DNA from: Paraglaciecola hydrolytica
Lineage (GTDB): Bacteria > Pseudomonadota > Gammaproteobacteria > Enterobacterales > Alteromonadaceae
Reading direction: 5' to 3'
Assembly (NCBI RefSeq): GCF_001565895.1
Contig: NZ_LSNE01000009.1
Location: 96,670 to 157,026 of the forward strand
DNA: 60,357 nucleotides
Both the position numbers and the translations under genes were made by a program. This document shows positions 1 to 60,357 of the stretch, one piece after another. The notes below the pieces were generated by a model that ran no database searches, had not been told where the DNA came from, and worked only from the letters and a program-made list of their open reading frames with translations. Positions within the stretch are counted from its first letter, which is position 1, and every line of letters begins with the position of its first letter.

Positions 1-45
1 CTGGTAACACGCGCTCCTCAAAGTGGCGTTGACGTTCAGGCATAA
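1..45 (+). CDS. 3' end of an upstream gene, possibly grpE
   Basis: Frame 1 is open from the window edge and closes with TAA at 43-45, giving the 14-residue tail LVTRAPQSGVDVQA. Nothing in so short a tail is diagnostic. A valine-rich strand followed by a short variable tail would fit the end of GrpE, which often sits next to dnaK, but this is a guess from context. It could also be chance open frame. Confidence 0.3.
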   Translation: MVTRAPQSGVDVQA

Positions 46-95
46 TTAAATAAACAAATAAGTGCATAAAAAAGGCATATTTTTATTAAATTGTA

Positions 96-120
96 TTGAA
101 AATAAAAATAATAACCCCAC
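96..120 (+). promoter_or_regulatory. Sigma32-like heat-shock promoter of dnaK
   Basis: TTGAAA at 96-101 and CCCCAC at 115-120 are separated by 13 bases. This resembles the sigma32 (RpoH) pattern CTTGAAA-N13-CCCCAT seen before E. coli dnaK. Transcription would begin near 127, about 35 bases before the dnaK start at 162. A start at 162 is also favoured because any upstream in-frame start would fall inside this promoter. Confidence 0.6.
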
Positions 121-161
121 AAAGTGTACAGGCTTTTAGAACTAATTTTGGAGATAAACTA

Positions 162-2081
162 ATGGGTAGAATCATTGGCATAGATTTAGGTACAACCAAC
201 TCTTGTGTAGCTATTTTAGATGGCGGCAAGGCTAAAGTAATCGAAAACGCAGAGGGCGATCGCACAACTCCCTCTATCATCGCTTATACACAAGACGGTG
301 AAATTTTAGTCGGTCAACCGGCTAAACGTCAAGCGGTGACTAACCCAACCAACACGTTGTTTGCTATCAAGCGTTTGATTGGTCGTCGTTTTGAAGATAA
401 AGAAGTACAACGTGACATCGACATCATGCCTTATAAAATTGCTAAGGCTGACAATGGTGATGCATGGGTAGAAGCGAAAGGCGAAAGAATGGCGCCACCG
501 CAAATTTCTGCTGAAGTACTGAAAAAAATGAAAAAAACCGCTGAAGATTATCTTGGCGAAGAAGTAACTGCTGCGGTTATTACCGTTCCTGCTTACTTTA
601 ACGATGCACAGCGTCAAGCGACTAAAGATGCCGGCCGTATCGCTGGTTTAGATGTAAAACGTATTATCAACGAGCCTACCGCTGCTGCACTTGCCTATGG
701 TATGGACAAGAAAAAAGGCGACAGCGTTGTTGCAGTTTATGACTTAGGTGGTGGTACTTTTGATATTTCTATCATCGAAATCGACGAAGCTGATGGCGAA
801 CATACTTTTGAAGTATTAGCCACTAACGGTGATACCCACTTAGGTGGTGAAGATTTTGATAACCAAGTTATTAATTATTTGGTTGAAGAATTCAAAAAAG
901 ACAGCGGTATTGATTTACGTAAAGATCCTTTGGCCATGCAACGTTTGAAAGAAGCAGGCGAAAAAGCCAAAATCGAACTTTCTTCTGCTCAGCAAACTGA
1001 AGTTAACTTGCCCTACGTAACGGCTGACGCTTCTGGTCCTAAGCATTTAGCCATTAAATTGACTCGTGCTAAGTTAGAATCTTTAGTAGAAAAAATGGTT
1101 AAAGCGACCCTTGAGCCACTTAAACAAGCTTTAGCTGATGCTGATCTGACTGTAAATGATATCAACGATATCATCTTGGTTGGTGGTCAAACTCGTATGC
1201 CTTTAGTGCAAAAATACGTGACTGAATTCTTCGGTAAAGAGCCACGTAAAGATGTTAACCCTGATGAAGCCGTTGCCGTAGGCGCAGCAATTCAAGGTGG
1301 CGTATTATCTGGTGATGTAAAAGACGTATTGTTACTTGACGTAACACCATTGTCTTTAGGTATCGAGACCATGGGCGGCGTAATGACGGCGCTTATCGAG
1401 AAAAACACCACAGTACCAACCAAGAAGTCACAGACGTTCTCTACTGCGGAAGATAACCAATCTGCGGTTACGGTACATGTACTACAAGGTGAGCGTAAAC
1501 AAGCCTCTGGCAACAAGTCTTTAGGTCAGTTTAACCTTGAAGGTATTCGCCCTGCACAGCGCGGTGCACCTCAAATCGAAGTCACTTTTGACATTGATGC
1601 CGATGGTATTTTGCATGTATCTGCTAAAGATAAAGATACTAATAAAGAGCAAAAAATCACCATTAAAGCCTCTTCTGGTTTAACCGACGCTGAAATCGAG
1701 CAAATGGTACAAGATGCTGAAGCTAACAAAGACGCAGATAAAAAGTTTGAAGAGTTAGTCCAAGCACGTAACCAAGCTGATGGCATGGTACACGGTACTC
1801 GCAAGCAAGTTGAAGAAGCCGGTGATGCCTTAAGTGATGAAGACAAAGCTGAAATCGAAACGGCGATAACTGCTCTTGAAAAAGCCATTAAAGGTGACAC
1901 CAAGGAAGAAATCGAAGCTAAGACTCAAGAATTGATTCAAGCTTCAGCTAAATTGATGGAAGTGGCGCAAGCTAAAGCCGGTGCTCAAGGTGCAGAACCA
2001 CAAGACGCTGGTTCTTCAGCTAAGCAAGATGACGATGTTGTTGACGCTGAGTTTGAAGAAGTAAAAGACGACAAAAAGTAA
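162..2081 (+). CDS. dnaK: Molecular chaperone DnaK (Hsp70)
   Basis: DnaK is the ATP-dependent cytoplasmic Hsp70 chaperone that works with DnaJ and GrpE. The ATPase domain shows the phosphate loop GIDLGTTNS near residue 7, GGTFDIS near 195 and VGGQTRMP near 340. The substrate-binding and lid domains follow. The acidic tail ends EEVKDDKK, the usual proteobacterial EEVKDD-type end. Length is 639 residues against 638 in E. coli. The start at 162 is chosen because it gives the conserved [10 protein letters not shown] terminus and follows GGAG at a good distance. Earlier in-frame starts near 96 would lie in the promoter. dnaJ follows after 149 bases with a hairpin between, so partial read-through is likely. 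Confidence 0.98.
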
Positions 2082-2097
2082 TTTTTGTTTACTCATT

Positions 2098-2121
2098 AAC
2101 CTAAGCATTGTTGCTTAGGTT
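2098..2121 (+). terminator. Hairpin after dnaK
   Basis: AACCTAAGCA (2098-2107) and TGCTTAGGTT (2112-2121) form a perfect 10-bp stem with a 4-base loop, 16 bases after the dnaK stop. No T-run follows, so it may be an mRNA-stabilising or attenuating hairpin rather than a full terminator. Confidence 0.5.
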
Positions 2122-2129
2122 ACAAACTT

Positions 2130-2167
2130 GGCGCAGCGGGTAAACCGGTTTGCGCCTTGTTTGTTTT
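2130..2167 (+). terminator. Putative intrinsic terminator between dnaK and dnaJ
   Basis: GGCGCA (2130-2135) pairs with TGCGCC (2151-2156) around a loop that contains the palindrome AAACCGGTTT. It is followed by the T-rich tail TTGTTTGTTTT. It probably sets a lower level of dnaJ relative to dnaK. Confidence 0.5.
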
Positions 2168-2230
2168 AGCAAATCCTTAGAATAACTGTTAAAAACAGCC
2201 AGAATTACCTTATCAGGATACACAAGTAAT

Positions 2231-3370
2231 ATGTCGAAGCGAGATTATTATGAAGTGTTAGGTGTGGACAAAAGTGCCGCCGAACGCGATATAAAAAAGG
2301 CCTATAAACGCCTTGCGATGAAGTATCACCCCGATCGTAATCAGGGTGATAAAGCCATGGAGGAAAAGTTTAAAGAAATTCAAGAAGCCCATGAAATCTT
2401 AACGGATTCGCAAAAACGCGCGGCATATGATCAATATGGTCATGCAGGTGTTGATCCTAATCGTGGTGGTGGTCGAGGGCAGCAAGGTGCTGACTTCGGA
2501 GATATCTTCGGTGATGTATTTGGCGATATTTTTGGCGGTGGTGGACGAGGTGGCAGACAGTCACGAGCGCGTCAGGGCTCAGACCTTCGTTATAATCTTG
2601 AATTAAGTCTTGAAGAAGCGGTACGCGGTAAAAGCGTGGAAATTCGAGTGCCTACTTTAGCTGAATGTGAAACTTGTCATGGTTCAGGTGCGAAAAAAGG
2701 CTCTAACCCAGTGACTTGTTCAACCTGTCACGGGCAAGGCCAAGTACAAATGCGCCAGGGCTTTTTTGCCGTGCAGCAAACCTGTCCTACTTGTGCGGGC
2801 AAAGGTAAAATCGTTAAAGATCCCTGTACCCCTTGTCGTGGACATGGCCGTGTTGAAAAAACCAAAACCTTGTCAGTTAAAGTGCCTGCTGGTGTAGATA
2901 CCGGTGACAGAATTCGTTTAACTGGTGAAGGTGAAGCCGGAGAAATGGGCGCGCCAGCCGGTGATTTGTATGTGCAAGTGCACGTGAAAGAGCACAAAAT
3001 ATTCACTCGCGAAGGCAATAATCTTTATTGTGAAGTGCCCTTAAGCTTTACGCGAGCGGCCTTAGGTGGCGAGATTGAAGTGCCTACTTTAGAAGGTAAA
3101 GTCAAACTCAAAGTTACAGCAGAAACCCAAACCGGTAAAATGTTCCGTTTACGTGATAAAGGCGTTAAGTCAGTGCGCAGTGGCAGTGTGGGTGATTTGA
3201 TCTGTAAAGTAGTAATCGAAACACCAGTAAACCTGAGTACCCGTCAAAAAGAGCTATTAGAAGAGCTTGAAGATTCTATGGGTAAAGGCAAAGACGTTGC
3301 AAAAAACCGCCCTAAAGAAAGTGGCTTTTTTGATGGAGTTAAGAAGTTTTTTGACGACTTAACCAACTAA
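2231..3370 (+). CDS. dnaJ: Co-chaperone DnaJ (Hsp40)
   Basis: DnaJ delivers unfolded proteins to DnaK and stimulates its ATPase. The N-terminal J domain carries the HPD motif at residues 33-35. A Gly/Phe-rich segment follows at about 75-110 ([16 protein letters not shown]). The zinc region has four CxxCxGxG repeats: [24 protein letters not shown] and CTPCRGHG. The C-terminal substrate-binding domains complete a 379-residue protein, close to the 376 of E. coli. It is a full type I DnaJ. It lies 149 bases after dnaK in the conserved order and ends before a clear terminator. Confidence 0.98.
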
Positions 3371-3400
3371 TCTGTTTGTAGTTTTGCTTTGTTATTATAA

Positions 3401-3427
3401 AAAACCATTCAACTGAATGGTTTTTTT
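3401..3427 (+). terminator. Intrinsic terminator of dnaK-dnaJ
   Basis: CCATTC (3405-3410), loop AACT and GAATGG (3415-3420) are flanked by AAAA upstream and seven T downstream. This is a classic rho-independent terminator 30 bases after the dnaJ stop. Confidence 0.85.
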
Positions 3428-3529
3428 ATGGGTGTTAAATACCTAAAATTTATGCAAGAATTCTGTTGCTTCCAAGCGAGTTGGAGCTGCAGTCAAAGGA
3501 CTGTTTAACGTGATTTATTAAGGATAAAA

Positions 3530-3967
3530 ATGAAAAAATTATTAGCTGTTTTCTTAAGCATGGGTATCGTGTTTAGTGCGGTGGCAGAGCAAGCCAGTAA
3601 AGAAAGCGTCGAAAAGTTAATGGTACTTACGGGTGCTAGTGATATGGGTAAACAAATGATGGGCCAGATGTTGCCGGCTATGCAGCAAATGATACCTGAT
3701 GCTCCACCTGCGTTTTGGCAAAGTGTAACCGAAGAAATCAATATGGATGAAATGGTGGCTTTGATCGTGCCAGTTTATCAAAAACATTTAACTGAAGAAG
3801 ACATTCAACATATGTTGAAATTCTTCAGTACACCAGCGGGTAAAAAATTGATTTCAGTACAACCTGTTATCATGCAAGAGTCGATGATGATCGGCCAGCA
3901 ATGGGGCCAACAGTTGTTTATGCGCGCTAAACAAAAATACGATGCAATGACGCCTGCAGCTAATTAA
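3530..3967 (+). CDS. DUF2059-type exported protein
   Basis: This 145-residue protein has a signal peptide (MKKLLAVFLSMGIVFSAVAE, cleavage near residue 19) and a helical, methionine-rich body. The body contains the DUF2059-like stretch LTEEDIQHMLKFFSTPAGKK near residues 87-106. DUF2059 proteins are periplasmic and of unknown function. AAGGATAAAAATG supplies a Shine-Dalgarno sequence 5-8 bases before the start. It stands alone between the dnaJ terminator and a repeat element. The family call rests on the FFxTPxGKK-like signature and is fairly secure. No function can be assigned. Confidence 0.85.
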   Translation: MKKLLAVFLSMGIVFSAVAEQASKESVEKLMVLTGASDMGKQMMGQMLPAMQQMIPDAPPAFWQSVTEEINMDEMVALIVPVYQKHLTEEDIQHMLKFFSTPAGKKLISVQPVIMQESMMIGQQWGQQLFMRAKQKYDAMTPAAN

Positions 3968-3998
3968 TTTTTCTCAGAGCGACGTTGTTTATATTGTA

Positions 3999-4141
3999 TA
4001 TACCCAAAATTATTGAAATTGCACGGCGGTTGCAAACGAATGAGACTCCATGCGCTTAGCCGTACTAAGTGCTAAGTTATTTGCATATCATGGCAAATGC
4101 GTGGCGCCGACAAACGTGTAGTTTCAAGGATGAAGGGTATT
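3999..4141 (+). repeat. Palindromic intergenic repeat, copy A
   Basis: The element begins TATACCCAAAATTATTGAAA and ends with a GTTTCAAGGATGAAGGGTAT stretch. Its ends are inverted (TATACCC against GGGTAT, and TTGAAATTGCACG against CGTGTAGTTTCAA with only G-U-compatible differences), so the RNA or single strand could fold into one long hairpin. Related copies lie at 37598-37679 (+) and 44406-44561 (-). I associate similar elements with Alteromonadales genomes; this is from memory. Confidence 0.75.
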
Positions 4142-4210
4142 ATAGAGCGTTAAACAACAAACTCTAAACCTAGCTTAGTTGTTTAAGCCTTTAGTTTGTA
4201 AAAGGAAAGT

Positions 4211-4594
4211 ATGCTTAGCCGTATCCACCATGCAGCGATTATTTGCTCCGATTACCAAGTGTCTAAACGCTTTTATACAGAGACTTTGGGCTTAGCCATT
4301 GTTGCCGAAAACTATCGAGCAGAGCGCGATTCATACAAATTAGATTTAGCTTTGCCTGATGGCGGGCAACTAGAGTTGTTTTCTTTTCCAAAACCACCAA
4401 CCAGACCCAGCCGGCCTGAAGCTTGTGGTTTGCGTCATCTAGCCTTTGTGGTTGAGTCCGTCGAGCAGGTTAAGCAACTTTTAGAATCAAAAGGAATTGC
4501 TGTCGAGCCAATTCGCATAGATGAGTTTACTGATAAAGCTTATACCTTTTTCAGCGATCCAGATGGTTTACCCTTAGAACTCTATCAGGCTTGA
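4211..4594 (+). CDS. VOC-family protein, YaeR/GloA2-like
   Basis: A 127-residue single-domain vicinal-oxygen-chelate (glyoxalase fold) protein. Likely metal ligands are His6 or His7 (IHHAAI), Glu55 (QLELF), His76 (LRHLAFVV) and Glu123 (LPLELYQ), the spacing expected in this fold. The central stretch FSFPKPPTRPSRPEACGLRH resembles E. coli YaeR, a putative lactoylglutathione-lyase-like enzyme without a firm substrate. AAAGGAAAGTATG gives a good ribosome-binding site. The following gene starts at or just after its stop, so the two may be co-transcribed. Confidence 0.9.
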   Translation: MLSRIHHAAIICSDYQVSKRFYTETLGLAIVAENYRAERDSYKLDLALPDGGQLELFSFPKPPTRPSRPEACGLRHLAFVVESVEQVKQLLESKGIAVEPIRIDEFTDKAYTFFSDPDGLPLELYQA

Positions 4595-4608
4595 AAACTT
4601 CCTTGGCT

Positions 4609-5013
4609 ATGGAGAAATATAAATTGGTAGATCGGCGGAAATTTATTGTGTGGCTAAGTGCATTAAGCTTAAGCCCGTTTTTATCTAAAGCATCTTATGC
4701 AAAACAACAAGGTAATAAACCCATGTATGGATTGATTGGCAAAATGTTATGTGTCGAAGGTAAACGTGATGAGCTGGCGAGTATACTCGTTAAGGGAATT
4801 GCTGGTATGCCGGGTTGTTTAAGTTATATTGTGGCAAATGACAATATCGACCCAAATGCACTATGGATCACTGAGGTGTGGTTAACTCAAACAGATCATA
4901 AATCATCACTTGCTTTGCCTTCAGTGCAAGAAGCAATAAAACAAGGCAGACCGTTTATCACAGGTTTTGGAGAACGCTTTGAAACTACACCCATTGGTGG
5001 GCAGGGTCTTTAA
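4609..5013 (+). CDS. Antibiotic biosynthesis monooxygenase-fold protein with TAT-like signal
   Basis: The N-terminus reads MEKYKLVDRRKFIVWLSALS, a twin-arginine-like motif followed by a hydrophobic stretch and SKASYA, so export through the TAT pathway is plausible. The remaining 100 residues match the dimeric ABM/quinol monooxygenase fold: GLIGKMLCVEGKRDELASIL, then MPGCLSYIVANDN, ALWITEVW and a PF(I) near the end. An alternative TTG start at 4591 overlaps the previous stop (TTGA). I prefer the ATG at 4609 because it starts the signal peptide. The substrate is unknown. Confidence 0.8.
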   Translation: MEKYKLVDRRKFIVWLSALSLSPFLSKASYAKQQGNKPMYGLIGKMLCVEGKRDELASILVKGIAGMPGCLSYIVANDNIDPNALWITEVWLTQTDHKSSLALPSVQEAIKQGRPFITGFGERFETTPIGGQGL

Positions 5014-5046
5014 TACTAGTGTGTATCAACAATGTAAAACAAATAT

Positions 5047-5080
5047 AAACAAGCTAAGCGATTGTGTACCTAGCTTGTTT
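5047..5080. terminator. Bidirectional terminator between convergent genes
   Basis: AAACAAGCTA (5047-5056) and TAGCTTGTTT (5071-5080) form a perfect 10-bp stem with a 14-base loop. It lies between the plus-strand gene ending at 5013 and the minus-strand gene ending at 5092. A/T-rich flanks on both sides let it serve both directions. Confidence 0.65.
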
Positions 5081-5091
5081 ATTAAATCTGA

Positions 5092-5418
5092 TTACTGTTT
5101 TGTTGTTTGGATAAAGTTAACAACATCAGTAGCTTGACGATTTTCTGAAAATTCAGTTAAACCTTTACCGCCACAGCTAACGTTGTTTGAATCCAACACT
5201 AAATCTAATACTTTTTGCTTTGAGCTAGCCAAAACACCAACTTGACGAGAAACAGAACGTTTAAACAAGTTCACATCGTTAGTGACTGCTGCTTTACAGA
5301 AGCTAGCAAATTCAGTATCGCCAACATATTTTACTTTTTTAGCGCTTTCTAAAGCTGCGTTAGCATTGAATGACAAGCAAGCCGCAGATACAACAACAGA
5401 AATAAGTAACTTTTTCAT
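5092..5418 (-). CDS. DUF3718 exported small protein
   Basis: This 108-residue protein has a signal peptide (MKKLLISVVVSAACLSFNANA) and one compact domain. The domain has two cysteines (EFASFCKAAVTND and NNVSCGGKGL) that may form a disulphide. The pattern fits DUF3718, a family found mainly in Alteromonadales and of unknown function. The ATG at 5418 is chosen over an in-frame TTG two codons upstream because TTGGGG lies about 10 bases before the ATG. It is monocistronic, with a shared terminator downstream. Confidence 0.85.
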   Translation of the reverse strand: MKKLLISVVVSAACLSFNANAALESAKKVKYVGDTEFASFCKAAVTNDVNLFKRSVSRQVGVLASSKQKVLDLVLDSNNVSCGGKGLTEFSENRQATDVVNFIQTTKQ

Positions 5419-5865
5419 ATTCAATACCCCAATAGGTTGTTTAGATTTCTAGAATGTTGGTCAGCAACCAACGACTACAATAGTAATTAAATTACAAAAT
5501 AATGTTGTTTTTATTGTGTATGAGATTAATTAAGGTTATGTAAATTCGTTATGTTAATTAATTAACATTAATTAAGTTATTGATTTATAAGGTTTGTATT
5601 TGTTTTATTATTGCTATTTGGAATATGGTTATGTGAATTTCATCTTAAAAAGTGTAATTAAATTACGATATTTAAGCTTGTAACGAGAATTGAGTGCGAT
5701 TTATTAACATAATCAGAGGGAAAATGTGACTCATTGGAGGCATTTGTTACCCACACTGAGACTATTTGGCTAAAAATAATACCAGAGTGGGTAGCTGTAC
5801 AGCAGCGCTAAACAGTATTTTACAAGTAAATGGTCGCTGTTGTTTGGTTTAGTCTATTGTTAACG
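5419..5865. other. AT-rich gene-free stretch
   Basis: About 450 bases without a credible reading frame. It must contain the promoter of the DUF3718 gene (5418, leftward) and lies downstream of the cytochrome c' gene. ACAGCAGCG near 5800 and CGCTGTTGT near 5833 could pair over a long loop with one G-U pair, and TACCCAC/GTGGGTA form another weak inverted repeat near 5750-5793. No specific regulatory element is convincing. Confidence 0.5.
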
Positions 5866-6342
5866 TTAATCCGCTCTGAAATTTTTATGGCAATCAGAAC
5901 AAGCGTCTTTAACCGCCTTTAATTGACTAGGTAAACTATCAATGTCCGCTTGGCTGGCTAGTTCTACCAAGGTTGTTGTTTGTGCTATTAAGCCCTTCGC
6001 TTTGGTAGAAAATTTATCAGGATCTTGCCAGATAGCCGCTAAAGCATCGGTTTTAATTCCGCTTTCTGCGCCACTACCTGCAGGAAACCAGTCAGCTAAT
6101 ACGGCCGCATTCATACTCAGGGTTTGCGCCGCTTCTTGTATTTTGGTGACGTCTGCTTGATCGGCTTTTAGTTGTTCGTTAATGGCTTTCATGGCGCCAC
6201 CCATTTTTTTGAGCTTGCCTTGACGCGACTCAATTATCGACGCTGTATCCACTGCTTGCGCAGGGCTTGCTGCAGTCATAAAAGTCACGCCTACAATATT
6301 CGCCATAATAGCGATACTTAAAATGTTTTTTTTCAATGTCAT
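5866..6342 (-). CDS. Cytochrome c' (c556 class) periplasmic haem protein
   Basis: A 158-residue exported protein. Signal peptide residues 1-30 end near SPAQAVD, a four-helix body follows, and the haem-binding motif C148-S-D-C-H152 sits only six residues from the C-terminus. That is the hallmark of the cytochrome c'/c556 family, whose members carry electrons or bind NO. It faces a cytochrome b561 gene transcribed divergently from 6552, and the pair is a common arrangement in which the b-type protein in the inner membrane passes electrons to the c-type partner. Partner and function are inferred from context. Confidence 0.9.
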   Translation of the reverse strand: MTLKKNILSIAIMANIVGVTFMTAASPAQAVDTASIIESRQGKLKKMGGAMKAINEQLKADQADVTKIQEAAQTLSMNAAVLADWFPAGSGAESGIKTDALAAIWQDPDKFSTKAKGLIAQTTTLVELASQADIDSLPSQLKAVKDACSDCHKNFRAD

Positions 6343-6551
6343 AAGTCCGTCTCTAATGTAAGTATTTTAAGATCGTTGTAAAAGGAGTCGCTATTTAAAC
6401 TGCTACATCCACGGCAAATACTAACGTAAAGTTGCACAAATCAATATAAATAACACTCATTTTTAAGTTTAAATCTTGACGCTGAAACTACACATATTGT
6501 GAGCACATACGTGATCCGTTACTCTAGATTTTTAATATTCAAATAGACATC

Positions 6552-7208
6552 ATGAAAACTAGCCAATTAAAACAAAAGAAAGTTTGGGATTTACCCATAC
6601 GTTTAATTCACTGGTCCCTGGTCATATTGATTGCAGTACTGTGGTGGACAGCTGAAAACGATCAAATGGATAACCATCGTTTAGCTGGTTATGGCGTATT
6701 GGCATTGATTGTTTTTCGCCTTTATTGGGGCTTTGCTGGCAGTAATACTGCTAGGTTTTCTCACTTTATTAAATCACCCAGAGCAGCGTGGCAATATGGG
6801 CAAGGCTTATTTAAGCCAGAGCAAAGCAATAAAATCGGCCATAATCCTCTTGGCGGCTATAGCGTGGTATTGTTGTTATCTCTGCTGATCACACAAGTTG
6901 CATTAGGTCTTTTTGCCATTGATGTTGATGGTTGGGAAGCTGGACCTTTAAATCACTATATTTCCTTTGAAGCAGGGCGACTGTGTGCAACGTGGCACGA
7001 GTACACATTTAATATGCTTCTAGCTTGGATTGTTTTACATGTTGCTGTGGTCATGTATTACCTTTTGGTGCGTAAACAAAATCTTATAAAGGCGATGGTT
7101 ACTGGCCGTATTTCAAGTTTATATATAGGCGAATATCAAGGTGCCCACTTTATTCACATCATCATTGCCTTAGGTCTAGCTTTGTTGACGTTATGGTGGT
7201 TTATCTAA
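6552..7208 (+). CDS. Cytochrome b561 family inner-membrane protein
   Basis: A 218-residue membrane protein that starts with VWDLPIRLIHWSLVILIAVL, the typical b561/Ni-Fe hydrogenase cytochrome b signature. His20 and His42 (DNHRLAGYGVL) in the first helices, and His residues in the later helices (WHEYTFNMLLAWIVLH), are the likely haem ligands. About five membrane spans are visible, the last one C-terminal (IHIIIALGLALLTLWWF). It lies divergently to the cytochrome c' gene, its likely electron acceptor. No clear ribosome-binding site is seen; TAGACATCATG precedes the start. Confidence 0.9.
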   Translation: MKTSQLKQKKVWDLPIRLIHWSLVILIAVLWWTAENDQMDNHRLAGYGVLALIVFRLYWGFAGSNTARFSHFIKSPRAAWQYGQGLFKPEQSNKIGHNPLGGYSVVLLLSLLITQVALGLFAIDVDGWEAGPLNHYISFEAGRLCATWHEYTFNMLLAWIVLHVAVVMYYLLVRKQNLIKAMVTGRISSLYIGEYQGAHFIHIIIALGLALLTLWWFI

Positions 7209-7261
7209 GGTCTTTTGCGAAATTCAGCGGAGTTGTTTTTTCACACTCTAGTGATGGTTGA

Positions 7262-7903
7262 TTACAATTTTTTATCCAACAGCCAAACTTGTTGCTTAGC
7301 AGCAACTCGTCCTTTTAAACCGCCAACTAAGGGCTGATTGTACAAAAGTGTTAGCTTGTAGTGCTGTGCATAATGTTGTTTAACTTCGTCTGCAACGACA
7401 GAAAATGGCGGCCCGGGCATCGTATCTTGATCATAATCAAAGCTGATGAGTAATTGTTTGGCTCCTTGCGTGATAGCGTGCAGATGTTGGCTGTATAGAT
7501 GGCGCATAGCACTCGGCAATGCCACCAAGGCTGCACGGTCATAAATCCCATCAACCTGACCAAGTTGTTGTGCTGTTATTTTAAATATATCACCAACAAA
7601 TATGTCGAGATTAGGGCCTTGATAGCGCTTAGCTGTAAGCAAATCAGAGACGCGGGGCATAATATCCAATTGTTTAAACAGTTCCTTGATCGCTACTTCA
7701 CTTAGTTCAGCGCCGACTACTTGATAACCTAGGTCGAGTAACCAAGATATATCATGGGTTTTACCACATAGAGGAACGAATATTCGGCTCGCCTTAGGTA
7801 GGTCTAATTGATGGAAGTAACTAATTAATAAAGGGTTGATATCTCTTTCGTGAAAGCCAATTTCACCTTTTTCCCAGCGCTGATGCCAAAAATCTGCTTC
7901 CAT
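7262..7903 (-). CDS. tpm: Thiopurine S-methyltransferase
   Basis: A 213-residue cytoplasmic SAM-dependent methyltransferase. The N-terminus MEADFWHQRWEKGEIGFHER is highly characteristic of bacterial Tpm, which methylates thiopurines and in some bacteria selenite or tellurite compounds. The SAM-binding region FVPLCGKTHDISWLLDLGYQ near residues 42-61 and VGDIFK, YDRAALVALP follow in the usual order. Length fits the family (about 210-220). The gene is transcribed away from the cytochrome b561 gene end and lies about 80 bases downstream of the PH-domain pair, so it may be read with them. Confidence 0.95.
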   Translation of the reverse strand: MEADFWHQRWEKGEIGFHERDINPLLISYFHQLDLPKASRIFVPLCGKTHDISWLLDLGYQVVGAELSEVAIKELFKQLDIMPRVSDLLTAKRYQGPNLDIFVGDIFKITAQQLGQVDGIYDRAALVALPSAMRHLYSQHLHAITQGAKQLLISFDYDQDTMPGPPFSVVADEVKQHYAQHYKLTLLYNQPLVGGLKGRVAAKQQVWLLDKKL

Positions 7904-7984
7904 TTTCTCTTACCTTATACAAAGTGTTGTTAGGCGCCTAACTTGAATCTTAATGTGGTTAAAGTCAGTTAGGCTCTGCTCATG

Positions 7985-9565
7985 CTACATCCAAGAAATC
8001 TTACTTGACTCTACCTTGTATAAACAATGATTGATCAGCTTGTAGGCCACATCTTGCGGCAACAGAGGTGCTGTAACAGAGCCAGAGGCGAGTATTAACT
8101 TAACGCTGGCAAGTTGATGTTTTTTCATCATCACACTTTGTTTAAATTGGCTTTGTTGTACTTTGTATGTCGGAAAACAAACATAGTCGATGCCAATTAA
8201 TCCACGGCGTAAATACACATATTGTTCATCAAAGGCCACACCCCAACGGCGCCAACGTAGATAAAATAGGCCGCTAAATACCGCAAATAAACCGACCAAT
8301 ACTCCAGCAACTTTGATGTTGTGGTGATACAACACAAAACTTTCGAGTAATACCCATATAGGCAGTAAAAAATAACCAATGGTACGTACTAAATAAAAAC
8401 CACTGATTGGCATAAATCCTATATTAAACAATTGATTATCTGGGTACAGATCGTCAATTAAGGCTTTGCTCTGCAGCGGAGTAATAGAAGGTACAAGGAT
8501 TTTATTACTCACTGCTGATGGCGATGCGTGATCAAGCTGAGCATTGCTTTGTTCTAATTTGAGATTAATTCGTTTAAGTAGCACATCTAGCCAGTCTTGT
8601 TTTTGCATCACAAGTTGCAAGCGGCTTAAAGGCATACTGACTTCATGTTTGGTTAACAAACCACTGCGCCTAATATAACGATTAGCACTTTTACTCAGAG
8701 TGTAACCATAAAAACTGACTATTGAGCCAAGGATCGAAAAGCTCAACATCAGCATCATTACTAACATAGTTAGAGATAAAGCAAACAAAGTCACTTGCCA
8801 TACGGCATGGGTTTCAAGATTAAATAATTCTTTTAAATCGATGCCCAAACTATTCAATGTTTGGTTGAGTTTTTCGGCAATATTGTCGTAAAAAGGGGCT
8901 AATCCACCTAGTATTATCCAAACACGGTTGCTTGTAATACCGTGGATCACTAAATCACTTAAACTGCGCTGATTAAGCAGTTGTTCATGCACAGAGTTGG
9001 TCGAGTTATTGGTGCCGTTATTTTCAATCTCGTGTTGGTTAGCCTCTGTCGGCTCTGACTTATGACTGAGAATTTGCTGTTTTAATTGTTCAGCTAGCTC
9101 GAGTGGCAAGGCCACCAATTTAGCCTCTTGTTTAGCCGAGCCCGCCGTATCAAGTTGCAAACAAGCAAACCCCGTTAAACGGTAATAAATTGGTTGTTCT
9201 AGTTTGACATTTTGGATGCGCTCAAAAGGCAGGTTGAGTTGTTTTTTGCTGAAAATACCAGAACGGATTTCCACATTATTTTCGGAAAAACGAAAGCGGT
9301 AAACCTGAAAACTCCACACTGCTACGATAAACATTAGGCTGATTAACAGGGTAATAGTGGGCAGCCAAATATAAGGGTGTTTTTGCAGGCTCGAATAACT
9401 AAAAGCTAAGGCAGGCAACAAATACACAACGTTGCCAAATATCCCTCGTAAAAAGCCAACAGCAAAATAGAGTATGGCGATCGGGGACAGGCGCTGCCAC
9501 TGATCCTCGGTATGAGCTTGATGTTTGAGGTCTTGTAAAGGCTCTGAGCTATCCATGTTGGGCAA
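7985..9565 (-). CDS. Bacterial PH-domain membrane protein, YdbT-like
   Basis: A 526-residue membrane protein with several spans at about residues 28-75, 215-300 and 390-430. It carries repeated bPH2 (DUF304) domains with the signature FRFSENNVEIRSGIFSKKQL followed by LPFERIQNVKLEQP, again with SGLLTKHEVSMPLSRLQLV, and a third FDEQYVYLRRGLIGIDYVCF. This matches YdbT, encoded next to YdbS in many bacteria. Proteins of this pair are implicated in membrane integrity but have no known biochemical role. Its start overlaps the end of the upstream gene by 17 bases, so the two form one translational unit. Confidence 0.88.
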   Translation of the reverse strand: MPNMDSSEPLQDLKHQAHTEDQWQRLSPIAILYFAVGFLRGIFGNVVYLLPALAFSYSSLQKHPYIWLPTITLLISLMFIVAVWSFQVYRFRFSENNVEIRSGIFSKKQLNLPFERIQNVKLEQPIYYRLTGFACLQLDTAGSAKQEAKLVALPLELAEQLKQQILSHKSEPTEANQHEIENNGTNNSTNSVHEQLLNQRSLSDLVIHGITSNRVWIILGGLAPFYDNIAEKLNQTLNSLGIDLKELFNLETHAVWQVTLFALSLTMLVMMLMLSFSILGSIVSFYGYTLSKSANRYIRRSGLLTKHEVSMPLSRLQLVMQKQDWLDVLLKRINLKLEQSNAQLDHASPSAVSNKILVPSITPLQSKALIDDLYPDNQLFNIGFMPISGFYLVRTIGYFLLPIWVLLESFVLYHHNIKVAGVLVGLFAVFSGLFYLRWRRWGVAFDEQYVYLRRGLIGIDYVCFPTYKVQQSQFKQSVMMKKHQLASVKLILASGSVTAPLLPQDVAYKLINHCLYKVESSKISWM

Positions 9566-10100
9566 GATCTTTGTGTTGTAATATCAATTGACGAATATGC
9601 TCTGCGGTATCGAGAGTTAACCCAGGTAACTCGAAGGTATGCATGGCACCGCCTGCACTAAAAACCTGCAAACTGGCCAAACCTTTATAACGCTCAAGTG
9701 GCCCTCTTTTTAATTCAATATGTTGGATACGTGTAATGGGTTGACTGAGCACTTTTTGGAAAATCAAACCCGAGCTGAAATGCAAGTCAAGCTCGCGTAA
9801 AGCATAACGTTTACGTTTATCGGCAATATAAGCTAAACCACAAAAACCTAAGCCTAAGAGTGTAAATAAGCTTAAACCCAGCGGTAAATACAGCATTAAA
9901 GTTTGTGGCAAACTTAGCCAAGGTTGCAGATAGACTAGTACGCCCAATAAGGTGATTAACAATGTACTGAGGATGTTGATCTGCAAATTCAATGGCGCGT
10001 ATTTTTCTGACAAGGTTTGTAGATCAAGTTGTTGGATCATTGCTAATTGCTCAGGCGTTGCTGCACTGAGATTATCGTTGCTAAACAATGTTTCTGACAT
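9549..10100 (-). CDS. Bacterial PH-domain membrane protein, YdbS-like
   Basis: A 183-residue protein with two hydrophobic hairpin segments (about residues 40-65 and 70-90) followed by one bPH2 domain. The signature reads LRELDLHFSSGLIFQKVLSQ then PITRIQHIELKRGPLER, as in YdbS. It is the first gene of the YdbS-YdbT pair and overlaps the next start by 17 bases. Its own start is preceded by AGGTTCCTG upstream on the coding strand complement region with only a weak Shine-Dalgarno. Membrane-associated role inferred from the family; the partner is YdbT. Confidence 0.88.
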   Translation of the reverse strand: MSETLFSNDNLSAATPEQLAMIQQLDLQTLSEKYAPLNLQINILSTLLITLLGVLVYLQPWLSLPQTLMLYLPLGLSLFTLLGLGFCGLAYIADKRKRYALRELDLHFSSGLIFQKVLSQPITRIQHIELKRGPLERYKGLASLQVFSAGGAMHTFELPGLTLDTAEHIRQLILQHKDLAQHG

Positions 10101-10389
10101 AGTAGGTTCCTGAAAATAGTCCTGACAATATATAACAAAAATGCGTTTGCCACAGAGAAATCAAGTTGCTTTGATTTTTTTGTATAAATCACTGCTATAG
10201 GTAATTAAAAAGGTTTTTAATATTGTTTAAACGTGATTTTTGGTAAGTAATATACTGATATTGTCCTTAAAATGCCGGTTTTTATGACGCGTAAACTAGC
10301 TGGTTTTTCACGCGGTTTATCGCTATCTATACTGAACTTACAACGTGGTTTTGACTTGTTTAGTTCACTACTTCAATCGTGTCATTTTA

Positions 10390-13300
10390 ATGAGTTATTG
10401 CATGCCCTCAGCATCTCTTTTACCCCTTAGACAAATCATTCGCCAACATATATATATGCCTGAAGATCAGGCCATTGACAATCTATTACAGCTGAATCCG
10501 CTGACAGACGAAAATCGCCTAAAAGTCGAAAGTACAGCCTTAAACTTTGTTGAACAGTGTCGCAATAATCCAGATAAACAAGGTTTGTTTGACGCATTTT
10601 TACGTGAATACAGTTTATCGAGTCAAGAGGGTGTCGTTTTGATGACCTTGGCCGAAGCACTTTTGCGGGTGCCAGATAGCCATACCATCGACAAACTGAT
10701 TAAAGAAAAAATCCACCTTGGCCAGTGGGGCGAACATCTGGGAAATTCAGATGAATTGTTGGTTAATGCCGCCAGTAGGGGCTTAGTCCTCACCAGTAAA
10801 ATCCTTAACAAACAAGTCGACAAAACGGAAAGCCCAGAAAACTGGTTTCGTAAACTCATCAATCGAGTAGGCGAACCATTAGTGCGCAGCGCCACAGTAC
10901 AAGCCATGAAGTTTATGGGGCAACAATACGTATTAGGTCGCGATATTGAAGAGGCGGCTAAACGAGGTAGAAAAGGTAATCCGTCAGGTACCCGTTTTTC
11001 ATTCGATATGCTGGGTGAAGGCGCGCGCACTTATGCTGATGCTAAAAAATACTTTGAAGCTTATATGTTGGCCATTCACAGCATAGGTAAAAAAAACCAA
11101 CAAACATCTGTGGGATTGGCCGATGGAATTTCGGTCAAACTCAGTGCTTTGCATCCACGTTATGAATTCAGTCACCATCACTTGGTATTAGCAGAATTAG
11201 TGCCCAGCGTGATTGAGTTGGCTAAAGCCGCTAAACAATACAATATTGGTTTTACCATTGATGCCGAAGAAGCCGCACGTTTAGATATTGAACTCGATGT
11301 GTTTGAAGCATTGGCTTTTGCGCCACAATTGGCTGGCTGGGATGGATTGGGATTTGTATTACAGGCCTATCAAAAACGTGCAGTATTTGTAGTGGACTGG
11401 TTAGTGCAACTTGCGACCTTAAGCCAACATAAACTGATGGTGCGCTTGGTTAAAGGTGCATATTGGGATGCTGAAATCAAACACGCACAAGAGCAAGGTT
11501 TAGTGGATTTTCCGGTATTTAGCCGTAAGGTTCATACTGATTTAAGTTATCAAGTATGTGCAGGTAAATTACTCGCTAACCGCGTCGTACTTTATCCGCA
11601 ATTTGCTACTCATAATGCGTATACCGTGGCTTTGATTATGCAAATGGTCGAAGGCGAGCTCGATAGTTTTGAATTCCAACGTTTACATGGCATGGGCGAT
11701 TTATTATACAGCCAGATTATGCAGTTAAACGGACAAGCCTTACCTTTACGAGTGTATGCACCCGTGGGGGTACACCGTGATCTCTTACCCTATTTGGTAC
11801 GCAGATTACTTGAAAACGGTGCTAATGGCTCTTTTGTTAATCAGTTTTTAGATGGCAAAATCGCTGCGGCTAACCTCGCTAAAAGTGTTGAAGCAACTAT
11901 CGAGGGCATGAGTGGAAAACGTAATACTAAAATTCCTTTAGCCCATGATTTGTTTACTGCAGCCGGTGAACAACGCGCAAATTCAAGAGGTGTGGATCTT
12001 GATGATCCTTTAGCCGTGGCCGAAATTCAGCAAGAAATTACTCTAATCCAACAACACAAACCCAGTCATAGCTGGTCTGTGGGACCAATCATTAATGGGC
12101 AAATGCGCATTGATGAGCCGCAAGCCATCCTATCACCAGCGGATAAAAATTTGCTGGTGGGTTATTGCACTGATGCGCAGCCCCAAGATATTGAACAGGC
12201 TTTTACCTCAGCCGCACAGGCACAAATAAAATGGCAAGCCATAGGCGTCAATAAACGCGCGGATATACTGGATAAAGTCGCTGACTTATTAGAACAGCAA
12301 ACCGAGCAATTGACTGCCTTGATTAGCTTTGAAGCGGGCAGGACATTAGGTGACGGTGTATCTGAAGTGCGCGAAGCCGTGGATTTTTGCCGTTATTATG
12401 CACTACAAGCGCGCTTGCTTAATGCCAATCATGCTGATGCCACTGGGCTTTCTACTGCCAAAGGTATTTTTGTGTGTATTAGTCCGTGGAACTTCCCTCT
12501 GGCCATCTTTGTTGGTCAGGTGGTTGCGGCGCTGGTAACGGGTAATGCCGTATTGGCTAAACCTGCCGAACAAACCCCGATTATTGCCGCTTTGGCAGTA
12601 AAAATAATGCATCAGGCAGGTGTACCAGTCGAGGTATTACATCTTATTACTGGTACAGGTGTTAAGGTCGGTTCGATTTTAATGGCAAACCCATTAGTGG
12701 CGGGAGTGGCTTTCACTGGTTCAAGCGAAACCGCCCAGCGTATTCAAGTTAACTTGATACAACGTGGCTTGGATCATCCTGGTGTGACTATGCCTCCTTT
12801 TATCGCCGAAACCGGCGGGCAAAATGTGATGATAGTGGATTCTACCGCTTTGCCGGAGCAAGTGGTGGATACGGTGATCCAGTCGGCTTTTTTGAGCGCT
12901 GGCCAACGTTGTTCGTCTTTAAGAGTGCTGTATTTGCAGCAGGATATTGCCGATAATGTCATCGCCATGCTTAAAGGTGCGATTGCCACTTTAAAGGTTG
13001 GATTGCCTTGGGAACTGAGCAGTGATATCGGGCCGGTTATTGACCAAAAAGCCTTAACCAACCTCACTGCTCATTGTCAACGTATGCAACAACAAGCCAC
13101 GTTGTTAACTATGGGCAGTTTGTCGAAGGAATGTCAAAACGGTGTATTTATCGCGCCGCAGGTATTTGAAATCCAAAACATTGAGCAATTGAAACGTGAA
13201 GTATTTGGGCCAATTTTGCATGTCATTCGTTTTAAAGCCACTGAGCTGGATTTGATTTTAAAAGACATAAACGCGACAGGCTATGGCTTAACCTTGGGCA

Positions 13301-14211
13301 TTCATAGCCGCCTTAAACAGTTTGCCGACAAAGTATTTAGCGAAACTAAGGTGGGCAATACCTACATCAACCGCAACATGGTTGGCGCTGTCGTGGGTGT
13401 TAATCCCTTTGGTGGACAAGGTTTATCGGGTACAGGATTTAAAGCGGGTGGCCCCCATTATTTATTAAGGTTTACTGACTTGTGGGCAAGTATTGCCATT
13501 GAGGCTAAAACACTGGGGAATGAAAGCTTATCACCCTTAACCTTGGCTAGTTTAAACACGCTTAAAACTAATCAATCTACGTGGAATAAGGTTAAGCCTA
13601 TAAAACGAGTCAGCAGTTTAGCGGCCTGTTTAGAAAAATTGCAAACTCATGATGTGGCAGGCACGTTGGCGAGTGTGGCTGATATTTGTTTACAACGTAT
13701 TAGCCTGGTAAACAGTGAACAAATGCAGACTCAAGACTTACCCGGCCCGACGGGTGAAACTAACGAATTAAGTTTACATGGTCGTGGTGTGGTGCTGCTT
13801 GGTTTTAGTCAAATGATGCAAACAGATAACTGGATTCAGTTATTTAGTGCCCTAGCCGCGGGTAATAGCATTATGTTGATTGGTTATGACGAGCAGGCGC
13901 AGCATAGTGCTCGTGCAATCGCTGCGCAGTTGGCCTTAGTGACTAAAGGTGAGATACCCATGATAGTGGCAAGTGCTAATAGCCATGGAGAGTTAGCTAC
14001 GTTGTTACATCATCCTTTGATAGATGCTGTGGCAAGTGTGCAAGTAGAGGGGCTTATGCCTCATCTGGCACTGCGCAGTGGCGCGATTATTCCGCTGATT
14101 AATCATGTAACTGCTGCTTTTGCTTTGCTGCCTTATTCAGTGGAAAAAACCAGAACCGATAACATTGTTGCCACAGGCGGCAACGCAATGTTGTTGAATC
14201 TAAAAGAGTAG
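10390..14211 (+). CDS. putA: Bifunctional proline dehydrogenase / glutamate-semialdehyde dehydrogenase
   Basis: PutA oxidises proline to pyrroline-5-carboxylate with FAD and then to glutamate with NAD. The proline dehydrogenase barrel spans about residues 230-500 (DGISVKLSALHPRYE, RLVKGAYWDAEIK, HGMGDLLY). The aldehyde dehydrogenase spans about 590-1040, with ISPWNFPLAI, Glu807 (IAETGGQN) and catalytic Cys841 (SAGQRCSS). A C-terminal ALDH-like extension follows. With the ATG at 10390 it has 1273 residues. A GTG at 10345 or the ATG at 10402 is also possible, as no strong ribosome-binding site is seen. It lacks the N-terminal ribbon-helix-helix of E. coli PutA, so it cannot repress itself. The adjacent Lrp-type gene is the likely regulator. 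Confidence 0.96.
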   Translation: MSYCMPSASLLPLRQIIRQHIYMPEDQAIDNLLQLNPLTDENRLKVESTALNFVEQCRNNPDKQGLFDAFLREYSLSSQEGVVLMTLAEALLRVPDSHTIDKLIKEKIHLGQWGEHLGNSDELLVNAASRGLVLTSKILNKQVDKTESPENWFRKLINRVGEPLVRSATVQAMKFMGQQYVLGRDIEEAAKRGRKGNPSGTRFSFDMLGEGARTYADAKKYFEAYMLAIHSIGKKNQQTSVGLADGISVKLSALHPRYEFSHHHLVLAELVPSVIELAKAAKQYNIGFTIDAEEAARLDIELDVFEALAFAPQLAGWDGLGFVLQAYQKRAVFVVDWLVQLATLSQHKLMVRLVKGAYWDAEIKHAQEQGLVDFPVFSRKVHTDLSYQVCAGKLLANRVVLYPQFATHNAYTVALIMQMVEGELDSFEFQRLHGMGDLLYSQIMQLNGQALPLRVYAPVGVHRDLLPYLVRRLLENGANGSFVNQFLDGKIAAANLAKSVEATIEGMSGKRNTKIPLAHDLFTAAGEQRANSRGVDLDDPLAVAEIQQEITLIQQHKPSHSWSVGPIINGQMRIDEPQAILSPADKNLLVGYCTDAQPQDIEQAFTSAAQAQIKWQAIGVNKRADILDKVADLLEQQTEQLTALISFEAGRTLGDGVSEVREAVDFCRYYALQARLLNANHADATGLSTAKGIFVCISPWNFPLAIFVGQVVAALVTGNAVLAKPAEQTPIIAALAVKIMHQAGVPVEVLHLITGTGVKVGSILMANPLVAGVAFTGSSETAQRIQVNLIQRGLDHPGVTMPPFIAETGGQNVMIVDSTALPEQVVDTVIQSAFLSAGQRCSSLRVLYLQQDIADNVIAMLKGAIATLKVGLPWELSSDIGPVIDQKALTNLTAHCQRMQQQATLLTMGSLSKECQNGVFIAPQVFEIQNIEQLKREVFGPILHVIRFKATELDLILKDINATGYGLTLGIHSRLKQFADKVFSETKVGNTYINRNMVGAVVGVNPFGGQGLSGTGFKAGGPHYLLRFTDLWASIAIEAKTLGNESLSPLTLASLNTLKTNQSTWNKVKPIKRVSSLAACLEKLQTHDVAGTLASVADICLQRISLVNSEQMQTQDLPGPTGETNELSLHGRGVVLLGFSQMMQTDNWIQLFSALAAGNSIMLIGYDEQAQHSARAIAAQLALVTKGEIPMIVASANSHGELATLLHHPLIDAVASVQVEGLMPHLALRSGAIIPLINHVTAAFALLPYSVEKTRTDNIVATGGNAMLLNLKE

Positions 14212-14353
14212 ATATATTCCTACGTCGCTTGGAAAGACGGAAGCGCGTATTTTCAGGTGACTTGGATATATCTGATTTGCCATGGATGGCGAGTATGTTA
14301 AAAGGCTAATGTGGATTGGCATAAACAATGATGTTTCAACTAGTGAAAGAACA

Positions 14354-14839
14354 ATGAAAAAAAGCACTGAAGCCTTAGATCGAATTGATGTGAAAATTTT
14401 GCAAATTTTGCAGCAGGATTGCCGTATTTCAAACGTTGAACTGGCAAATAAAGTCAATTTAAGCCCAACCCCCTGCCTAGAACGGGTCAAACGTTTAGAA
14501 AAAAATGGTTATATCGATAAATACGTCGCCCATCTCAATCCTAAAAAACTCAATGTCAACCTGAGTGCCTATATTCAAGTGTCATTAACCAATACCAGTA
14601 CTAAAGATTTGGAAGAGTTTAATCGCCAAGTTCGCGCTTTAAATGAAGTGGTGGAATGTTCGATGGTGGCTGGTGGTTTTGATTATTTGATAAAAATTCG
14701 CCTGCAAGACATGGCCGAATACCGCGATTTTTTAGGTGATAAATTAGCCGCCATTAAAGGTATCAGCCAAACCCATACCTATGTGGTGATGGAAGAGGTT
14801 AAATCTACCCATTTGGTTAAGTTACCGACATTATCATAA
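14354..14839 (+). CDS. Lrp/AsnC family regulator, probable proline-responsive regulator of putA
   Basis: A 161-residue Lrp-type protein. The N-terminal helix-turn-helix reads LDRIDVKILQILQQDCRISN then LSPTPCLERVKRLEKNGYI, the Lrp motif. The ligand-binding RAM domain ends THTYVVMEEVK, close to E. coli Lrp. The start at 14354 follows GTGAAAGAACA and gives normal family length; an upstream in-frame ATG at 14282 would add 24 unlike residues. It lies 142 bases downstream of putA on the same strand. In bacteria whose PutA lacks a DNA-binding domain, an Lrp-type PutR often controls putA. Global Lrp itself is the alternative; the divergent tail argues for a specific role. Confidence 0.88.
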   Translation: MKKSTEALDRIDVKILQILQQDCRISNVELANKVNLSPTPCLERVKRLEKNGYIDKYVAHLNPKKLNVNLSAYIQVSLTNTSTKDLEEFNRQVRALNEVVECSMVAGGFDYLIKIRLQDMAEYRDFLGDKLAAIKGISQTHTYVVMEEVKSTHLVKLPTLS

Positions 14840-14921
14840 GGGAATTATGAGTTAAGCCTTTTTAATCTCAATCCTAAGCTGCAAGCTGCTTTCATTTCAG
14901 GCACAATCAACGTCCAATTGA

Positions 14922-15755
<834 letters not shown>

Positions 15756-15874
15756 GTTTTTGCGGCTTAGGACTAAAAATCCTAATTAAACGCTTATTTA
15801 TGCATTTTTGTGAATTGATAATAGACCGCTTCAGGCTATTCGTGTATAGTGCTGCGAATTTGCCAAAAATTACA

Positions 15875-15891
15875 GAAGTTACTATAACTTC
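15875..15891. promoter_or_regulatory. Perfect 17-bp dyad, candidate operator
   Basis: GAAGTTA-CTA-TAACTTC is a perfect 7-bp inverted repeat with a 3-base centre, 166 bases before carA. Size and symmetry suit a dimeric regulator, but I cannot match it to a known one. Confidence 0.4.
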
Positions 15892-16000
15892 AACCAGTTA
15901 TGTCTTGCAAATTAAGTAAAATATTATGTAAATCAATTGTTTATATGATGTTTTGAAGTGGGCTTGGTAACTGTGAATATCAAGCGCCAGAGCATTAATT

Positions 16001-16030
16001 TAAGGTTAATGCTTACATAACCTTACTTTT
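16001..16030 (+). terminator. Leader hairpin with T-run before carA, possible attenuator
   Basis: TAAGGTTA (16001-16008) and TAACCTTA (16018-16025) form a perfect 8-bp stem with a 9-base loop. It is followed by CTTTTTATTATT and ends about 16 bases before the carA Shine-Dalgarno. The shape is that of a weak intrinsic terminator in a leader. It is AT-rich, so it may be inefficient. Confidence 0.4.
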
Positions 16031-16056
16031 TATTATTAAGTAACCAGGAGGTTGAC

Positions 16057-17208
16057 TTGGCTAATTCCGCCCTTTTAGTACTAGCAGACGGGTCTGTGTT
16101 TAAAGGTACTGCGATTGGAGCGTCTGGTGTGTCGGTAGGGGAAGTGGTTTTTAACACTTCCATGACAGGATATCAGGAAATTTTAACTGATCCTTCGTAC
16201 GCTGAACAAATCGTTACTCTGACTTATCCTCATATCGGTAATACCGGTATCAATGAAGAAGACCAAGAATCCACCAAGATTTGGGCTAAAGGCCTAGTTA
16301 TTCGTGATTTACCCTTACTGGTCAGTAATTACCGTAGTCAACAAAGTTTGTCTGACTATCTTGAAGCCAATAACATCCTTGGCATAGCCGATATCGATAC
16401 CCGTCGCCTGACTCGTATATTACGAGACAAAGGTGCACAAAATGGTTGTATCATTGCTAGCCATGCTCTTGATGAAGTTAGCTTAGACGAAGTCCATGCT
16501 TTAGCGATGGCGCAAGGTTTTGCCGGTTTAAAAGGCATGGATTTAGCTAAAGAAGTCACTTGCGACACAGCCTATAACTGGAACAGTGCCAGTTGGGACT
16601 TGGAAGTGGGTTATAAACCTGCTCCTACTGAGCAACCCTATCATGTGGTAGCTTACGACTATGGTGTTAAACACAATATCTTACGTATGTTGGTTGACCG
16701 TGGTTGCCGCTTGACAGTAGTGCCAGCTAAAACCAGCGCCCAAGAAGTCTTAGCCCTTAAGCCTGATGGTGTGTTTTTATCCAATGGCCCTGGCGACCCA
16801 GAACCTTGTGATTATGCCATTAGCGCAATAAAAACCTTGTTAGATACTAATATTCCTATTTTTGGTATTTGTTTGGGCCATCAATTGTTAGCTCTTGCTA
16901 GTGGTGCCAAGACTTTAAAAATGAAATTTGGTCATCATGGTGCTAACCACCCAGTTAAAGATTTAAAAGCCAATCGTGTGATGATTACCGCGCAAAACCA
17001 TGGTTTTGCGGTAGATGAAGCAAGTTTGCCTGCTAATCTTGAAGTTACCCACATTTCGCTGTTTGATAAATCCTTACAAGGCATTCATCGCACTGATAAA
17101 CCAGCTTTTAGTTTCCAAGGACATCCGGAAGCGAGTCCTGGGCCGCACGATGCAGCGCCATTGTTTGACCATTTTATCGAATTGATGCAGGCAGCTCACT
17201 CTGCATAA
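16057..17208 (+). CDS. carA: Carbamoyl-phosphate synthase small subunit (glutaminase)
   Basis: CarA hydrolyses glutamine and passes ammonia to CarB for carbamoyl phosphate, the precursor of arginine and pyrimidines. The N-terminal domain ([18 protein letters not shown]) is followed by a class I glutamine amidotransferase domain. The nucleophile is Cys272 (FGICLGHQ) and the His-Glu pair lies in [11 protein letters not shown]. Length is 383 residues. The start is TTG at 16057, supported by AGGAGG at 16046-16051 five bases upstream and by alignment with family N-termini; E. coli carA also starts with TTG. carB follows after 56 bases. Confidence 0.97.
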
Positions 17209-17264
17209 GAGTGAGCCAGTACTGCCAGTAACTTGAATTTAGAGATAGAGTAAAGAAGACCGCC

Positions 17265-20200
17265 ATGCCAAAACGTACCGACATAAAAAGCATCCTGATC
17301 TTAGGCGCTGGGCCCATCGTTATAGGTCAAGCCTGTGAGTTTGACTATTCAGGCGCACAAGCCTGTAAAGCCCTTAGAGAAGAGGGGATCCGCGTCATCC
17401 TAGTAAACTCTAATCCAGCGACTATCATGACCGATCCAGACATGGCCGATGCGACTTATATCGAACCAATCCATTGGGAAGTGGTTAAAAAGATCATCGA
17501 GAAAGAACGTCCCGATGCGATTTTGCCGACCATGGGTGGGCAAACCGCGCTTAACTGTGCGCTGGATTTGAACAAGCATGGTGTGTTGGAAGAGTTTGGT
17601 GTGGAAATGATTGGTGCCACGGCCGATGCTATTGATAAAGCGGAAGACAGAGAACGTTTCGACAAAGCCATGAAATCTATCGGTTTAGCTTGTCCGGTGG
17701 CTGAAATTGCTCACTCTATGGAACAAGCTTTTGATGTCAGTACCCGTATTGGTTTCCCTTGTATTATCCGTCCTTCATTTACCATGGGCGGCTCTGGCGG
17801 CGGTATTGCTTATAACCGTGATGAGTTTGAAGAAATTTGTCGTCGTGGCTTAGATTTATCTCCTACCAACGAATTGCTAATCGATGAATCGTTAATTGGT
17901 TGGAAAGAGTACGAAATGGAAGTGGTACGTGATAAGGCAGATAACTGTATTATCGTGTGTACCATCGAAAACTTCGATCCAATGGGCGTGCATACAGGTG
18001 ACTCGATTACCGTAGCACCAGCACAAACCCTGACTGACAAAGAATTCCAGATCATGCGTAACGCTGCGATTGCGGTATTACGTGAAATCGGCGTGGAAAC
18101 GGGTGGTTCAAACGTACAGTTTGGGGTTGATCCTAAGACTGGCCGTTTAGTGGTTATCGAGATGAACCCAAGGGTATCGCGTTCATCTGCTCTTGCTTCT
18201 AAAGCAACAGGTTTCCCTATTGCTAAAGTGGCAGCCAAACTGGCCATTGGTTATACCCTAGATGAGTTAGCGAACGACATTACTGGCGGATTAACTCCAG
18301 CGTCTTTCGAACCTGCTATCGATTATGTCGTAACTAAGATCCCCCGTTTTAACTTTGAAAAATTTGCTGGTGCTAATGATCGTTTAACTACTCAAATGAA
18401 GTCAGTGGGTGAGGTAATGGCCATTGGTCGTAACCAACAAGAATCTTTACAAAAAGCCCTACGTGGTTTGGAAGTAGGGGTTAACGGCCTAGATTCCATT
18501 ATTGATATTAACGACCCTAACGCTAAAGCTATCATCGTTCGTGAATTACGCGAACCTGGTGCTGAGCGTATCTGGTACATCGCTGATGCTATGCGCATGG
18601 GTATGTCGGTGGATGAAATATTTACCTTAACCAATATCGATCGTTGGTATTTAATCCAAATCGAAGAGTTGGTCATCCTTGAGCAACAAATTACTGACGT
18701 GGGTTTGTCGGGCATTGATTACGAACTAATGCGTACCCTAAAACGTAAAGGTTTTGCCGATGCACGTATTGCTGATTTAACCGGTGTTGACGAGGCTGAC
18801 GTGCGTGAAGCCCGTCGTAACTTTGATATTCATCCAGTGTATAAACGGGTTGATACTTGTGCGGCAGAATTTTCTAGCAACACGGCTTATATGTATTCCA
18901 CTTACGATGAAGAGTGTGAATCTAACCCCACTGACAATAAAAAGATCATGGTATTAGGCGGTGGTCCAAACCGTATCGGTCAGGGCATAGAATTTGATTA
19001 TTGCTGTGTACACGCGGCTTTAGCTTTACGTGAAGACGGTTACGAAACCATTATGGTTAACTGTAACCCTGAAACCGTTTCTACCGATTATGACACTTCA
19101 GATCGCCTATATTTTGAATCAGTGACCTTAGAAGATGTATTAGAAATCGTACGTATCGAAAAACCAGTTGGCGTAATCGTGCAATATGGTGGTCAAACTC
19201 CACTTAAATTAGCGCGCGCATTAGAAGCCGCGGGTGTACCTATTATCGGTACTTCTCCTGATGCTATAGATAAAGCCGAAGATCGTGAACGTTTCCAAAA
19301 AATGGTTAACAAGCTTAATCTTAAACAACCGGCTAATGCCACGGTAAGCAACCTAGAGCAGGCGCTTGTTGCCGCTGAAAAAATCGGTTTCCCCTTGGTT
19401 GTGCGCCCGTCCTATGTGTTAGGTGGTCGTGCCATGGAAATCGTCTATGACATTAAAGATTTAACCCGTTACTTAAAAAATGCGGTAAAAGTATCTAATG
19501 ATGCCCCTGTATTGCTAGACCGTTTCCTTGACGATGCTATTGAAGTAGACGTTGATGCCATCTGTGACGGTAAAGAGGTAGTGATCGGCGGTATTATGGA
19601 GCATATTGAACAAGCGGGTGTGCACTCGGGTGATTCTGCCTGTTCTCTACCACCTTATTCTTTAAGTCCGGCCATTCAAGATGTAATGCGTGAGCAAGTT
19701 AAGGCGATGGCCCTGGAATTAGGTGTTATCGGTTTAATGAATACCCAGTTTGCCGTCAAAGATAATCAGGTTTACTTGATTGAAGTCAATCCACGTGCCG
19801 CTCGTACCGTACCTTTTGTGTCTAAAGCCACAGGTATGGCTCTAGCCAAAATTGGTGCTCGTTGTATGGTTGGCCAATCACTGGCGTCACAAGGTATTAC
19901 CAAAGAGATTATCCCGCCGTTTTATTCGGTTAAAGAAGTGGTACTGCCTTTTGCTAAGTTCCAAGGTGTTGATCCCTTGCTTGGGCCAGAAATGCGCTCA
20001 ACCGGCGAAGTGATGGGCGTGGGTGATACCTTTGTTGAAGCCTATGCCAAAGCTAACTTGGGCGCGAGCCAACCCATTCCCGTGGGCGGTAAAGCCTTAA
20101 TGTCAGTGCGCTTGAACGACAAAAATCGCGTGATTGAACTGGGCCAAAAAATGTTAGCCAAAGGTTTTACCTTAGAAGCAACTAGCGGCACGGCTGATGT

Positions 20201-20486
20201 ATTAAATAAAGCCGGTGTGACTTGTAGCGTAGTAAACAAGTTAAGCGAAGGTCGTCCGAATATCGTTGATGCCATCAAAAACCGTGAATATTGTTACATC
20301 ATCAATACCACTGAGGGGCGCCAAGCCATTGATGACTCAGTGTATATTCGTCGTGAAGCCTTACTCAATAAAGTACCGTATACCACTACGATGAATGCGG
20401 CGTTTGCTACGGTTAATGCCAATAAAGCAGAAGATCGTGCGCGTGTAACATCAGTCCAAGAGTTGCACAAACGTATAAACGCTTAA
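17265..20486 (+). CDS. carB: Carbamoyl-phosphate synthase large subunit
   Basis: CarB makes carbamoyl phosphate from bicarbonate, two ATP and ammonia delivered by CarA. It contains two homologous halves, each with an ATP-grasp domain: [20 protein letters not shown] at the start of the first and [20 protein letters not shown] near residue 560 for the second. A C-terminal allosteric MGS-like domain lies at about 940-1073 ([13 protein letters not shown]). Length, 1073 residues, equals the E. coli protein. It forms an operon with carA. Confidence 0.98.
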
Positions 20487-20491
20487 TCTGA

Positions 20492-20522
20492 GTGCTGGCC
20501 AGAACTCATTTCTGGTCAGCGC
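20492..20522 (+). terminator. Strong stem-loop after carB
   Basis: GCTGGCCAGAA (20494-20504) pairs with TTCTGGTCAGC (20510-20520) with one G-U pair and a 5-base loop, extendable by neighbouring bases. It starts only a few bases after the carB stop. No T-run follows, so it may protect the 3' end or give rho-linked termination before greA. Confidence 0.5.
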
Positions 20523-20600
20523 TTGAAAATTGTAAATTAGCACCTATGTTTGACTGCTAAGCAATATACCTGATTATCCAACAAAGTGAGTTGTTGAACT

Positions 20601-21077
20601 ATGAATCAATACCCAATGACAGCCAAAGGCGCAGAATTGCTGCGTGAAGAGCTGCAACATTTAAAGTCAGTCAAAAGACCGCAAATTATTAAATCTATTG
20701 CCGAAGCGCGTGAGCATGGTGATTTAAAAGAAAATGCCGAATACCACGCTGCCCGTGAGCAACAAAGTTTTTGCGAAGGCCGTATTCAGGATATCGAAGG
20801 TAAATTATCGAATATTCAAATTATCGATGTCACCAAAATGGCCAATAATGGCAAAGTGATTTTTGGGGCTACCGTTACGATAGTTAATCTAAGTAACGAT
20901 GAAGAGATCACCTATAAAATAGTGGGTGAAGATGAAGCCGATATTAAAAATAACTTAATTTCTTATGGCTCTCCCATTGCCCGTGGTTTGATTGGTAAGT
21001 CGCTAGACGATATCGTCAATATTCAAACACCTAAAGGCAGTATTGAGTTCGAAATCTCTGCAGTAGAATATATTTAA
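20601..21077 (+). CDS. greA: Transcription elongation factor GreA
   Basis: GreA rescues backtracked RNA polymerase by stimulating transcript cleavage. The N-terminal coiled coil ([20 protein letters not shown]) carries the conserved tip [17 protein letters not shown] near residues 39-55, with the acidic pair (D, E) that reaches the catalytic centre. The C-terminal FKBP-like domain ends [12 protein letters not shown]. Length is 158 residues, as in E. coli. It follows carB after 114 bases and ends before a strong terminator. Confidence 0.98.
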
Positions 21078-21109
21078 ACGCGAGTTAAATTGTTTTATCA
21101 ATAATTCAG

Positions 21110-21133
21110 AAAGAGGCCATTGGCCTCTTTTTA
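21110..21133 (+). terminator. Intrinsic terminator of greA
   Basis: AAAGAGGCC (21110-21118), loop ATT and GGCCTCTTT (21122-21130), continuing into TTTTT. A perfect 9-bp GC-rich stem with T-run 32 bases after the greA stop. Confidence 0.9.
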
Positions 21134-21310
21134 ATATTAGATATTTAATTAGTGCCTATGAATCGATATTAGTCAGTCACTTATTGTGCTGTTTTAACGT
21201 TTTGCGGCCACTTTAGCAAACAAGGTTTATTCGCCATTCCGTACTTTCATACCTTGCACTGAAAATTGATTGGTGAGCAGTTACACAATGTTGATACAGA
21301 TTCCTAAGCT

Positions 21311-23194
21311 TTAGATCCTGCAATATTGTGGTTTATAAGCCGTTTCCTTTGTCATTTCTATAACGTTGCCACAAGAGCCATTTTGACAGGCTTGATAAGC
21401 AATTCTATCAGCGCTATTAACAACATAGATTGGATCGTCAACCGTCTTAATAAAAGTCGCGTTGCTTGCTGTTATTTCACCTTCCCCTTTGTATGAATAA
21501 ATATTGTATTCAATACCGACAATCTGTGTGCCGATTGATCCAAACTCGGCTTGATACAAATTACAAACAGGAATTAATTTATCCATTTCCTCAAGGTATC
21601 GAGTATCAGTGTTGTTTTCGTAAACGTGCGCTACTTGTGAAGCGTTAACTCTAAACAAGTTGTCTATGGCCATCAAACTGGCTAATGCGTCTACTGTGCC
21701 TTTACCGCAACCTAATATTTTACAATCGGAAGGCAAACCCTTTTTGTTTAATAAAATGTCGTATGAATTAGCCTCTAAAATTCTTTCAATCTGTAAAGGG
21801 GTTAATTCAGGGTATTTCATTTTTAAACCTGCTGCTATTGAAGCAACTAATGGTGTCGCAAATGATGTTCCATTCGTTGCTTTGTATTCACTTGAAAGTT
21901 GAGTTGGATCTTCATTTGGAACCGCAACAACAATACCTGTTCCTGCTGCAGTAATATCAACTGCGCTTCCATAGTTTGAAAAATCACTTTTATCTTCGGT
22001 ATGTGGGGCAACTGAACCGACTGTAATTGTGTTTTTACAATTGGCTGGACTAATGTTTTCCGCTTCCATTCTCTCATTACCTGCGGCTACAACAACCACT
22101 ATTCCTTGTTCTACCGCAAAATCAATAACCTCTTGATAAAACTCGCTACAACCTGCTGAATTACCACCACCTAAACTTACATTGATGATATCAACTTTTT
22201 GATCAATGTTAGGTATTCCCGCTACTTCTCCACCTGCTGCCCAAACAATACCGTCATAAATATCATTTTGACCACAACCTTTATAATGACAAACTTTGGC
22301 AAAAATTAATGATATATCGTCGCTGTTTAATGCGCCCGTCATGCCAAGCCCGTTATCAGTGTATGCGCCTATAACTGAGGCCACGGCTGTTCCATGTTCC
22401 ATCATTTTAAACTCGCCCGTATCGGGGTCTATGTTGCCATCTGTATGGTCTGCCACTCTATCAACCGTAACTGGTTCGCCTTGTAAATTAGGGACAAAAG
22501 AAACAAAACTATAACCACCATCAACAGGTAAATCTTCGTGGTTAGACGATCCACTATCAATAATGGCTATTCTTACTTTTCTACCTAGTTTGTTCTCAAT
22601 ATTTTGCTTAAACAATTCAAAGTTTGAGTTCGCTTTATTTTCATCAAAAGAACCAAAATAAGATTGACTGTTATACCAAGGATCATTGAAGAATGTCCCT
22701 GACCAGTTGGCAGATACGACACTGGTAGTTTCGGACTTTTTTACATTGAATGCCTCATTTACCTGTGCTTTTTTAACTTCTTGAAGCGCTTTAAACTCTT
22801 TCATAAAATCATTAACAGATTTTGTTGTTGTGATCTCAATTAAATCATTCCCTAATGACATTGTTCTTAAATGTCTTATTTTTGCGCCTAAATTATTTTC
22901 AAGTTTTTCAATTAAATTATAAGCGGCATCTTCATATATATTTTTTTCAATGTTGTATGCTTGCTCCATTAAGTTATCAAACTCGCCTTCATCCCCTGTG
23001 CTTTTATATTCAGGAATATTAATTAATATTTTATGGTGGTGAGGATTAGTGAACTTAACAATCACTTGGAAAACATTACTGTCATCCACTCTTTTCATTA
23101 AAACATTGCGTAAATCAAGTTCGCCATTGTCTTTTGCTGAAACGCTTAATGCTGTGATTAAAACGGTGATAAATACTATAAATAATTTTTTCAT
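21311..23194 (-). CDS. Subtilisin-like (S8) secreted serine protease
   Basis: With the ATG at 23194 this is a 627-residue exported protease. A signal peptide (residues 1-20, ending SVSA) precedes an inhibitor-like propeptide up to about residue 160. The catalytic domain has Asp213 (IAIIDSGSS), His267 (MEHGTAVAS), oxyanion Asn373 (VAAGNER) and Ser444 (NGTSFATPLV), a complete triad. About 120 further residues with cysteine pairs follow and are unassigned. An upstream in-frame start would add 12 residues before the signal peptide. It lies 25 bases after the lipoprotein gene, so the two are one operon. The DNA is visibly AT-richer than the core genes around it. The substrate may be the neighbouring lipoprotein, but this is only a suggestion. 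Confidence 0.92.
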   Translation of the reverse strand: MKKLFIVFITVLITALSVSAKDNGELDLRNVLMKRVDDSNVFQVIVKFTNPHHHKILINIPEYKSTGDEGEFDNLMEQAYNIEKNIYEDAAYNLIEKLENNLGAKIRHLRTMSLGNDLIEITTTKSVNDFMKEFKALQEVKKAQVNEAFNVKKSETTSVVSANWSGTFFNDPWYNSQSYFGSFDENKANSNFELFKQNIENKLGRKVRIAIIDSGSSNHEDLPVDGGYSFVSFVPNLQGEPVTVDRVADHTDGNIDPDTGEFKMMEHGTAVASVIGAYTDNGLGMTGALNSDDISLIFAKVCHYKGCGQNDIYDGIVWAAGGEVAGIPNIDQKVDIINVSLGGGNSAGCSEFYQEVIDFAVEQGIVVVVAAGNERMEAENISPANCKNTITVGSVAPHTEDKSDFSNYGSAVDITAAGTGIVVAVPNEDPTQLSSEYKATNGTSFATPLVASIAAGLKMKYPELTPLQIERILEANSYDILLNKKGLPSDCKILGCGKGTVDALASLMAIDNLFRVNASQVAHVYENNTDTRYLEEMDKLIPVCNLYQAEFGSIGTQIVGIEYNIYSYKGEGEITASNATFIKTVDDPIYVVNSADRIAYQACQNGSCGNVIEMTKETAYKPQYCRI

Positions 23195-23219
23195 TTTGAT
23201 ATCTCGCTTAATTTTTAAA

Positions 23220-25112
23220 TTAGTTAACAAAGTCAGTAGTGTTTGTTCTTTGTGATAACGCTCTTAATAACTTATATTTATCACTGTAAACCCACTTATT
23301 ACTTTTGTTATATTCACCATATTGGGCATTACCGATAAACCGTGAAAAGAATGTTTTATCTTCGTCTAACCATTCATAATCTTTACTAAACTCAACTGTA
23401 AATAATTTGTCATCAAGTGCGGCTAACTCATTAATAATTGGAACAATCGCTTCACCTGTATTGACCAAGTTTTCAAGGAATGAATTAAATAAGGAGTTAT
23501 ATGATCCAAGTAGTCCATCGTCTGTTTCAAATTCACCTGTATCAACTGATAATTGAATACCACCGATATATTGTAAAATGATTGAATAAGCGGCTCTGTT
23601 ATCACCATATAATTTATTTTCATACTGTTCTTTTTGTAATGAGTTAATCTTTCCGATATTAAATAAATAGTCAGTGTAGAAATAACCTAATAAATTATAT
23701 TCTCTGGTTTGATAATATGAATTTTCATATTTCAATTTCATTTTTAGGGCTTCACGATTAATTTCAGTATCAATATTCGCAATAACCATTATTTCTAAAT
23801 TAACTTGTATTAATATGCTGCCATCAAAGAATTGAGCCGCAAATCCGTATGTTTCGCCATAATCACCTACATCATTGGCGGTAATGGTGAATAAGCCGTT
23901 TTCATGTGATATTGATACTTCATCCATATCGCCATACCAGTATTCAATTTTTTCAAACTTAACGTTCTCTGGAAGATCGTCTTTAATGGTGTATGAAAGT
24001 GTTTTTGTTGAATTTTTACCTATCTTGAAAAAAGGTCTATCAAACTCACCAAGTATGATTTGTGCTTCTTCTGTGTTTTGTTCTAAAAAATTCATACTTA
24101 CAGTGGTCGGTTGGCTGTTGTTTTTTCCGTCATTAACCAAGAAGGAAAATATGGCAATACCGTCTTTACCTACAAAACCTGTTTTGACTTTTAACCATCT
24201 ATTTTTACAATCAAATTGATAAGTGAAAGTATCAGGAAGGTTAAAGGTGTCTTGTATATCAAAACGACAATCAAAATTGGTATCTCCATCCTCGTCAGTA
24301 ATGGTAAAGGTGTAGAAATACTCTTCGTCCGATGACATAGAGATAAGTAAACCCTTTCCATCTTTATCTTCGTTAAACCTCACTTTTGGGGCATAGTCAT
24401 TTTTTGGTGTTGTATCTTCAATAACATTCACCGTAAAACTAAATGCTTCGCTTCTATTGCCGTGAATATCGGCTACTGACCACTTAACTGTTTTAAGTCC
24501 TACGGTATCGCCCCTAACGTCAAACCATCCGTCAAATGGTTCCACATATAAGCCTTCGTCGGCTTGAAATTGTAAAGAACTCACATCAATCTGATCTCCG
24601 TCTGGATCAAGAACTGTGTAGCCAATAAAACCTATTTTTTCACCGACCTTCACTTCCAAAGGCGTAGAATCCATAGTAATAACAGGTGCGCCATTAATGA
24701 CCTGAATAATGTTCTTAACCGTTAAGGACAAGGTTTTTGTTGTGCTGGCCTTACCATCACTTGCTACCACTTGAATTGTGGTATTTTGCGTTGCTTCTAC
24801 TTCGCTTGCGGTAAGAGTAAGCGTTGAACCATTAATACTTGTAGTAAGGTAATTGTGTGTCTCATTTACCGTAATATTGACGTTATCACCGTCTACATCT
24901 GAAAATTGTAAGGCCACTTCAACAGACGTGTTTTCGTCCATTGTGATAGTTGAAGGACTCATCGTTAAGGTTGGTGCCGTGTTAGTTGGTTGTGGCGTTG
25001 TGGGCGTTGTGGGCGTTGTGGGCTTTGTGGGTGTGCTGCTGCCTGAACCGCCACCTCCACATCCGCCTAAAAGTAATATCAATAAAATCGAGTGAAACAG
25101 CTGTTTGCCCAT
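23220..25112 (-). CDS. Lipoprotein with Ig/cadherin-like repeats
   Basis: A 630-residue lipoprotein. The signal peptide ends in the lipobox LLGGC with Cys18, followed by a Gly/Ser and Thr/Pro-rich linker (TPTTPTTPTTP) that would extend the rest away from the membrane. At least three Ig/cadherin-like beta modules follow. They show FSDVDGDNVNITV at about 70-83, LDPDGDQIDVSSL near 180 and ITDEDGDTNFDC near 275, the DxDGD pattern of calcium-binding repeats. The last 200 residues are helical and unlike any family I know (EINREALKMKLKYENSYYQT). It is co-transcribed with the S8 protease. A surface adhesion or protease-processed role is possible but unproven. Confidence 0.85.
   Translation of the reverse strand: MGKQLFHSILLILLLGGCGGGGSGSSTPTKPTTPTTPTTPQPTNTAPTLTMSPSTITMDENTSVEVALQFSDVDGDNVNITVNETHNYLTTSINGSTLTLTASEVEATQNTTIQVVASDGKASTTKTLSLTVKNIIQVINGAPVITMDSTPLEVKVGEKIGFIGYTVLDPDGDQIDVSSLQFQADEGLYVEPFDGWFDVRGDTVGLKTVKWSVADIHGNRSEAFSFTVNVIEDTTPKNDYAPKVRFNEDKDGKGLLISMSSDEEYFYTFTITDEDGDTNFDCRFDIQDTFNLPDTFTYQFDCKNRWLKVKTGFVGKDGIAIFSFLVNDGKNNSQPTTVSMNFLEQNTEEAQIILGEFDRPFFKIGKNSTKTLSYTIKDDLPENVKFEKIEYWYGDMDEVSISHENGLFTITANDVGDYGETYGFAAQFFDGSILIQVNLEIMVIANIDTEINREALKMKLKYENSYYQTREYNLLGYFYTDYLFNIGKINSLQKEQYENKLYGDNRAAYSIILQYIGGIQLSVDTGEFETDDGLLGSYNSLFNSFLENLVNTGEAIVPIINELAALDDKLFTVEFSKDYEWLDEDKTFFSRFIGNAQYGEYNKSNKWVYSDKYKLLRALSQRTNTTDFVN
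24994..25029 (-). repeat. Tandem repeat of a 9-bp unit coding a Thr/Pro linker
   Basis: Four consecutive copies of GGCGTTGTG on the plus strand, the last with one mismatch. They encode the TPT-TPT linker after the lipobox. Being a multiple of three, copy-number change would alter linker length without a frameshift. Confidence 0.85.
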
Positions 25113-25289
25113 ACATACATCCTCTTTTTAAGTGCATGTCGAGCATCTACAAAATCAACTTACTAAAAAAGCTACGCAGCTTTCATCCATTACCGTAAAT
25201 AAAAATTAAAAAAATATTTTGCCGAGCCATTATGGTTTATAGCAAAAATTACGTATCTATTTTATTAGGAGGATCTTTTGCCAAGATGT

Positions 25290-25311
25290 TACCTCAACAC
25301 TATTTGAGGTA
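25290..25311 (+). promoter_or_regulatory. Inverted repeat covering the ribosome-binding site of the next gene
   Basis: TACCTCAA (25290-25297) and TTGAGGTA (25304-25311) form a perfect 8-bp stem with a 6-base loop. GAGG inside the right arm is the likely Shine-Dalgarno for the ATG at 25320, so folding would hide it. A second strong AGGAGG at 25267-25272 lies further upstream. Confidence 0.5.
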
Positions 25312-25319
25312 TAGCGACA

Positions 25320-26198
25320 ATGGATGAAAATGCAGTCAATCAACTCATCAACGAAGAAATGAAACAAATTGCTGTAGCTAAGGCGATTAAAAAGAAATTA
25401 TTCAACGATATACATGTTTTACAAAAAAGCGATATTTTCTCTAAGTATTACAATAGTAAAGGGAAAGGAAAAAAGGAAAACATGCAAATTGAATGGAAGC
25501 ATTTTATCGTCGAAGAACATGAAAAAGATAAAACCAGTCGCACCATTGTTAACCAACGAAAAGGTACCACACGTAATGGTAATAGTTATGTTAAAGACGT
25601 TAATGTAAAAACGATTGTAACTCAGTATGACTATATCAAAGTAAAAAATGACAAAAACGAGGTGTTTAACTATCGACTGGTCGATTTAAACATGGCTAAG
25701 TTATCGGTGGGGCAAATTGTCAGTTTAGGTTGGATCTATCATAAGCAAGGCGAAAATCAGCCAGACTCGGTGATTGAACAGGGTGCCAGCTTTGGTCAAA
25801 TGTGGCAAGACGACGTTCAGCCAATGGTCTGTGTGCATCATAGTGATGGCGAAAAATCCCATGAGTTGACCTATCAAGGCATGTCTGCAAGAGATCTATT
25901 TGATCATGTTCACAGCAATTCAATCGGCCTTTGGCATTTGTTGTGGATATTGCCAATTATCTTAATGTTTAATATTAACTGGAAAAACGACAATGAGGCA
26001 CTCATGGTTTTGTGGTTAGTAGGTGGGGGCATTGTTAGCGCAATAACAATGGCAATTAAACGCCATCGCAACGGAGATAAAATGTTTAAAACCTTTTTAG
26101 CTTGGTACGATACTTCGGCTAAACATGCCTTTAAAGTCGGCTCTGAGGCACTATTGATTTTACAAGAACAATTCAGTTCATCTAGGGTAAAAGGATAA
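25320..26198 (+). CDS. Unknown membrane protein with two C-terminal spans
   Basis: I do not recognise this 292-residue protein. The first 60 residues are charged and helical (MKQIAVAKAIKKKLF, SKGKGKKENMQIEW). A beta-rich middle section (VDLNMAKLSVGQIVSLGWIY) resembles small OB- or SH3-like folds only loosely. Two adjacent membrane segments occur near residues 200-216 (LWHLLWILPIILMF) and 223-242 (LMVLWLVGGGIVSAITM), with a cytosolic tail. It lies divergent to the lipoprotein-protease pair and its 3' end overlaps the kinase gene 3' end by 21 bases. Position alone suggests a link to the sigma/kinase block. Its start may be controlled by a hairpin over the ribosome-binding site. Confidence 0.75.
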   Translation: MDENAVNQLINEEMKQIAVAKAIKKKLFNDIHVLQKSDIFSKYYNSKGKGKKENMQIEWKHFIVEEHEKDKTSRTIVNQRKGTTRNGNSYVKDVNVKTIVTQYDYIKVKNDKNEVFNYRLVDLNMAKLSVGQIVSLGWIYHKQGENQPDSVIEQGASFGQMWQDDVQPMVCVHHSDGEKSHELTYQGMSARDLFDHVHSNSIGLWHLLWILPIILMFNINWKNDNEALMVLWLVGGGIVSAITMAIKRHRNGDKMFKTFLAWYDTSAKHAFKVGSEALLILQEQFSSSRVKG

Positions 26199-29003
26199 AA
26201 AACTGTCGTCTATCGGCACCATGGTTAAACCTTTGGTGTCGAGTTGCAGTTGATAGTGCTTTGCAATGGTGTAGGTGACTTGTAACCAAAAATTATCGCT
26301 ACTGGGGTTAATCTGGTGGTTATAGTCAAAGGTTTCTTGCAGGGTACGCTGTGCCTCTGCGCCTTCGTCAAGCTCTGCATGGGCTTGTGCTAACCAAAAA
26401 GTAATATCTTGGTATATGCCAGTTAAATCATAGAGATAAGTAAAGTCATTAATATTCTTTAAGTGCTTACTGCCAGCTAATTTACTGGCAGCAAAGTCAC
26501 CACTTTTACGCAGCAGGTATTCTTGTACGGCATCGAGTGGAAAAAAGCTTAAACCATCAAAACGGATTACATTAGCATTGATTAAGGCTAAGCCCTTATT
26601 TGGCTGGCGCTCAAGGCCCAGTTGTAAGGCCTGTAAAATCAGTAGTTCGACGTTTAAATCTACTTTTGTAATAATGTTATCTTTATTGGTATTTAGCCAA
26701 AGTATCAGCTCAGACAATTGTATTAAGGCTTTAGCGTAATCAAATTCTAGGGTATTCCAAACATAACTCGCCCATAGTCTGTAAATTTGATAGAGGTCAT
26801 CGTTGGTGCTTAAAGCCTCTTGTAAACCGAGTTGAAAAGCCACCATTGATTGTGAATGCAGCCCATTTGCGTCAAGTACAGTCGTATGATTTTTGATCAC
26901 TCTCGTTCGGCTTCTTCCTTTCAATTGGGCAGAGCGCTTAAAAGCCAGTTCACTGTATGGCAGGGCCGCAGAGGGATCATTAAGATCTGCAAAGTAAATA
27001 TTCGCAGTGGTGTTTAATGCATGAATCGCAATTGGGTGATGCGCCCCATAAGTGGTCTCAATAAGAGGTAGTGCCGCCACCAAGCCTTGGATATAAGACC
27101 GCTGTTGACGCAACATCAGGTCAAGGTCAGATATTCTTGCAATAACCGTTGAAAATTCGGGATGGGTAACAGGAATGTCTGTCAAAAAGGTGTCTATTTT
27201 TGCCTGTAAGTTGGCAATCTTAGCTGTCGGCACTGCCTCAAGATCTTCATATTTTGTTAATGCATATTCAATATTTTCATAGAGCCTAAAAATTTCATTA
27301 ATATTGATTTCAATGCGCTCTTTATCACTAAACAGCGGTAAATTGGCCAAGATAACATCATTGATTTGTTGCCATTGTGTTATCCCTTGCTCACCAAAAA
27401 GGTCAATTAACGCACTGCTAATACTCAGCTGCAGTAACAACGTGCTGCGCAGTGGGGCATTGGTATTTTGCTGCCGGGCCAAGGTACTTAGATAAAGGCT
27501 GTGGGCCTGTGAACGATGGCCTAACTTTAACAAAGCCCTAATGTTGAGCCGGGTTAAGGCATTTTCTTGTTGGTCATCCAGGGTTTGCATACCGTCGATG
27601 TGCAGGGTTTGTTGCAGCATAGTCAGTATTTTTTGATACTCACCCAAACCAAACATGCTCTCAACCAGGGTAGTGATAATACGGTACTGCGAGCTAAGGG
27701 TTAAGGCCTTTGAACCAATAACCTGCTCAAAACTGCTGTGTAACAATTGCACCGGCTGTATATTGCCTTGGCCAAATTGTTGTGGGGCAGTGAGGCGGAT
27801 AATTTGGTCGAGCTGCTTAGCGACTTCTTCCGATTGGTTTTGCTCTAAGCCGATTTTGTTGTTTAGGTAAAGTGAGCCGCAGGCACTGCTAAAAATAATT
27901 AGCGCACTGGCTATCAGAATGCGGTGTCTAAACAGCCATTTACGCGCCACTACATGGGGTTGTTTAACTTGAAAACTCAGGGGGTAATGTTGTTGCCAAC
28001 ACAGCAAGTCCTGTTTAAGGCTGCTTATGTCGGCATAACGATTAATCGGTAAAGCTTGCAGGCAGTGTTTTACCACGGCTTCTAACTCTCTGCGTTTACC
28101 TAAACTTACTGCCGTCTTGTCTGTTCGCTCTAACAGAGTGCAACGCTCCATTAAAAAGCTCAGTAATTTACCAAAGGAGTAGATATCCGCTGCTAGAGTA
28201 ATGGGCTGGCCAGACAGTTGCTCGGGCGCCGCAAAACTGCGACTTGCGCCACCAATGGCATTGCGCTGTTTATCGTTTTGTAAACTGTCGTCGGTCATTT
28301 TGGCAATGCCAAAATCCAGTACCTTGACCTCACCATTAACACTGACCACCACGTTGTTGGGTTTAATATCACTGTGCACAATATTAAGCTGATGGGCGGT
28401 GTGCAGGGCATCACATACATTGAGCAGTAATGTCACGATAGCCGTGAGGGAAAGACTATTGATGTGACAATACTGGTCGATGGCGACACCTTCGATGTAT
28501 TCCATCACAAAATAACACGCGCCAGAGGTTAATTGCCCGGCATCCAGCACCCGTACAATATTGTTGTGGGCTAAGCGACCTAAACAGCGCGCTTCAAAAA
28601 ATACCGTTTCTGCACCTGTTAGTGCGGCAATACTGGGGTAAACAAACTTGATGGCCACACATTGCTCAAAGACGCCATCAACCCGTTTGGCATGATACAC
28701 AATGCCCATGCCCCCTTTACCTAAAATCTCCACCAACTCATAGGGGCCAATGCGCTGCCCTTGCAGGGCTTCGATGTGCGCATCACCGGTTACCGCACTG
28801 ACTTGCAGGCCGATTAAGGTATCAAAACTGGTATCATGTTGTGTGGCCAACATGGCCCGCAGTTGTTTAACAATATCTGGATTATTAAGTTGGGCGAGGT
28901 AGATCTGTTGTGCACCTTCGCTCATGTCACCCAGTGCGCAATAATGCTCATAGAGTGTACGCAAATTAATTGGCGTTGAGCCTGAGGTGTTTGGCGTTTG
29001 CAA
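26178..29003 (-). CDS. Transmembrane serine/threonine protein kinase with helical-repeat sensor domain
   Basis: A 941-residue kinase of the eukaryotic type. The catalytic domain runs from about 88 to 345, with glycine loop GKGGMG at 95-100, Lys119 (VAIKF), catalytic loop H210-S-D212-IKPNN, D230-FG and APE at 259-261. The catalytic Asp, Lys and Asn are intact. HRD is HSD, so activation-loop control may differ from RD kinases. One membrane span lies at about 361-381 (ILIASALIIFSSACGSLYL). The remaining 550 residues are all-helical, TPR-like and would be periplasmic. It is the third gene of an operon after the ECF sigma factor and a small protein, the organisation of ECF43-kinase pairs such as PknT/EcfP and PknS/EcfK. 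The sigma factor is the expected substrate. Confidence 0.93.
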   Translation of the reverse strand: MQTPNTSGSTPINLRTLYEHYCALGDMSEGAQQIYLAQLNNPDIVKQLRAMLATQHDTSFDTLIGLQVSAVTGDAHIEALQGQRIGPYELVEILGKGGMGIVYHAKRVDGVFEQCVAIKFVYPSIAALTGAETVFFEARCLGRLAHNNIVRVLDAGQLTSGACYFVMEYIEGVAIDQYCHINSLSLTAIVTLLLNVCDALHTAHQLNIVHSDIKPNNVVVSVNGEVKVLDFGIAKMTDDSLQNDKQRNAIGGASRSFAAPEQLSGQPITLAADIYSFGKLLSFLMERCTLLERTDKTAVSLGKRRELEAVVKHCLQALPINRYADISSLKQDLLCWQQHYPLSFQVKQPHVVARKWLFRHRILIASALIIFSSACGSLYLNNKIGLEQNQSEEVAKQLDQIIRLTAPQQFGQGNIQPVQLLHSSFEQVIGSKALTLSSQYRIITTLVESMFGLGEYQKILTMLQQTLHIDGMQTLDDQQENALTRLNIRALLKLGHRSQAHSLYLSTLARQQNTNAPLRSTLLLQLSISSALIDLFGEQGITQWQQINDVILANLPLFSDKERIEININEIFRLYENIEYALTKYEDLEAVPTAKIANLQAKIDTFLTDIPVTHPEFSTVIARISDLDLMLRQQRSYIQGLVAALPLIETTYGAHHPIAIHALNTTANIYFADLNDPSAALPYSELAFKRSAQLKGRSRTRVIKNHTTVLDANGLHSQSMVAFQLGLQEALSTNDDLYQIYRLWASYVWNTLEFDYAKALIQLSELILWLNTNKDNIITKVDLNVELLILQALQLGLERQPNKGLALINANVIRFDGLSFFPLDAVQEYLLRKSGDFAASKLAGSKHLKNINDFTYLYDLTGIYQDITFWLAQAHAELDEGAEAQRTLQETFDYNHQINPSSDNFWLQVTYTIAKHYQLQLDTKGLTMVPIDDSFLSFYPR

Positions 29004-29133
29004 CGGTGAGTTTATTCCATACTGCTAAACAACGTCCTTGAAATAAAAGGGCTGCTCAATTGAGAATATCGTGGTCGCAGAATAAAACGAAATAAAATTT
29101 ATTAATAGTTTTTAGTTGAATTATTTAACCTAA

Positions 29134-29442
29134 TTAGAGACTTATGGCGCTTGAAATGGATATTTTTTTATAATCTAGCAAATCTAAGGCTTGTAGTTTG
29201 TAGGGCACATTTGCGTGATATATGCCTAAGATCACCACATTTGTATTGTTTGTAGTGGTAATTTTGAAATAAAAATCCTCGTTTGCCAGATTAAACTCAA
29301 GCTGCGTTTGTTGGGTTCCAGTTTTGAAAAAACAGCACTTTTTCTGCTCGCCAAATTGTATTGTGAATAGTTTTATCCAAGGTGATAATGATACTTTGAT
29401 GGGTATCATTGAGTATGAAGTTTTAAGGATCGTGATACTCAT
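29134..29442 (-). CDS. Small unknown protein translationally coupled to the sigma factor
   Basis: This 102-residue protein begins at an ATG that overlaps the sigma-factor stop (ATGA at 29442-29439), so the two are translationally coupled. The sequence is predicted to be mostly beta-strand (PIKVSLSPWIKLFTIQFGE, FYFKITTTNNTNVVILGIYH) and has two adjacent cysteines (KKCCFF). It has no signal peptide or membrane segment and no family that I recognise. It sits between the sigma factor and the kinase, 130 bases before the kinase start. A role in the phosphorylation circuit, as adaptor or anti-sigma-like partner, is an inference from position only. Confidence 0.7.
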   Translation of the reverse strand: MSITILKTSYSMIPIKVSLSPWIKLFTIQFGEQKKCCFFKTGTQQTQLEFNLANEDFYFKITTTNNTNVVILGIYHANVPYKLQALDLLDYKKISISSAISL

Positions 29443-30017
29443 GCCGATAGTTGTGTTTTTAACCAAGATTTAGCAAAAGCCATATCTTTTTCAGCACTGG
29501 ATACACTGATACCGACGATTTCAGAAATTTCTTTCACTAATAAACCACCAAAATATTTCAATTTAACGGTTTGTGCCTGCCTCGGAAATTCAACTTCTAA
29601 GCGCTCAATTGCTTCATTCAGTGCTAGAAATTCATCATCTGAGTCATCGATTATCTCATCGTTAAGCTCTTCAGAATATTCCATAGTGTGAGCGTTGCGT
29701 TTATTGGCTTGTGTTTTTCTTGCTTGGTCAACCAATACGTTGTGGATGGAGCGCGCCACCATAGTGAAAAACTCTTTACGATTGGCATAAAACTCATCAT
29801 TACCATTTTGTAACCTTATGTACAATTCGTGCACGAGTGAGGTAGTCGAGTTGACATGCTCTTGGATTGCCGCATCACCAAACTTTAACAACACACGTTT
29901 TCTATTTTCGGACGCAAGCTTTCTCAGATGATCGTAAATGACCAAATAAAAATGCTGTTCTGCCCCTTCTTTTTGCAACTGCCAATCAATAATCGCGCTG
30001 GTAATATCTACCGACAT
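29439..30017 (-). CDS. ECF sigma factor of the TIGR02999/ECF43 type
   Basis: A 192-residue sigma factor. Region 2 covers about residues 20-95 and region 4 about 130-190 (LKYFGGLLVKEISEIVGISV). The segment SLVHELYIRLQ then EFFTMVARSIHNVLVDQARK is typical of TIGR02999 factors. In region 2.2 the residues aligned with the acidic DAED motif are S57-T-T-S60, so all three acidic positions carry Ser or Thr. Such factors need phosphorylation by a linked Ser/Thr kinase to bind core polymerase, as shown for Vibrio parahaemolyticus EcfP. The ATG at 30017 is chosen because AGGAAG lies eight bases upstream and the protein then has family length; a start at 30155 would add 46 residues. Confidence 0.9.
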   Translation of the reverse strand: MSVDITSAIIDWQLQKEGAEQHFYLVIYDHLRKLASENRKRVLLKFGDAAIQEHVNSTTSLVHELYIRLQNGNDEFYANRKEFFTMVARSIHNVLVDQARKTQANKRNAHTMEYSEELNDEIIDDSDDEFLALNEAIERLEVEFPRQAQTVKLKYFGGLLVKEISEIVGISVSSAEKDMAFAKSWLKTQLSA

Positions 30018-30294
30018 AAAGTGCTTCCTGTGAAGAAAAATGATGTCGCGATAGTATTCTTTTGAAACAGAATTGCCAGCTACGTATTTATTTTTTATTC
30101 CCGCAATAATTATTTTAAAAAGCTCAACAGAGGGAGCTCTATACGCATGCATCACAATTTACGTTATGCTTTTTTGAAAGTTAGTTAATTATCCCACTAT
30201 ATTTGAATAAAATAATGACAAGTTTATTTCTGTTAAAGTGAAGCAATCAGAATTAACCAGACTACAACTTAAAATTTAATTAAAGGTACTTCGA

Positions 30295-30699
30295 ATGAAC
30301 TTATCCGTGGAAAATCTGGCTCAGGTATTTGCGGTTTTAAAACCTGATCTTAGTGTGCAGCAGGTGGTAAATGAGCCATCCCTTTATGCTGATCTAGATA
30401 AAAATTATGCAGGATTTAAAGATCATGTATTGATAGCCGTCCATGATTTTACTCAGGACTGGCCGACGTGGGAATGTCATCCGGCAGGGGACGAGATAGT
30501 GGTATTGCTCGCTGGGCATTGTGAATTTATATTGAAAACAGACTCTGGTGACCAAAGTTTATTGTTAGATCAACAGGGCTCTTATGTCGTAGTGCCAAAA
30601 GGTATCTGGCATACCGCGAAGATAGCGACATCCGCAAAAGTATTGTTTATTACCCCGGGTGAAAATACCCAAAATGCTGAGCAACCAGAGTCACGCTAA
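30295..30699 (+). CDS. Cupin-domain protein
   Basis: A 134-residue single-domain cupin. Cupin motif 1 is seen as WECHPAGDEIVVLLAGHCEF (His and Glu metal ligands) near residues 60-79, and motif 2 as YVVVPKGIWHTAKI (His ligand) near residues 101-114. Such proteins are small metal-dependent enzymes or sugar/ligand binders; the substrate cannot be named. It is divergent from the sigma-factor operon across 277 bases and ends in an inverted repeat shared with the next convergent gene. Confidence 0.85.
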   Translation: MNLSVENLAQVFAVLKPDLSVQQVVNEPSLYADLDKNYAGFKDHVLIAVHDFTQDWPTWECHPAGDEIVVLLAGHCEFILKTDSGDQSLLLDQQGSYVVVPKGIWHTAKIATSAKVLFITPGENTQNAEQPESR

Positions 30700-30708
30700 A
30701 CTCTGGTT
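30683..30708. terminator. Inverted repeat across two convergent gene ends
   Basis: AACCAGAGT (30683-30691) and ACTCTGGTT (30700-30708) form a perfect 9-bp stem with an 8-base loop. It overlaps the last codons of the cupin gene and the stop of the minus-strand gene at 30707. Probably a bidirectional termination signal, although no long T-run is present. Confidence 0.5.
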
Positions 30709-30922
30709 ATATCAACATAATTGGTGGTTGTCCGAATACACTGTTGTGTTGTGCTTTCAATTCAGACGTAACTTGCATGGTGCATTGTTCTGTTAGAATG
30801 TGGTTGTTTGCCATAGCTGTAGCTACTACCGTTACTGGCTTGTCATGGGAATAAGCCATCTGGCCTATTTCAACTAAAGTTAAGCCAAAAAATGCGATCC
30901 AAAATAATTTTTTCTTAGACAT
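30707..30922 (-). CDS. Small hypothetical exported or membrane-anchored protein
   Basis: A 71-residue protein with a basic start and one hydrophobic segment (MSKKKLFWIAFFGLTLVEIG) that could be a signal peptide or anchor. The rest (PVTVVATAMANNHILTEQ, CTMQVTSELKAQ) is short and unrecognised, with a single cysteine. AAGGAG lies seven bases before the ATG, so it is probably a real gene. It ends inside an inverted repeat shared with the cupin gene. Confidence 0.65.
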   Translation of the reverse strand: MSKKKLFWIAFFGLTLVEIGQMAYSHDKPVTVVATAMANNHILTEQCTMQVTSELKAQHNSVFGQPPIMLI

Positions 30923-31123
30923 GCTGTGCTCCTTGTTGTGCCTTATGTGGCGAATACCGCCATCTATAACATAGATAAAGCAAAGCTGATGCCATATTTT
31001 ATTGCTATAAAAATCAATGGTTTATTTATTATATTGATGTAGTGGCTAAAAAAGTAAGCTAATCATTGGTTAATTAGCTCACTTTTTAGTGTGTATGGGC
31101 ATTGGGATCTCTGCCAAGCAATA

Positions 31124-33532
31124 TTATTGGGGCGCAGACGCCAGAGGAGCTAATTCGTTGTGCTCTGCATTGTGAGGGGCATAACGAAGAGTTTCGCTGA
31201 TCACCGTGGCATCGGTCAAACGAAAGGGCGATGGCATAATAAACGCTGGCCGTGTTACCAAAGTGGGCATGACCTTAGCTAAATCAAAGCGGGTATCTAG
31301 CAAGCGTATCTCGACTTCTTGTTCAGCGGTATAAGTAAACTCAATCAATATCGGTTTGGTTTGGCTCACAGTATGCGTGAAGAAAAACCCTCGTTGATGA
31401 GCTTTGCCTTCTGAGGTAAATGCCTGTCCATCAACGCTGATCGATTCAATCATCATGGCGTTATCTGTGGCTAACTGAATTCGCGCACTCTCAGCTTGTG
31501 GTGTAACTAACAAACTTACTACAAAGCGGTTTTCTGTCATGTTAGTTTGTGTCGCTTGGTAATTTAGTGGAGCTAAATCAATGGCTTGTACTATTCTACT
31601 AAACGTAGGTTTACGCCAAGGATTCATAGGATAAATGCCTTCTACTAATTCGCTGCCCTGGTCCGCTGTTGCTAGTACTTGCTCAGTATAAATATCCAGA
31701 TGTGGGTTATAGGTAAACATCATGGCCTTGCCTGAATTACCATCAAGCAAATAATTGAGGCTACTTGGTTTTTTCTGATCTTGCGAGTAGCCCGTGTTAA
31801 TGACTAAACCTATGATACAAACGAGGGTGGCAAGCTCCAATGTCCTTTGTTGCCATTTAAAATAAGGCATTTTTACCCAAATAGGTAAGAGTACAATGAG
31901 CAATAAACTGGTTAAAATACTGGCGATATACAGTAGCGACAAACCCAAACCAATAACAAACATCGGGATCTGTGGCGCCAGTACTAAGATGCCTGGCAAA
32001 CTGAGTAAGATATAAATAACGGGATGAATGTTTTTTTGCGGTTTAACGATCGAATAGGCCAAGGCACTTAAAGGAGCCACTAATAGCAAGACTAAAAAGC
32101 CTGCTCCGGTAAGATGTAGGGCAATCACGCCATTGATAAGTAACCATAAAAAGGTGGGAGCCAACAACCATTCAAGCGGTGAAATTTTTGCAAACTTATA
32201 TTCAGTCCAACGATAAATAGCGGCATTTAATATGATACTTAACAGGATAGCTAGAGCAATCAGCCAATGTCCACTGTAGGTAAAACCCTGGGGGGTATCG
32301 ATAAATTCTGGAAACAGCCAAAGCGACCAATGCCAACACAGATAACCTATTCCGCCTGCACTTAATACACTGGTTAGGGCAGGTATAAAACCAAGCAACA
32401 AGCCTGCTAAGGTCAAGGTCCTGCGCCATAAACCTACAATTAATAAAATGATAAACTGCGCAATTAAAATAATAAATATGGGCAATACCCAGCTAAAGGG
32501 ATAATCCACCAAAAGCCAATTTGCTAGATTAAAATAAACTTGATCGGCATCACTCTTAAGCGTGTTTAAGTCGGTGTTCGCAAACAAAGGGAGTAAGGCA
32601 ACTAAGTAACTGGCTTGATGGTTTAAGGTTGAGCGATCAAGACGTTCAGGCGTATCTTGCGCCGTATGGTAGTCAAAATGGTCATCGATAAAGGCAAAAT
32701 TGAATCCGTTAATATTCGCTTGGTCACGGAATATGGTCAGATCAGTATCGTTAGGTAGCATTTTATAAATGCTATACATCAACGAGTTAGCCAAAGGGTA
32801 GGGTACATTGGCTTGTTTAAACTTTTCTATTAATGCGCTATTGCCACTATTCGTTTCAAGCAACATAAAACTCGCGCCACCTGAGCCCCTCGCTTCAAAG
32901 TTAAGCACTAAGCCAATATCTTTTGCCCAAGGGTGTTGTTCAACAAAAGCCTGAGCGCCGAGTAAACCTACTTCTTCAGCATCTGTGATAATCACTACTA
33001 TGTCGTTACTATGTTGTTGTTTACTTGCAATAAAAGCCCGAAGCGCTTCTAAAATAGTCGCTACTCCACTGCCTGCATCACTGGCTCCCAATGACGATGA
33101 GACCGCAGAATCATAATGGGACATCAGCGCCAAGGCTTTTTTGTCGGTTTGAATAGTCAGTATATTGGCTGGGTTATTTGAATTTGCAGGAAGCCGCGCA
33201 ACAATATTGGCCACATAGGCCGATGCGTAGTAATAAGGCGAAAGCGCAAGGGTGTTTTGGGTTTCTACTTCGAGCCCCATAGTTTGTAGCTGCTGCACAA
33301 TATAATCATGCACTTCATTATGCGCTACCGAACCTGTGTAGTGGGGTTTACTGGCAATAACGTTAATGTGTTCAAAGGCGCGTTGCTGGGAAAACTTGTT
33401 TTCGTCATTGAGAGCGTAGGCCTTGTCAGAGGGTTTTTGTGACAACCAACCTAAAACAAGGGTGCCTAGGATAAGTAAACCAATAATGGCGGCGGATAGG
33501 TGAGAAATATGGCTGTTATTATTGTTTTGCAT
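31124..33532 (-). CDS. Membrane-bound M28 family zinc aminopeptidase
   Basis: An 802-residue protein. One N-terminal span (residues 12-30) anchors a peptidase M28 domain with the full zinc set: His139 (MSHYDS), Asp152 (GASDAGSG), catalytic Glu186/187 (TDAEEVG), Glu213 (NFEARG) and His289 (FDYHTAQD). About eight or nine membrane spans follow at residues 345-570 and a beta-rich C-terminal domain closes the protein. This layout is like eukaryotic ERMP1/Fxna peptidases and their bacterial relatives. The catalytic domain would be on the periplasmic side. It stands alone. Confidence 0.92.
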   Translation of the reverse strand: MQNNNNSHISHLSAAIIGLLILGTLVLGWLSQKPSDKAYALNDENKFSQQRAFEHINVIASKPHYTGSVAHNEVHDYIVQQLQTMGLEVETQNTLALSPYYYASAYVANIVARLPANSNNPANILTIQTDKKALALMSHYDSAVSSSLGASDAGSGVATILEALRAFIASKQQHSNDIVVIITDAEEVGLLGAQAFVEQHPWAKDIGLVLNFEARGSGGASFMLLETNSGNSALIEKFKQANVPYPLANSLMYSIYKMLPNDTDLTIFRDQANINGFNFAFIDDHFDYHTAQDTPERLDRSTLNHQASYLVALLPLFANTDLNTLKSDADQVYFNLANWLLVDYPFSWVLPIFIILIAQFIILLIVGLWRRTLTLAGLLLGFIPALTSVLSAGGIGYLCWHWSLWLFPEFIDTPQGFTYSGHWLIALAILLSIILNAAIYRWTEYKFAKISPLEWLLAPTFLWLLINGVIALHLTGAGFLVLLLVAPLSALAYSIVKPQKNIHPVIYILLSLPGILVLAPQIPMFVIGLGLSLLYIASILTSLLLIVLLPIWVKMPYFKWQQRTLELATLVCIIGLVINTGYSQDQKKPSSLNYLLDGNSGKAMMFTYNPHLDIYTEQVLATADQGSELVEGIYPMNPWRKPTFSRIVQAIDLAPLNYQATQTNMTENRFVVSLLVTPQAESARIQLATDNAMMIESISVDGQAFTSEGKAHQRGFFFTHTVSQTKPILIEFTYTAEQEVEIRLLDTRFDLAKVMPTLVTRPAFIMPSPFRLTDATVISETLRYAPHNAEHNELAPLASAPQ

Positions 33533-33694
33533 AAGCTTATCCCTGAGTTTTATTCAGGGTACTTGGTCTGTCACAAAAAAAGAAGTCTTGCCACTTATCG
33601 CTGTTCGAATTAATCCAATTATTCGCACAAGCAGATTTTCAGATTTTGTTTGCTCAGCGCATAAAGTAGATAATTAATCAGCCTAACTTACCTA

Positions 33695-34036
33695 TTAAGA
33701 AACCGATAACACATTCTGCTCAGTCTGGTTCTGCTCGCTTAGCTCATTCATTTCTAACAGCTTGAGCCCTCTTTGTGCATCTTCAATCGCTTGTTTGCGC
33801 CAATTCAATTGCAGACGTTGTTTTGCTGATACGTAATAAAGTAAGGCACGTTGATAACGCAACATGCTATTACGCTCATCAGGATTGTAACTTGCAGTTT
33901 CAATGGCTTTTTTTAACTTTATAAGCTGAGTTGGCAAGGTTTTATCTGGATCTTGTGGTGTTACTGGTTCACTGAATACCAAAAGCGAACTACCACAGCC
34001 AAGCAATAATAGTAATAAACAAATTTTCAGTTTCAT
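33695..34036 (-). CDS. Small putative lipoprotein
   Basis: With the ATG at 34036, preceded by AGGAG, this is a 113-residue protein with a very hydrophobic start (MKLKICLLLLLLGCGSS). LLGC with Cys14 can serve as a lipobox. The mature part is helical and charged (TQLIKLKKAIETASYNPDER, QAIEDAQRGLKLLEM), with a TPR-like or coiled-coil look. No family is recognised. It lies about 160 bases upstream (in map order) of the M28 gene start and could share its transcript. Confidence 0.65.
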   Translation of the reverse strand: MKLKICLLLLLLGCGSSLLVFSEPVTPQDPDKTLPTQLIKLKKAIETASYNPDERNSMLRYQRALLYYVSAKQRLQLNWRKQAIEDAQRGLKLLEMNELSEQNQTEQNVLSVS

Positions 34037-34296
34037 GTTGGGGCTCCTAATTACGATGTTAATAGCAAAGAGCAGAATCAGTGCCAAACAAGTTGTAATG
34101 TGCTGAGTTAAAATGTTGAGGTGGGGGGATTTTCTTAAGCTACTGATATGTCGTTGTTTTGTAGTGTTTTTTGCGAGTTAACATCCATTGAAATGACTTG
34201 TGGTTTTAACGTTTTTGTTGATATGTGTGAGTTTCACAATCTGTTTACTGATGTGGGTAGGCAACTTTTACATAGTGAGCAGTCGGTTTTTACAAA

Positions 34297-35316
34297 CTAC
34301 ATAACCATAAAACGTACCTCATCTTGGGAGCCAAGTAATAATTGGTTAGCGACATCAGGAGAAACAAATAGGGTTTGAGAATTTTCATCAAATTTAACTT
34401 GGTCGGAGATAGCACCACGAAAGTGTTCGACACTGGTATTACATAACATAATAGATTCTTTCCCTTGAACTGCAGTGACCTTTACCTTGGTAAGTGTACT
34501 GTTTTTTACACTGGCAATGTCATGTAACTGTGCTTCCACCGTTGGCCCTGCATCAAATAAATCAACGTAGCCCTTATGCTGAAATCCCTCCTGCTGCAAT
34601 AAACGTAAGGCAGGTACCGTGCTGTTGTGGGGCTGGCTCACTACGGCCTGTGCTTCTTTACTAAGCAAACTCAGATATATCGGATAGGCAGGCATTAATT
34701 CGGCAATAAAATGCTTTTCCCCCGTACCTACCAAATGCACCGCGGTGGCAAAATCAATATCAAAAAAGTGCTCTTGTAACCATTGCCAAAAAGGTGATTG
34801 ACCATGTTCATCGCTTACTCCGCGCATCTCGGCAATGACAGTAGATGAAAAACGCTCTGGATGTTGTGCCATAAACAAAAAACGGATTTTAGACAGTAAT
34901 CGTCCAGCCGAACCGTTACGATAAGCCTTACGTAAAAACAAAGTACAGATCTCGGACGCACCGTGGTAATCATTGCAAACACTTAAGGTGTTAACAGTGC
35001 GGTTTACTCCAAGTAATTTAGAGCCTATACGATTTTGACTGATGCGGTAATGATATAAGGGAGAGTCGTGGCCGACACAAGCTTCGATACCTGTCGTCCC
35101 TAAAATGGTTTGGGTTTCGCTATCTTCTAAAACAAATAAATAACTGCCATCTTTATTTGCTTGAAGTGCGTCACTTACCGCTGTTTCAGCATGTTGGATT
35201 TTTGCGGTTAATTGATCGTCACATTGTGGTAGCGAGGTGAAACCATGGCCAGCCTCGATAGATATTTGTTTGAGGGCGGCAAAATCGCTTTGACGAATGG
35301 GACGGATAATTTGCAT
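34297..35316 (-). CDS. astA: Arginine N-succinyltransferase
   Basis: AstA transfers succinyl from succinyl-CoA to arginine, the first step of the ammonia-producing arginine succinyltransferase pathway. The 339-residue protein begins MQIIRPIRQSDFAALKQIS and contains GTTGIEACVGHDSPLYHYRI, EICTLFLRKAYRNGSAGRLL and AEMRGVSDEHGQSPFWQWL, all hallmarks of the family (E. coli 344 residues). The other ast genes are not adjacent, so it is detached from the usual operon. An Lrp-type gene starts 134 bases away on the other strand and probably controls it. Confidence 0.95.
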   Translation of the reverse strand: MQIIRPIRQSDFAALKQISIEAGHGFTSLPQCDDQLTAKIQHAETAVSDALQANKDGSYLFVLEDSETQTILGTTGIEACVGHDSPLYHYRISQNRIGSKLLGVNRTVNTLSVCNDYHGASEICTLFLRKAYRNGSAGRLLSKIRFLFMAQHPERFSSTVIAEMRGVSDEHGQSPFWQWLQEHFFDIDFATAVHLVGTGEKHFIAELMPAYPIYLSLLSKEAQAVVSQPHNSTVPALRLLQQEGFQHKGYVDLFDAGPTVEAQLHDIASVKNSTLTKVKVTAVQGKESIMLCNTSVEHFRGAISDQVKFDENSQTLFVSPDVANQLLLGSQDEVRFMVM

Positions 35317-35450
35317 GTGCTGTGCTGTACCTTAATTTTTATTATTGTTAGAGCAGGGCAATATTGTTGAATAAAACTCGTTAAATTTGCAGTGTTAAAC
35401 TGGGTAAATTAACGGTAAGATTTAGCAAATTAACCAACTTATTAATCAAT

Positions 35451-35879
35451 ATGCTCAGTGATAAAGATAATCAACTGATTGGCTATTTGCGCGCTAATGC
35501 CCGCGCGACTATTTCAGACTTGGCTCGGCTATTAAACTTGTCACGTTCTACGGTGCAAAATCGCCTAAGTCGCCTTGAGCAATCGGGGGTGATTCAAGGT
35601 TACTCGGTTGAATTTGGCAGTGAATATTTAAACCAACTTGTGTGCTCTCACGTTGCGATTAAGGTCAAACAAAAGCTCACGGCCAAAACCAATAAACAGC
35701 TGGGGCAATTGAGTCAAATTACCGAACTCTATGCCATTAGCGGCGAGTTCGATTTGATTGCCGTGGTATACGCCCAATCACTGGAACAACTCAGTAAAAT
35801 CCTTGATGACATCGGTAATTTAGAAGGGGTAGAGCGCACTAATTCTTCGGTAATCTTAGAAACCAAATTTAAGCGGTGA
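35451..35879 (+). CDS. Lrp/AsnC family regulator divergent from astA
   Basis: A 142-residue protein with an AsnC-type winged helix-turn-helix (NARATISDLARLLNLSRSTV, NRLSRLEQSGVIQGYSV) and a shortened ligand-binding RAM domain (ITELYAISGEFDLIAVVYA). It belongs to a branch distant from Lrp itself. The shared 134-base promoter region with astA suggests that it senses arginine or a related amino acid and controls astA and itself. No operator was identified by eye. Confidence 0.9.
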   Translation: MLSDKDNQLIGYLRANARATISDLARLLNLSRSTVQNRLSRLEQSGVIQGYSVEFGSEYLNQLVCSHVAIKVKQKLTAKTNKQLGQLSQITELYAISGEFDLIAVVYAQSLEQLSKILDDIGNLEGVERTNSSVILETKFKR

Positions 35880-35946
35880 GTTGACCTGGTAATGAGATTT
35901 ATGTCAGGGTAAACAAAGTTGGCTAAAACTCACCACTGAGGTATAG

Positions 35947-36252
35947 ATGAAAAGTTATCGTATTTTGAAATTTACAGGTTTTATCGGCTTAACACTTTTC
36001 TGTGCAAGTTCAGCCTTGGCGGACAGTTTGAGATGCGGAAATAGCTTAGTCAGAACGGGCGATACCACCGTAGAAGTGAAATTAAAATGTGGCCAACCTT
36101 TCGATATAGAAAATACCGGTAAAACTAAAGTCAAAAATAGCTACGTGGAAATAGAGCGTTATACCTACATACCTGAAAAAGGCAAATTCGTAAAAATTCT
36201 GGAATTTCAAAACGGTAAGTTAGTAGAGATTATCAATGGGCCAAGGGTGTGA
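35947..36252 (+). CDS. DUF2845-type exported protein
   Basis: A 101-residue exported protein. The signal peptide ends near residue 25 (CASSALA), followed by DSLRCGNSLVRTGDTTVEVK then LKCGQPFDIE, the DUF2845 pattern with two conserved cysteines, and a beta-rich tail (EIERYTYIPEKGKFVKILEF). Function unknown. GAGGTATAGATG gives a fair ribosome-binding site. It lies 67 bases after the Lrp-type gene. Confidence 0.85.
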   Translation: MKSYRILKFTGFIGLTLFCASSALADSLRCGNSLVRTGDTTVEVKLKCGQPFDIENTGKTKVKNSYVEIERYTYIPEKGKFVKILEFQNGKLVEIINGPRV

Positions 36253-36759
36253 AAACCTTAATACTATTGTCATTTACCTAGATTAATTCTCTTGTTTCAA
36301 ATATAGCGTTAATGACCTATTAATATACTGAATTAGCCCGAAAACATGTCGACAAAAACCCGACAGGCGGCAAAAATTCCAACATTATGTTGGTTAGTCT
36401 AGCCATTTTTTATCGTTATTTATTAGCAAACCAATGCTCAAGATATTCGATACATTGCATTAATTTTGTGGAGCGCTGCAGTAAAGGCTCACCCAATTCT
36501 TCTTCAAGGCGGCTGATTTCCTTACTGATCATGGATTTAGAAACATTGGTTTGTTTCGCTACACGCGTAAAACTACCTAAGTCTACTAAGAGCCCCGCAA
36601 CAACATTTTACCCAAAGATAAGTGTTAATCTGAATTTGGCGTGATTTAGCAAACGATTGATTATTGAACTGCACAGATATCGTCAATACTGTGTCCGACT
36701 ATTGAATGGTAGTTTTAAGTGACAAAGATAATATTAATTAAATAACTTGGAGAAAATAG
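36253..36759. other. Intergenic stretch with a decayed regulator gene
   Basis: About 500 bases with no intact gene. The middle part (36416-36608) holds a LysR-type remnant on the minus strand. The rest, including the 150 bases before the AsmA-like gene, shows no recognisable element apart from a good Shine-Dalgarno (TTGGAGAAAATAG) for that gene. Confidence 0.6.
36416..36608 (-). pseudogene. Remnant of a LysR-family regulator (helix-turn-helix only)
   Basis: On the minus strand, about 60 codons read LVDLGSFTRVAKQTNVSKSM, then ISKEISRLEEELGEPLLQRS, which is the LysR DNA-binding helix-turn-helix. The frame has a stop (TAA near 36608) just before the HTH, so the normal N-terminus is missing. After QRSTK it passes to LMQCIEYLEHWFANK and stops at 36416-36418. 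That tail resembles the C-terminal end of a LysR protein, so an internal deletion of the effector domain is likely. No start codon or full length protein is possible. Confidence 0.75.
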
Positions 36760-37527
36760 ATGAAAAAAGGATTGATGATTTTTGCTCTACTGATAGCGGG
36801 TTTTGCTTGGTATGTGTTAAGTGGGGCAGGGGATTTTATTCGAAGCCAAATTGAACAACAGGGCAGTAAATATCTTGGCGCCGCGGTATCGGTTGCAAGC
36901 GTAGATCTGGCGTTAACTGAGGGACGAATGGACATCAATAGTCTGAATATAGAAAATCCATCAGGCTTTAGTAATGAAAACGCGTTTAGTGTTGATTCAA
37001 TCACACTCGATTTAGGCGACGTTATTAATGAGCCTTATATTGTGCAGACGATTAACATCAATGCGCCAACTTTTCTATATGAACTAGACGCGGGTGGGCA
37101 GGGTAATCTGCTGGTGCTAAAAGACAACTTAATGGCTAATTTGCCAAAGACTAACAATGAGTCGGCATCAAAAGAAGGCGCCAATCCTTTGTTGATTGTT
37201 GAAAACGTAACAGTGAGCAAGGTTCGTCTTAAATTCAATTTTGAAAAATTGTCCACGGGTGACCTAAAAATTGACACAAAAGAATATGAAGTCATCTTGC
37301 CTACTTTTAATGCAGGTCCTCTTGGACAACCTAATGGCCTGCCAGCCGACCAAGTGGGTCTTGCTGTCATCAATGCCATGCTCGATAACGTGATTAGTGC
37401 CGCTAAATCTGAAGTCAAAAAACGCTTGGCTGAAGAGGCTAAGAAAAAAGTAAAAGAAGAACTCGAAAAGCAAAAAGATAAGTTGCTAGAAAAAGCTAGC
37501 GATAAGCTTAAAGGTATATTGAGCTAA
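36760..37527 (+). CDS. AsmA-like membrane-anchored protein
   Basis: A 255-residue protein with an N-terminal membrane segment (GLMIFALLIAGFAWYVL). The body resembles the AsmA/DUF748 family start: VSVASVDLALTEGRMDINSL then NIENPSGFSNENAFSVDSIT. The last 55 residues (KSEVKKRLAEEAKKKVKEEL and onwards) are a highly charged Lys/Glu helix. AsmA-like proteins act in envelope lipid traffic and outer-membrane assembly. This one is much shorter than full AsmA and would face the periplasm. The assignment is by fold pattern and not firm. Confidence 0.75.
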   Translation: MKKGLMIFALLIAGFAWYVLSGAGDFIRSQIEQQGSKYLGAAVSVASVDLALTEGRMDINSLNIENPSGFSNENAFSVDSITLDLGDVINEPYIVQTININAPTFLYELDAGGQGNLLVLKDNLMANLPKTNNESASKEGANPLLIVENVTVSKVRLKFNFEKLSTGDLKIDTKEYEVILPTFNAGPLGQPNGLPADQVGLAVINAMLDNVISAAKSEVKKRLAEEAKKKVKEELEKQKDKLLEKASDKLKGILS

Positions 37528-37858
37528 CCTCAACTCTGCATAATTTGCGTTGTTTTTATTATTATTTGTATAAAAATCAAATAAATATAAGTTTGTATAT
37601 GCCCAAAATTATTGGCGTTGCACGACGGCGGAGAATGAGTGCAGCCAACCAACGTGCGGCTTCAAGGGTGAAGGGTTATCGTCTGAATTAATACGTTCGA
37701 ATTGAGTGAGGCTGGGCTCAACCATTAAGGTCGATTTTGCGCCAAGACGAGCCTGTTACTCATTGATTCAATAAGAAATAGCGTTTACTCTCGCCACATA
37801 CAAACAGCTTTAAACGAGGGATATTTGTGCTGGTCCTCTCGTTAATGGATTGGAACGA
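37528..37858. other. Gene-free stretch with repeat copy B
   Basis: About 330 bases between the AsmA-like and OpgC-like genes. It contains palindromic repeat copy B (37598-37679). The remaining 180 bases before the OpgC-like gene show no recognisable promoter or reading frame. This boundary lies next to the putatively transferred gene. Confidence 0.5.
37598..37679 (+). repeat. Palindromic intergenic repeat, copy B (short form)
   Basis: The element starts TATGCCCAAAATTATTGG, continues GTTGCACGACGGCGGAGAATGAGTG and ends CTTCAAGGGTGAAGGGTTAT (each part under 25 bases here is abbreviated in the full element). It matches both ends of copy A but lacks about 60 bases of its centre. Orientation is the same as copy A. 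The terminal segments are still partly inverted (TTGCACG against CGTGCGG). Confidence 0.75.
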
Positions 37859-39031
37859 ATGACACAAATGAATGCACCGGAAGGTGTGGAGCGGCCATTA
37901 CGCGATACACGGCTAGACGTCTTTCGGGCGATTGCTCTGTTGATGATATTCATCAACCATGTGCCTGGACAGTATCTCGAATATATTACGCACAAGAATT
38001 TTGGTTTTTCCGATTCCGCTGAGGCCTTTGTACTGATTTCCGGTATGTCCGTTGCACTCGCCTATGGTAGGCGGTTTGGCATTGGCGAACGGCTCGCCAC
38101 GACATTGCGTATTTTGCGCCGAGCTCTGACCCTCTATACCGCACATATCATGACGAGTCTTGTGACCTTTGCCATCTTCGCGGGAGGGGCGCTGTGGTTC
38201 GCTCAGCCAGAATTGCTTTCTAAAATCAACCTCAGGGCTGTTGTCGACAATACGGAGCAAGGACTGGTCGGTGTCGTTTTACTTGGCCACCAGTTTGGCT
38301 ACAACAATATCCTATCCATGTATGCCGCTGTTTTTCTCATGCTGCCGTGCTACTTCTGGCTCTACGCTCGCGGACCTCATCTGCTCCTTGCGGTTTCAGG
38401 TACGATCTGGCTATGCGCCGGCATATGGCAGGTAGCGCCACCTAATTTTCTCGACGACGGCTATTGGTTTCTCAACCCATTATCATGGCAGTTTCTTTTT
38501 GTCATCGGATTTATTGGCATGCTGAAGGCTAAAAATCAGGGTATTGGTTTCAACCCGATACTCGCGGTGTCAGCGGGTCTTTATTTGTTCATATCTATAC
38601 TCTGGGTGATGTTTTCTTGGTGGTCTATTGATATTTCGTTCGGTCTGCCCAGAGTGCTGACTGGTTTTGACAAGACATTTCTGTCACTGACAAGGCTGCT
38701 TCATGTGCTTTGCGCAGCCTATCTGTTGGCCACGATCCCTGTGCTGTCTCGCTGGGCAGCTCTGCCATTGTCGAACCCGCTTGTTGCCGTGGGGCGGCAT
38801 TCGCTGGCGATTTTCATCTTCGGCACCATCTTGGCGATGGTAGGGCAGGTGATGTTGTTTGTTACCGGCAAGGATCCGATCTTCGGTACGCTGTTTGTTC
38901 TCCTTGGCATAATCGCGCATTTCGCCTATGCACGCTTTCTTGACTGGCAGGCGGCTATCGCCGCCAATGCACAGCATCGATCTAGCAAGCGCACCCTGCC
39001 AGTAACATCTAATACCAACTCCATTAAATAA
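37859..39031 (+). CDS. OpgC-like membrane acyltransferase-family protein
   Basis: A 390-residue protein with about ten membrane spans. The N-terminus DTRLDVFRAIALLMIFINHV then GFSDSAEAFVLISGMSVALA is the OpgC family signature. OpgC proteins succinylate periplasmic glucans, though many relatives are uncharacterised. ATG at 37859 is preferred, with GGAACG upstream; a TTG at 37850 is possible. The gene is visibly GC-richer (58% in 38401-38460 and 50% in 38101-38160, counted by hand) than its surroundings and uses GC-ending codons. Its sequence style is alphaproteobacterial. It is flanked by repeat copy B upstream. Horizontal transfer is likely. No opgGH genes are nearby. Confidence 0.85.
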   Translation: MTQMNAPEGVERPLRDTRLDVFRAIALLMIFINHVPGQYLEYITHKNFGFSDSAEAFVLISGMSVALAYGRRFGIGERLATTLRILRRALTLYTAHIMTSLVTFAIFAGGALWFAQPELLSKINLRAVVDNTEQGLVGVVLLGHQFGYNNILSMYAAVFLMLPCYFWLYARGPHLLLAVSGTIWLCAGIWQVAPPNFLDDGYWFLNPLSWQFLFVIGFIGMLKAKNQGIGFNPILAVSAGLYLFISILWVMFSWWSIDISFGLPRVLTGFDKTFLSLTRLLHVLCAAYLLATIPVLSRWAALPLSNPLVAVGRHSLAIFIFGTILAMVGQVMLFVTGKDPIFGTLFVLLGIIAHFAYARFLDWQAAIAANAQHRSSKRTLPVTSNTNSIK

Positions 39032-39075
39032 ATGTACACTCAGCGAAAATTTAAAAAACCAAGCGATGAGCTTAG

Positions 39076-41463
39076 CTAAATATCAACCCAGGGTGAGAGT
39101 GGAATATTGATTTGACTGTCGTTGAACCAACTAATGGTTAATGGCTCACCCACTTCGTCGATATTTTCGTTGTTTACGTCTTTTCCTGTGCCTAAATTCA
39201 CCTGTGCATCCGCATTTTTATTGACGTTTAAGACCAGAACTATACGGCTGCCTTTATTGAGCAGTTTGGCGCTCATGCGAGTATTCGTAATCGGCACTAT
39301 GGTTTTTTGATTGGGTACTAATAACTGGCGCTTGCTCATATCTTTGGCGTAACTGGCACGGCTTATATAACGAGCTAGATGAAATACCTTGCCATCAGGC
39401 AACTGTTCATACAGGTTGTAACCAATGTCCACGTCTTTTTTATTGATTGCGATAGAAAAATAACCGCTTAGCGAGCCAGCAAACTGCATGGGTTTATCCA
39501 ATTTAGGGCTAACAAACACCAAACCATTGGGCTCGTTTAACTTATCTTCAATCACCGACCAGTGATTAATATTACGTTGTTCTGTGCGATCCGTCATATC
39601 AATGGTTTGGCTGACCGCATTCAGTATGGGTTCGGCTGAGGTTGTTAGGGTATATCGCCCCTCTTTATCGGCCTTACTGCCCAAATAATAGCGGGTTGTT
39701 TGTTGGTTGAGTTGTTCATAAGAGTTGTGGTGTTGCCAAGTATTACTGCCCATCAATTGATAATTGACCTTGCTTTTAAGCAGTTTAGGCTTGGCTTTAT
39801 TAAACAATAGGTGATCAAACCATGCAAAAGTTAGTTCTTCGGTGTCTTTTTCTAAGGCAACTTCATCAAGCTGATAATTGCCTTCATGAGAGCGCGGAAT
39901 ATTTTGGGCGGTGAAGTGATTATAAGGGCCAATAAGCAGGGTATGGTTGGCATTTTTATTGTACTGATAATGCCTTTTTAAAAAATCTATTGCTGAAATC
40001 TGGCCGCCATCAAAGTAACCGGTAATCGATAACACCGGGATGTTTATGTTGGCATAATCTTGTTGGTAGGGCAGCATGGCCTGATAGTATTCATCATAAC
40101 TTGGATGGGACAATAAAAGCTGAAACCAAGGATTAGCTTTGCCATCAATTTTATCAATATCTGCAATGGGGCGGCCGCTGGTATATAGATTTTGGGTGCG
40201 TTGATTACTGAGTTGCCAGTCACTGTACACACTGGGATCGGTGGTTTTATTGTTGGTTACGTAAAACGCCCATTCATAATTGGCGGTTAATACAATGTTG
40301 TTTTCATAAGGCAATCCGGTTATTGGGCTGGCGGCTGCATAAGGCACAATAGTTTTAAGGGCAGGGTGCATGTATTTTGCCGCGGCCCATTGAGTAAAAC
40401 CGTTGTAACTGCCGCCATACATCACCACCTGCCCATCACTCCAACGTTGTTTGCTTAGCCAATCAATAGCCGCCGTAGCATCTTCACCGTCATGTTCCCA
40501 GGGAGTAATGTTATTGGAGCTTGAACGTTTACCCCGTGAGTTAACTACTACCCCGACATAACCATGGGCCGCCGCGTGGATAGCTGTGTTGATGTGCTGA
40601 TCCACATCAGCATAAATGGTAAATTGCAAAGCGACAGGGCGTTTTTGTTTATCGTTTTTTTTTCTGACAATAGTTGCTGCCAACTCTACCCCAGTCGCCG
40701 TGGTGATAAGTATTTCAGGCTCAATCAGATAACGTTGTTTATTTTCAATCGCAAACAAGGAAGTAGTAAACGGAATAACCTCGGCCAGCACTATATACAG
40801 CTGAGTATTAACAATAATATCAATAACCTGCTCAGTGTTTAGTTGTTCAAGTCCCTGATATTTTTTAAACACATTTAATAAGTAATCTTCAGCGCGGGGT
40901 ACCGACCAACCTAAGGCAGCATTTGCCTTGACGAGCTCTTCGTCTGACATGGCGGCAAAAGTGTCAGTGAGTTGTTGCTGGAATTCTTGTTTGAACACCT
41001 GTTTGTAATCGCTCTGCTTGCTTTGTTTATCGACATTTTGTTTGAGTAGGGATTGAGCGTGGAGAGTGTAGTGATAAAACGCTAAGGGGTTTTTATTCTC
41101 TGCAATCACTTGTAACAAGCTTTGGTATTCTGCGCGCATCGACATTATGGCGGTACTATTAAACATGTTTTGTTTGCTCACCACTGCAGGCTCAAGTTGT
41201 GTGGCAAGAGTCTTTAGCTCGCTTAAAAATTCTTCAGATATGAGCAAAACTCTGAGCTGTTCTAGATTATCTATTTTTGCTTTAGCTAAGTGAGAAGGGC
41301 TGCTAAAAGTCGCTTCGCTGGTGTCTTGAGCAATAGCCATATTGTTGTAAGAAAAGCTGCAAGAAATGCTCACCGCGACAACAAAAGACAAGCCTATTAG
41401 CCGTATCTGGTGATGCCAACTCAGTATTGTGTTGATACTTGTGTTTAGGGGGTTAAAGTTCAT
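39076..41463 (-). CDS. CocE/NonD family (peptidase S15-like) serine hydrolase
   Basis: A 795-residue exported hydrolase. A signal-like hydrophobic stretch lies at residues 20-46. A long helical N-terminal region precedes the alpha/beta-hydrolase domain. Ser352 sits in MYGGSYNGF, the CocE/X-Pro dipeptidyl peptidase nucleophile elbow, with Asp in SITGYFDGGQ and His in GPYNHF. The C-terminal jelly-roll (X-Pro dipeptidyl-peptidase C-terminal domain) starts near residue 610 and includes SGYFSIAINKKDVDIGYNLY. Substrate unknown; family members cut acyl or peptide bonds. Divergent CadC-like regulator at 41630. Confidence 0.9.
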   Translation of the reverse strand: MNFNPLNTSINTILSWHHQIRLIGLSFVVAVSISCSFSYNNMAIAQDTSEATFSSPSHLAKAKIDNLEQLRVLLISEEFLSELKTLATQLEPAVVSKQNMFNSTAIMSMRAEYQSLLQVIAENKNPLAFYHYTLHAQSLLKQNVDKQSKQSDYKQVFKQEFQQQLTDTFAAMSDEELVKANAALGWSVPRAEDYLLNVFKKYQGLEQLNTEQVIDIIVNTQLYIVLAEVIPFTTSLFAIENKQRYLIEPEILITTATGVELAATIVRKKNDKQKRPVALQFTIYADVDQHINTAIHAAAHGYVGVVVNSRGKRSSSNNITPWEHDGEDATAAIDWLSKQRWSDGQVVMYGGSYNGFTQWAAAKYMHPALKTIVPYAAASPITGLPYENNIVLTANYEWAFYVTNNKTTDPSVYSDWQLSNQRTQNLYTSGRPIADIDKIDGKANPWFQLLLSHPSYDEYYQAMLPYQQDYANINIPVLSITGYFDGGQISAIDFLKRHYQYNKNANHTLLIGPYNHFTAQNIPRSHEGNYQLDEVALEKDTEELTFAWFDHLLFNKAKPKLLKSKVNYQLMGSNTWQHHNSYEQLNQQTTRYYLGSKADKEGRYTLTTSAEPILNAVSQTIDMTDRTEQRNINHWSVIEDKLNEPNGLVFVSPKLDKPMQFAGSLSGYFSIAINKKDVDIGYNLYEQLPDGKVFHLARYISRASYAKDMSKRQLLVPNQKTIVPITNTRMSAKLLNKGSRIVLVLNVNKNADAQVNLGTGKDVNNENIDEVGEPLTISWFNDSQINIPLSPWVDI

Positions 41464-41629
41464 GTTGATAACCTTGTTTTAGAATAACCTGATGAACAAC
41501 AATGCTAGCGCTGAGGCTTTTACATTAGGTGATAAAAAGGTGACTTCTTGTGACTTTTGATGACCAAGGCTAGTGCCTATGTTATTTTCGGCAGCTTAAT
41601 TTGTACTTAGTTTATTCTTAGGTTTTTGC

Positions 41630-43753
41630 ATGCGTTGGCAAATTGCCCAGTTTATTTTTTGTGATCAACAACAAACACTGGTTTCAGAAAATCAGGTTCA
41701 ACAGTTAGAGCCCATGGCGGTAGAACTGTTACGTTATTTTTGTCAAAACACCGACCAAATAATCAGCATTAATACCCTGATCGAGCATGTATGGTTAAAC
41801 CGTGTTGTCAGTGATAACACTGTGAGTAAATTGGTGACGAAACTGCGTAAAGCCTTTGACGATGATGCTAAAAAACCTCAATTTGTCGCCACTTTCCCCA
41901 AAAAAGGTTACAAGTTTATTGCGCCGGTAATACCCCTTTTAGCATCATCAAATGGCAGCCCACTACCAACTCTCGATATATCCACCAATCCATCTTCAAA
42001 CATATCTTCAGATGCCGTTCCAGAAAGCCATGTACGTGTTAAAACAGTCTCACCGTTGAGCAAAACTTATGTTTGGGTCACTTTGTTAATATTGCTGCTG
42101 GTCGGTGTAAGTTGGATAGCGACTAATAAACTTGCGGCGCCAATCCACAATATTGTTGGCGTGAAAGCACTGACCCGCGAGGGTGGCCATGAGATGTTGC
42201 CCCGAGTCTCTCCTGACGGACAATATCTTGCCTATATGCAACGTAGCGATGCGCAACAAACTGAGCAAAAGTTGAGTTTATGGATTAAATCCATCGTCAC
42301 TCAAGAGGCAATAGAAATAAGCCATACTGACTTAAACACAGCATGGCTTGGCCCTTTGGCATGGAATGATGCGGGTGATAAAGTGGTTTATTTACTCACC
42401 ACAAGGGACTCATGTGCTTATTATGTGCGCGAGTTTGACGGCCTCGCAGTAAAACCCGCCAAATTGTTACTCGAATGCCCAGCAGGAAGTTATGGCAAAA
42501 TTGCCTTTTTACATGATGATGAGCACTTTATTTATGCGGCTGCGCCTGGTCCCAATGCCGCATTTTCTTTGTATGAATTTAGTCAGTTAACAGGTAAGAG
42601 TCAGTTGTTGCCCCAACCACCATTGGTATTAGGCGGTAATAGTTTGTTTGACATACATCCCAGCGACAACAAGATTTTGATTTCATCCCCAGATCAACAA
42701 CAGTGGGAAGGCTTTTATGTACTCGACCTGGATAGCAACAAACTGGAACTGTTGTTTAAACAAGACGCCTATACCTGTTGTGGTATTTGGGATCACTCAG
42801 GCAACAGGGTGGTGTTGATGGGAGAGCATCCGGCTTATCAGCTTTTGAGTTATGACTTAAAGGGTAATGATCCGCAAATACTCTATTCTGGTAGTCAACA
42901 ATTGTGGCGCCCAGAACGCCATAGTAATGGTCAGGATTATTTGTTTGTAGCAGGGCAGGTTAACCACAATGTGCATCTTTATCATTTTACGGATGCCGCA
43001 AGCAACGTTGTGGTGAGTTCTTCGGTGGATGATCGTTTGCCGGTGTACTCAGCCGTCTCGCAACGTATTGCTTATGTCAGTGTTAGCAGTGGCAATGAAG
43101 AACTATGGTTAGTAAATGTTGATGGCTCAAACGCTAAAAAAATCAGTCATTTCAAAGATAGTCGTCATTATTTTGATTTGCAGTGGAGCGCTGACGGTCG
43201 TTATCTTTTTGCTATGACCTTAAATGAAATTCATAAAATAGAGGTGTTAACAGGGCAATATAGCAAACTCTTGCTGCCACAAATTGAGCTCCGTGCATTG
43301 TCGATTAAAGATGCACAAACCCTTGTTTTCAGTCAGTTTATTGATAACCGCTGGCAAGTCACTTTCTACGATCTTAATACCAACAAAACTCAACTTGCTG
43401 ATCCAAAATGGAAGTATGTACGTTTTACTGCTGAGCCAGCAGATACCTTGTGGCAAGATCAGAATGAAGCACTTTATGTGGGCTCAATACCTCAGTTGAG
43501 CATTGATCATGATATTGTGCAGCAATCCATGTTGCTCGGCCGGGTATTGAATCTTAAAAAACAAGGTGACAGATGGTTGTGGCAGTATATTGAAAACGGG
43601 GTATTTAAACTTATGCAAAAGCAGGCAGATAATCCAGCAACTGCGCTTTTTAATACCAACAGCAACCATTTTGATCTCTCAGATATTGGAGTGTTGTATC
43701 AACAGACTGTCAGCGATGATGCGGATATTTATACCACAGTGAGTAAACCTTAA
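41630..43753 (+). CDS. Membrane CadC/ToxR-like regulator with C-terminal beta-propeller
   Basis: A 707-residue one-component membrane regulator. The N-terminal OmpR-type winged helix (residues 1-100) shows LEPMAVELLRYFCQN, SINTLIEHVWLNRVVSDNTV and FVATFPKKGYKFIAPV. One membrane span lies at 147-165 (YVWVTLLILLLVGVSWI). The periplasmic part contains repeated TolB/PD40-like beta-propeller motifs (RVSPDGQYLAYMQ, LQWSADGRYLFAMTL). Proteins of this type are common in Alteromonadales and are thought to sense periplasmic signals. It is transcribed divergently from the CocE-type hydrolase across 166 bases, so that gene is the likely target. Confidence 0.9.
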   Translation: MRWQIAQFIFCDQQQTLVSENQVQQLEPMAVELLRYFCQNTDQIISINTLIEHVWLNRVVSDNTVSKLVTKLRKAFDDDAKKPQFVATFPKKGYKFIAPVIPLLASSNGSPLPTLDISTNPSSNISSDAVPESHVRVKTVSPLSKTYVWVTLLILLLVGVSWIATNKLAAPIHNIVGVKALTREGGHEMLPRVSPDGQYLAYMQRSDAQQTEQKLSLWIKSIVTQEAIEISHTDLNTAWLGPLAWNDAGDKVVYLLTTRDSCAYYVREFDGLAVKPAKLLLECPAGSYGKIAFLHDDEHFIYAAAPGPNAAFSLYEFSQLTGKSQLLPQPPLVLGGNSLFDIHPSDNKILISSPDQQQWEGFYVLDLDSNKLELLFKQDAYTCCGIWDHSGNRVVLMGEHPAYQLLSYDLKGNDPQILYSGSQQLWRPERHSNGQDYLFVAGQVNHNVHLYHFTDAASNVVVSSSVDDRLPVYSAVSQRIAYVSVSSGNEELWLVNVDGSNAKKISHFKDSRHYFDLQWSADGRYLFAMTLNEIHKIEVLTGQYSKLLLPQIELRALSIKDAQTLVFSQFIDNRWQVTFYDLNTNKTQLADPKWKYVRFTAEPADTLWQDQNEALYVGSIPQLSIDHDIVQQSMLLGRVLNLKKQGDRWLWQYIENGVFKLMQKQADNPATALFNTNSNHFDLSDIGVLYQQTVSDDADIYTTVSKP

Positions 43754-43831
43754 AGGTGCAGTGCCACTTGCTATGGGTCAGCATAAGGTCGATTGTGACA
43801 AGATAGCTAAGTTTTAAATGGGTAGGTAGAG

Positions 43832-44362
43832 ATGAAGTTTTATGTAGGTATAATTTTAACGGTGACCTTGTTGAGCGCTTGTGCAAACAACAACTGGCGC
43901 ACGGCCAGTCGTGAACCCGCGGGGATTGCACCTGATCCTGCTATACAACAAGAGGCGGTTATCGAGGTTTATGCCGCCGATGCTTTTAGTTGGCGTGGCT
44001 GGTTTGCGGTACATAGTTGGATAGCCGTAAAGGACAAAAATGCAGCGGAATATACCGTCTTTGAAGTAGTTGGTTGGCGGGTTAACCGCGGATTACCTGC
44101 CTTACATCAATACCAAACTAACACACCTGATCGTTTTTGGTATGGTGCCAAACCTGAAAAGCTACTTTCAATTCAGGGCGCTAAAGCGGCCGAACTGATC
44201 CCTAAAATCACTGATGCGGTTAGTCGTTATCCTTGGGCCAATGAATACACAGTCTTTCCCGGACCTAACAGCAATACCTTTCCGGCTTGGATAGGGTTGC
44301 AAGTGCCTGAACTGCAACTCGACTTGCCTTTTAGCGCTATTGGTAGTGGTTATGCTGATTAA
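43832..44362 (+). CDS. DUF3750-type lipoprotein
   Basis: A 176-residue lipoprotein with lipobox LLSAC (Cys17). The domain shows AFSWRGWFAVHSWIAVKDK, then YTVFEVVGWR and RYPWANEYTVFPGPNSNTFP, which is the DUF3750 pattern with a conserved His and Asn that could be part of an active site. The function of DUF3750 is unknown. It follows the CadC-like gene after 78 bases and is followed by a repeat element and a terminator. Confidence 0.85.
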   Translation: MKFYVGIILTVTLLSACANNNWRTASREPAGIAPDPAIQQEAVIEVYAADAFSWRGWFAVHSWIAVKDKNAAEYTVFEVVGWRVNRGLPALHQYQTNTPDRFWYGAKPEKLLSIQGAKAAELIPKITDAVSRYPWANEYTVFPGPNSNTFPAWIGLQVPELQLDLPFSAIGSGYAD

Positions 44363-44405
44363 TATTTAGTTGGCAATATCAAACAACATACATGGATTTT
44401 GACGT

Positions 44406-44561
44406 AAATATCCTTCATCCATGCAACTGCAGGTTTGTTGGCTGTACTTATTCACCTCATTCGCCCCATTCACCTCATTCGCGAGGGCCACCTAGTGAAT
44501 AAAGCTTATTGAGTTCTCATTCAATTGCCGTTGTTGGGTAATTCCAAAGATTTTGGATATA
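44406..44561 (-). repeat. Palindromic intergenic repeat, copy C (inverted)
   Basis: On the minus strand it starts ATATCCAAAATCTTTGGAATT and ends TTGCATGGATGAAGGATATT, matching the two ends of copy A. Its inner part contains a 15-bp direct duplication (44450-44464 and 44468-44482). It lies immediately next to the terminator at 44565 and so close to the end of the TonB-receptor gene. Confidence 0.7.
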
Positions 44562-44564
44562 AAA

Positions 44565-44592
44565 AATGCCGCTTGTTTCGCTAAGCGGCATT
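44565..44592. terminator. Bidirectional intrinsic terminator
   Basis: AATGCCGCTT (44565-44574) and AAGCGGCATT (44583-44592) form a perfect 10-bp stem with an 8-base loop. Runs of A on the left (TTTTTT for the minus strand) and GGATTTTTT on the right serve both directions. It ends the TonB-receptor gene (44623) and probably the DUF3750 transcript. Confidence 0.9.
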
Positions 44593-44622
44593 GGATTTTT
44601 TACGCTTTTTTAATTTTCTGCA

Positions 44623-47043
44623 TTAAAAAGTGACGTTTACACCAGCCCAAAAATTGCGAGCTTTATCTTTGTTATTGAAGTCATCAATAAAACTGGCGCT
44701 GTAACCATTTGTATTATTGCTGTCATAAATACAGCTGGTGGCGGTGTCATTACATGCGGTAAATGCAATGTTGTAGGTCGTAAAATCATGATCAAGCAAG
44801 TTGTTGATACGCAAGTTGAAAGTGACAGACTCACTGGCTTTAAATGACGCCCCCATATGGAGCACATGGTAGCCTTCATAATAAAGCGCGGCATCGGTAT
44901 TGGTATCCCATGAACGATAGCGTTTAGTACGCATTTCTGACGTCAGGAACAAGTTCAATGCATCGGTAGCCGCCCAGTTTAGGCTTAGGTTAGCCATATG
45001 CTTAGAGCTATTGCCTAAAGGTTGACCTTTTTCAGCCCCACTTTTTTGTTCGCTGTCGGTATAGGTGTAATTGATGCGAGCAGCAATACTGTCATTAATT
45101 TCCCAACGACTGGCAAGTTCTGCACCTTGTATGCTTACCTTATCTATATTCACGGTTTTACTGCTATTTGTGTAGCCTAATTCCGCGTATTCACCGGTGC
45201 TGCTGCATTCAACGCCAGTAATGGTACCACAAGGTTGACTGTCAATTTTGTCATCAAATTCATTTTTGAAAATGGTTAGATTAAAATTGTGGCCGTTTTG
45301 ATGATTCCAGTACGCTGCAATTTCTGACGATACACTGGTTTCGGCTTGAAGCGCTGAGTTACCAAATTGTGGTGAAGTACCTTGCCCACCAAAACCCACT
45401 ACACCGTCGTATAGCTGAGTGGTTTTTGGTGTTTTATAACCGGTGCTGATACCACCTTTGATTGTCCATTGCTCATTTAATGTATATACACCGTATAAAC
45501 GTGGACTTAATTGGCTGCCAAATACTTGATGGTCGTCGTGGCGTAAACCAGCAGTAATAGAAAATGAGTCCGAGCTATCCCACGTATCTTCCACAAACAC
45601 AGACCACATATTGTGTTCTTGTATTTCACCAGGGGTGCCATCTTCCATACCAAAGACACCATCTTCCAACTCACCACGAATTATTTGAATACCGCTGACT
45701 AAAATATGCTGGCCAGCTAAGTTAAAAGGCATGTCAAGTTTGGCGTCTAAAGTGTACTGATTGCTGGCCATTACACGCTTTTCTCGTGGCAGAAAAGTCG
45801 TTTCAGCTAGTGCTTTGCGATCTTCCAAGCTCATATCCGCATAAACACCTGTAGCATCAAACATAGCTAACAGTAATTCACGTTCGGTAGTGGTGAATGG
45901 CAGCGTGCGACCGTGGTTTTGTGTATCAACATAAGACAGTGAAACAAAACTATTACCAAACGCCCAACTACCATCATGGCTTAGCGACCAAGTATCGCGG
46001 GTAAATTGCTGTGCTGCGCTATAACCTGCCCGAGGGTTGGTGCGACGTGCCCACTCACCGCCATTAATAATACAGGCATCTTCTCTGGTGCCAACAGCAC
46101 CTTTACAAAAGTTACCGGCGGCCCAGATGCTATCAATATTATCCACTGTGCCGACGGGGTATTCTTTGTCGCCGTTTTCATTAATAACAGGGGTATTGTC
46201 ATATTGTTGTATGGAGGTTTCAATATCAAACCAAACACTTTGATTTGGTGAGGGAGTCCAGCTTAGTCGTCCGCCTAATACCTCATTTTTATTGTCAACC
46301 GTTTTGCCACCCGCACCAAAACCCAAAGAGCGTTCACGAGCTTCGCCATTAGGATACTCTACTGTCGCGTATTGTGGCATTGAAGACAAACGGTTGTATG
46401 CACTGCCACGCAGGGACATGCCTAGGACTCCGGGGATTAATGGTCCCATCACGTTAAATTCGGAGGTTATATCTTCGCCAAAGTTGTCATCAGTTTGTAG
46501 CGTGCGACTGTGGCTAACCGAGCCAACCCATTTGTCAGTTACTTTGCGTGTAATAATATTGATAACGCCGCCTAAGGCATCAGCACCATATAGAGTAGAT
46601 GCTGGGCCACGAATAACTTCTATACGATCAACTGCATCAAGCGGGGGAATATGGCCAAATTGATTGCCACCAAAATTGTTTGGGTAAATATCACCGTGAT
46701 TATTCTGACGCTTACCATCCACCAGGATCAGTGTGTAGTCCGAGCCCATACCCCGCATGCTGATAGAGCCCTGGCCGGTTTTGTCACGGGTTTCACCAAT
46801 ATCAACTCCCTCTAGATCTCTCACCGCATCCAGTAACGTAGTGTAGGGCCGAGTACTCAATTCTTCGTGAGTAATGACCGATATACTAGCAGGTGCATCG
46901 ACTAACTTTTGCTCAAAGCCTGATGCTGTTACTACTATGACTTCCATCCTATCTGTTTTGGCTAAAGTGGGTTCTGCATTAGCAGTTGATAAAGTGAACA
47001 CTGAGGCAATAGTGCAGGCTAGAGTCGTTGGGCGATACAACAT
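44623..47043 (-). CDS. TonB-dependent outer-membrane siderophore receptor, FepA/IrgA-like
   Basis: An 806-residue receptor. Signal peptide (LACTIASVFTLSTANA), TonB box near residue 40 (MEVIVVTASG), plug domain (SISMRGMGSDYTLILVDGKR, IEVIRGPASTLYGADALGGV, INIITRK) and 22-stranded barrel ending in NFWAGVNVTF with a C-terminal aromatic residue. The plug most resembles FepA, IrgA and related catecholate receptors, though a colicin-type substrate cannot be assigned. The ATG at 47043 is chosen because AAAGGAATAACA precedes it. An in-frame start at 47136 would put the Fur-like box inside the coding region. Confidence 0.93.
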   Translation of the reverse strand: MLYRPTTLACTIASVFTLSTANAEPTLAKTDRMEVIVVTASGFEQKLVDAPASISVITHEELSTRPYTTLLDAVRDLEGVDIGETRDKTGQGSISMRGMGSDYTLILVDGKRQNNHGDIYPNNFGGNQFGHIPPLDAVDRIEVIRGPASTLYGADALGGVINIITRKVTDKWVGSVSHSRTLQTDDNFGEDITSEFNVMGPLIPGVLGMSLRGSAYNRLSSMPQYATVEYPNGEARERSLGFGAGGKTVDNKNEVLGGRLSWTPSPNQSVWFDIETSIQQYDNTPVINENGDKEYPVGTVDNIDSIWAAGNFCKGAVGTREDACIINGGEWARRTNPRAGYSAAQQFTRDTWSLSHDGSWAFGNSFVSLSYVDTQNHGRTLPFTTTERELLLAMFDATGVYADMSLEDRKALAETTFLPREKRVMASNQYTLDAKLDMPFNLAGQHILVSGIQIIRGELEDGVFGMEDGTPGEIQEHNMWSVFVEDTWDSSDSFSITAGLRHDDHQVFGSQLSPRLYGVYTLNEQWTIKGGISTGYKTPKTTQLYDGVVGFGGQGTSPQFGNSALQAETSVSSEIAAYWNHQNGHNFNLTIFKNEFDDKIDSQPCGTITGVECSSTGEYAELGYTNSSKTVNIDKVSIQGAELASRWEINDSIAARINYTYTDSEQKSGAEKGQPLGNSSKHMANLSLNWAATDALNLFLTSEMRTKRYRSWDTNTDAALYYEGYHVLHMGASFKASESVTFNLRINNLLDHDFTTYNIAFTACNDTATSCIYDSNNTNGYSASFIDDFNNKDKARNFWAGVNVTF

Positions 47044-47106
47044 TGTTATTCCTTTAAAAGCGTAAACACGCAGGGTGTTAGGTATATTTTTGTAAATAGT
47101 GTTACA

Positions 47107-47125
47107 AATGATAATTATTATCATT
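47107..47125. promoter_or_regulatory. Fur box before the TonB receptor gene
   Basis: AATGATAATTATTATCATT is a perfect 9-1-9 palindrome and very close to the consensus GATAATGATAATCATTATC. It lies about 64 bases upstream of the receptor start (47043) where a promoter would be. Iron-dependent repression is expected. Confidence 0.85.
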
Positions 47126-47294
47126 GGCTTGGTCAATCGTTATTGTTTCTAAAGGCAATAAATAGTTGTGTTATGCCTCGAAGAGGGGCGTGTTCTAAAA
47201 TATTTAATTAAGCACAGCTGTTAGAACTGCTGTTTGCAAGTTATAGTCACGCCCCAACCAAGCCCTAGCGTTTTTATTTTGAGAACAGCTTTTT

Positions 47295-48215
47295 ATGCGC
47301 AGTACCATTTTATATGTGATGACAGTATTGATCTGGGGTTCAACCTGGTTGGCCATCGAATTTCAGTTGGGCGTAGTAGCGCCTGAAGTCTCACTGGTTT
47401 ATCGTTTTTCCATCGCCGCATTTTTAATGTGGGGCTATTGTTTGTGGCGTAAACTTCCCCTTAAATTTTCTGCTAAAGATCATCGTTTTTTTGTGGTGCT
47501 GGCGGTGTGTAATTTTGGTTTTAATTACCTGTTGTTATATTGGGCGCAGGCGTATTTAACCTCTGCCATGACGTCGATTGCCTTTTCGATGTTGCTCATC
47601 ATGAACATCATCAACAACCGTTTGTTTTTTGGTAAATCCATTGCACCACGGATGTTTGTTGGGGCCGCTTTGGGTTTGGCTGGTATCGTGGCCTTGTTTT
47701 GGCAAGACATCCGTACTTTTGATTTATCCAGTACGGCCATGCTCGGTTTAGGTTTATCTCTTGCCGGTACTATGGTCGCCTCTTTTGGCAATATGACCAG
47801 TGTGCGTAACTCAAAAAATAATGTGGGTGTATTGCAAGGTAACGCGTGGGGCATGCTGTATTCGGCGTTTTTTTTAGCTATCTACGTTGTGTTAAATGGA
47901 GGCAGTTTTACCTTTGATTTTGCCGCGCCTTATGTCTTGTCGTTGTTGTATTTAAGTGTCTTTGGCACTGTATTGGCTTTTGCCTTTTATTTTATTCTGA
48001 TTAAAGATATCGGCCCTGAACTCGCCAGTTACACTGTGGTATTGTTTCCGGTGGTGGCGGTGGCTCTAAGTATCTGGTTTGAGGGTTTTGAATTGCAACC
48101 AAGTTCCATGTTAGGTTTTATCTTAGTCCTGAGTGGCAATGTGATTGTATTAACGCCTTTTAGAAAGATAAAAGCCTTATTATTGCCTAATAAGGCAGTA
48201 CAACCGGTCGTTTAA
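47295..48215 (+). CDS. EamA/DMT-family transporter
   Basis: A 306-residue integral membrane protein with about ten spans in two EamA repeats. The start is RSTILYVMTVLIWGSTWLAI and the second half begins near GMLYSAFFLAIYVVLNGGSF. It resembles drug/metabolite exporters of the RhtA/YdcZ group, but no substrate can be named. It is divergent from the receptor gene at 47043, and converges with the PiuC gene with a 4-base overlap. No Fur site directly upstream was seen apart from the shared one. Confidence 0.9.
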   Translation: MRSTILYVMTVLIWGSTWLAIEFQLGVVAPEVSLVYRFSIAAFLMWGYCLWRKLPLKFSAKDHRFFVVLAVCNFGFNYLLLYWAQAYLTSAMTSIAFSMLLIMNIINNRLFFGKSIAPRMFVGAALGLAGIVALFWQDIRTFDLSSTAMLGLGLSLAGTMVASFGNMTSVRNSKNNVGVLQGNAWGMLYSAFFLAIYVVLNGGSFTFDFAAPYVLSLLYLSVFGTVLAFAFYFILIKDIGPELASYTVVLFPVVAVALSIWFEGFELQPSSMLGFILVLSGNVIVLTPFRKIKALLLPNKAVQPVV

Positions 48216-48892
48216 GTTTGTGCCCATTGGCGTAACAAATTATGGTAAACCCCAGTTAGTTGTACAATTTCTGGGCTGTCTTGTACTTTGTTGCGCAGTG
48301 ACTGAATTGCCATATCCATATCAAATAGTATGCTGCGTTTTTCGTCGCTAGCCACCATGCTTTGTAACCAAAAAAATGAAGCTAAACGCCGACCTTTGGT
48401 GACGGGCGTTACTCTGTGTAAGCTGGTTGCTGGGTATAACACCAAATCGCCTGCAGCGAGTTTTACTCGTTGCGTGCCATAGGTATCTTCCATTACTAAC
48501 TCGCCACCTTCATATTCATCAGGTTCAGAAATAAATAAGGTCATGGATAAGTCGGTACGTATTTTCACAGGTGTGCCCGGCACTTGGCGTATGGCGTTGT
48601 CGATGTGAGTGCCAAATGATTGTCCACCTTGATAACAATTAAACAGAGGCGGGAATATTTTGCCGGGTAGGGCGGCTGACATAAACAGATTATTTTGCGC
48701 CAAGGCACTTAAAATCATATCGCCTAACTGGCGTCCAATCAGTGAATCGTTGGGTAGTTGCAGGTTGTTTTTAGTTTGTGAACTTTGGTAACCAGCAGTG
48801 ATGTTACCGTCTGTCCAGTCGGCTTTTTGTAGTTGTTCTTTCGCTTGTTTGACTTGTTCTTTAGTCAGAACTTGAGGGATTTTTAATAACAT
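48212..48892 (-). CDS. Fe2+/2-oxoglutarate-dependent PKHD-type hydroxylase, PiuC/YbiX
   Basis: A 226-residue dioxygenase. The iron ligands are His96 and Asp98 (FGTHIDNAI) and His159 (TSLHRVTPV), with an arginine near 168 for 2-oxoglutarate. It matches PiuC/YbiX, typically encoded next to a Fiu- or PiuA-type siderophore receptor and induced by iron starvation. The receptor gene lies 100 bases upstream on the same strand, so the two are an operon. Its substrate is unknown; involvement in siderophore or receptor maturation is only inferred. Confidence 0.93.
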   Translation of the reverse strand: MLLKIPQVLTKEQVKQAKEQLQKADWTDGNITAGYQSSQTKNNLQLPNDSLIGRQLGDMILSALAQNNLFMSAALPGKIFPPLFNCYQGGQSFGTHIDNAIRQVPGTPVKIRTDLSMTLFISEPDEYEGGELVMEDTYGTQRVKLAAGDLVLYPATSLHRVTPVTKGRRLASFFWLQSMVASDEKRSILFDMDMAIQSLRNKVQDSPEIVQLTGVYHNLLRQWAQT

Positions 48893-48992
48893 AGCTGCTA
48901 CTTTTTTGAGGGCTTAAAAACAATATTGCCTTACACCACAGTGCAAGGCAACATTCGAATACATAAGGCAATATTCAGATCTTAAAACAGGT

Positions 48993-51179
48993 TTAGAAGC
49001 TGTATGTGGCGCCCAGAGTTATTAAGCGGCCAGTTCCTGGAATAAAGTGACCACCACCTAATTGATCAACATAATCTTCATCGGTGATATTGCTGCCGTT
49101 AAGATTGATTGAGAGTTTTTCGGTGGCTTGATAAGAAACCATCATATCAAATAAGGTATAGGAATCAGCTGTGCGGCTAGTTGAGGTATTGCCGTTGTTA
49201 CGTTCACCCACATACTCCAACCCTAAGCCGGCGGCTAATTGATCGTTAAAATCATAACGAGCCCACAAACTGGCAGAGTTTTTAGGTGATCTTGCTAAAC
49301 TAAGGCCCACGTTATCATCTAAGTCGTTGACTACTTCTGTATCTTGGTAGGTATAGCCAGCGGTTACTGACAACTCATCTGTCACTTGCCCAATAACTGA
49401 CAACTCTAATCCTGTTACTTTTTGCTCACCATCAAAGTAATAAAGATTTCTGTCATCGGCATCACGATAAGAACCATCGATTTTAGTATTTTGAAAAATA
49501 GCCGCTGTAGCGATAGCTCTACCCTTAAATAACTCCCATTTTGAACCTAATTCGATGCTGGTGTTTTTTTCTGGATTGGCATTGTTTTGATTGCCACTCA
49601 CGCCGCCTGTTAAGTCGCTAGCCAGTGGGGTAAACGACGTGCCAGCACTTACATAAATAGTGCTATTTTGGCTGGGTTTGTAGCTTATATTAGCGTTCCA
49701 ACTCAACTCTTTGCTATCTGTTGTAATGTAGCTGGCTAAGTCAGCAGAGTCATTGTGATACTCTGTATCAAAGTCATCCCAACGTAAACCTAAACCCACT
49801 ATCCATTGACTGTTTAGTTCAATGTTATCAACCACATAAACCGCCTTACCAGTGCCATCAGCAAAAGTTCGAGAACCATCACGGCCATATTGTCCAGTAA
49901 ATTCAAGATAAGGATTGGGATCAAACAGATCATTTAATACTGGAGTGTCATTAAGGTTATCCGCTACCAATGCAACATAGCCCCAACGCTCGAATTTTTC
50001 TTTAGCGAATTCGGTCCCTGCAACCACATTGTGCGTCATACCAGAGATCACATATGTACCCTGTAAATCGACTTGCACAATATTAATACTGTTGCTGGTA
50101 TCACGAGTTTTTTCATCACTCATACGTACATCGGTAGAGTCAGATACGCTAATAAAACGTGGTGCAGTTACTACATTTACCCGATCAACCGAGGCCGTTC
50201 TGGCTTTGGCAATTAATTTAGTGGATGCACTTAATTGGTTTTCATATTTAAGGGTGAATGACTTGGCATCAATGTCTTCAAAGTCACGATATAAGTTACC
50301 GTAAAAATTATCAAAATTAACCGGTGGAGTAGAGTTTGCATAAGCGGCTAAAGGGCCTTCGCTGACATCACTAACCCAAGGGATGCCGTAATCTGGTACG
50401 TTATCTTGGTTGAGTACGTCGGCATTGAGACTTAAGTTTGAATCAGCGGTTAACTGAGTCATTAATGAAGCGGCAATAGCCTGACTTTCATTGCTAACAT
50501 TATTACGACCCGCAACATCGCCATCTTCTGCGAGTAAATTAATCCGTAAAGCGGTTTGCTCTCCTAGTTTAGTATTAAAGTCCACCGTGGCACGATAATC
50601 ACTTTCGGTACCGATACGCGCAGTAACATCGGCAAATTCTTCTAATTTAGCGGTTTTAGTTTGCATATTAATGCTGCCGCCAGCACTACCACGGCCATTG
50701 GTGGTTGAACCTGGACCTTTGCTTACTTCTATTGATTCCGTGTTGTAGGTATCACGGCTGTAACCGGCTAAGTCACGAATACCGTCGATAAAAATATCAT
50801 TGCTGGCATCAAAACCACGGATACTCATGCTATCACCTGGAGGGGCTCCCCCTTCACCAGCCGCCATTGATATGCCCGGCACGTTGCGCAGTGCATCACG
50901 TAAATTATCCACATTACGATCTTTCATCACTGATTGAGAAATAACCGTAATGGTTTTGGCGGTATCTAATAAAGGCAGGGGATATTTGTCAGATGTAGAT
51001 TGGTCGACTTTATAGCTATCTTCAGTTTGTGCTGTGGCTTGTGACACGGCTAACTCTTTCACTTCCTGTGCATGACTCAGGCCTATTGGCAAAATGGCGC
51101 TTAACGCTAACGCGATTGCGCTGCGGGTAAATTTCCTATTGCCGCTATTTATATAAAAACTGCCAATGTTTACTTCCAT
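48993..51179 (-). CDS. TonB-dependent catecholate siderophore receptor, Fiu/PiuA-like
   Basis: A 728-residue receptor. A signal peptide (IALALSAILPIGLSHA) is followed by a plug with LLDTAKTITVISQSVMKDRN, SMSIRGFDASNDIFIDGIRD and IEVSKGPGSTTNGRGSAGGS, typical of the Fiu/CirA-like TonB-siderophore family. The barrel ends GRLITLGATYSF with the C-terminal phenylalanine. It is upstream of piuC in the same operon, as in E. coli fiu-ybiX, which imports monomeric catechol siderophores. A Fur-like site lies about 100 bases upstream. Confidence 0.94.
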   Translation of the reverse strand: MEVNIGSFYINSGNRKFTRSAIALALSAILPIGLSHAQEVKELAVSQATAQTEDSYKVDQSTSDKYPLPLLDTAKTITVISQSVMKDRNVDNLRDALRNVPGISMAAGEGGAPPGDSMSIRGFDASNDIFIDGIRDLAGYSRDTYNTESIEVSKGPGSTTNGRGSAGGSINMQTKTAKLEEFADVTARIGTESDYRATVDFNTKLGEQTALRINLLAEDGDVAGRNNVSNESQAIAASLMTQLTADSNLSLNADVLNQDNVPDYGIPWVSDVSEGPLAAYANSTPPVNFDNFYGNLYRDFEDIDAKSFTLKYENQLSASTKLIAKARTASVDRVNVVTAPRFISVSDSTDVRMSDEKTRDTSNSINIVQVDLQGTYVISGMTHNVVAGTEFAKEKFERWGYVALVADNLNDTPVLNDLFDPNPYLEFTGQYGRDGSRTFADGTGKAVYVVDNIELNSQWIVGLGLRWDDFDTEYHNDSADLASYITTDSKELSWNANISYKPSQNSTIYVSAGTSFTPLASDLTGGVSGNQNNANPEKNTSIELGSKWELFKGRAIATAAIFQNTKIDGSYRDADDRNLYYFDGEQKVTGLELSVIGQVTDELSVTAGYTYQDTEVVNDLDDNVGLSLARSPKNSASLWARYDFNDQLAAGLGLEYVGERNNGNTSTSRTADSYTLFDMMVSYQATEKLSINLNGSNITDEDYVDQLGGGHFIPGTGRLITLGATYSF

Positions 51180-51270
51180 TATTCTGTGTCTCCAAGTTGG
51201 TTGATATAAGTATCAAATTAAAAGGTGTGTGCTCTTTAGGTTGAATCTACTATATTTTTTATCAAATCTA

Positions 51271-51289
51271 AATGCAAGTAATTATCATT
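51271..51289. promoter_or_regulatory. Fur box between the Fiu-like receptor and the TonB operon
   Basis: AATGCAAGTAATTATCATT agrees at 15 of 19 positions with the perfect box at 47107-47125. It lies about 92 bases from the receptor start (51179) and 135 bases from the DUF3450 gene (51424), so it may control both divergent operons. Confidence 0.65.
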
Positions 51290-51423
51290 TGCAAATGTGT
51301 TTACTTGATTTTATGTTTCTGGCATTATTTAGTCATTGTGAAAATACATCTTTAATTTGATAGCTAGTGACAGCCTTGTCATCGCGATAAGTGCTTTGGG
51401 GTTTAGTGTGATGTGGATAAAAA

Positions 51424-52197
51424 ATGAGTAATAAATCAGTTCGATTATTGGTATTAGCTTTAGCGCTAAGTTGTGCTTTGTTACATGGCGGGATGAATGC
51501 CCAAGAGGTAGCTCGAGCCGATCATATGGTTGAACAATGGTTGTCGCTAGAACGTCAAAACAGCAGCTTAGAGTCTGATTGGCAAACACAGAAACCCTTG
51601 TTAGCACAACGACTCAGTTTGCTAGAAATCGAAAAAAAGCAGTTAGAGGCCATGCTTAATGAAAAATCCACTGATTCCAGTGAAGTAGAGCAAAAACGCC
51701 TAACACTTATTCAAGAGCAATCTGAGCTAGAGGTCAATCAAGACAAACTTACTCAAGGTGTCAATCTATTGCTCGGGCAATTAAGTGGACTACAGCCTTT
51801 ATTGCCCAACCCTTTGTTACAAAGCTGGCAGCAAGAAAACGCTAATTTAACTGAGTCGTCACTCATATCAGAGCAGTTGCAGGTGGCTTTAGCCCAGTTG
51901 AATAAACTGGCTGAGTTCGATCAACGTATTAGTGTTGTGCAGCAAACTCTGTTTAATCCCCAAGGCGATCAAGTTGTAGTCAAACAATTTTACTTGGGCG
52001 CAGGTTTAGCCTGGTTTGTGAGTTTGGATGGCACTTATGCTGGCTCAGGGCAAGTCACAGAGTCCGGCTGGGAGTGGACCTTTGATGACAAGATGGATAG
52101 TAGCGAAATTAGCCGTGCCATCGCCATTTTTGAAAAACAAGCCGAGGCTGATTTTGTCCAGCTTCCGCTTAAACTCAGCTCGGCAGGGAGTCGTTAA
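51424..52197 (+). CDS. DUF3450 periplasmic coiled-coil protein of the TonB operon
   Basis: A 257-residue exported protein. The signal peptide ends near MNAQEVA. A long coiled coil follows (residues 35-110, KPLLAQRLSLLEIEKKQLEA, LTLIQEQSELEVNQDKL). The C-terminal section FYLGAGLAWFVSLDGTYAGS with WEWTFDD is a DUF3450 signature. It is the first gene of the TonB operon found in Alteromonadales and vibrios, and is thought to support energy coupling of TonB-dependent receptors. The start of the ExbB gene overlaps its stop (TAATG). A Fur-like site lies upstream. Confidence 0.88.
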   Translation: MSNKSVRLLVLALALSCALLHGGMNAQEVARADHMVEQWLSLERQNSSLESDWQTQKPLLAQRLSLLEIEKKQLEAMLNEKSTDSSEVEQKRLTLIQEQSELEVNQDKLTQGVNLLLGQLSGLQPLLPNPLLQSWQQENANLTESSLISEQLQVALAQLNKLAEFDQRISVVQQTLFNPQGDQVVVKQFYLGAGLAWFVSLDGTYAGSGQVTESGWEWTFDDKMDSSEISRAIAIFEKQAEADFVQLPLKLSSAGSR

Positions 52198-53549
52198 TGT
52201 CGGTCTCGCCTAAGTATTTAAACGCTATGTATTACGGGCTAATACTCATAGTCAGTATTAGTAGTCAAAGTGTGATGGCTAACGACAAGTTAGATAGCGC
52301 CTTATTAAAAAACATCACTCAAGCTGAACAACAGTTAAGTACCACAGAAAAACGCATTAGTGCGGAAAAAAGCCAACTTGCTAAGCAGTTAAATAACCTA
52401 GAACAACAGGTTCAAGCCTTACAGCAAAAAACCGCTGCGGCCAGACGTTTAAGTGATGAAAAAACCTTGAGCCTTAGTCAGTTAGAAAGCCGGATTAAAG
52501 AGTGGCGCGAACAACAAGCCTATCAGCAAAATCTAGTGAATCGTTTTTTGAATCAACAACAACTGGCAACGCAGGTAAGTCTTGTGCCAGTAGAGCAAAA
52601 ATTTGCCTTGATAACTGATTTTGCCAAAAGTTTTCAAGCCAAACTCAAGCCTGATTGGCAACAACGGGATGTGGTGATGGCAAGTGGTAAAGTTGAGTCT
52701 TTAGCGACTTTATCAGTAGGACCTTTGCACTGGTATTGGTTAGCCAACGAACAACAAGCAGGTATTGCTAGTTTTCAGAAAGGTGATAAAGAGCAGAATG
52801 GCCAGTTGCAGTCAGAATTATTGCTCAGTTCCTCGGCCAGCAGTGGTTTAGCAGATATCAAACAACAAGCTCAGGGTAACTTGACTTTTGATCCCACCAT
52901 GAACCGTGCGATGGCACGTCAGCAACATAACGAATCTGCCTGGCAGCACGTGGTTAAAGGTGGCGTTTGGGTTTTGCCTATTCTGCTGTTTGCGTTGTTG
53001 GCAATCATTATTGCCTTGTATAAATCTTGGCAGTTAATGCGTTTACCCAAGTTGGTACGTTTTACTCCAAGCCATGTACAGCGTTTGATACAGGATAAAG
53101 ATGTTGCTAGCTTAAATGTCGTAAAAGGCCCACAACAAGCCTTGTTAAAAACGGCCATGGAAGCAGGCAATGACAAACTGCGTGACGATCAGTTGTTTAT
53201 TCAATTACAACAAAACAAATATTGGTTAGAGCGCTGGTTGATGGTTATTGGTATTACCGCCTCAGTCGCACCTTTATTAGGTTTGTTAGGCACAGTAAGC
53301 GGCATGATCGAAACCTTTAAGATGATGACCTTGTTTGGCAGTGGTGATCCCGAAGTGGTATCGGGTGGGATTGCACAGGCCTTGATCACCACTGAATTGG
53401 GTTTAGTGGTGGCTATTCCTGCATTGGTGCTTAGTGCCATTTTGTCGAAACGCGCAAAAAGCTATTATTTTGAGCTCGAAAACTTTGCGATTTTGCTTAG
53501 CCAACCCCAAGACTTGCATAACAACGAAACACCAAAGGTTGCAGCATGA
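52197..53549 (+). CDS. MotA/TolQ/ExbB proton-channel protein, long form with coiled-coil extension
   Basis: A 450-residue ExbB-like protein, about twice the usual length. A signal peptide (ISSQSVMAND) and a periplasmic coiled coil (residues 30-125) precede three membrane spans: WVLPILLFALLAIIIALYKS, LMVIGITASVAPLLGLLGTV and ITTELGLVVAIPALVLSAIL. The two later helices carry the conserved proton-channel pattern. Such extended ExbB proteins occur in the TonB2-type systems with TtpC of vibrios. Overlaps on both sides show tight coupling (stop/start TAATG before, ATGA after). Confidence 0.93.
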   Translation: MSVSPKYLNAMYYGLILIVSISSQSVMANDKLDSALLKNITQAEQQLSTTEKRISAEKSQLAKQLNNLEQQVQALQQKTAAARRLSDEKTLSLSQLESRIKEWREQQAYQQNLVNRFLNQQQLATQVSLVPVEQKFALITDFAKSFQAKLKPDWQQRDVVMASGKVESLATLSVGPLHWYWLANEQQAGIASFQKGDKEQNGQLQSELLLSSSASSGLADIKQQAQGNLTFDPTMNRAMARQQHNESAWQHVVKGGVWVLPILLFALLAIIIALYKSWQLMRLPKLVRFTPSHVQRLIQDKDVASLNVVKGPQQALLKTAMEAGNDKLRDDQLFIQLQQNKYWLERWLMVIGITASVAPLLGLLGTVSGMIETFKMMTLFGSGDPEVVSGGIAQALITTELGLVVAIPALVLSAILSKRAKSYYFELENFAILLSQPQDLHNNETPKVAA

Positions 53550-53941
53550 TTACACAATTAGTTAATAGCTGGGTTTGTTGGGCGATTTTGTTGCTGGCAA
53601 TTTTTTGTTATCAGCAACTTTGGCAGCAGTATTTACTGGCAGCCTCGAGACAAGGAACTTCGCAGCAAACTGAACAACAAGCTGATGCTAGCCGCCAATT
53701 TACTGGGGTGCTTATTGGTGCCTTACCTTTACTGGGGCTGCTTGGCACTATCATTGGTTTACTCGAGTGTTTTGTTGGCCTTGCCCGTGAAGGAGCGAGC
53801 GGAGCCGTCCTTTCCGGTGGTATATCCGATGCCTTACTCACCACCCAATTAGGTTTGGTGTGTGCGCTGCCCGCGTGGATTTTACAGGCGGCGACACGAG
53901 CTAAAATGACACGTCAGCAAACTCTGATGTTAGCGAGGTAA
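53546..53941 (+). CDS. exbB: ExbB/TolQ-type proton channel subunit, short form
   Basis: A 131-residue protein with a first span (LLLAIFCYQQLWQQYL) and the conserved GALPLLGLLGTIIGLLECFV plus ISDALLTTQLGLVCALPAWI channel helices. It is a second, shorter ExbB next to the long one, as in TonB2 clusters. Together with ExbD it forms the proton-driven stator for TonB. The start overlaps the preceding stop (ATGA). Confidence 0.92.
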   Translation: MITQLVNSWVCWAILLLAIFCYQQLWQQYLLAASRQGTSQQTEQQADASRQFTGVLIGALPLLGLLGTIIGLLECFVGLAREGASGAVLSGGISDALLTTQLGLVCALPAWILQAATRAKMTRQQTLMLAR

Positions 53942-53946
53942 GGCAT

Positions 53947-54354
53947 ATGCAATCTCGTCTGCAACAACGTCTCGAACAGCAACCCGAACAAGGCATTGAT
54001 ATGTCGCCTTTGCTGGACGTGGTGTTTATTCTATTGATCTTTTTTATCGTGACCACGGTGTTTGTGCGCGAAACTGGCGTAGAGGTGGATAAACCTCAAG
54101 CTATTTCTGCGGCGCAACTGGAAAAAACCGTGATCCTGCTGGCCATCACTGATGCCGGTGAGGTTTTTTATGATGGCAGTCAGATTGGCGTGGTGGGGGT
54201 GCGCGGTATATTAGAACAATTGCAACGTAGTGATCCCCGTCCTGTGGTGATCCAAGCCGATAAAAATGTGCCAACTCAACTGTTACTTGAAGTAATTGAC
54301 GAAGCCAAACTAGCTGGCTCAACCACAGTTAATCTGGCAGCGCTTAAACAATGA
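53947..54354 (+). CDS. exbD: ExbD/TolR biopolymer transporter
   Basis: A 135-residue protein with one membrane helix (MSPLLDVVFILLIFFIVTTV) whose conserved Asp24 carries the proton, then a periplasmic TolR-like domain (TDAGEVFYDG, VVIQADKNVP, VIDEAKLAG). It is the stator partner of the two ExbB proteins. It is five bases after the short exbB and overlaps the next start by four bases (ATGA). Confidence 0.95.
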   Translation: MQSRLQQRLEQQPEQGIDMSPLLDVVFILLIFFIVTTVFVRETGVEVDKPQAISAAQLEKTVILLAITDAGEVFYDGSQIGVVGVRGILEQLQRSDPRPVVIQADKNVPTQLLLEVIDEAKLAGSTTVNLAALKQ

Positions 54355-54995
54355 ATATGCTAACTCAATGGTTAAAACAACGTTGGTTATCTTTGTTATT
54401 AAGTAGCTCGATGTTGCTGATGGCCTTAGTTATTTTGGGGTTAAGCCATTGGTTAAAAACGCAGACTTCACCGACCTTGTTAGTCCGAGAAGTCTCCACC
54501 CTTAGTTTGCCACCACCACCGCCGCCTCCCGTGCCGCGTCAGCAGCAAAGTGCAGATAACGCTGCAGTAAGTTTACAAGTTGAGGGGCAGGGCGCTGTAT
54601 TGCAAAAAATCGAGATTGATATGCCACCTTTGGATTTATACAAACCTCAGGAGATGTTGATCGATCCCATGACGACCCAGTGGCAATCTTTGGAAGTGAA
54701 CTGGGATGCTTTTGAGCTGGATGCTCTGGATAGTTTGCCCACTTTATTAACACCTTTACGGGTGACTTTGCCTAAAAGCCTGAGTCGCCAAGGCATTGAT
54801 ACAGCGCTAATTAAGTTAGATGTGATGATCGATGAAGGCGGGCAAGTGACGTTAATCGAGATTGCCAGTAATCCTTATCCCGAATTAGCCGGCGAAATTC
54901 AAAAATTGGTGCGCACTAGCCGTTTTAGTCCACCCCAAAAAGATCATGAGCCAGCACGTGCGCGTTTTATCTGGCCAATAGAAATTAAATCCTAG
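54351..54995 (+). CDS. tonB: TonB-family energy transducer
   Basis: A 214-residue protein. One N-terminal membrane span (residues 14-32, SLLLSSSMLLMALVILGLSH) contains the Ser-His pattern SHW found in TonB. A proline-rich stretch (PPPPPPPVPRQQQ) and a C-terminal TonB domain follow (IKLDVMIDEGGQVTLIEIAS, FSPPQKDHEPARARFIWPIE). The proline region is much shorter than in E. coli TonB. It transmits proton-motive energy to outer-membrane receptors such as those encoded at 44.6 and 49 kb. Confidence 0.92.
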   Translation: MNMLTQWLKQRWLSLLLSSSMLLMALVILGLSHWLKTQTSPTLLVREVSTLSLPPPPPPPVPRQQQSADNAAVSLQVEGQGAVLQKIEIDMPPLDLYKPQEMLIDPMTTQWQSLEVNWDAFELDALDSLPTLLTPLRVTLPKSLSRQGIDTALIKLDVMIDEGGQVTLIEIASNPYPELAGEIQKLVRTSRFSPPQKDHEPARARFIWPIEIKS

Positions 54996-55009
54996 GTACC
55001 CTGTCATTC

Positions 55010-56428
55010 ATGAGAAATATGAAATCTTCGATTAAACAGTTAAGGGCAGCTATTTTATGTTGTTTAAGTCTGCTGCTGAGTCTTACTTTTAGCTCACACA
55101 TTCAAGCCGCCTTGCAGGTCAAGTTGGCCGAACCCAATTGGCAGTTTTTACTTAATAGCCAGCCAGTTAGCCCAACTTCTGCTCAACTTGATGCGAGTGA
55201 ACGAAGCTTTGCTCAGCAAATTCAGCCTTTACTGAATGCACAAAATTATGAGCAAGTGGCTAAAGCTTTTAGCAGCAGAGAACTTGCCCAAGACAGTGCC
55301 GCTTTGCAGCAATTACGTGGCCAAGTGATGTTAAGTTTAAAACGTTATGACGATGCGGAATTAGCACTTAAGGCTGCGTTGCTTAAACTGCCAGACCTAG
55401 CCTTAGCCCATCGTAGTTTGAGCATGTTGTACATGCTAAAAAAAGACTACCAACAAGCCAGAACTCATCTTACGCGCAGTATCGAATTAGGCGTGGCCGA
55501 TGCGCAGTTATATGGTCAACTAGCCTTTATCAATTTAAACAGTCAGCACGCCGCCAGTGCCATCGCTGGTTATCAACAAGCCTTGTATTTAGATCCCGAT
55601 AACAGCCAGTGGCAGCAAGGTTTGTTGTATGCTTGGCTCAACAGTCATAACTTTGCCGCTGCTCAGCGTTTGGTTGAGGATATGTTAGAACAGGGTAAAC
55701 ACGCTAAGCCAAGTGAGTTATGGTTATTGCGTAGCCAAATTGCCATGCAACAGCAGCAACCCCAAGTGGCTTTAAGTAGCTTAGAAATGGCCTTGCAACT
55801 GGCACCGCAAGATAACGAAAATACCTTATTGGCGGCTAAATTACATGTGCAACATGGCAGCGTAGCCCGCGCCGTGGAATTATTAGCTGGCAGTTTATCT
55901 TCAGTAAACGAGTCGAACCAAGTCGACGTATTAGCTGCACTAGAGCAAATTTTACCTTGGTTATTGAGCCAAGCTTCATCAGATAAAAGTCAGGAAAAAT
56001 ATGCCGCCAGCTTGCTCGACGCAACCCGTGTTTTAAACCTTAAGGGCCGCGAACAAGCCAAACTTAATTTGTTTCGTGGTCAGTTAGCTTTACAACAAAA
56101 TCATACTGACAAGGCTAAACGTTATCTGACTGAGGCCATTGAACAAGAACCCTTATTAGGTGATGCCTTGTTAGCCTTAGCTAAGGTCTACCAAAAACAA
56201 AATTTAAGCCAACAAGCTGAGCTGTATTTTGTGCGCGCCACAGCCATCCCCAAGGTGAAATTGCAGGCCTTGTTAGCCAATGCGCAGTTACAGATTGAAC
56301 AAAATAACTATGCACAAGCGCTGGAATTATTACAACAAGCCGCGCGAGTAGAGCCCAATCGCCGAGATATTCAGCAAAACGTGCGTGAACTGCAAAAAAT
56401 TGTAAGGCAGGATCAATATGCTTCTTAG
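55010..56428 (+). CDS. TPR-repeat periplasmic protein of the TonB system
   Basis: A 472-residue exported protein. The signal peptide ends near SSHIQA, and then at least eight TPR-like helical repeats follow. Examples are YDDAELALKAALLKLPDLAL, AIAGYQQALYLDPDNSQWQQ and YLTEAIEQEPLLGDALLALA. A TPR protein at the end of the operon is typical of the Alteromonadales TonB2 group (compare TtpC systems) and may contact TonB or DUF3450. It follows tonB after 14 bases. Confidence 0.9.
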   Translation: MRNMKSSIKQLRAAILCCLSLLLSLTFSSHIQAALQVKLAEPNWQFLLNSQPVSPTSAQLDASERSFAQQIQPLLNAQNYEQVAKAFSSRELAQDSAALQQLRGQVMLSLKRYDDAELALKAALLKLPDLALAHRSLSMLYMLKKDYQQARTHLTRSIELGVADAQLYGQLAFINLNSQHAASAIAGYQQALYLDPDNSQWQQGLLYAWLNSHNFAAAQRLVEDMLEQGKHAKPSELWLLRSQIAMQQQQPQVALSSLEMALQLAPQDNENTLLAAKLHVQHGSVARAVELLAGSLSSVNESNQVDVLAALEQILPWLLSQASSDKSQEKYAASLLDATRVLNLKGREQAKLNLFRGQLALQQNHTDKAKRYLTEAIEQEPLLGDALLALAKVYQKQNLSQQAELYFVRATAIPKVKLQALLANAQLQIEQNNYAQALELLQQAARVEPNRRDIQQNVRELQKIVRQDQYAS

Positions 56429-56487
56429 TGCTAATGCTCGCTACACTGTGGTGATTTTTTATGGAGAGTTTATGCAGAGAACGGTAG

Positions 56488-57099
56488 ATGAAAAGTAAAA
56501 ACTGGACATTCTCCTTAGGTTCGATCCGTCAATGGCACTGGATAAGCTCAGCACTGTGTTTAGCTGGCATGCTGTTGTTTGCTGTAACAGGGATCACTCT
56601 CAATCATGCTGCTGATATTCCGGCAAATATTCAAATTACTACGGTTGAAGCCACCGTTCCGCAAACATTATTAGCTAAGTTAGCTGCAGGCCAAAAGGAG
56701 GCTATGCCCCTCAGGTTACTCAAGTGGCTGGCTGATGAACATCAACTTTATATCAGCTCAGAGAGTAAAACAGAGTGGAGTGACGATGAGTTATATGTGT
56801 CTTTGCCACGCCCAGGAGGAGATGCGTGGTTAAGCCTCGATTTAGCCAGTGGAGAATTGACCTATGAAAAAACCGAACGTGGTGTGGTGTCCTATTTAAA
56901 CGACTTACATAAAGGGCGCAATACCGGCAAGGCATGGTTTTGGTTTATCGATTTATTTGCTGTGGCATGTGTGGTGTTTTGTGTGACAGGTTTGGTCTTG
57001 CTTTACCGTTATGCCGGACCGCGGCCAAGTACCTGGCCAGTGGTGGGTTTAGGTTTTGTTATTCCATTGATATTAATTATTTTATTTGTGCATCCGTAA
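56488..57099 (+). CDS. PepSY-associated membrane protein
   Basis: A 203-residue protein of the PepSY-associated TM family. It has IRQWHWISSALCLAGMLLFA, a periplasmic segment, LNDLHKGRNTGKAWFWFIDL with conserved His, and more spans up to residue 201. Relatives serve as inner-membrane ferric reductases in siderophore uptake and carry haem through the conserved histidines. The neighbouring flavoprotein at 58598 would supply electrons. Gene order with DUF2271 and DUF4198 is conserved in other proteobacteria. Confidence 0.88.
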   Translation: MKSKNWTFSLGSIRQWHWISSALCLAGMLLFAVTGITLNHAADIPANIQITTVEATVPQTLLAKLAAGQKEAMPLRLLKWLADEHQLYISSESKTEWSDDELYVSLPRPGGDAWLSLDLASGELTYEKTERGVVSYLNDLHKGRNTGKAWFWFIDLFAVACVVFCVTGLVLLYRYAGPRPSTWPVVGLGFVIPLILIILFVHP

Positions 57100-57124
57100 A
57101 TTTTACAAAAAGTAAGAGAGAAAA

Positions 57125-57664
57125 ATGAAAAAAACTTTATCTACATTATTGGGAGCATCTGCCTTATTAGTGGCGCCCGTTTTAGCACTTACAAGTTTTA
57201 GCTCCAATGGGGCTTCTTTTGAGGTGCAAGTCGAGCTACCCACCATGGATGTAGCTGAATACCATGCGCCATATGTCGCCATGTGGTTGCAAAGCAGTGA
57301 TAAAACCGTCACTAATTTAGCTTTATGGTACGACAAAGACATGCGCAACGACGAAGGCCAACAATGGCTTAAAGACATTCGCCAATGGTGGCGTCGCAGT
57401 GGTCGTAGTTTAAGTCTGCCAGCCGATGGTATTACTGGCGCTACGCGCAAAGCGGGCAGCCATAAAATAGATTTTGCCCCATTAAAAGCGGAGTTAGCCA
57501 AGCTACCTGCGGGGGATTATGAATTTTTTATTGAAGTGGTACGCGAAGTGGGGGGCCGTGAAATCATCAGTATTCCCTTTAGCCTACCTGTGACGAGTAC
57601 CCAGAATTTTAATGAAAAAGGTAGTAGTGAATTAGCTCAAGTTAGCCTGACCGTTACGCCATAA
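57125..57664 (+). CDS. DUF2271-type exported protein
   Basis: A 179-residue exported protein with signal peptide (LGASALLVAPVLA). The stretch NLALWYDKDMRNDEGQQWLK, IRQWWRRSGRS and ADGITGATRKAGSHKI is the DUF2271 signature. It lies between the PepSY protein and the DUF4198 protein and belongs to the same operon. The family is commonly linked to PepSY/flavodoxin reductases and may bind metal or assist the reductase; function not established. Confidence 0.88.
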   Translation: MKKTLSTLLGASALLVAPVLALTSFSSNGASFEVQVELPTMDVAEYHAPYVAMWLQSSDKTVTNLALWYDKDMRNDEGQQWLKDIRQWWRRSGRSLSLPADGITGATRKAGSHKIDFAPLKAELAKLPAGDYEFFIEVVREVGGREIISIPFSLPVTSTQNFNEKGSSELAQVSLTVTP

Positions 57665-57715
57665 GTTTGATTGTTTGCCTTATTTTTTAATTATTATATT
57701 TAAGAGAGGATCTCC

Positions 57716-58543
57716 ATGAAATTAAGATTATCGACCCTGATTTTATCCACTGTGTTAGTAACGGCACCTCTGGTGTCACATGCTCACCGCGCTTGGATTA
57801 TGCCCGGCGCCACCGTATTGTCAGCAGAAAAACCTTGGGTTACTTTTGATGCTGCGATATCTAATGATATTTTTCATGCGGATCACGCTGCTTTTCGTTT
57901 AGAAGGTCTGAGTGTTCAGGCACCCGATGGAGCTCAAGTCGATTTGCAAAACGCTAGTGTGGGTAAATATCGTAGTACCTTTGACTTAGAATTAGACGCG
58001 CAAGGTACCTACAAAGTCTATACCGCCAGTAGCGGCCTTCGTGCCCGTTGGGTAGATAGCGAGGGTAAACGCCAATCTTGGCCAGCGCGTGGACAAAACG
58101 CTGATAGCAGTGAATTTACCACTAGCGTGCCGCAGGATGCCAAAGATTTAAATGTAAGTTATTCGTCTAGACGGATTGAGACGTTTGTCACCGCAGGAAC
58201 ACCAAGCACCGAAGTGTTTAAAGCAACAAATGAAGGTTTAGAATTAGTCCCCGTGACTCATCCTAATGATTTGTATGCCGGTGAAACGGCGCAATTTACC
58301 TTATTAATTGATGGACAACCTGCAGTGGGAGCTGAAGTAATAGTATTGGCCGGTGGTATGCGCTATCGCAACGCACAGGATGAAATCACTGCCGTTAGTG
58401 ATAAAGCCGGTAAATTTTCGATTACTTGGCCAGCTGCGGGTATGTATTGGTTAAATACCTCGTATTCAGATAGTAAAGCCAAAGCTCCTGCCACAGAAAG
58501 ACAAGGCAGCTATACCGCGACCTTTGAAGTATTGCCTCAGTAG
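57716..58543 (+). CDS. DUF4198-type exported metal-uptake protein
   Basis: A 275-residue exported protein with signal peptide ending VSHA and the mature start HRAWIMPGATVLSAEKPWVT. The His at the mature N-terminus is a typical metal-site feature of DUF4198. A carboxypeptidase-regulatory-like (Ig-type) domain occupies the C-terminus (GQPAVGAEVIVLAGGMRYRN). DUF4198 proteins are found with nickel, cobalt and iron uptake genes. AGAGAGGATCTCC precedes the start. It lies in the reductase operon. Confidence 0.88.
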   Translation: MKLRLSTLILSTVLVTAPLVSHAHRAWIMPGATVLSAEKPWVTFDAAISNDIFHADHAAFRLEGLSVQAPDGAQVDLQNASVGKYRSTFDLELDAQGTYKVYTASSGLRARWVDSEGKRQSWPARGQNADSSEFTTSVPQDAKDLNVSYSSRRIETFVTAGTPSTEVFKATNEGLELVPVTHPNDLYAGETAQFTLLIDGQPAVGAEVIVLAGGMRYRNAQDEITAVSDKAGKFSITWPAAGMYWLNTSYSDSKAKAPATERQGSYTATFEVLPQ

Positions 58544-58597
58544 TTACAAGTTAATTCAACTGTTGATTTTAGCCATTGATTAAAGATTATTAACCCT

Positions 58598-60034
58598 ATG
58601 TCAGATCTTGAACGTTTTTGCCTTATTGCCTTAGTACTGTTGAGTTATGGTTTACTCTGTACTTATTGTATTTGGCGCAATCGTTCGAGTTTGCAGGCGC
58701 TGGGTGTTAAAGGCAAAGTATCACTTACTGATATCGCCGCAAAACCGTCTTTTTTAGTGGCTTATGCCAGTCAAACTGGCACCGCCGCCGCCTTGGCACA
58801 GCGCAGTGGCGCTTTATTTGATGGGCAACTGGATTATCAGATCCTGCCGCTAAATAAAGTTGATAATGAGGTGCTCAGTTACACCACCCACGCCCTGTTT
58901 GTAGTTAGTACCTACGGCGAAGGGGAGCCACCTGACAATGGAATGGCCTTTGCCGCTCGTTATTTGCAGGGCAGCACTGGGATCGATTTGTCACATTTGC
59001 AATTTTCTGTCTTGGCCTTAGGTGACAAACTTTACCAACAGTTTTGTGCTTTTGGGCATAACTTGCATCAAGGTATGAGTCAGCTAGGTGCCATCCCTTT
59101 GTTTGAGCCCCTTGAAGCCTGTGCTTCAGCAGGTTTTGATAGCGAGGGCCTCATTCAAGAATGGGCGCAACATTGGCGACAAGGTGTAAAATCACCCCAG
59201 TCAACGGTGCCTGTTTCAACACTTATTTCTAAGCCGCTAGAACAAAAAATTGCCAAAGAGGAATTTTCCAACTGGCGACTCGTGAGTCGCAGCCACCTTA
59301 ATCCAGGTAGCCCAGGGGCGCCGGTATTTCATGTGTGTTTAGCACAAACGACGGCGCAACCATTAACGTGGCAAGCCGGTGATTTGATTGAAGTGGCATT
59401 TGAGTCATCTTTTTATCAAGAATTAAACACTGCAGTTAAACGTAAATACAGTATTGCGTCCATGCCACAAGATGGGGTGGTGGAGCTTATTGTACGCCAG
59501 CATATTAACGATGATGGCAGTTTTGGCATTGGATCGGGTTGTCTAACCGCCAAAGCGCCACTTAATACTGAACTTAGCTTACGGCTTTGCGACAACCCCT
59601 TGTTTCATGGTATTGAGCCAGAGCGGCCGATGATATTGATAGGCAGTGGTACAGGTTTGGCTGGTTTACGTGCCCATATTAAACAACGTGAACAGCAAGG
59701 TGCTCGGGCTAATTGGTTACTCTTTGGTGAGCGTAGTCCAGAGCATGACAGCTTATTCAATAATGAAATAAATACTTGGCAGCAATCTGGCGTGTTGAGC
59801 CGTGTTGATCTAGCATTTTCCCGCGACCCTGACAGCCCCGCCTATGTACAAGATCTATTGTTTAAATATGCTGCAGAATTACGCGGTTGGATAGATGATG
59901 GCGCTGCTATTTTTGTTTGTGGTAATCGTTTGGGCATGGCACACGGGGTTGATCAAGCCTTACAACAAATATTAGATGCCGATAGTTATCAAGGACTCTT
60001 AAGCTTTGCACATTACCGCCGCGACATTTATTGA
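58598..60034 (+). CDS. Membrane-anchored flavodoxin/NADPH-dependent flavoprotein reductase
   Basis: A 478-residue diflavin reductase of the CysJ/cytochrome P450 reductase type. It has an N-terminal membrane anchor (LIALVLLSYGLLCTYCIW), a flavodoxin (FMN) domain with YASQTGTAAALAQRSG and STYGEGEPPDNG at about residues 50-190, a FAD domain (KRKYSIASMPQDG) and a NADPH-binding C-terminus (IGSGTGLAGLRAHI). It would feed electrons to the PepSY membrane protein for ferric-siderophore reduction. It is the last gene of the apparent operon starting at 51424. Confidence 0.9.
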   Translation: MSDLERFCLIALVLLSYGLLCTYCIWRNRSSLQALGVKGKVSLTDIAAKPSFLVAYASQTGTAAALAQRSGALFDGQLDYQILPLNKVDNEVLSYTTHALFVVSTYGEGEPPDNGMAFAARYLQGSTGIDLSHLQFSVLALGDKLYQQFCAFGHNLHQGMSQLGAIPLFEPLEACASAGFDSEGLIQEWAQHWRQGVKSPQSTVPVSTLISKPLEQKIAKEEFSNWRLVSRSHLNPGSPGAPVFHVCLAQTTAQPLTWQAGDLIEVAFESSFYQELNTAVKRKYSIASMPQDGVVELIVRQHINDDGSFGIGSGCLTAKAPLNTELSLRLCDNPLFHGIEPERPMILIGSGTGLAGLRAHIKQREQQGARANWLLFGERSPEHDSLFNNEINTWQQSGVLSRVDLAFSRDPDSPAYVQDLLFKYAAELRGWIDDGAAIFVCGNRLGMAHGVDQALQQILDADSYQGLLSFAHYRRDIY

Positions 60035-60111
60035 TCTCTTATGTGATTAAGCCTATTTTTTAACCAGTCAGTATGCACTGGCCTAAGGTTAAAATTGTAG
60101 GAGCACATCGG

Positions 60112-60357
60112 ATGTTAGATCCCACCTTACTTAAAGCTGAATTACGTTACGGTTGCCCAGCCGCTGACCAACTGCTGATCAATCGTTTTTTTTCGGTAGG
60201 TTATTCGTATTATTTTCGCCAGGCCAAGTGGGCGTTGGAGCTGGTTGATCCAGACAAAAAACAACTAGAAACGGTGCAGCGTTTAGATAACTTCAGACCT
60301 GACTACCGAGTACCTAAGCGCTTTCGAGCCGATCTGAGTGATTATCATGCTAGCGGT
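60112..60357 (+). CDS. 5' part of a DNA/RNA nonspecific endonuclease (NUC1 family)
   Basis: The frame opens with ATG at 60112 after AGGAG and runs off the window edge, so only 82 residues are seen. The segment RLDNFRPDYRVPKRFRADLS followed by DYHASG is the stretch that precedes the DRGH catalytic motif in endonuclease G/NucA-like enzymes. The active site is beyond the edge. No signal peptide is apparent, and the N-terminal 45 residues are not diagnostic. Confidence 0.8.
   Translation, partial: MLDPTLLKAELRYGCPAADQLLINRFFSVGYSYYFRQAKWALELVDPDKKQLETVQRLDNFRPDYRVPKRFRADLSDYHASG

Follow-up and report, generated by a model that had tools for sequence, protein, structure and literature searches.

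The locus described here raises two questions: how a sigma factor with no charge at the acidic positions of region 2.2 is brought to bind RNA polymerase, and which genes it then serves. The locus lies in a 60,357-nt stretch of DNA (hereafter the window, meaning the whole stretch analyzed) from the marine-type bacterium Paraglaciecola hydrolytica (NZ_LSNE01000009.1, positions 96,670–157,026). Table 1 lists its features.

Table 1. Features of the sigma factor locus, in window coordinates
Feature	Coordinates	Strand	Details
ECF43/TIGR02999 sigma factor, 192 aa	29439..30017	-	ATG at 30017; STTS at 57–60; predicted phosphosite T59
Small protein, 102 aa, modelled all-beta	29134..29442	-	ATG overlaps sigma TGA (ATGA)
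Hanks-type Ser/Thr kinase, 941 aa	26178..29003	-	TTG start; Pkinase 123 bits, residues 88–336
Predicted target promoter, sigma operon	30078..30106	-	TTGCGG-N14-TACGTAGCT; 60 nt before sigma ATG; score 22.9
Predicted target promoter, lipoprotein-subtilase operon	25170..25198	-	TTACGG-N14-TGCGTAGCT; 57 nt before ATG; score 20.1
Predicted target promoter, 292-aa protein gene	25230..25258	+	TTATGG-N14-TACGTATCT; 61 nt before ATG; score 25.1
Predicted lipoprotein, 630 aa, predicted target	23220..25112	-	Big_9 domain; LLGGC lipobox by eye
S8 subtilase, predicted target	21311..23230	-	146 bits; D, H and S motifs by eye
292-aa protein, predicted target	25320..26198	+	Hydrophobic stretches near C terminus by eye

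An ECF43/EcfP-type sigma factor with an uncharged region 2.2 motif

An original prediction had placed an ECF sigma factor at this position and proposed that Ser and Thr replace the acidic residues of its region 2.2. Profile searches bore out the first point: the window sigma factor scored 152 bits against TIGR02999 over residues 3–191 (curated cut-off 126.15) and 104.4 bits against Pfam Sigma70_ECF, and it alone among the six TIGR02999 matches in its own genome exceeds the cut-off. A longer open reading frame starting from a GTG at 30155 was dropped because the predicted promoter of the sigma operon would fall within it. The second point was confirmed by alignment. The motif, NSTTSLVHELYIRL, contains S57, T58, T59 and S60, and in region 2.2 (N-S57-T58-T59-S60-LVHELYIRL) the STTS residues stand at the DAED positions of canonical ECF sigma factors. 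At the same columns, three of the five other TIGR02999-matched sigma factors of this genome read DVSD, AAQD and EAME; the fragments taken of the remaining two ended short of the motif. The counterpart of T59 in the Vibrio harveyi homologue, which reads STTA like the motif published for EcfP, is residue 63, the second Thr of STTA when numbered from a chosen Met. This number fits Thr63, which we take to be the phosphosite number of EcfP.

In a FastTree phylogeny of the aligned sigma factors, the window sigma factor falls within a clade of 57 sequences (support 0.999) that also holds homologues from Vibrio, Aliivibrio, Photobacterium, Colwellia and other alteromonads. Around it lies a nine-sequence subclade (support 0.997) that unites the window sigma factor with those of Alteromonas sp. 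KUL42 and a congeneric genome, of two Pseudoalteromonas, and of three genomes from two further genera. Because some genomes came by two routes (G1019:C10 is L073, and G116:C7 is L074), the nine sequences represent eight genomes, and the 57-sequence set likewise contains duplicates. The branch uniting the subclade directly with the vibrios is weak (0.143). A PDB search returned no solved structure related to the sigma clade at E ≤ 0.001.

Within the 57-sequence clade, part of which was retrieved by a peptide pattern containing TT, the T59 column is Thr in 57/57 sequences and the T58 column is Thr in 56 and Ser in one; the 26 clade sequences retrieved by other routes all carry Thr at the T59 position too. 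The S57 column is Ser, Asn or Thr in all 57, and the S60 column is Ala, Ser, Val or Thr in 56 and Asp in one. Genus and family searches brought in 37 TIGR02999 loci, of which six belong to the clade; their residue at the T59 position was Thr in 32, Ala in two, Gly in two and Ser in one. With Thr in 57/57 clade sequences at T59, the replacement of the acidic motif in the window sigma factor is not due to chance.

According to the accessible text of PMC8999054 and PMC8103513, ECF43 sigma factors lack DAED, and EcfP has STTA, with PknT phosphorylating the second Thr; the accessible text of PMC13147305 gives an ECF43 consensus of QTTA, with the Thr conserved in 88% of members. The TIGR02999 score, the grouping with vibrio EcfP-type sigma factors and the invariant T59 all place the window sigma factor in this family, in agreement with the original prediction. 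Its further claim of a previously undescribed member stands insofar as the window sigma factor is a new and divergent protein of the ECF43/EcfP type, a known kind; its motif is an already published hallmark of the group, and what we describe is therefore a new member and not a new phenomenon.

A linked Hanks-type kinase

The Ser/Thr kinase that had been predicted beside the sigma factor is encoded downstream, and its catalytic residues K119, D212, N217 and D230 are intact and invariant across the seven long kinases aligned; the linkage is not direct, however, as a 102-aa gene intervenes between the two genes. A kinase-like open reading frame is present at 74 of 79 named related loci, which were chosen by two peptide patterns (one with TT) and come from the best 80 of 494 relatives; in the five others the contig is short or ends close to the sigma gene. 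The window kinase has HSD in place of HRD, and the Arg of HRD is replaced in all 14 kinase sequences from 11 loci (by HSD, HTD, HAD or HGD), so that the kinases of the group look like non-RD kinases. For kinases of this type, the usual activation-loop route is perhaps not the means of activation.

Hydropathy revealed a hydrophobic segment at residues 362–380 of the window kinase; at the same threshold, the relatives L152 and L075 showed no hydrophobic segment. TPR matches C-terminal of the segment are weak, below the Pfam cut-off. Kinase genes are multiplied at two of the loci: in G094 (L176 813–9306), three full-length tandem kinase genes, 76–84% identical, follow one sigma gene, and Alteromonas sp. 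KUL42 (L178 9134–15047) has two kinase genes, the second broken into two frames.

A small gene between the sigma and kinase genes

The intervening 102-aa gene is conserved in the subclade and is new here. All eight genomes of this well-supported group carry it; among the 21 genomes of its own genus listed, the window genome alone has it. None of the six members tested gave a Pfam match over the cut-off. Homology to JAMM1, to which two PDB sequence matches pointed (best E 0.017), was not accepted, and Foldseek with the model of the small protein returned nothing at E ≤ 0.001. The N- and C-terminal domains of FAIM are 4% and 12% identical to the small protein, with a Foldseek E of 0.20 for 3mx7, and the PDB sequence search did not bring up FAIM; going by the model, a shared arrangement is the most that the two may have in common. 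Two weak genome matches were dropped as chance, one with four stops (G056) and one inside a 951-aa frame (G110); no sigma relative was present in the stretches fetched around them.

The position of this gene invites the alternative that the small, mostly basic protein is the main control, as an anti-sigma factor or chaperone, and that the kinase phosphorylates this protein or the sigma linker and not T59. Its start can overlap the sigma stop in 8/8 subclade genomes, its pI is at least 9.0 in 7/8 copies as against 5.3 for the window sigma factor, and all seven of its strong genome matches adjoin a relative of that sigma factor. Further, the linker of EcfK is also phosphorylated, according to the accessible text of PMC13147305. 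The window linker has a Thr, T111 (KRNAHTME), at a column that is Thr in 30/57 clade sequences and Ile, Leu or Thr in the nearest relatives, in a part of the alignment that aligns poorly and from which EcfK itself is absent. Yet T59 is invariant throughout the clade, including the vibrio and Colwellia loci, where a search of open reading frames of at least 80 aa gave no small-protein match and where the kinase-sigma pair evidently suffices; moreover, the small proteins are only 15–25% identical to the window copy. We therefore consider control chiefly by the small protein unlikely and prefer a switch at T59, in which the small protein would play a lesser part.

A promoter-like motif that follows the sigma clade

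The 300 bases upstream of the sigma gene in eight genomes and of the lipoprotein gene in four, read by eye, revealed the bipartite motif TTACGG-N14-TACGTRGCT. A weight matrix made from 16 sites of relatives, with the window sites left out, ranked the three predicted sites first in the 60-kb window (25.1, 22.9 and 20.1, followed by 8.6), and the best score in 20 Markov-shuffled windows was 14.7; the shape of the motif was first spotted with the window's own upstream regions included, and the holding out applies to the weights. When each genome was left out in turn (plus its genus-mate where a genus was shared), its listed sites still ranked first. Allowing up to two mismatches, a site precedes the sigma gene in 7/8 subclade genomes (G044 has none), the lipoprotein gene or its homologue in 5/5 genomes having one at the locus, and the 292-aa protein gene in 6/6 genomes having that gene. 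For the lipoprotein homologue of G094, a frame of 1091 aa in which no lipobox is evident, the site lies ~0.47 kb upstream.

In the window's own genome, the pattern TTRCGG-N13-15-NRCGTRGCT has two matches, both at the sigma locus (control, one). At two mismatches the reversed control outnumbers the real pattern (25 matches compared with 11), and weak sites elsewhere in the genome therefore cannot be judged. A large regulon was discarded on these counts, and the regulon of the window sigma factor is predicted to be local.

Other loci were listed by hand (34 in the clade and 42 outside it), and after two and one, respectively, of 5 kb or less were dropped, 32 and 41 remained. At least one site of 16 bits or more was present at 25 of the 32 other clade loci, two of which (L128 and L155) overlap on one contig; these 25 carry 29 sites, and seven loci have none. 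The 41 loci with non-clade TIGR02999 sigma factors (607 kb) had no such site. Because 36 of these are not alteromonads and come mostly from G+C-richer groups, a same-family control was added, comprising 20 further loci and the five alteromonad loci shared with the 41; none of these 25 non-clade loci (487 kb, GC 0.37–0.55) reached 16 bits, the best score being 13.4. The outside controls combined thus amount to 0/61 distinct loci. On inspection by eye, a predicted lipoprotein follows 26 of the 29 clade sites, and in 24 of those 26 cases its start resembles MKKVSLLAASVAIALTGCGG.

Whole genomes were searched as well. A strict vibrio form, whose pattern was derived from sites in the neighbourhood of vibrio sigma genes, had eight matches in 10 genomes (reversed control, none; three genomes without a match), seven of them on the contig of the sigma gene and within about 5.1 kb of it. 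The alteromonad form, in seven genomes, had 9 of its 12 matches at the sigma locus (control, one). On the clade and outside counts together with these whole-genome matches, the promoter-like motif follows the EcfP-type sigma clade. No site of 16 bits precedes the kinase-sigma operon in vibrios, and autoregulation is for that reason not general.

Some matches lie away from the sigma genes. The eighth vibrio match, on a contig other than that of the sigma gene, stands before a gene for a 114-aa lipoprotein (L215 7142–7616, G413), a possible distant target. G196 (L213 6215–8112) has two further motif copies far from its sigma gene; one precedes a 372-aa protein, and the other, with no long open reading frame after it, adjoins a gene resembling one beside a Pseudoalteromonas sigma gene (L153 9187–9603).

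Given that the motif was derived from sequence, it could instead be the site of another regulator, with the sigma locus merely co-regulated. We regard this as very unlikely: the motif is not palindromic, has a 14-base spacer, lies 57–61 nt upstream of three of the window's start codons, and tracks the sigma clade (25/32 loci, compared with 0/41 and 0/25 other TIGR02999 loci). The preferred reading remains that these are promoters of the sigma factor itself; conservation identifies the sites, and their use by the sigma factor is the probable explanation.

Predicted output genes and their surroundings

The subtilase frame overlaps the end of the lipoprotein frame and has a signal-peptide-like stretch after an internal Met. 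The 292-aa protein gave no Pfam or NCBIfam match over the cut-off. In the stretches fetched, the lipoprotein-subtilase pair occurs with the sigma gene in 5/5 genomes whose kinase is long (from about 940 aa) and in 0/3 whose kinase is short (510–578 aa). That the pair goes with long kinases only suggests that it may work together with the outer part of the kinase.

To the left of the module, at 10345–21077, the window looks housekeeping (PutA-, Lrp-, dapB-, carA-, carB- and greA-like genes), and the signalling module starts directly after the greA-like gene. The genes flanking the module differ between genera, which fits horizontal spread of the module. In a composition check for a genomic island, the GC content of 2-kb windows is 0.34–0.46 across the module, compared with 0.39–0.45 in the flanks.

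A proposed phosphorylation switch

We propose, with a probability of roughly three in four, that the locus forms a self-contained module for envelope signalling, of the ECF43/EcfP kind, with a switch operated by phosphorylation of Thr59 and with local promoters. The kinase would span the inner membrane and sense a signal through its C-terminal part in the periplasm. Once active, it would phosphorylate Thr59 in region 2.2. STTS carries no charge, and by analogy with EcfP the phosphate would supply the missing negative charge and so allow binding to core RNA polymerase. The holoenzyme would then fire the TTACGG-N14-TACGTRGCT promoters of its own operon, of the lipoprotein-subtilase operon and of the 292-aa protein gene; the first of these would provide positive feedback. 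The small beta protein most likely tunes the switch by binding to either the sigma factor or the kinase; this is the weakest step of the scheme.

The phospho-switch put forward in the original prediction, already published for the group, very probably applies to the window sigma factor, although dependence on T59 alone is not assured by analogy: in EcfK, T51 or the linker residue T106 suffices, T51A being functional in vivo and T51A/T106A not (accessible text of PMC13147305). It is highly improbable that the protein is an ordinary ECF sigma factor active without phosphorylation, with a kinase that acts elsewhere, for although EcfK T51A works and the Asp/Glu-rich linker of the window sigma factor may permanently charge the second polymerase contact, its three acidic region 2.2 positions are uncharged, the Thr is invariant in the clade, and a kinase is found at nearly all of the related loci examined among its best relatives.

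A broader version of the switch at Thr59 can be put forward only tentatively, at somewhat short of even odds. It would have three parts, in that the small all-beta protein would be translated together with the sigma factor and act as a dedicated sigma-kinase adaptor; in addition, the whole EcfP clade, vibrios included, would read TTACGG-N14-(T)ACGTR, with surface lipoproteins beside the sigma gene (and the subtilase in alteromonads) as its main conserved use.

Phosphorylation of sigma factors is a recently established route to switch on bacterial genes, and the switch here is itself of a known kind. New here are the small gene, a possible third component of the switch, and the predicted promoter motif with its predicted local regulon. 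A search of the open literature, with the original EcfP study beyond its reach, found no description of the motif or the small gene for the ECF43/EcfP group; among the papers listed, the EcfK paper and the two reviews alone concern the group, going by their titles. The accessible text of reviews on EcfP names neither a promoter sequence nor local target genes for the EcfP clade. If the motif is right, EcfP-type regulons become predictable in vibrios and alteromonads, and simple reporter assays could put the predictions to the test. Rather than a broad stress response, the switch appears to drive surface lipoproteins and a secreted protease whose genes lie beside the sigma gene.

Comparison with known systems

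Two ECF43 systems are close enough for comparison. EcfK/PknS of Xanthomonas citri resembles the window locus in that the sigma gene lies beside that of a transmembrane Hanks-type kinase and the region 2.2 Thr of EcfK is phosphorylated; unlike the window sigma factor with its STTS, EcfK keeps a Glu in its motif (QATE), is activated through linker T106 as well, and drives a type VI secretion system (all from the accessible text of PMC13147305).

The other system is EcfP/PknT of Vibrio parahaemolyticus; vibrio homologues share the clade of the window sigma factor. EcfP has STTA where the window has STTS, and its phosphorylated residue is the second Thr (accessible text of PMC8999054). Like the window, the vibrio loci have a kinase at the locus and the same promoter-like motif. 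Their kinases, however, are about 450 aa long and encoded upstream, with a secreted-protein gene between, whereas the window kinase of 941 aa is encoded downstream; they give no small-protein match, unlike the window; and in the vibrio loci compared, V. parahaemolyticus itself being outside them, the motif precedes lipoprotein genes and not the sigma operon.
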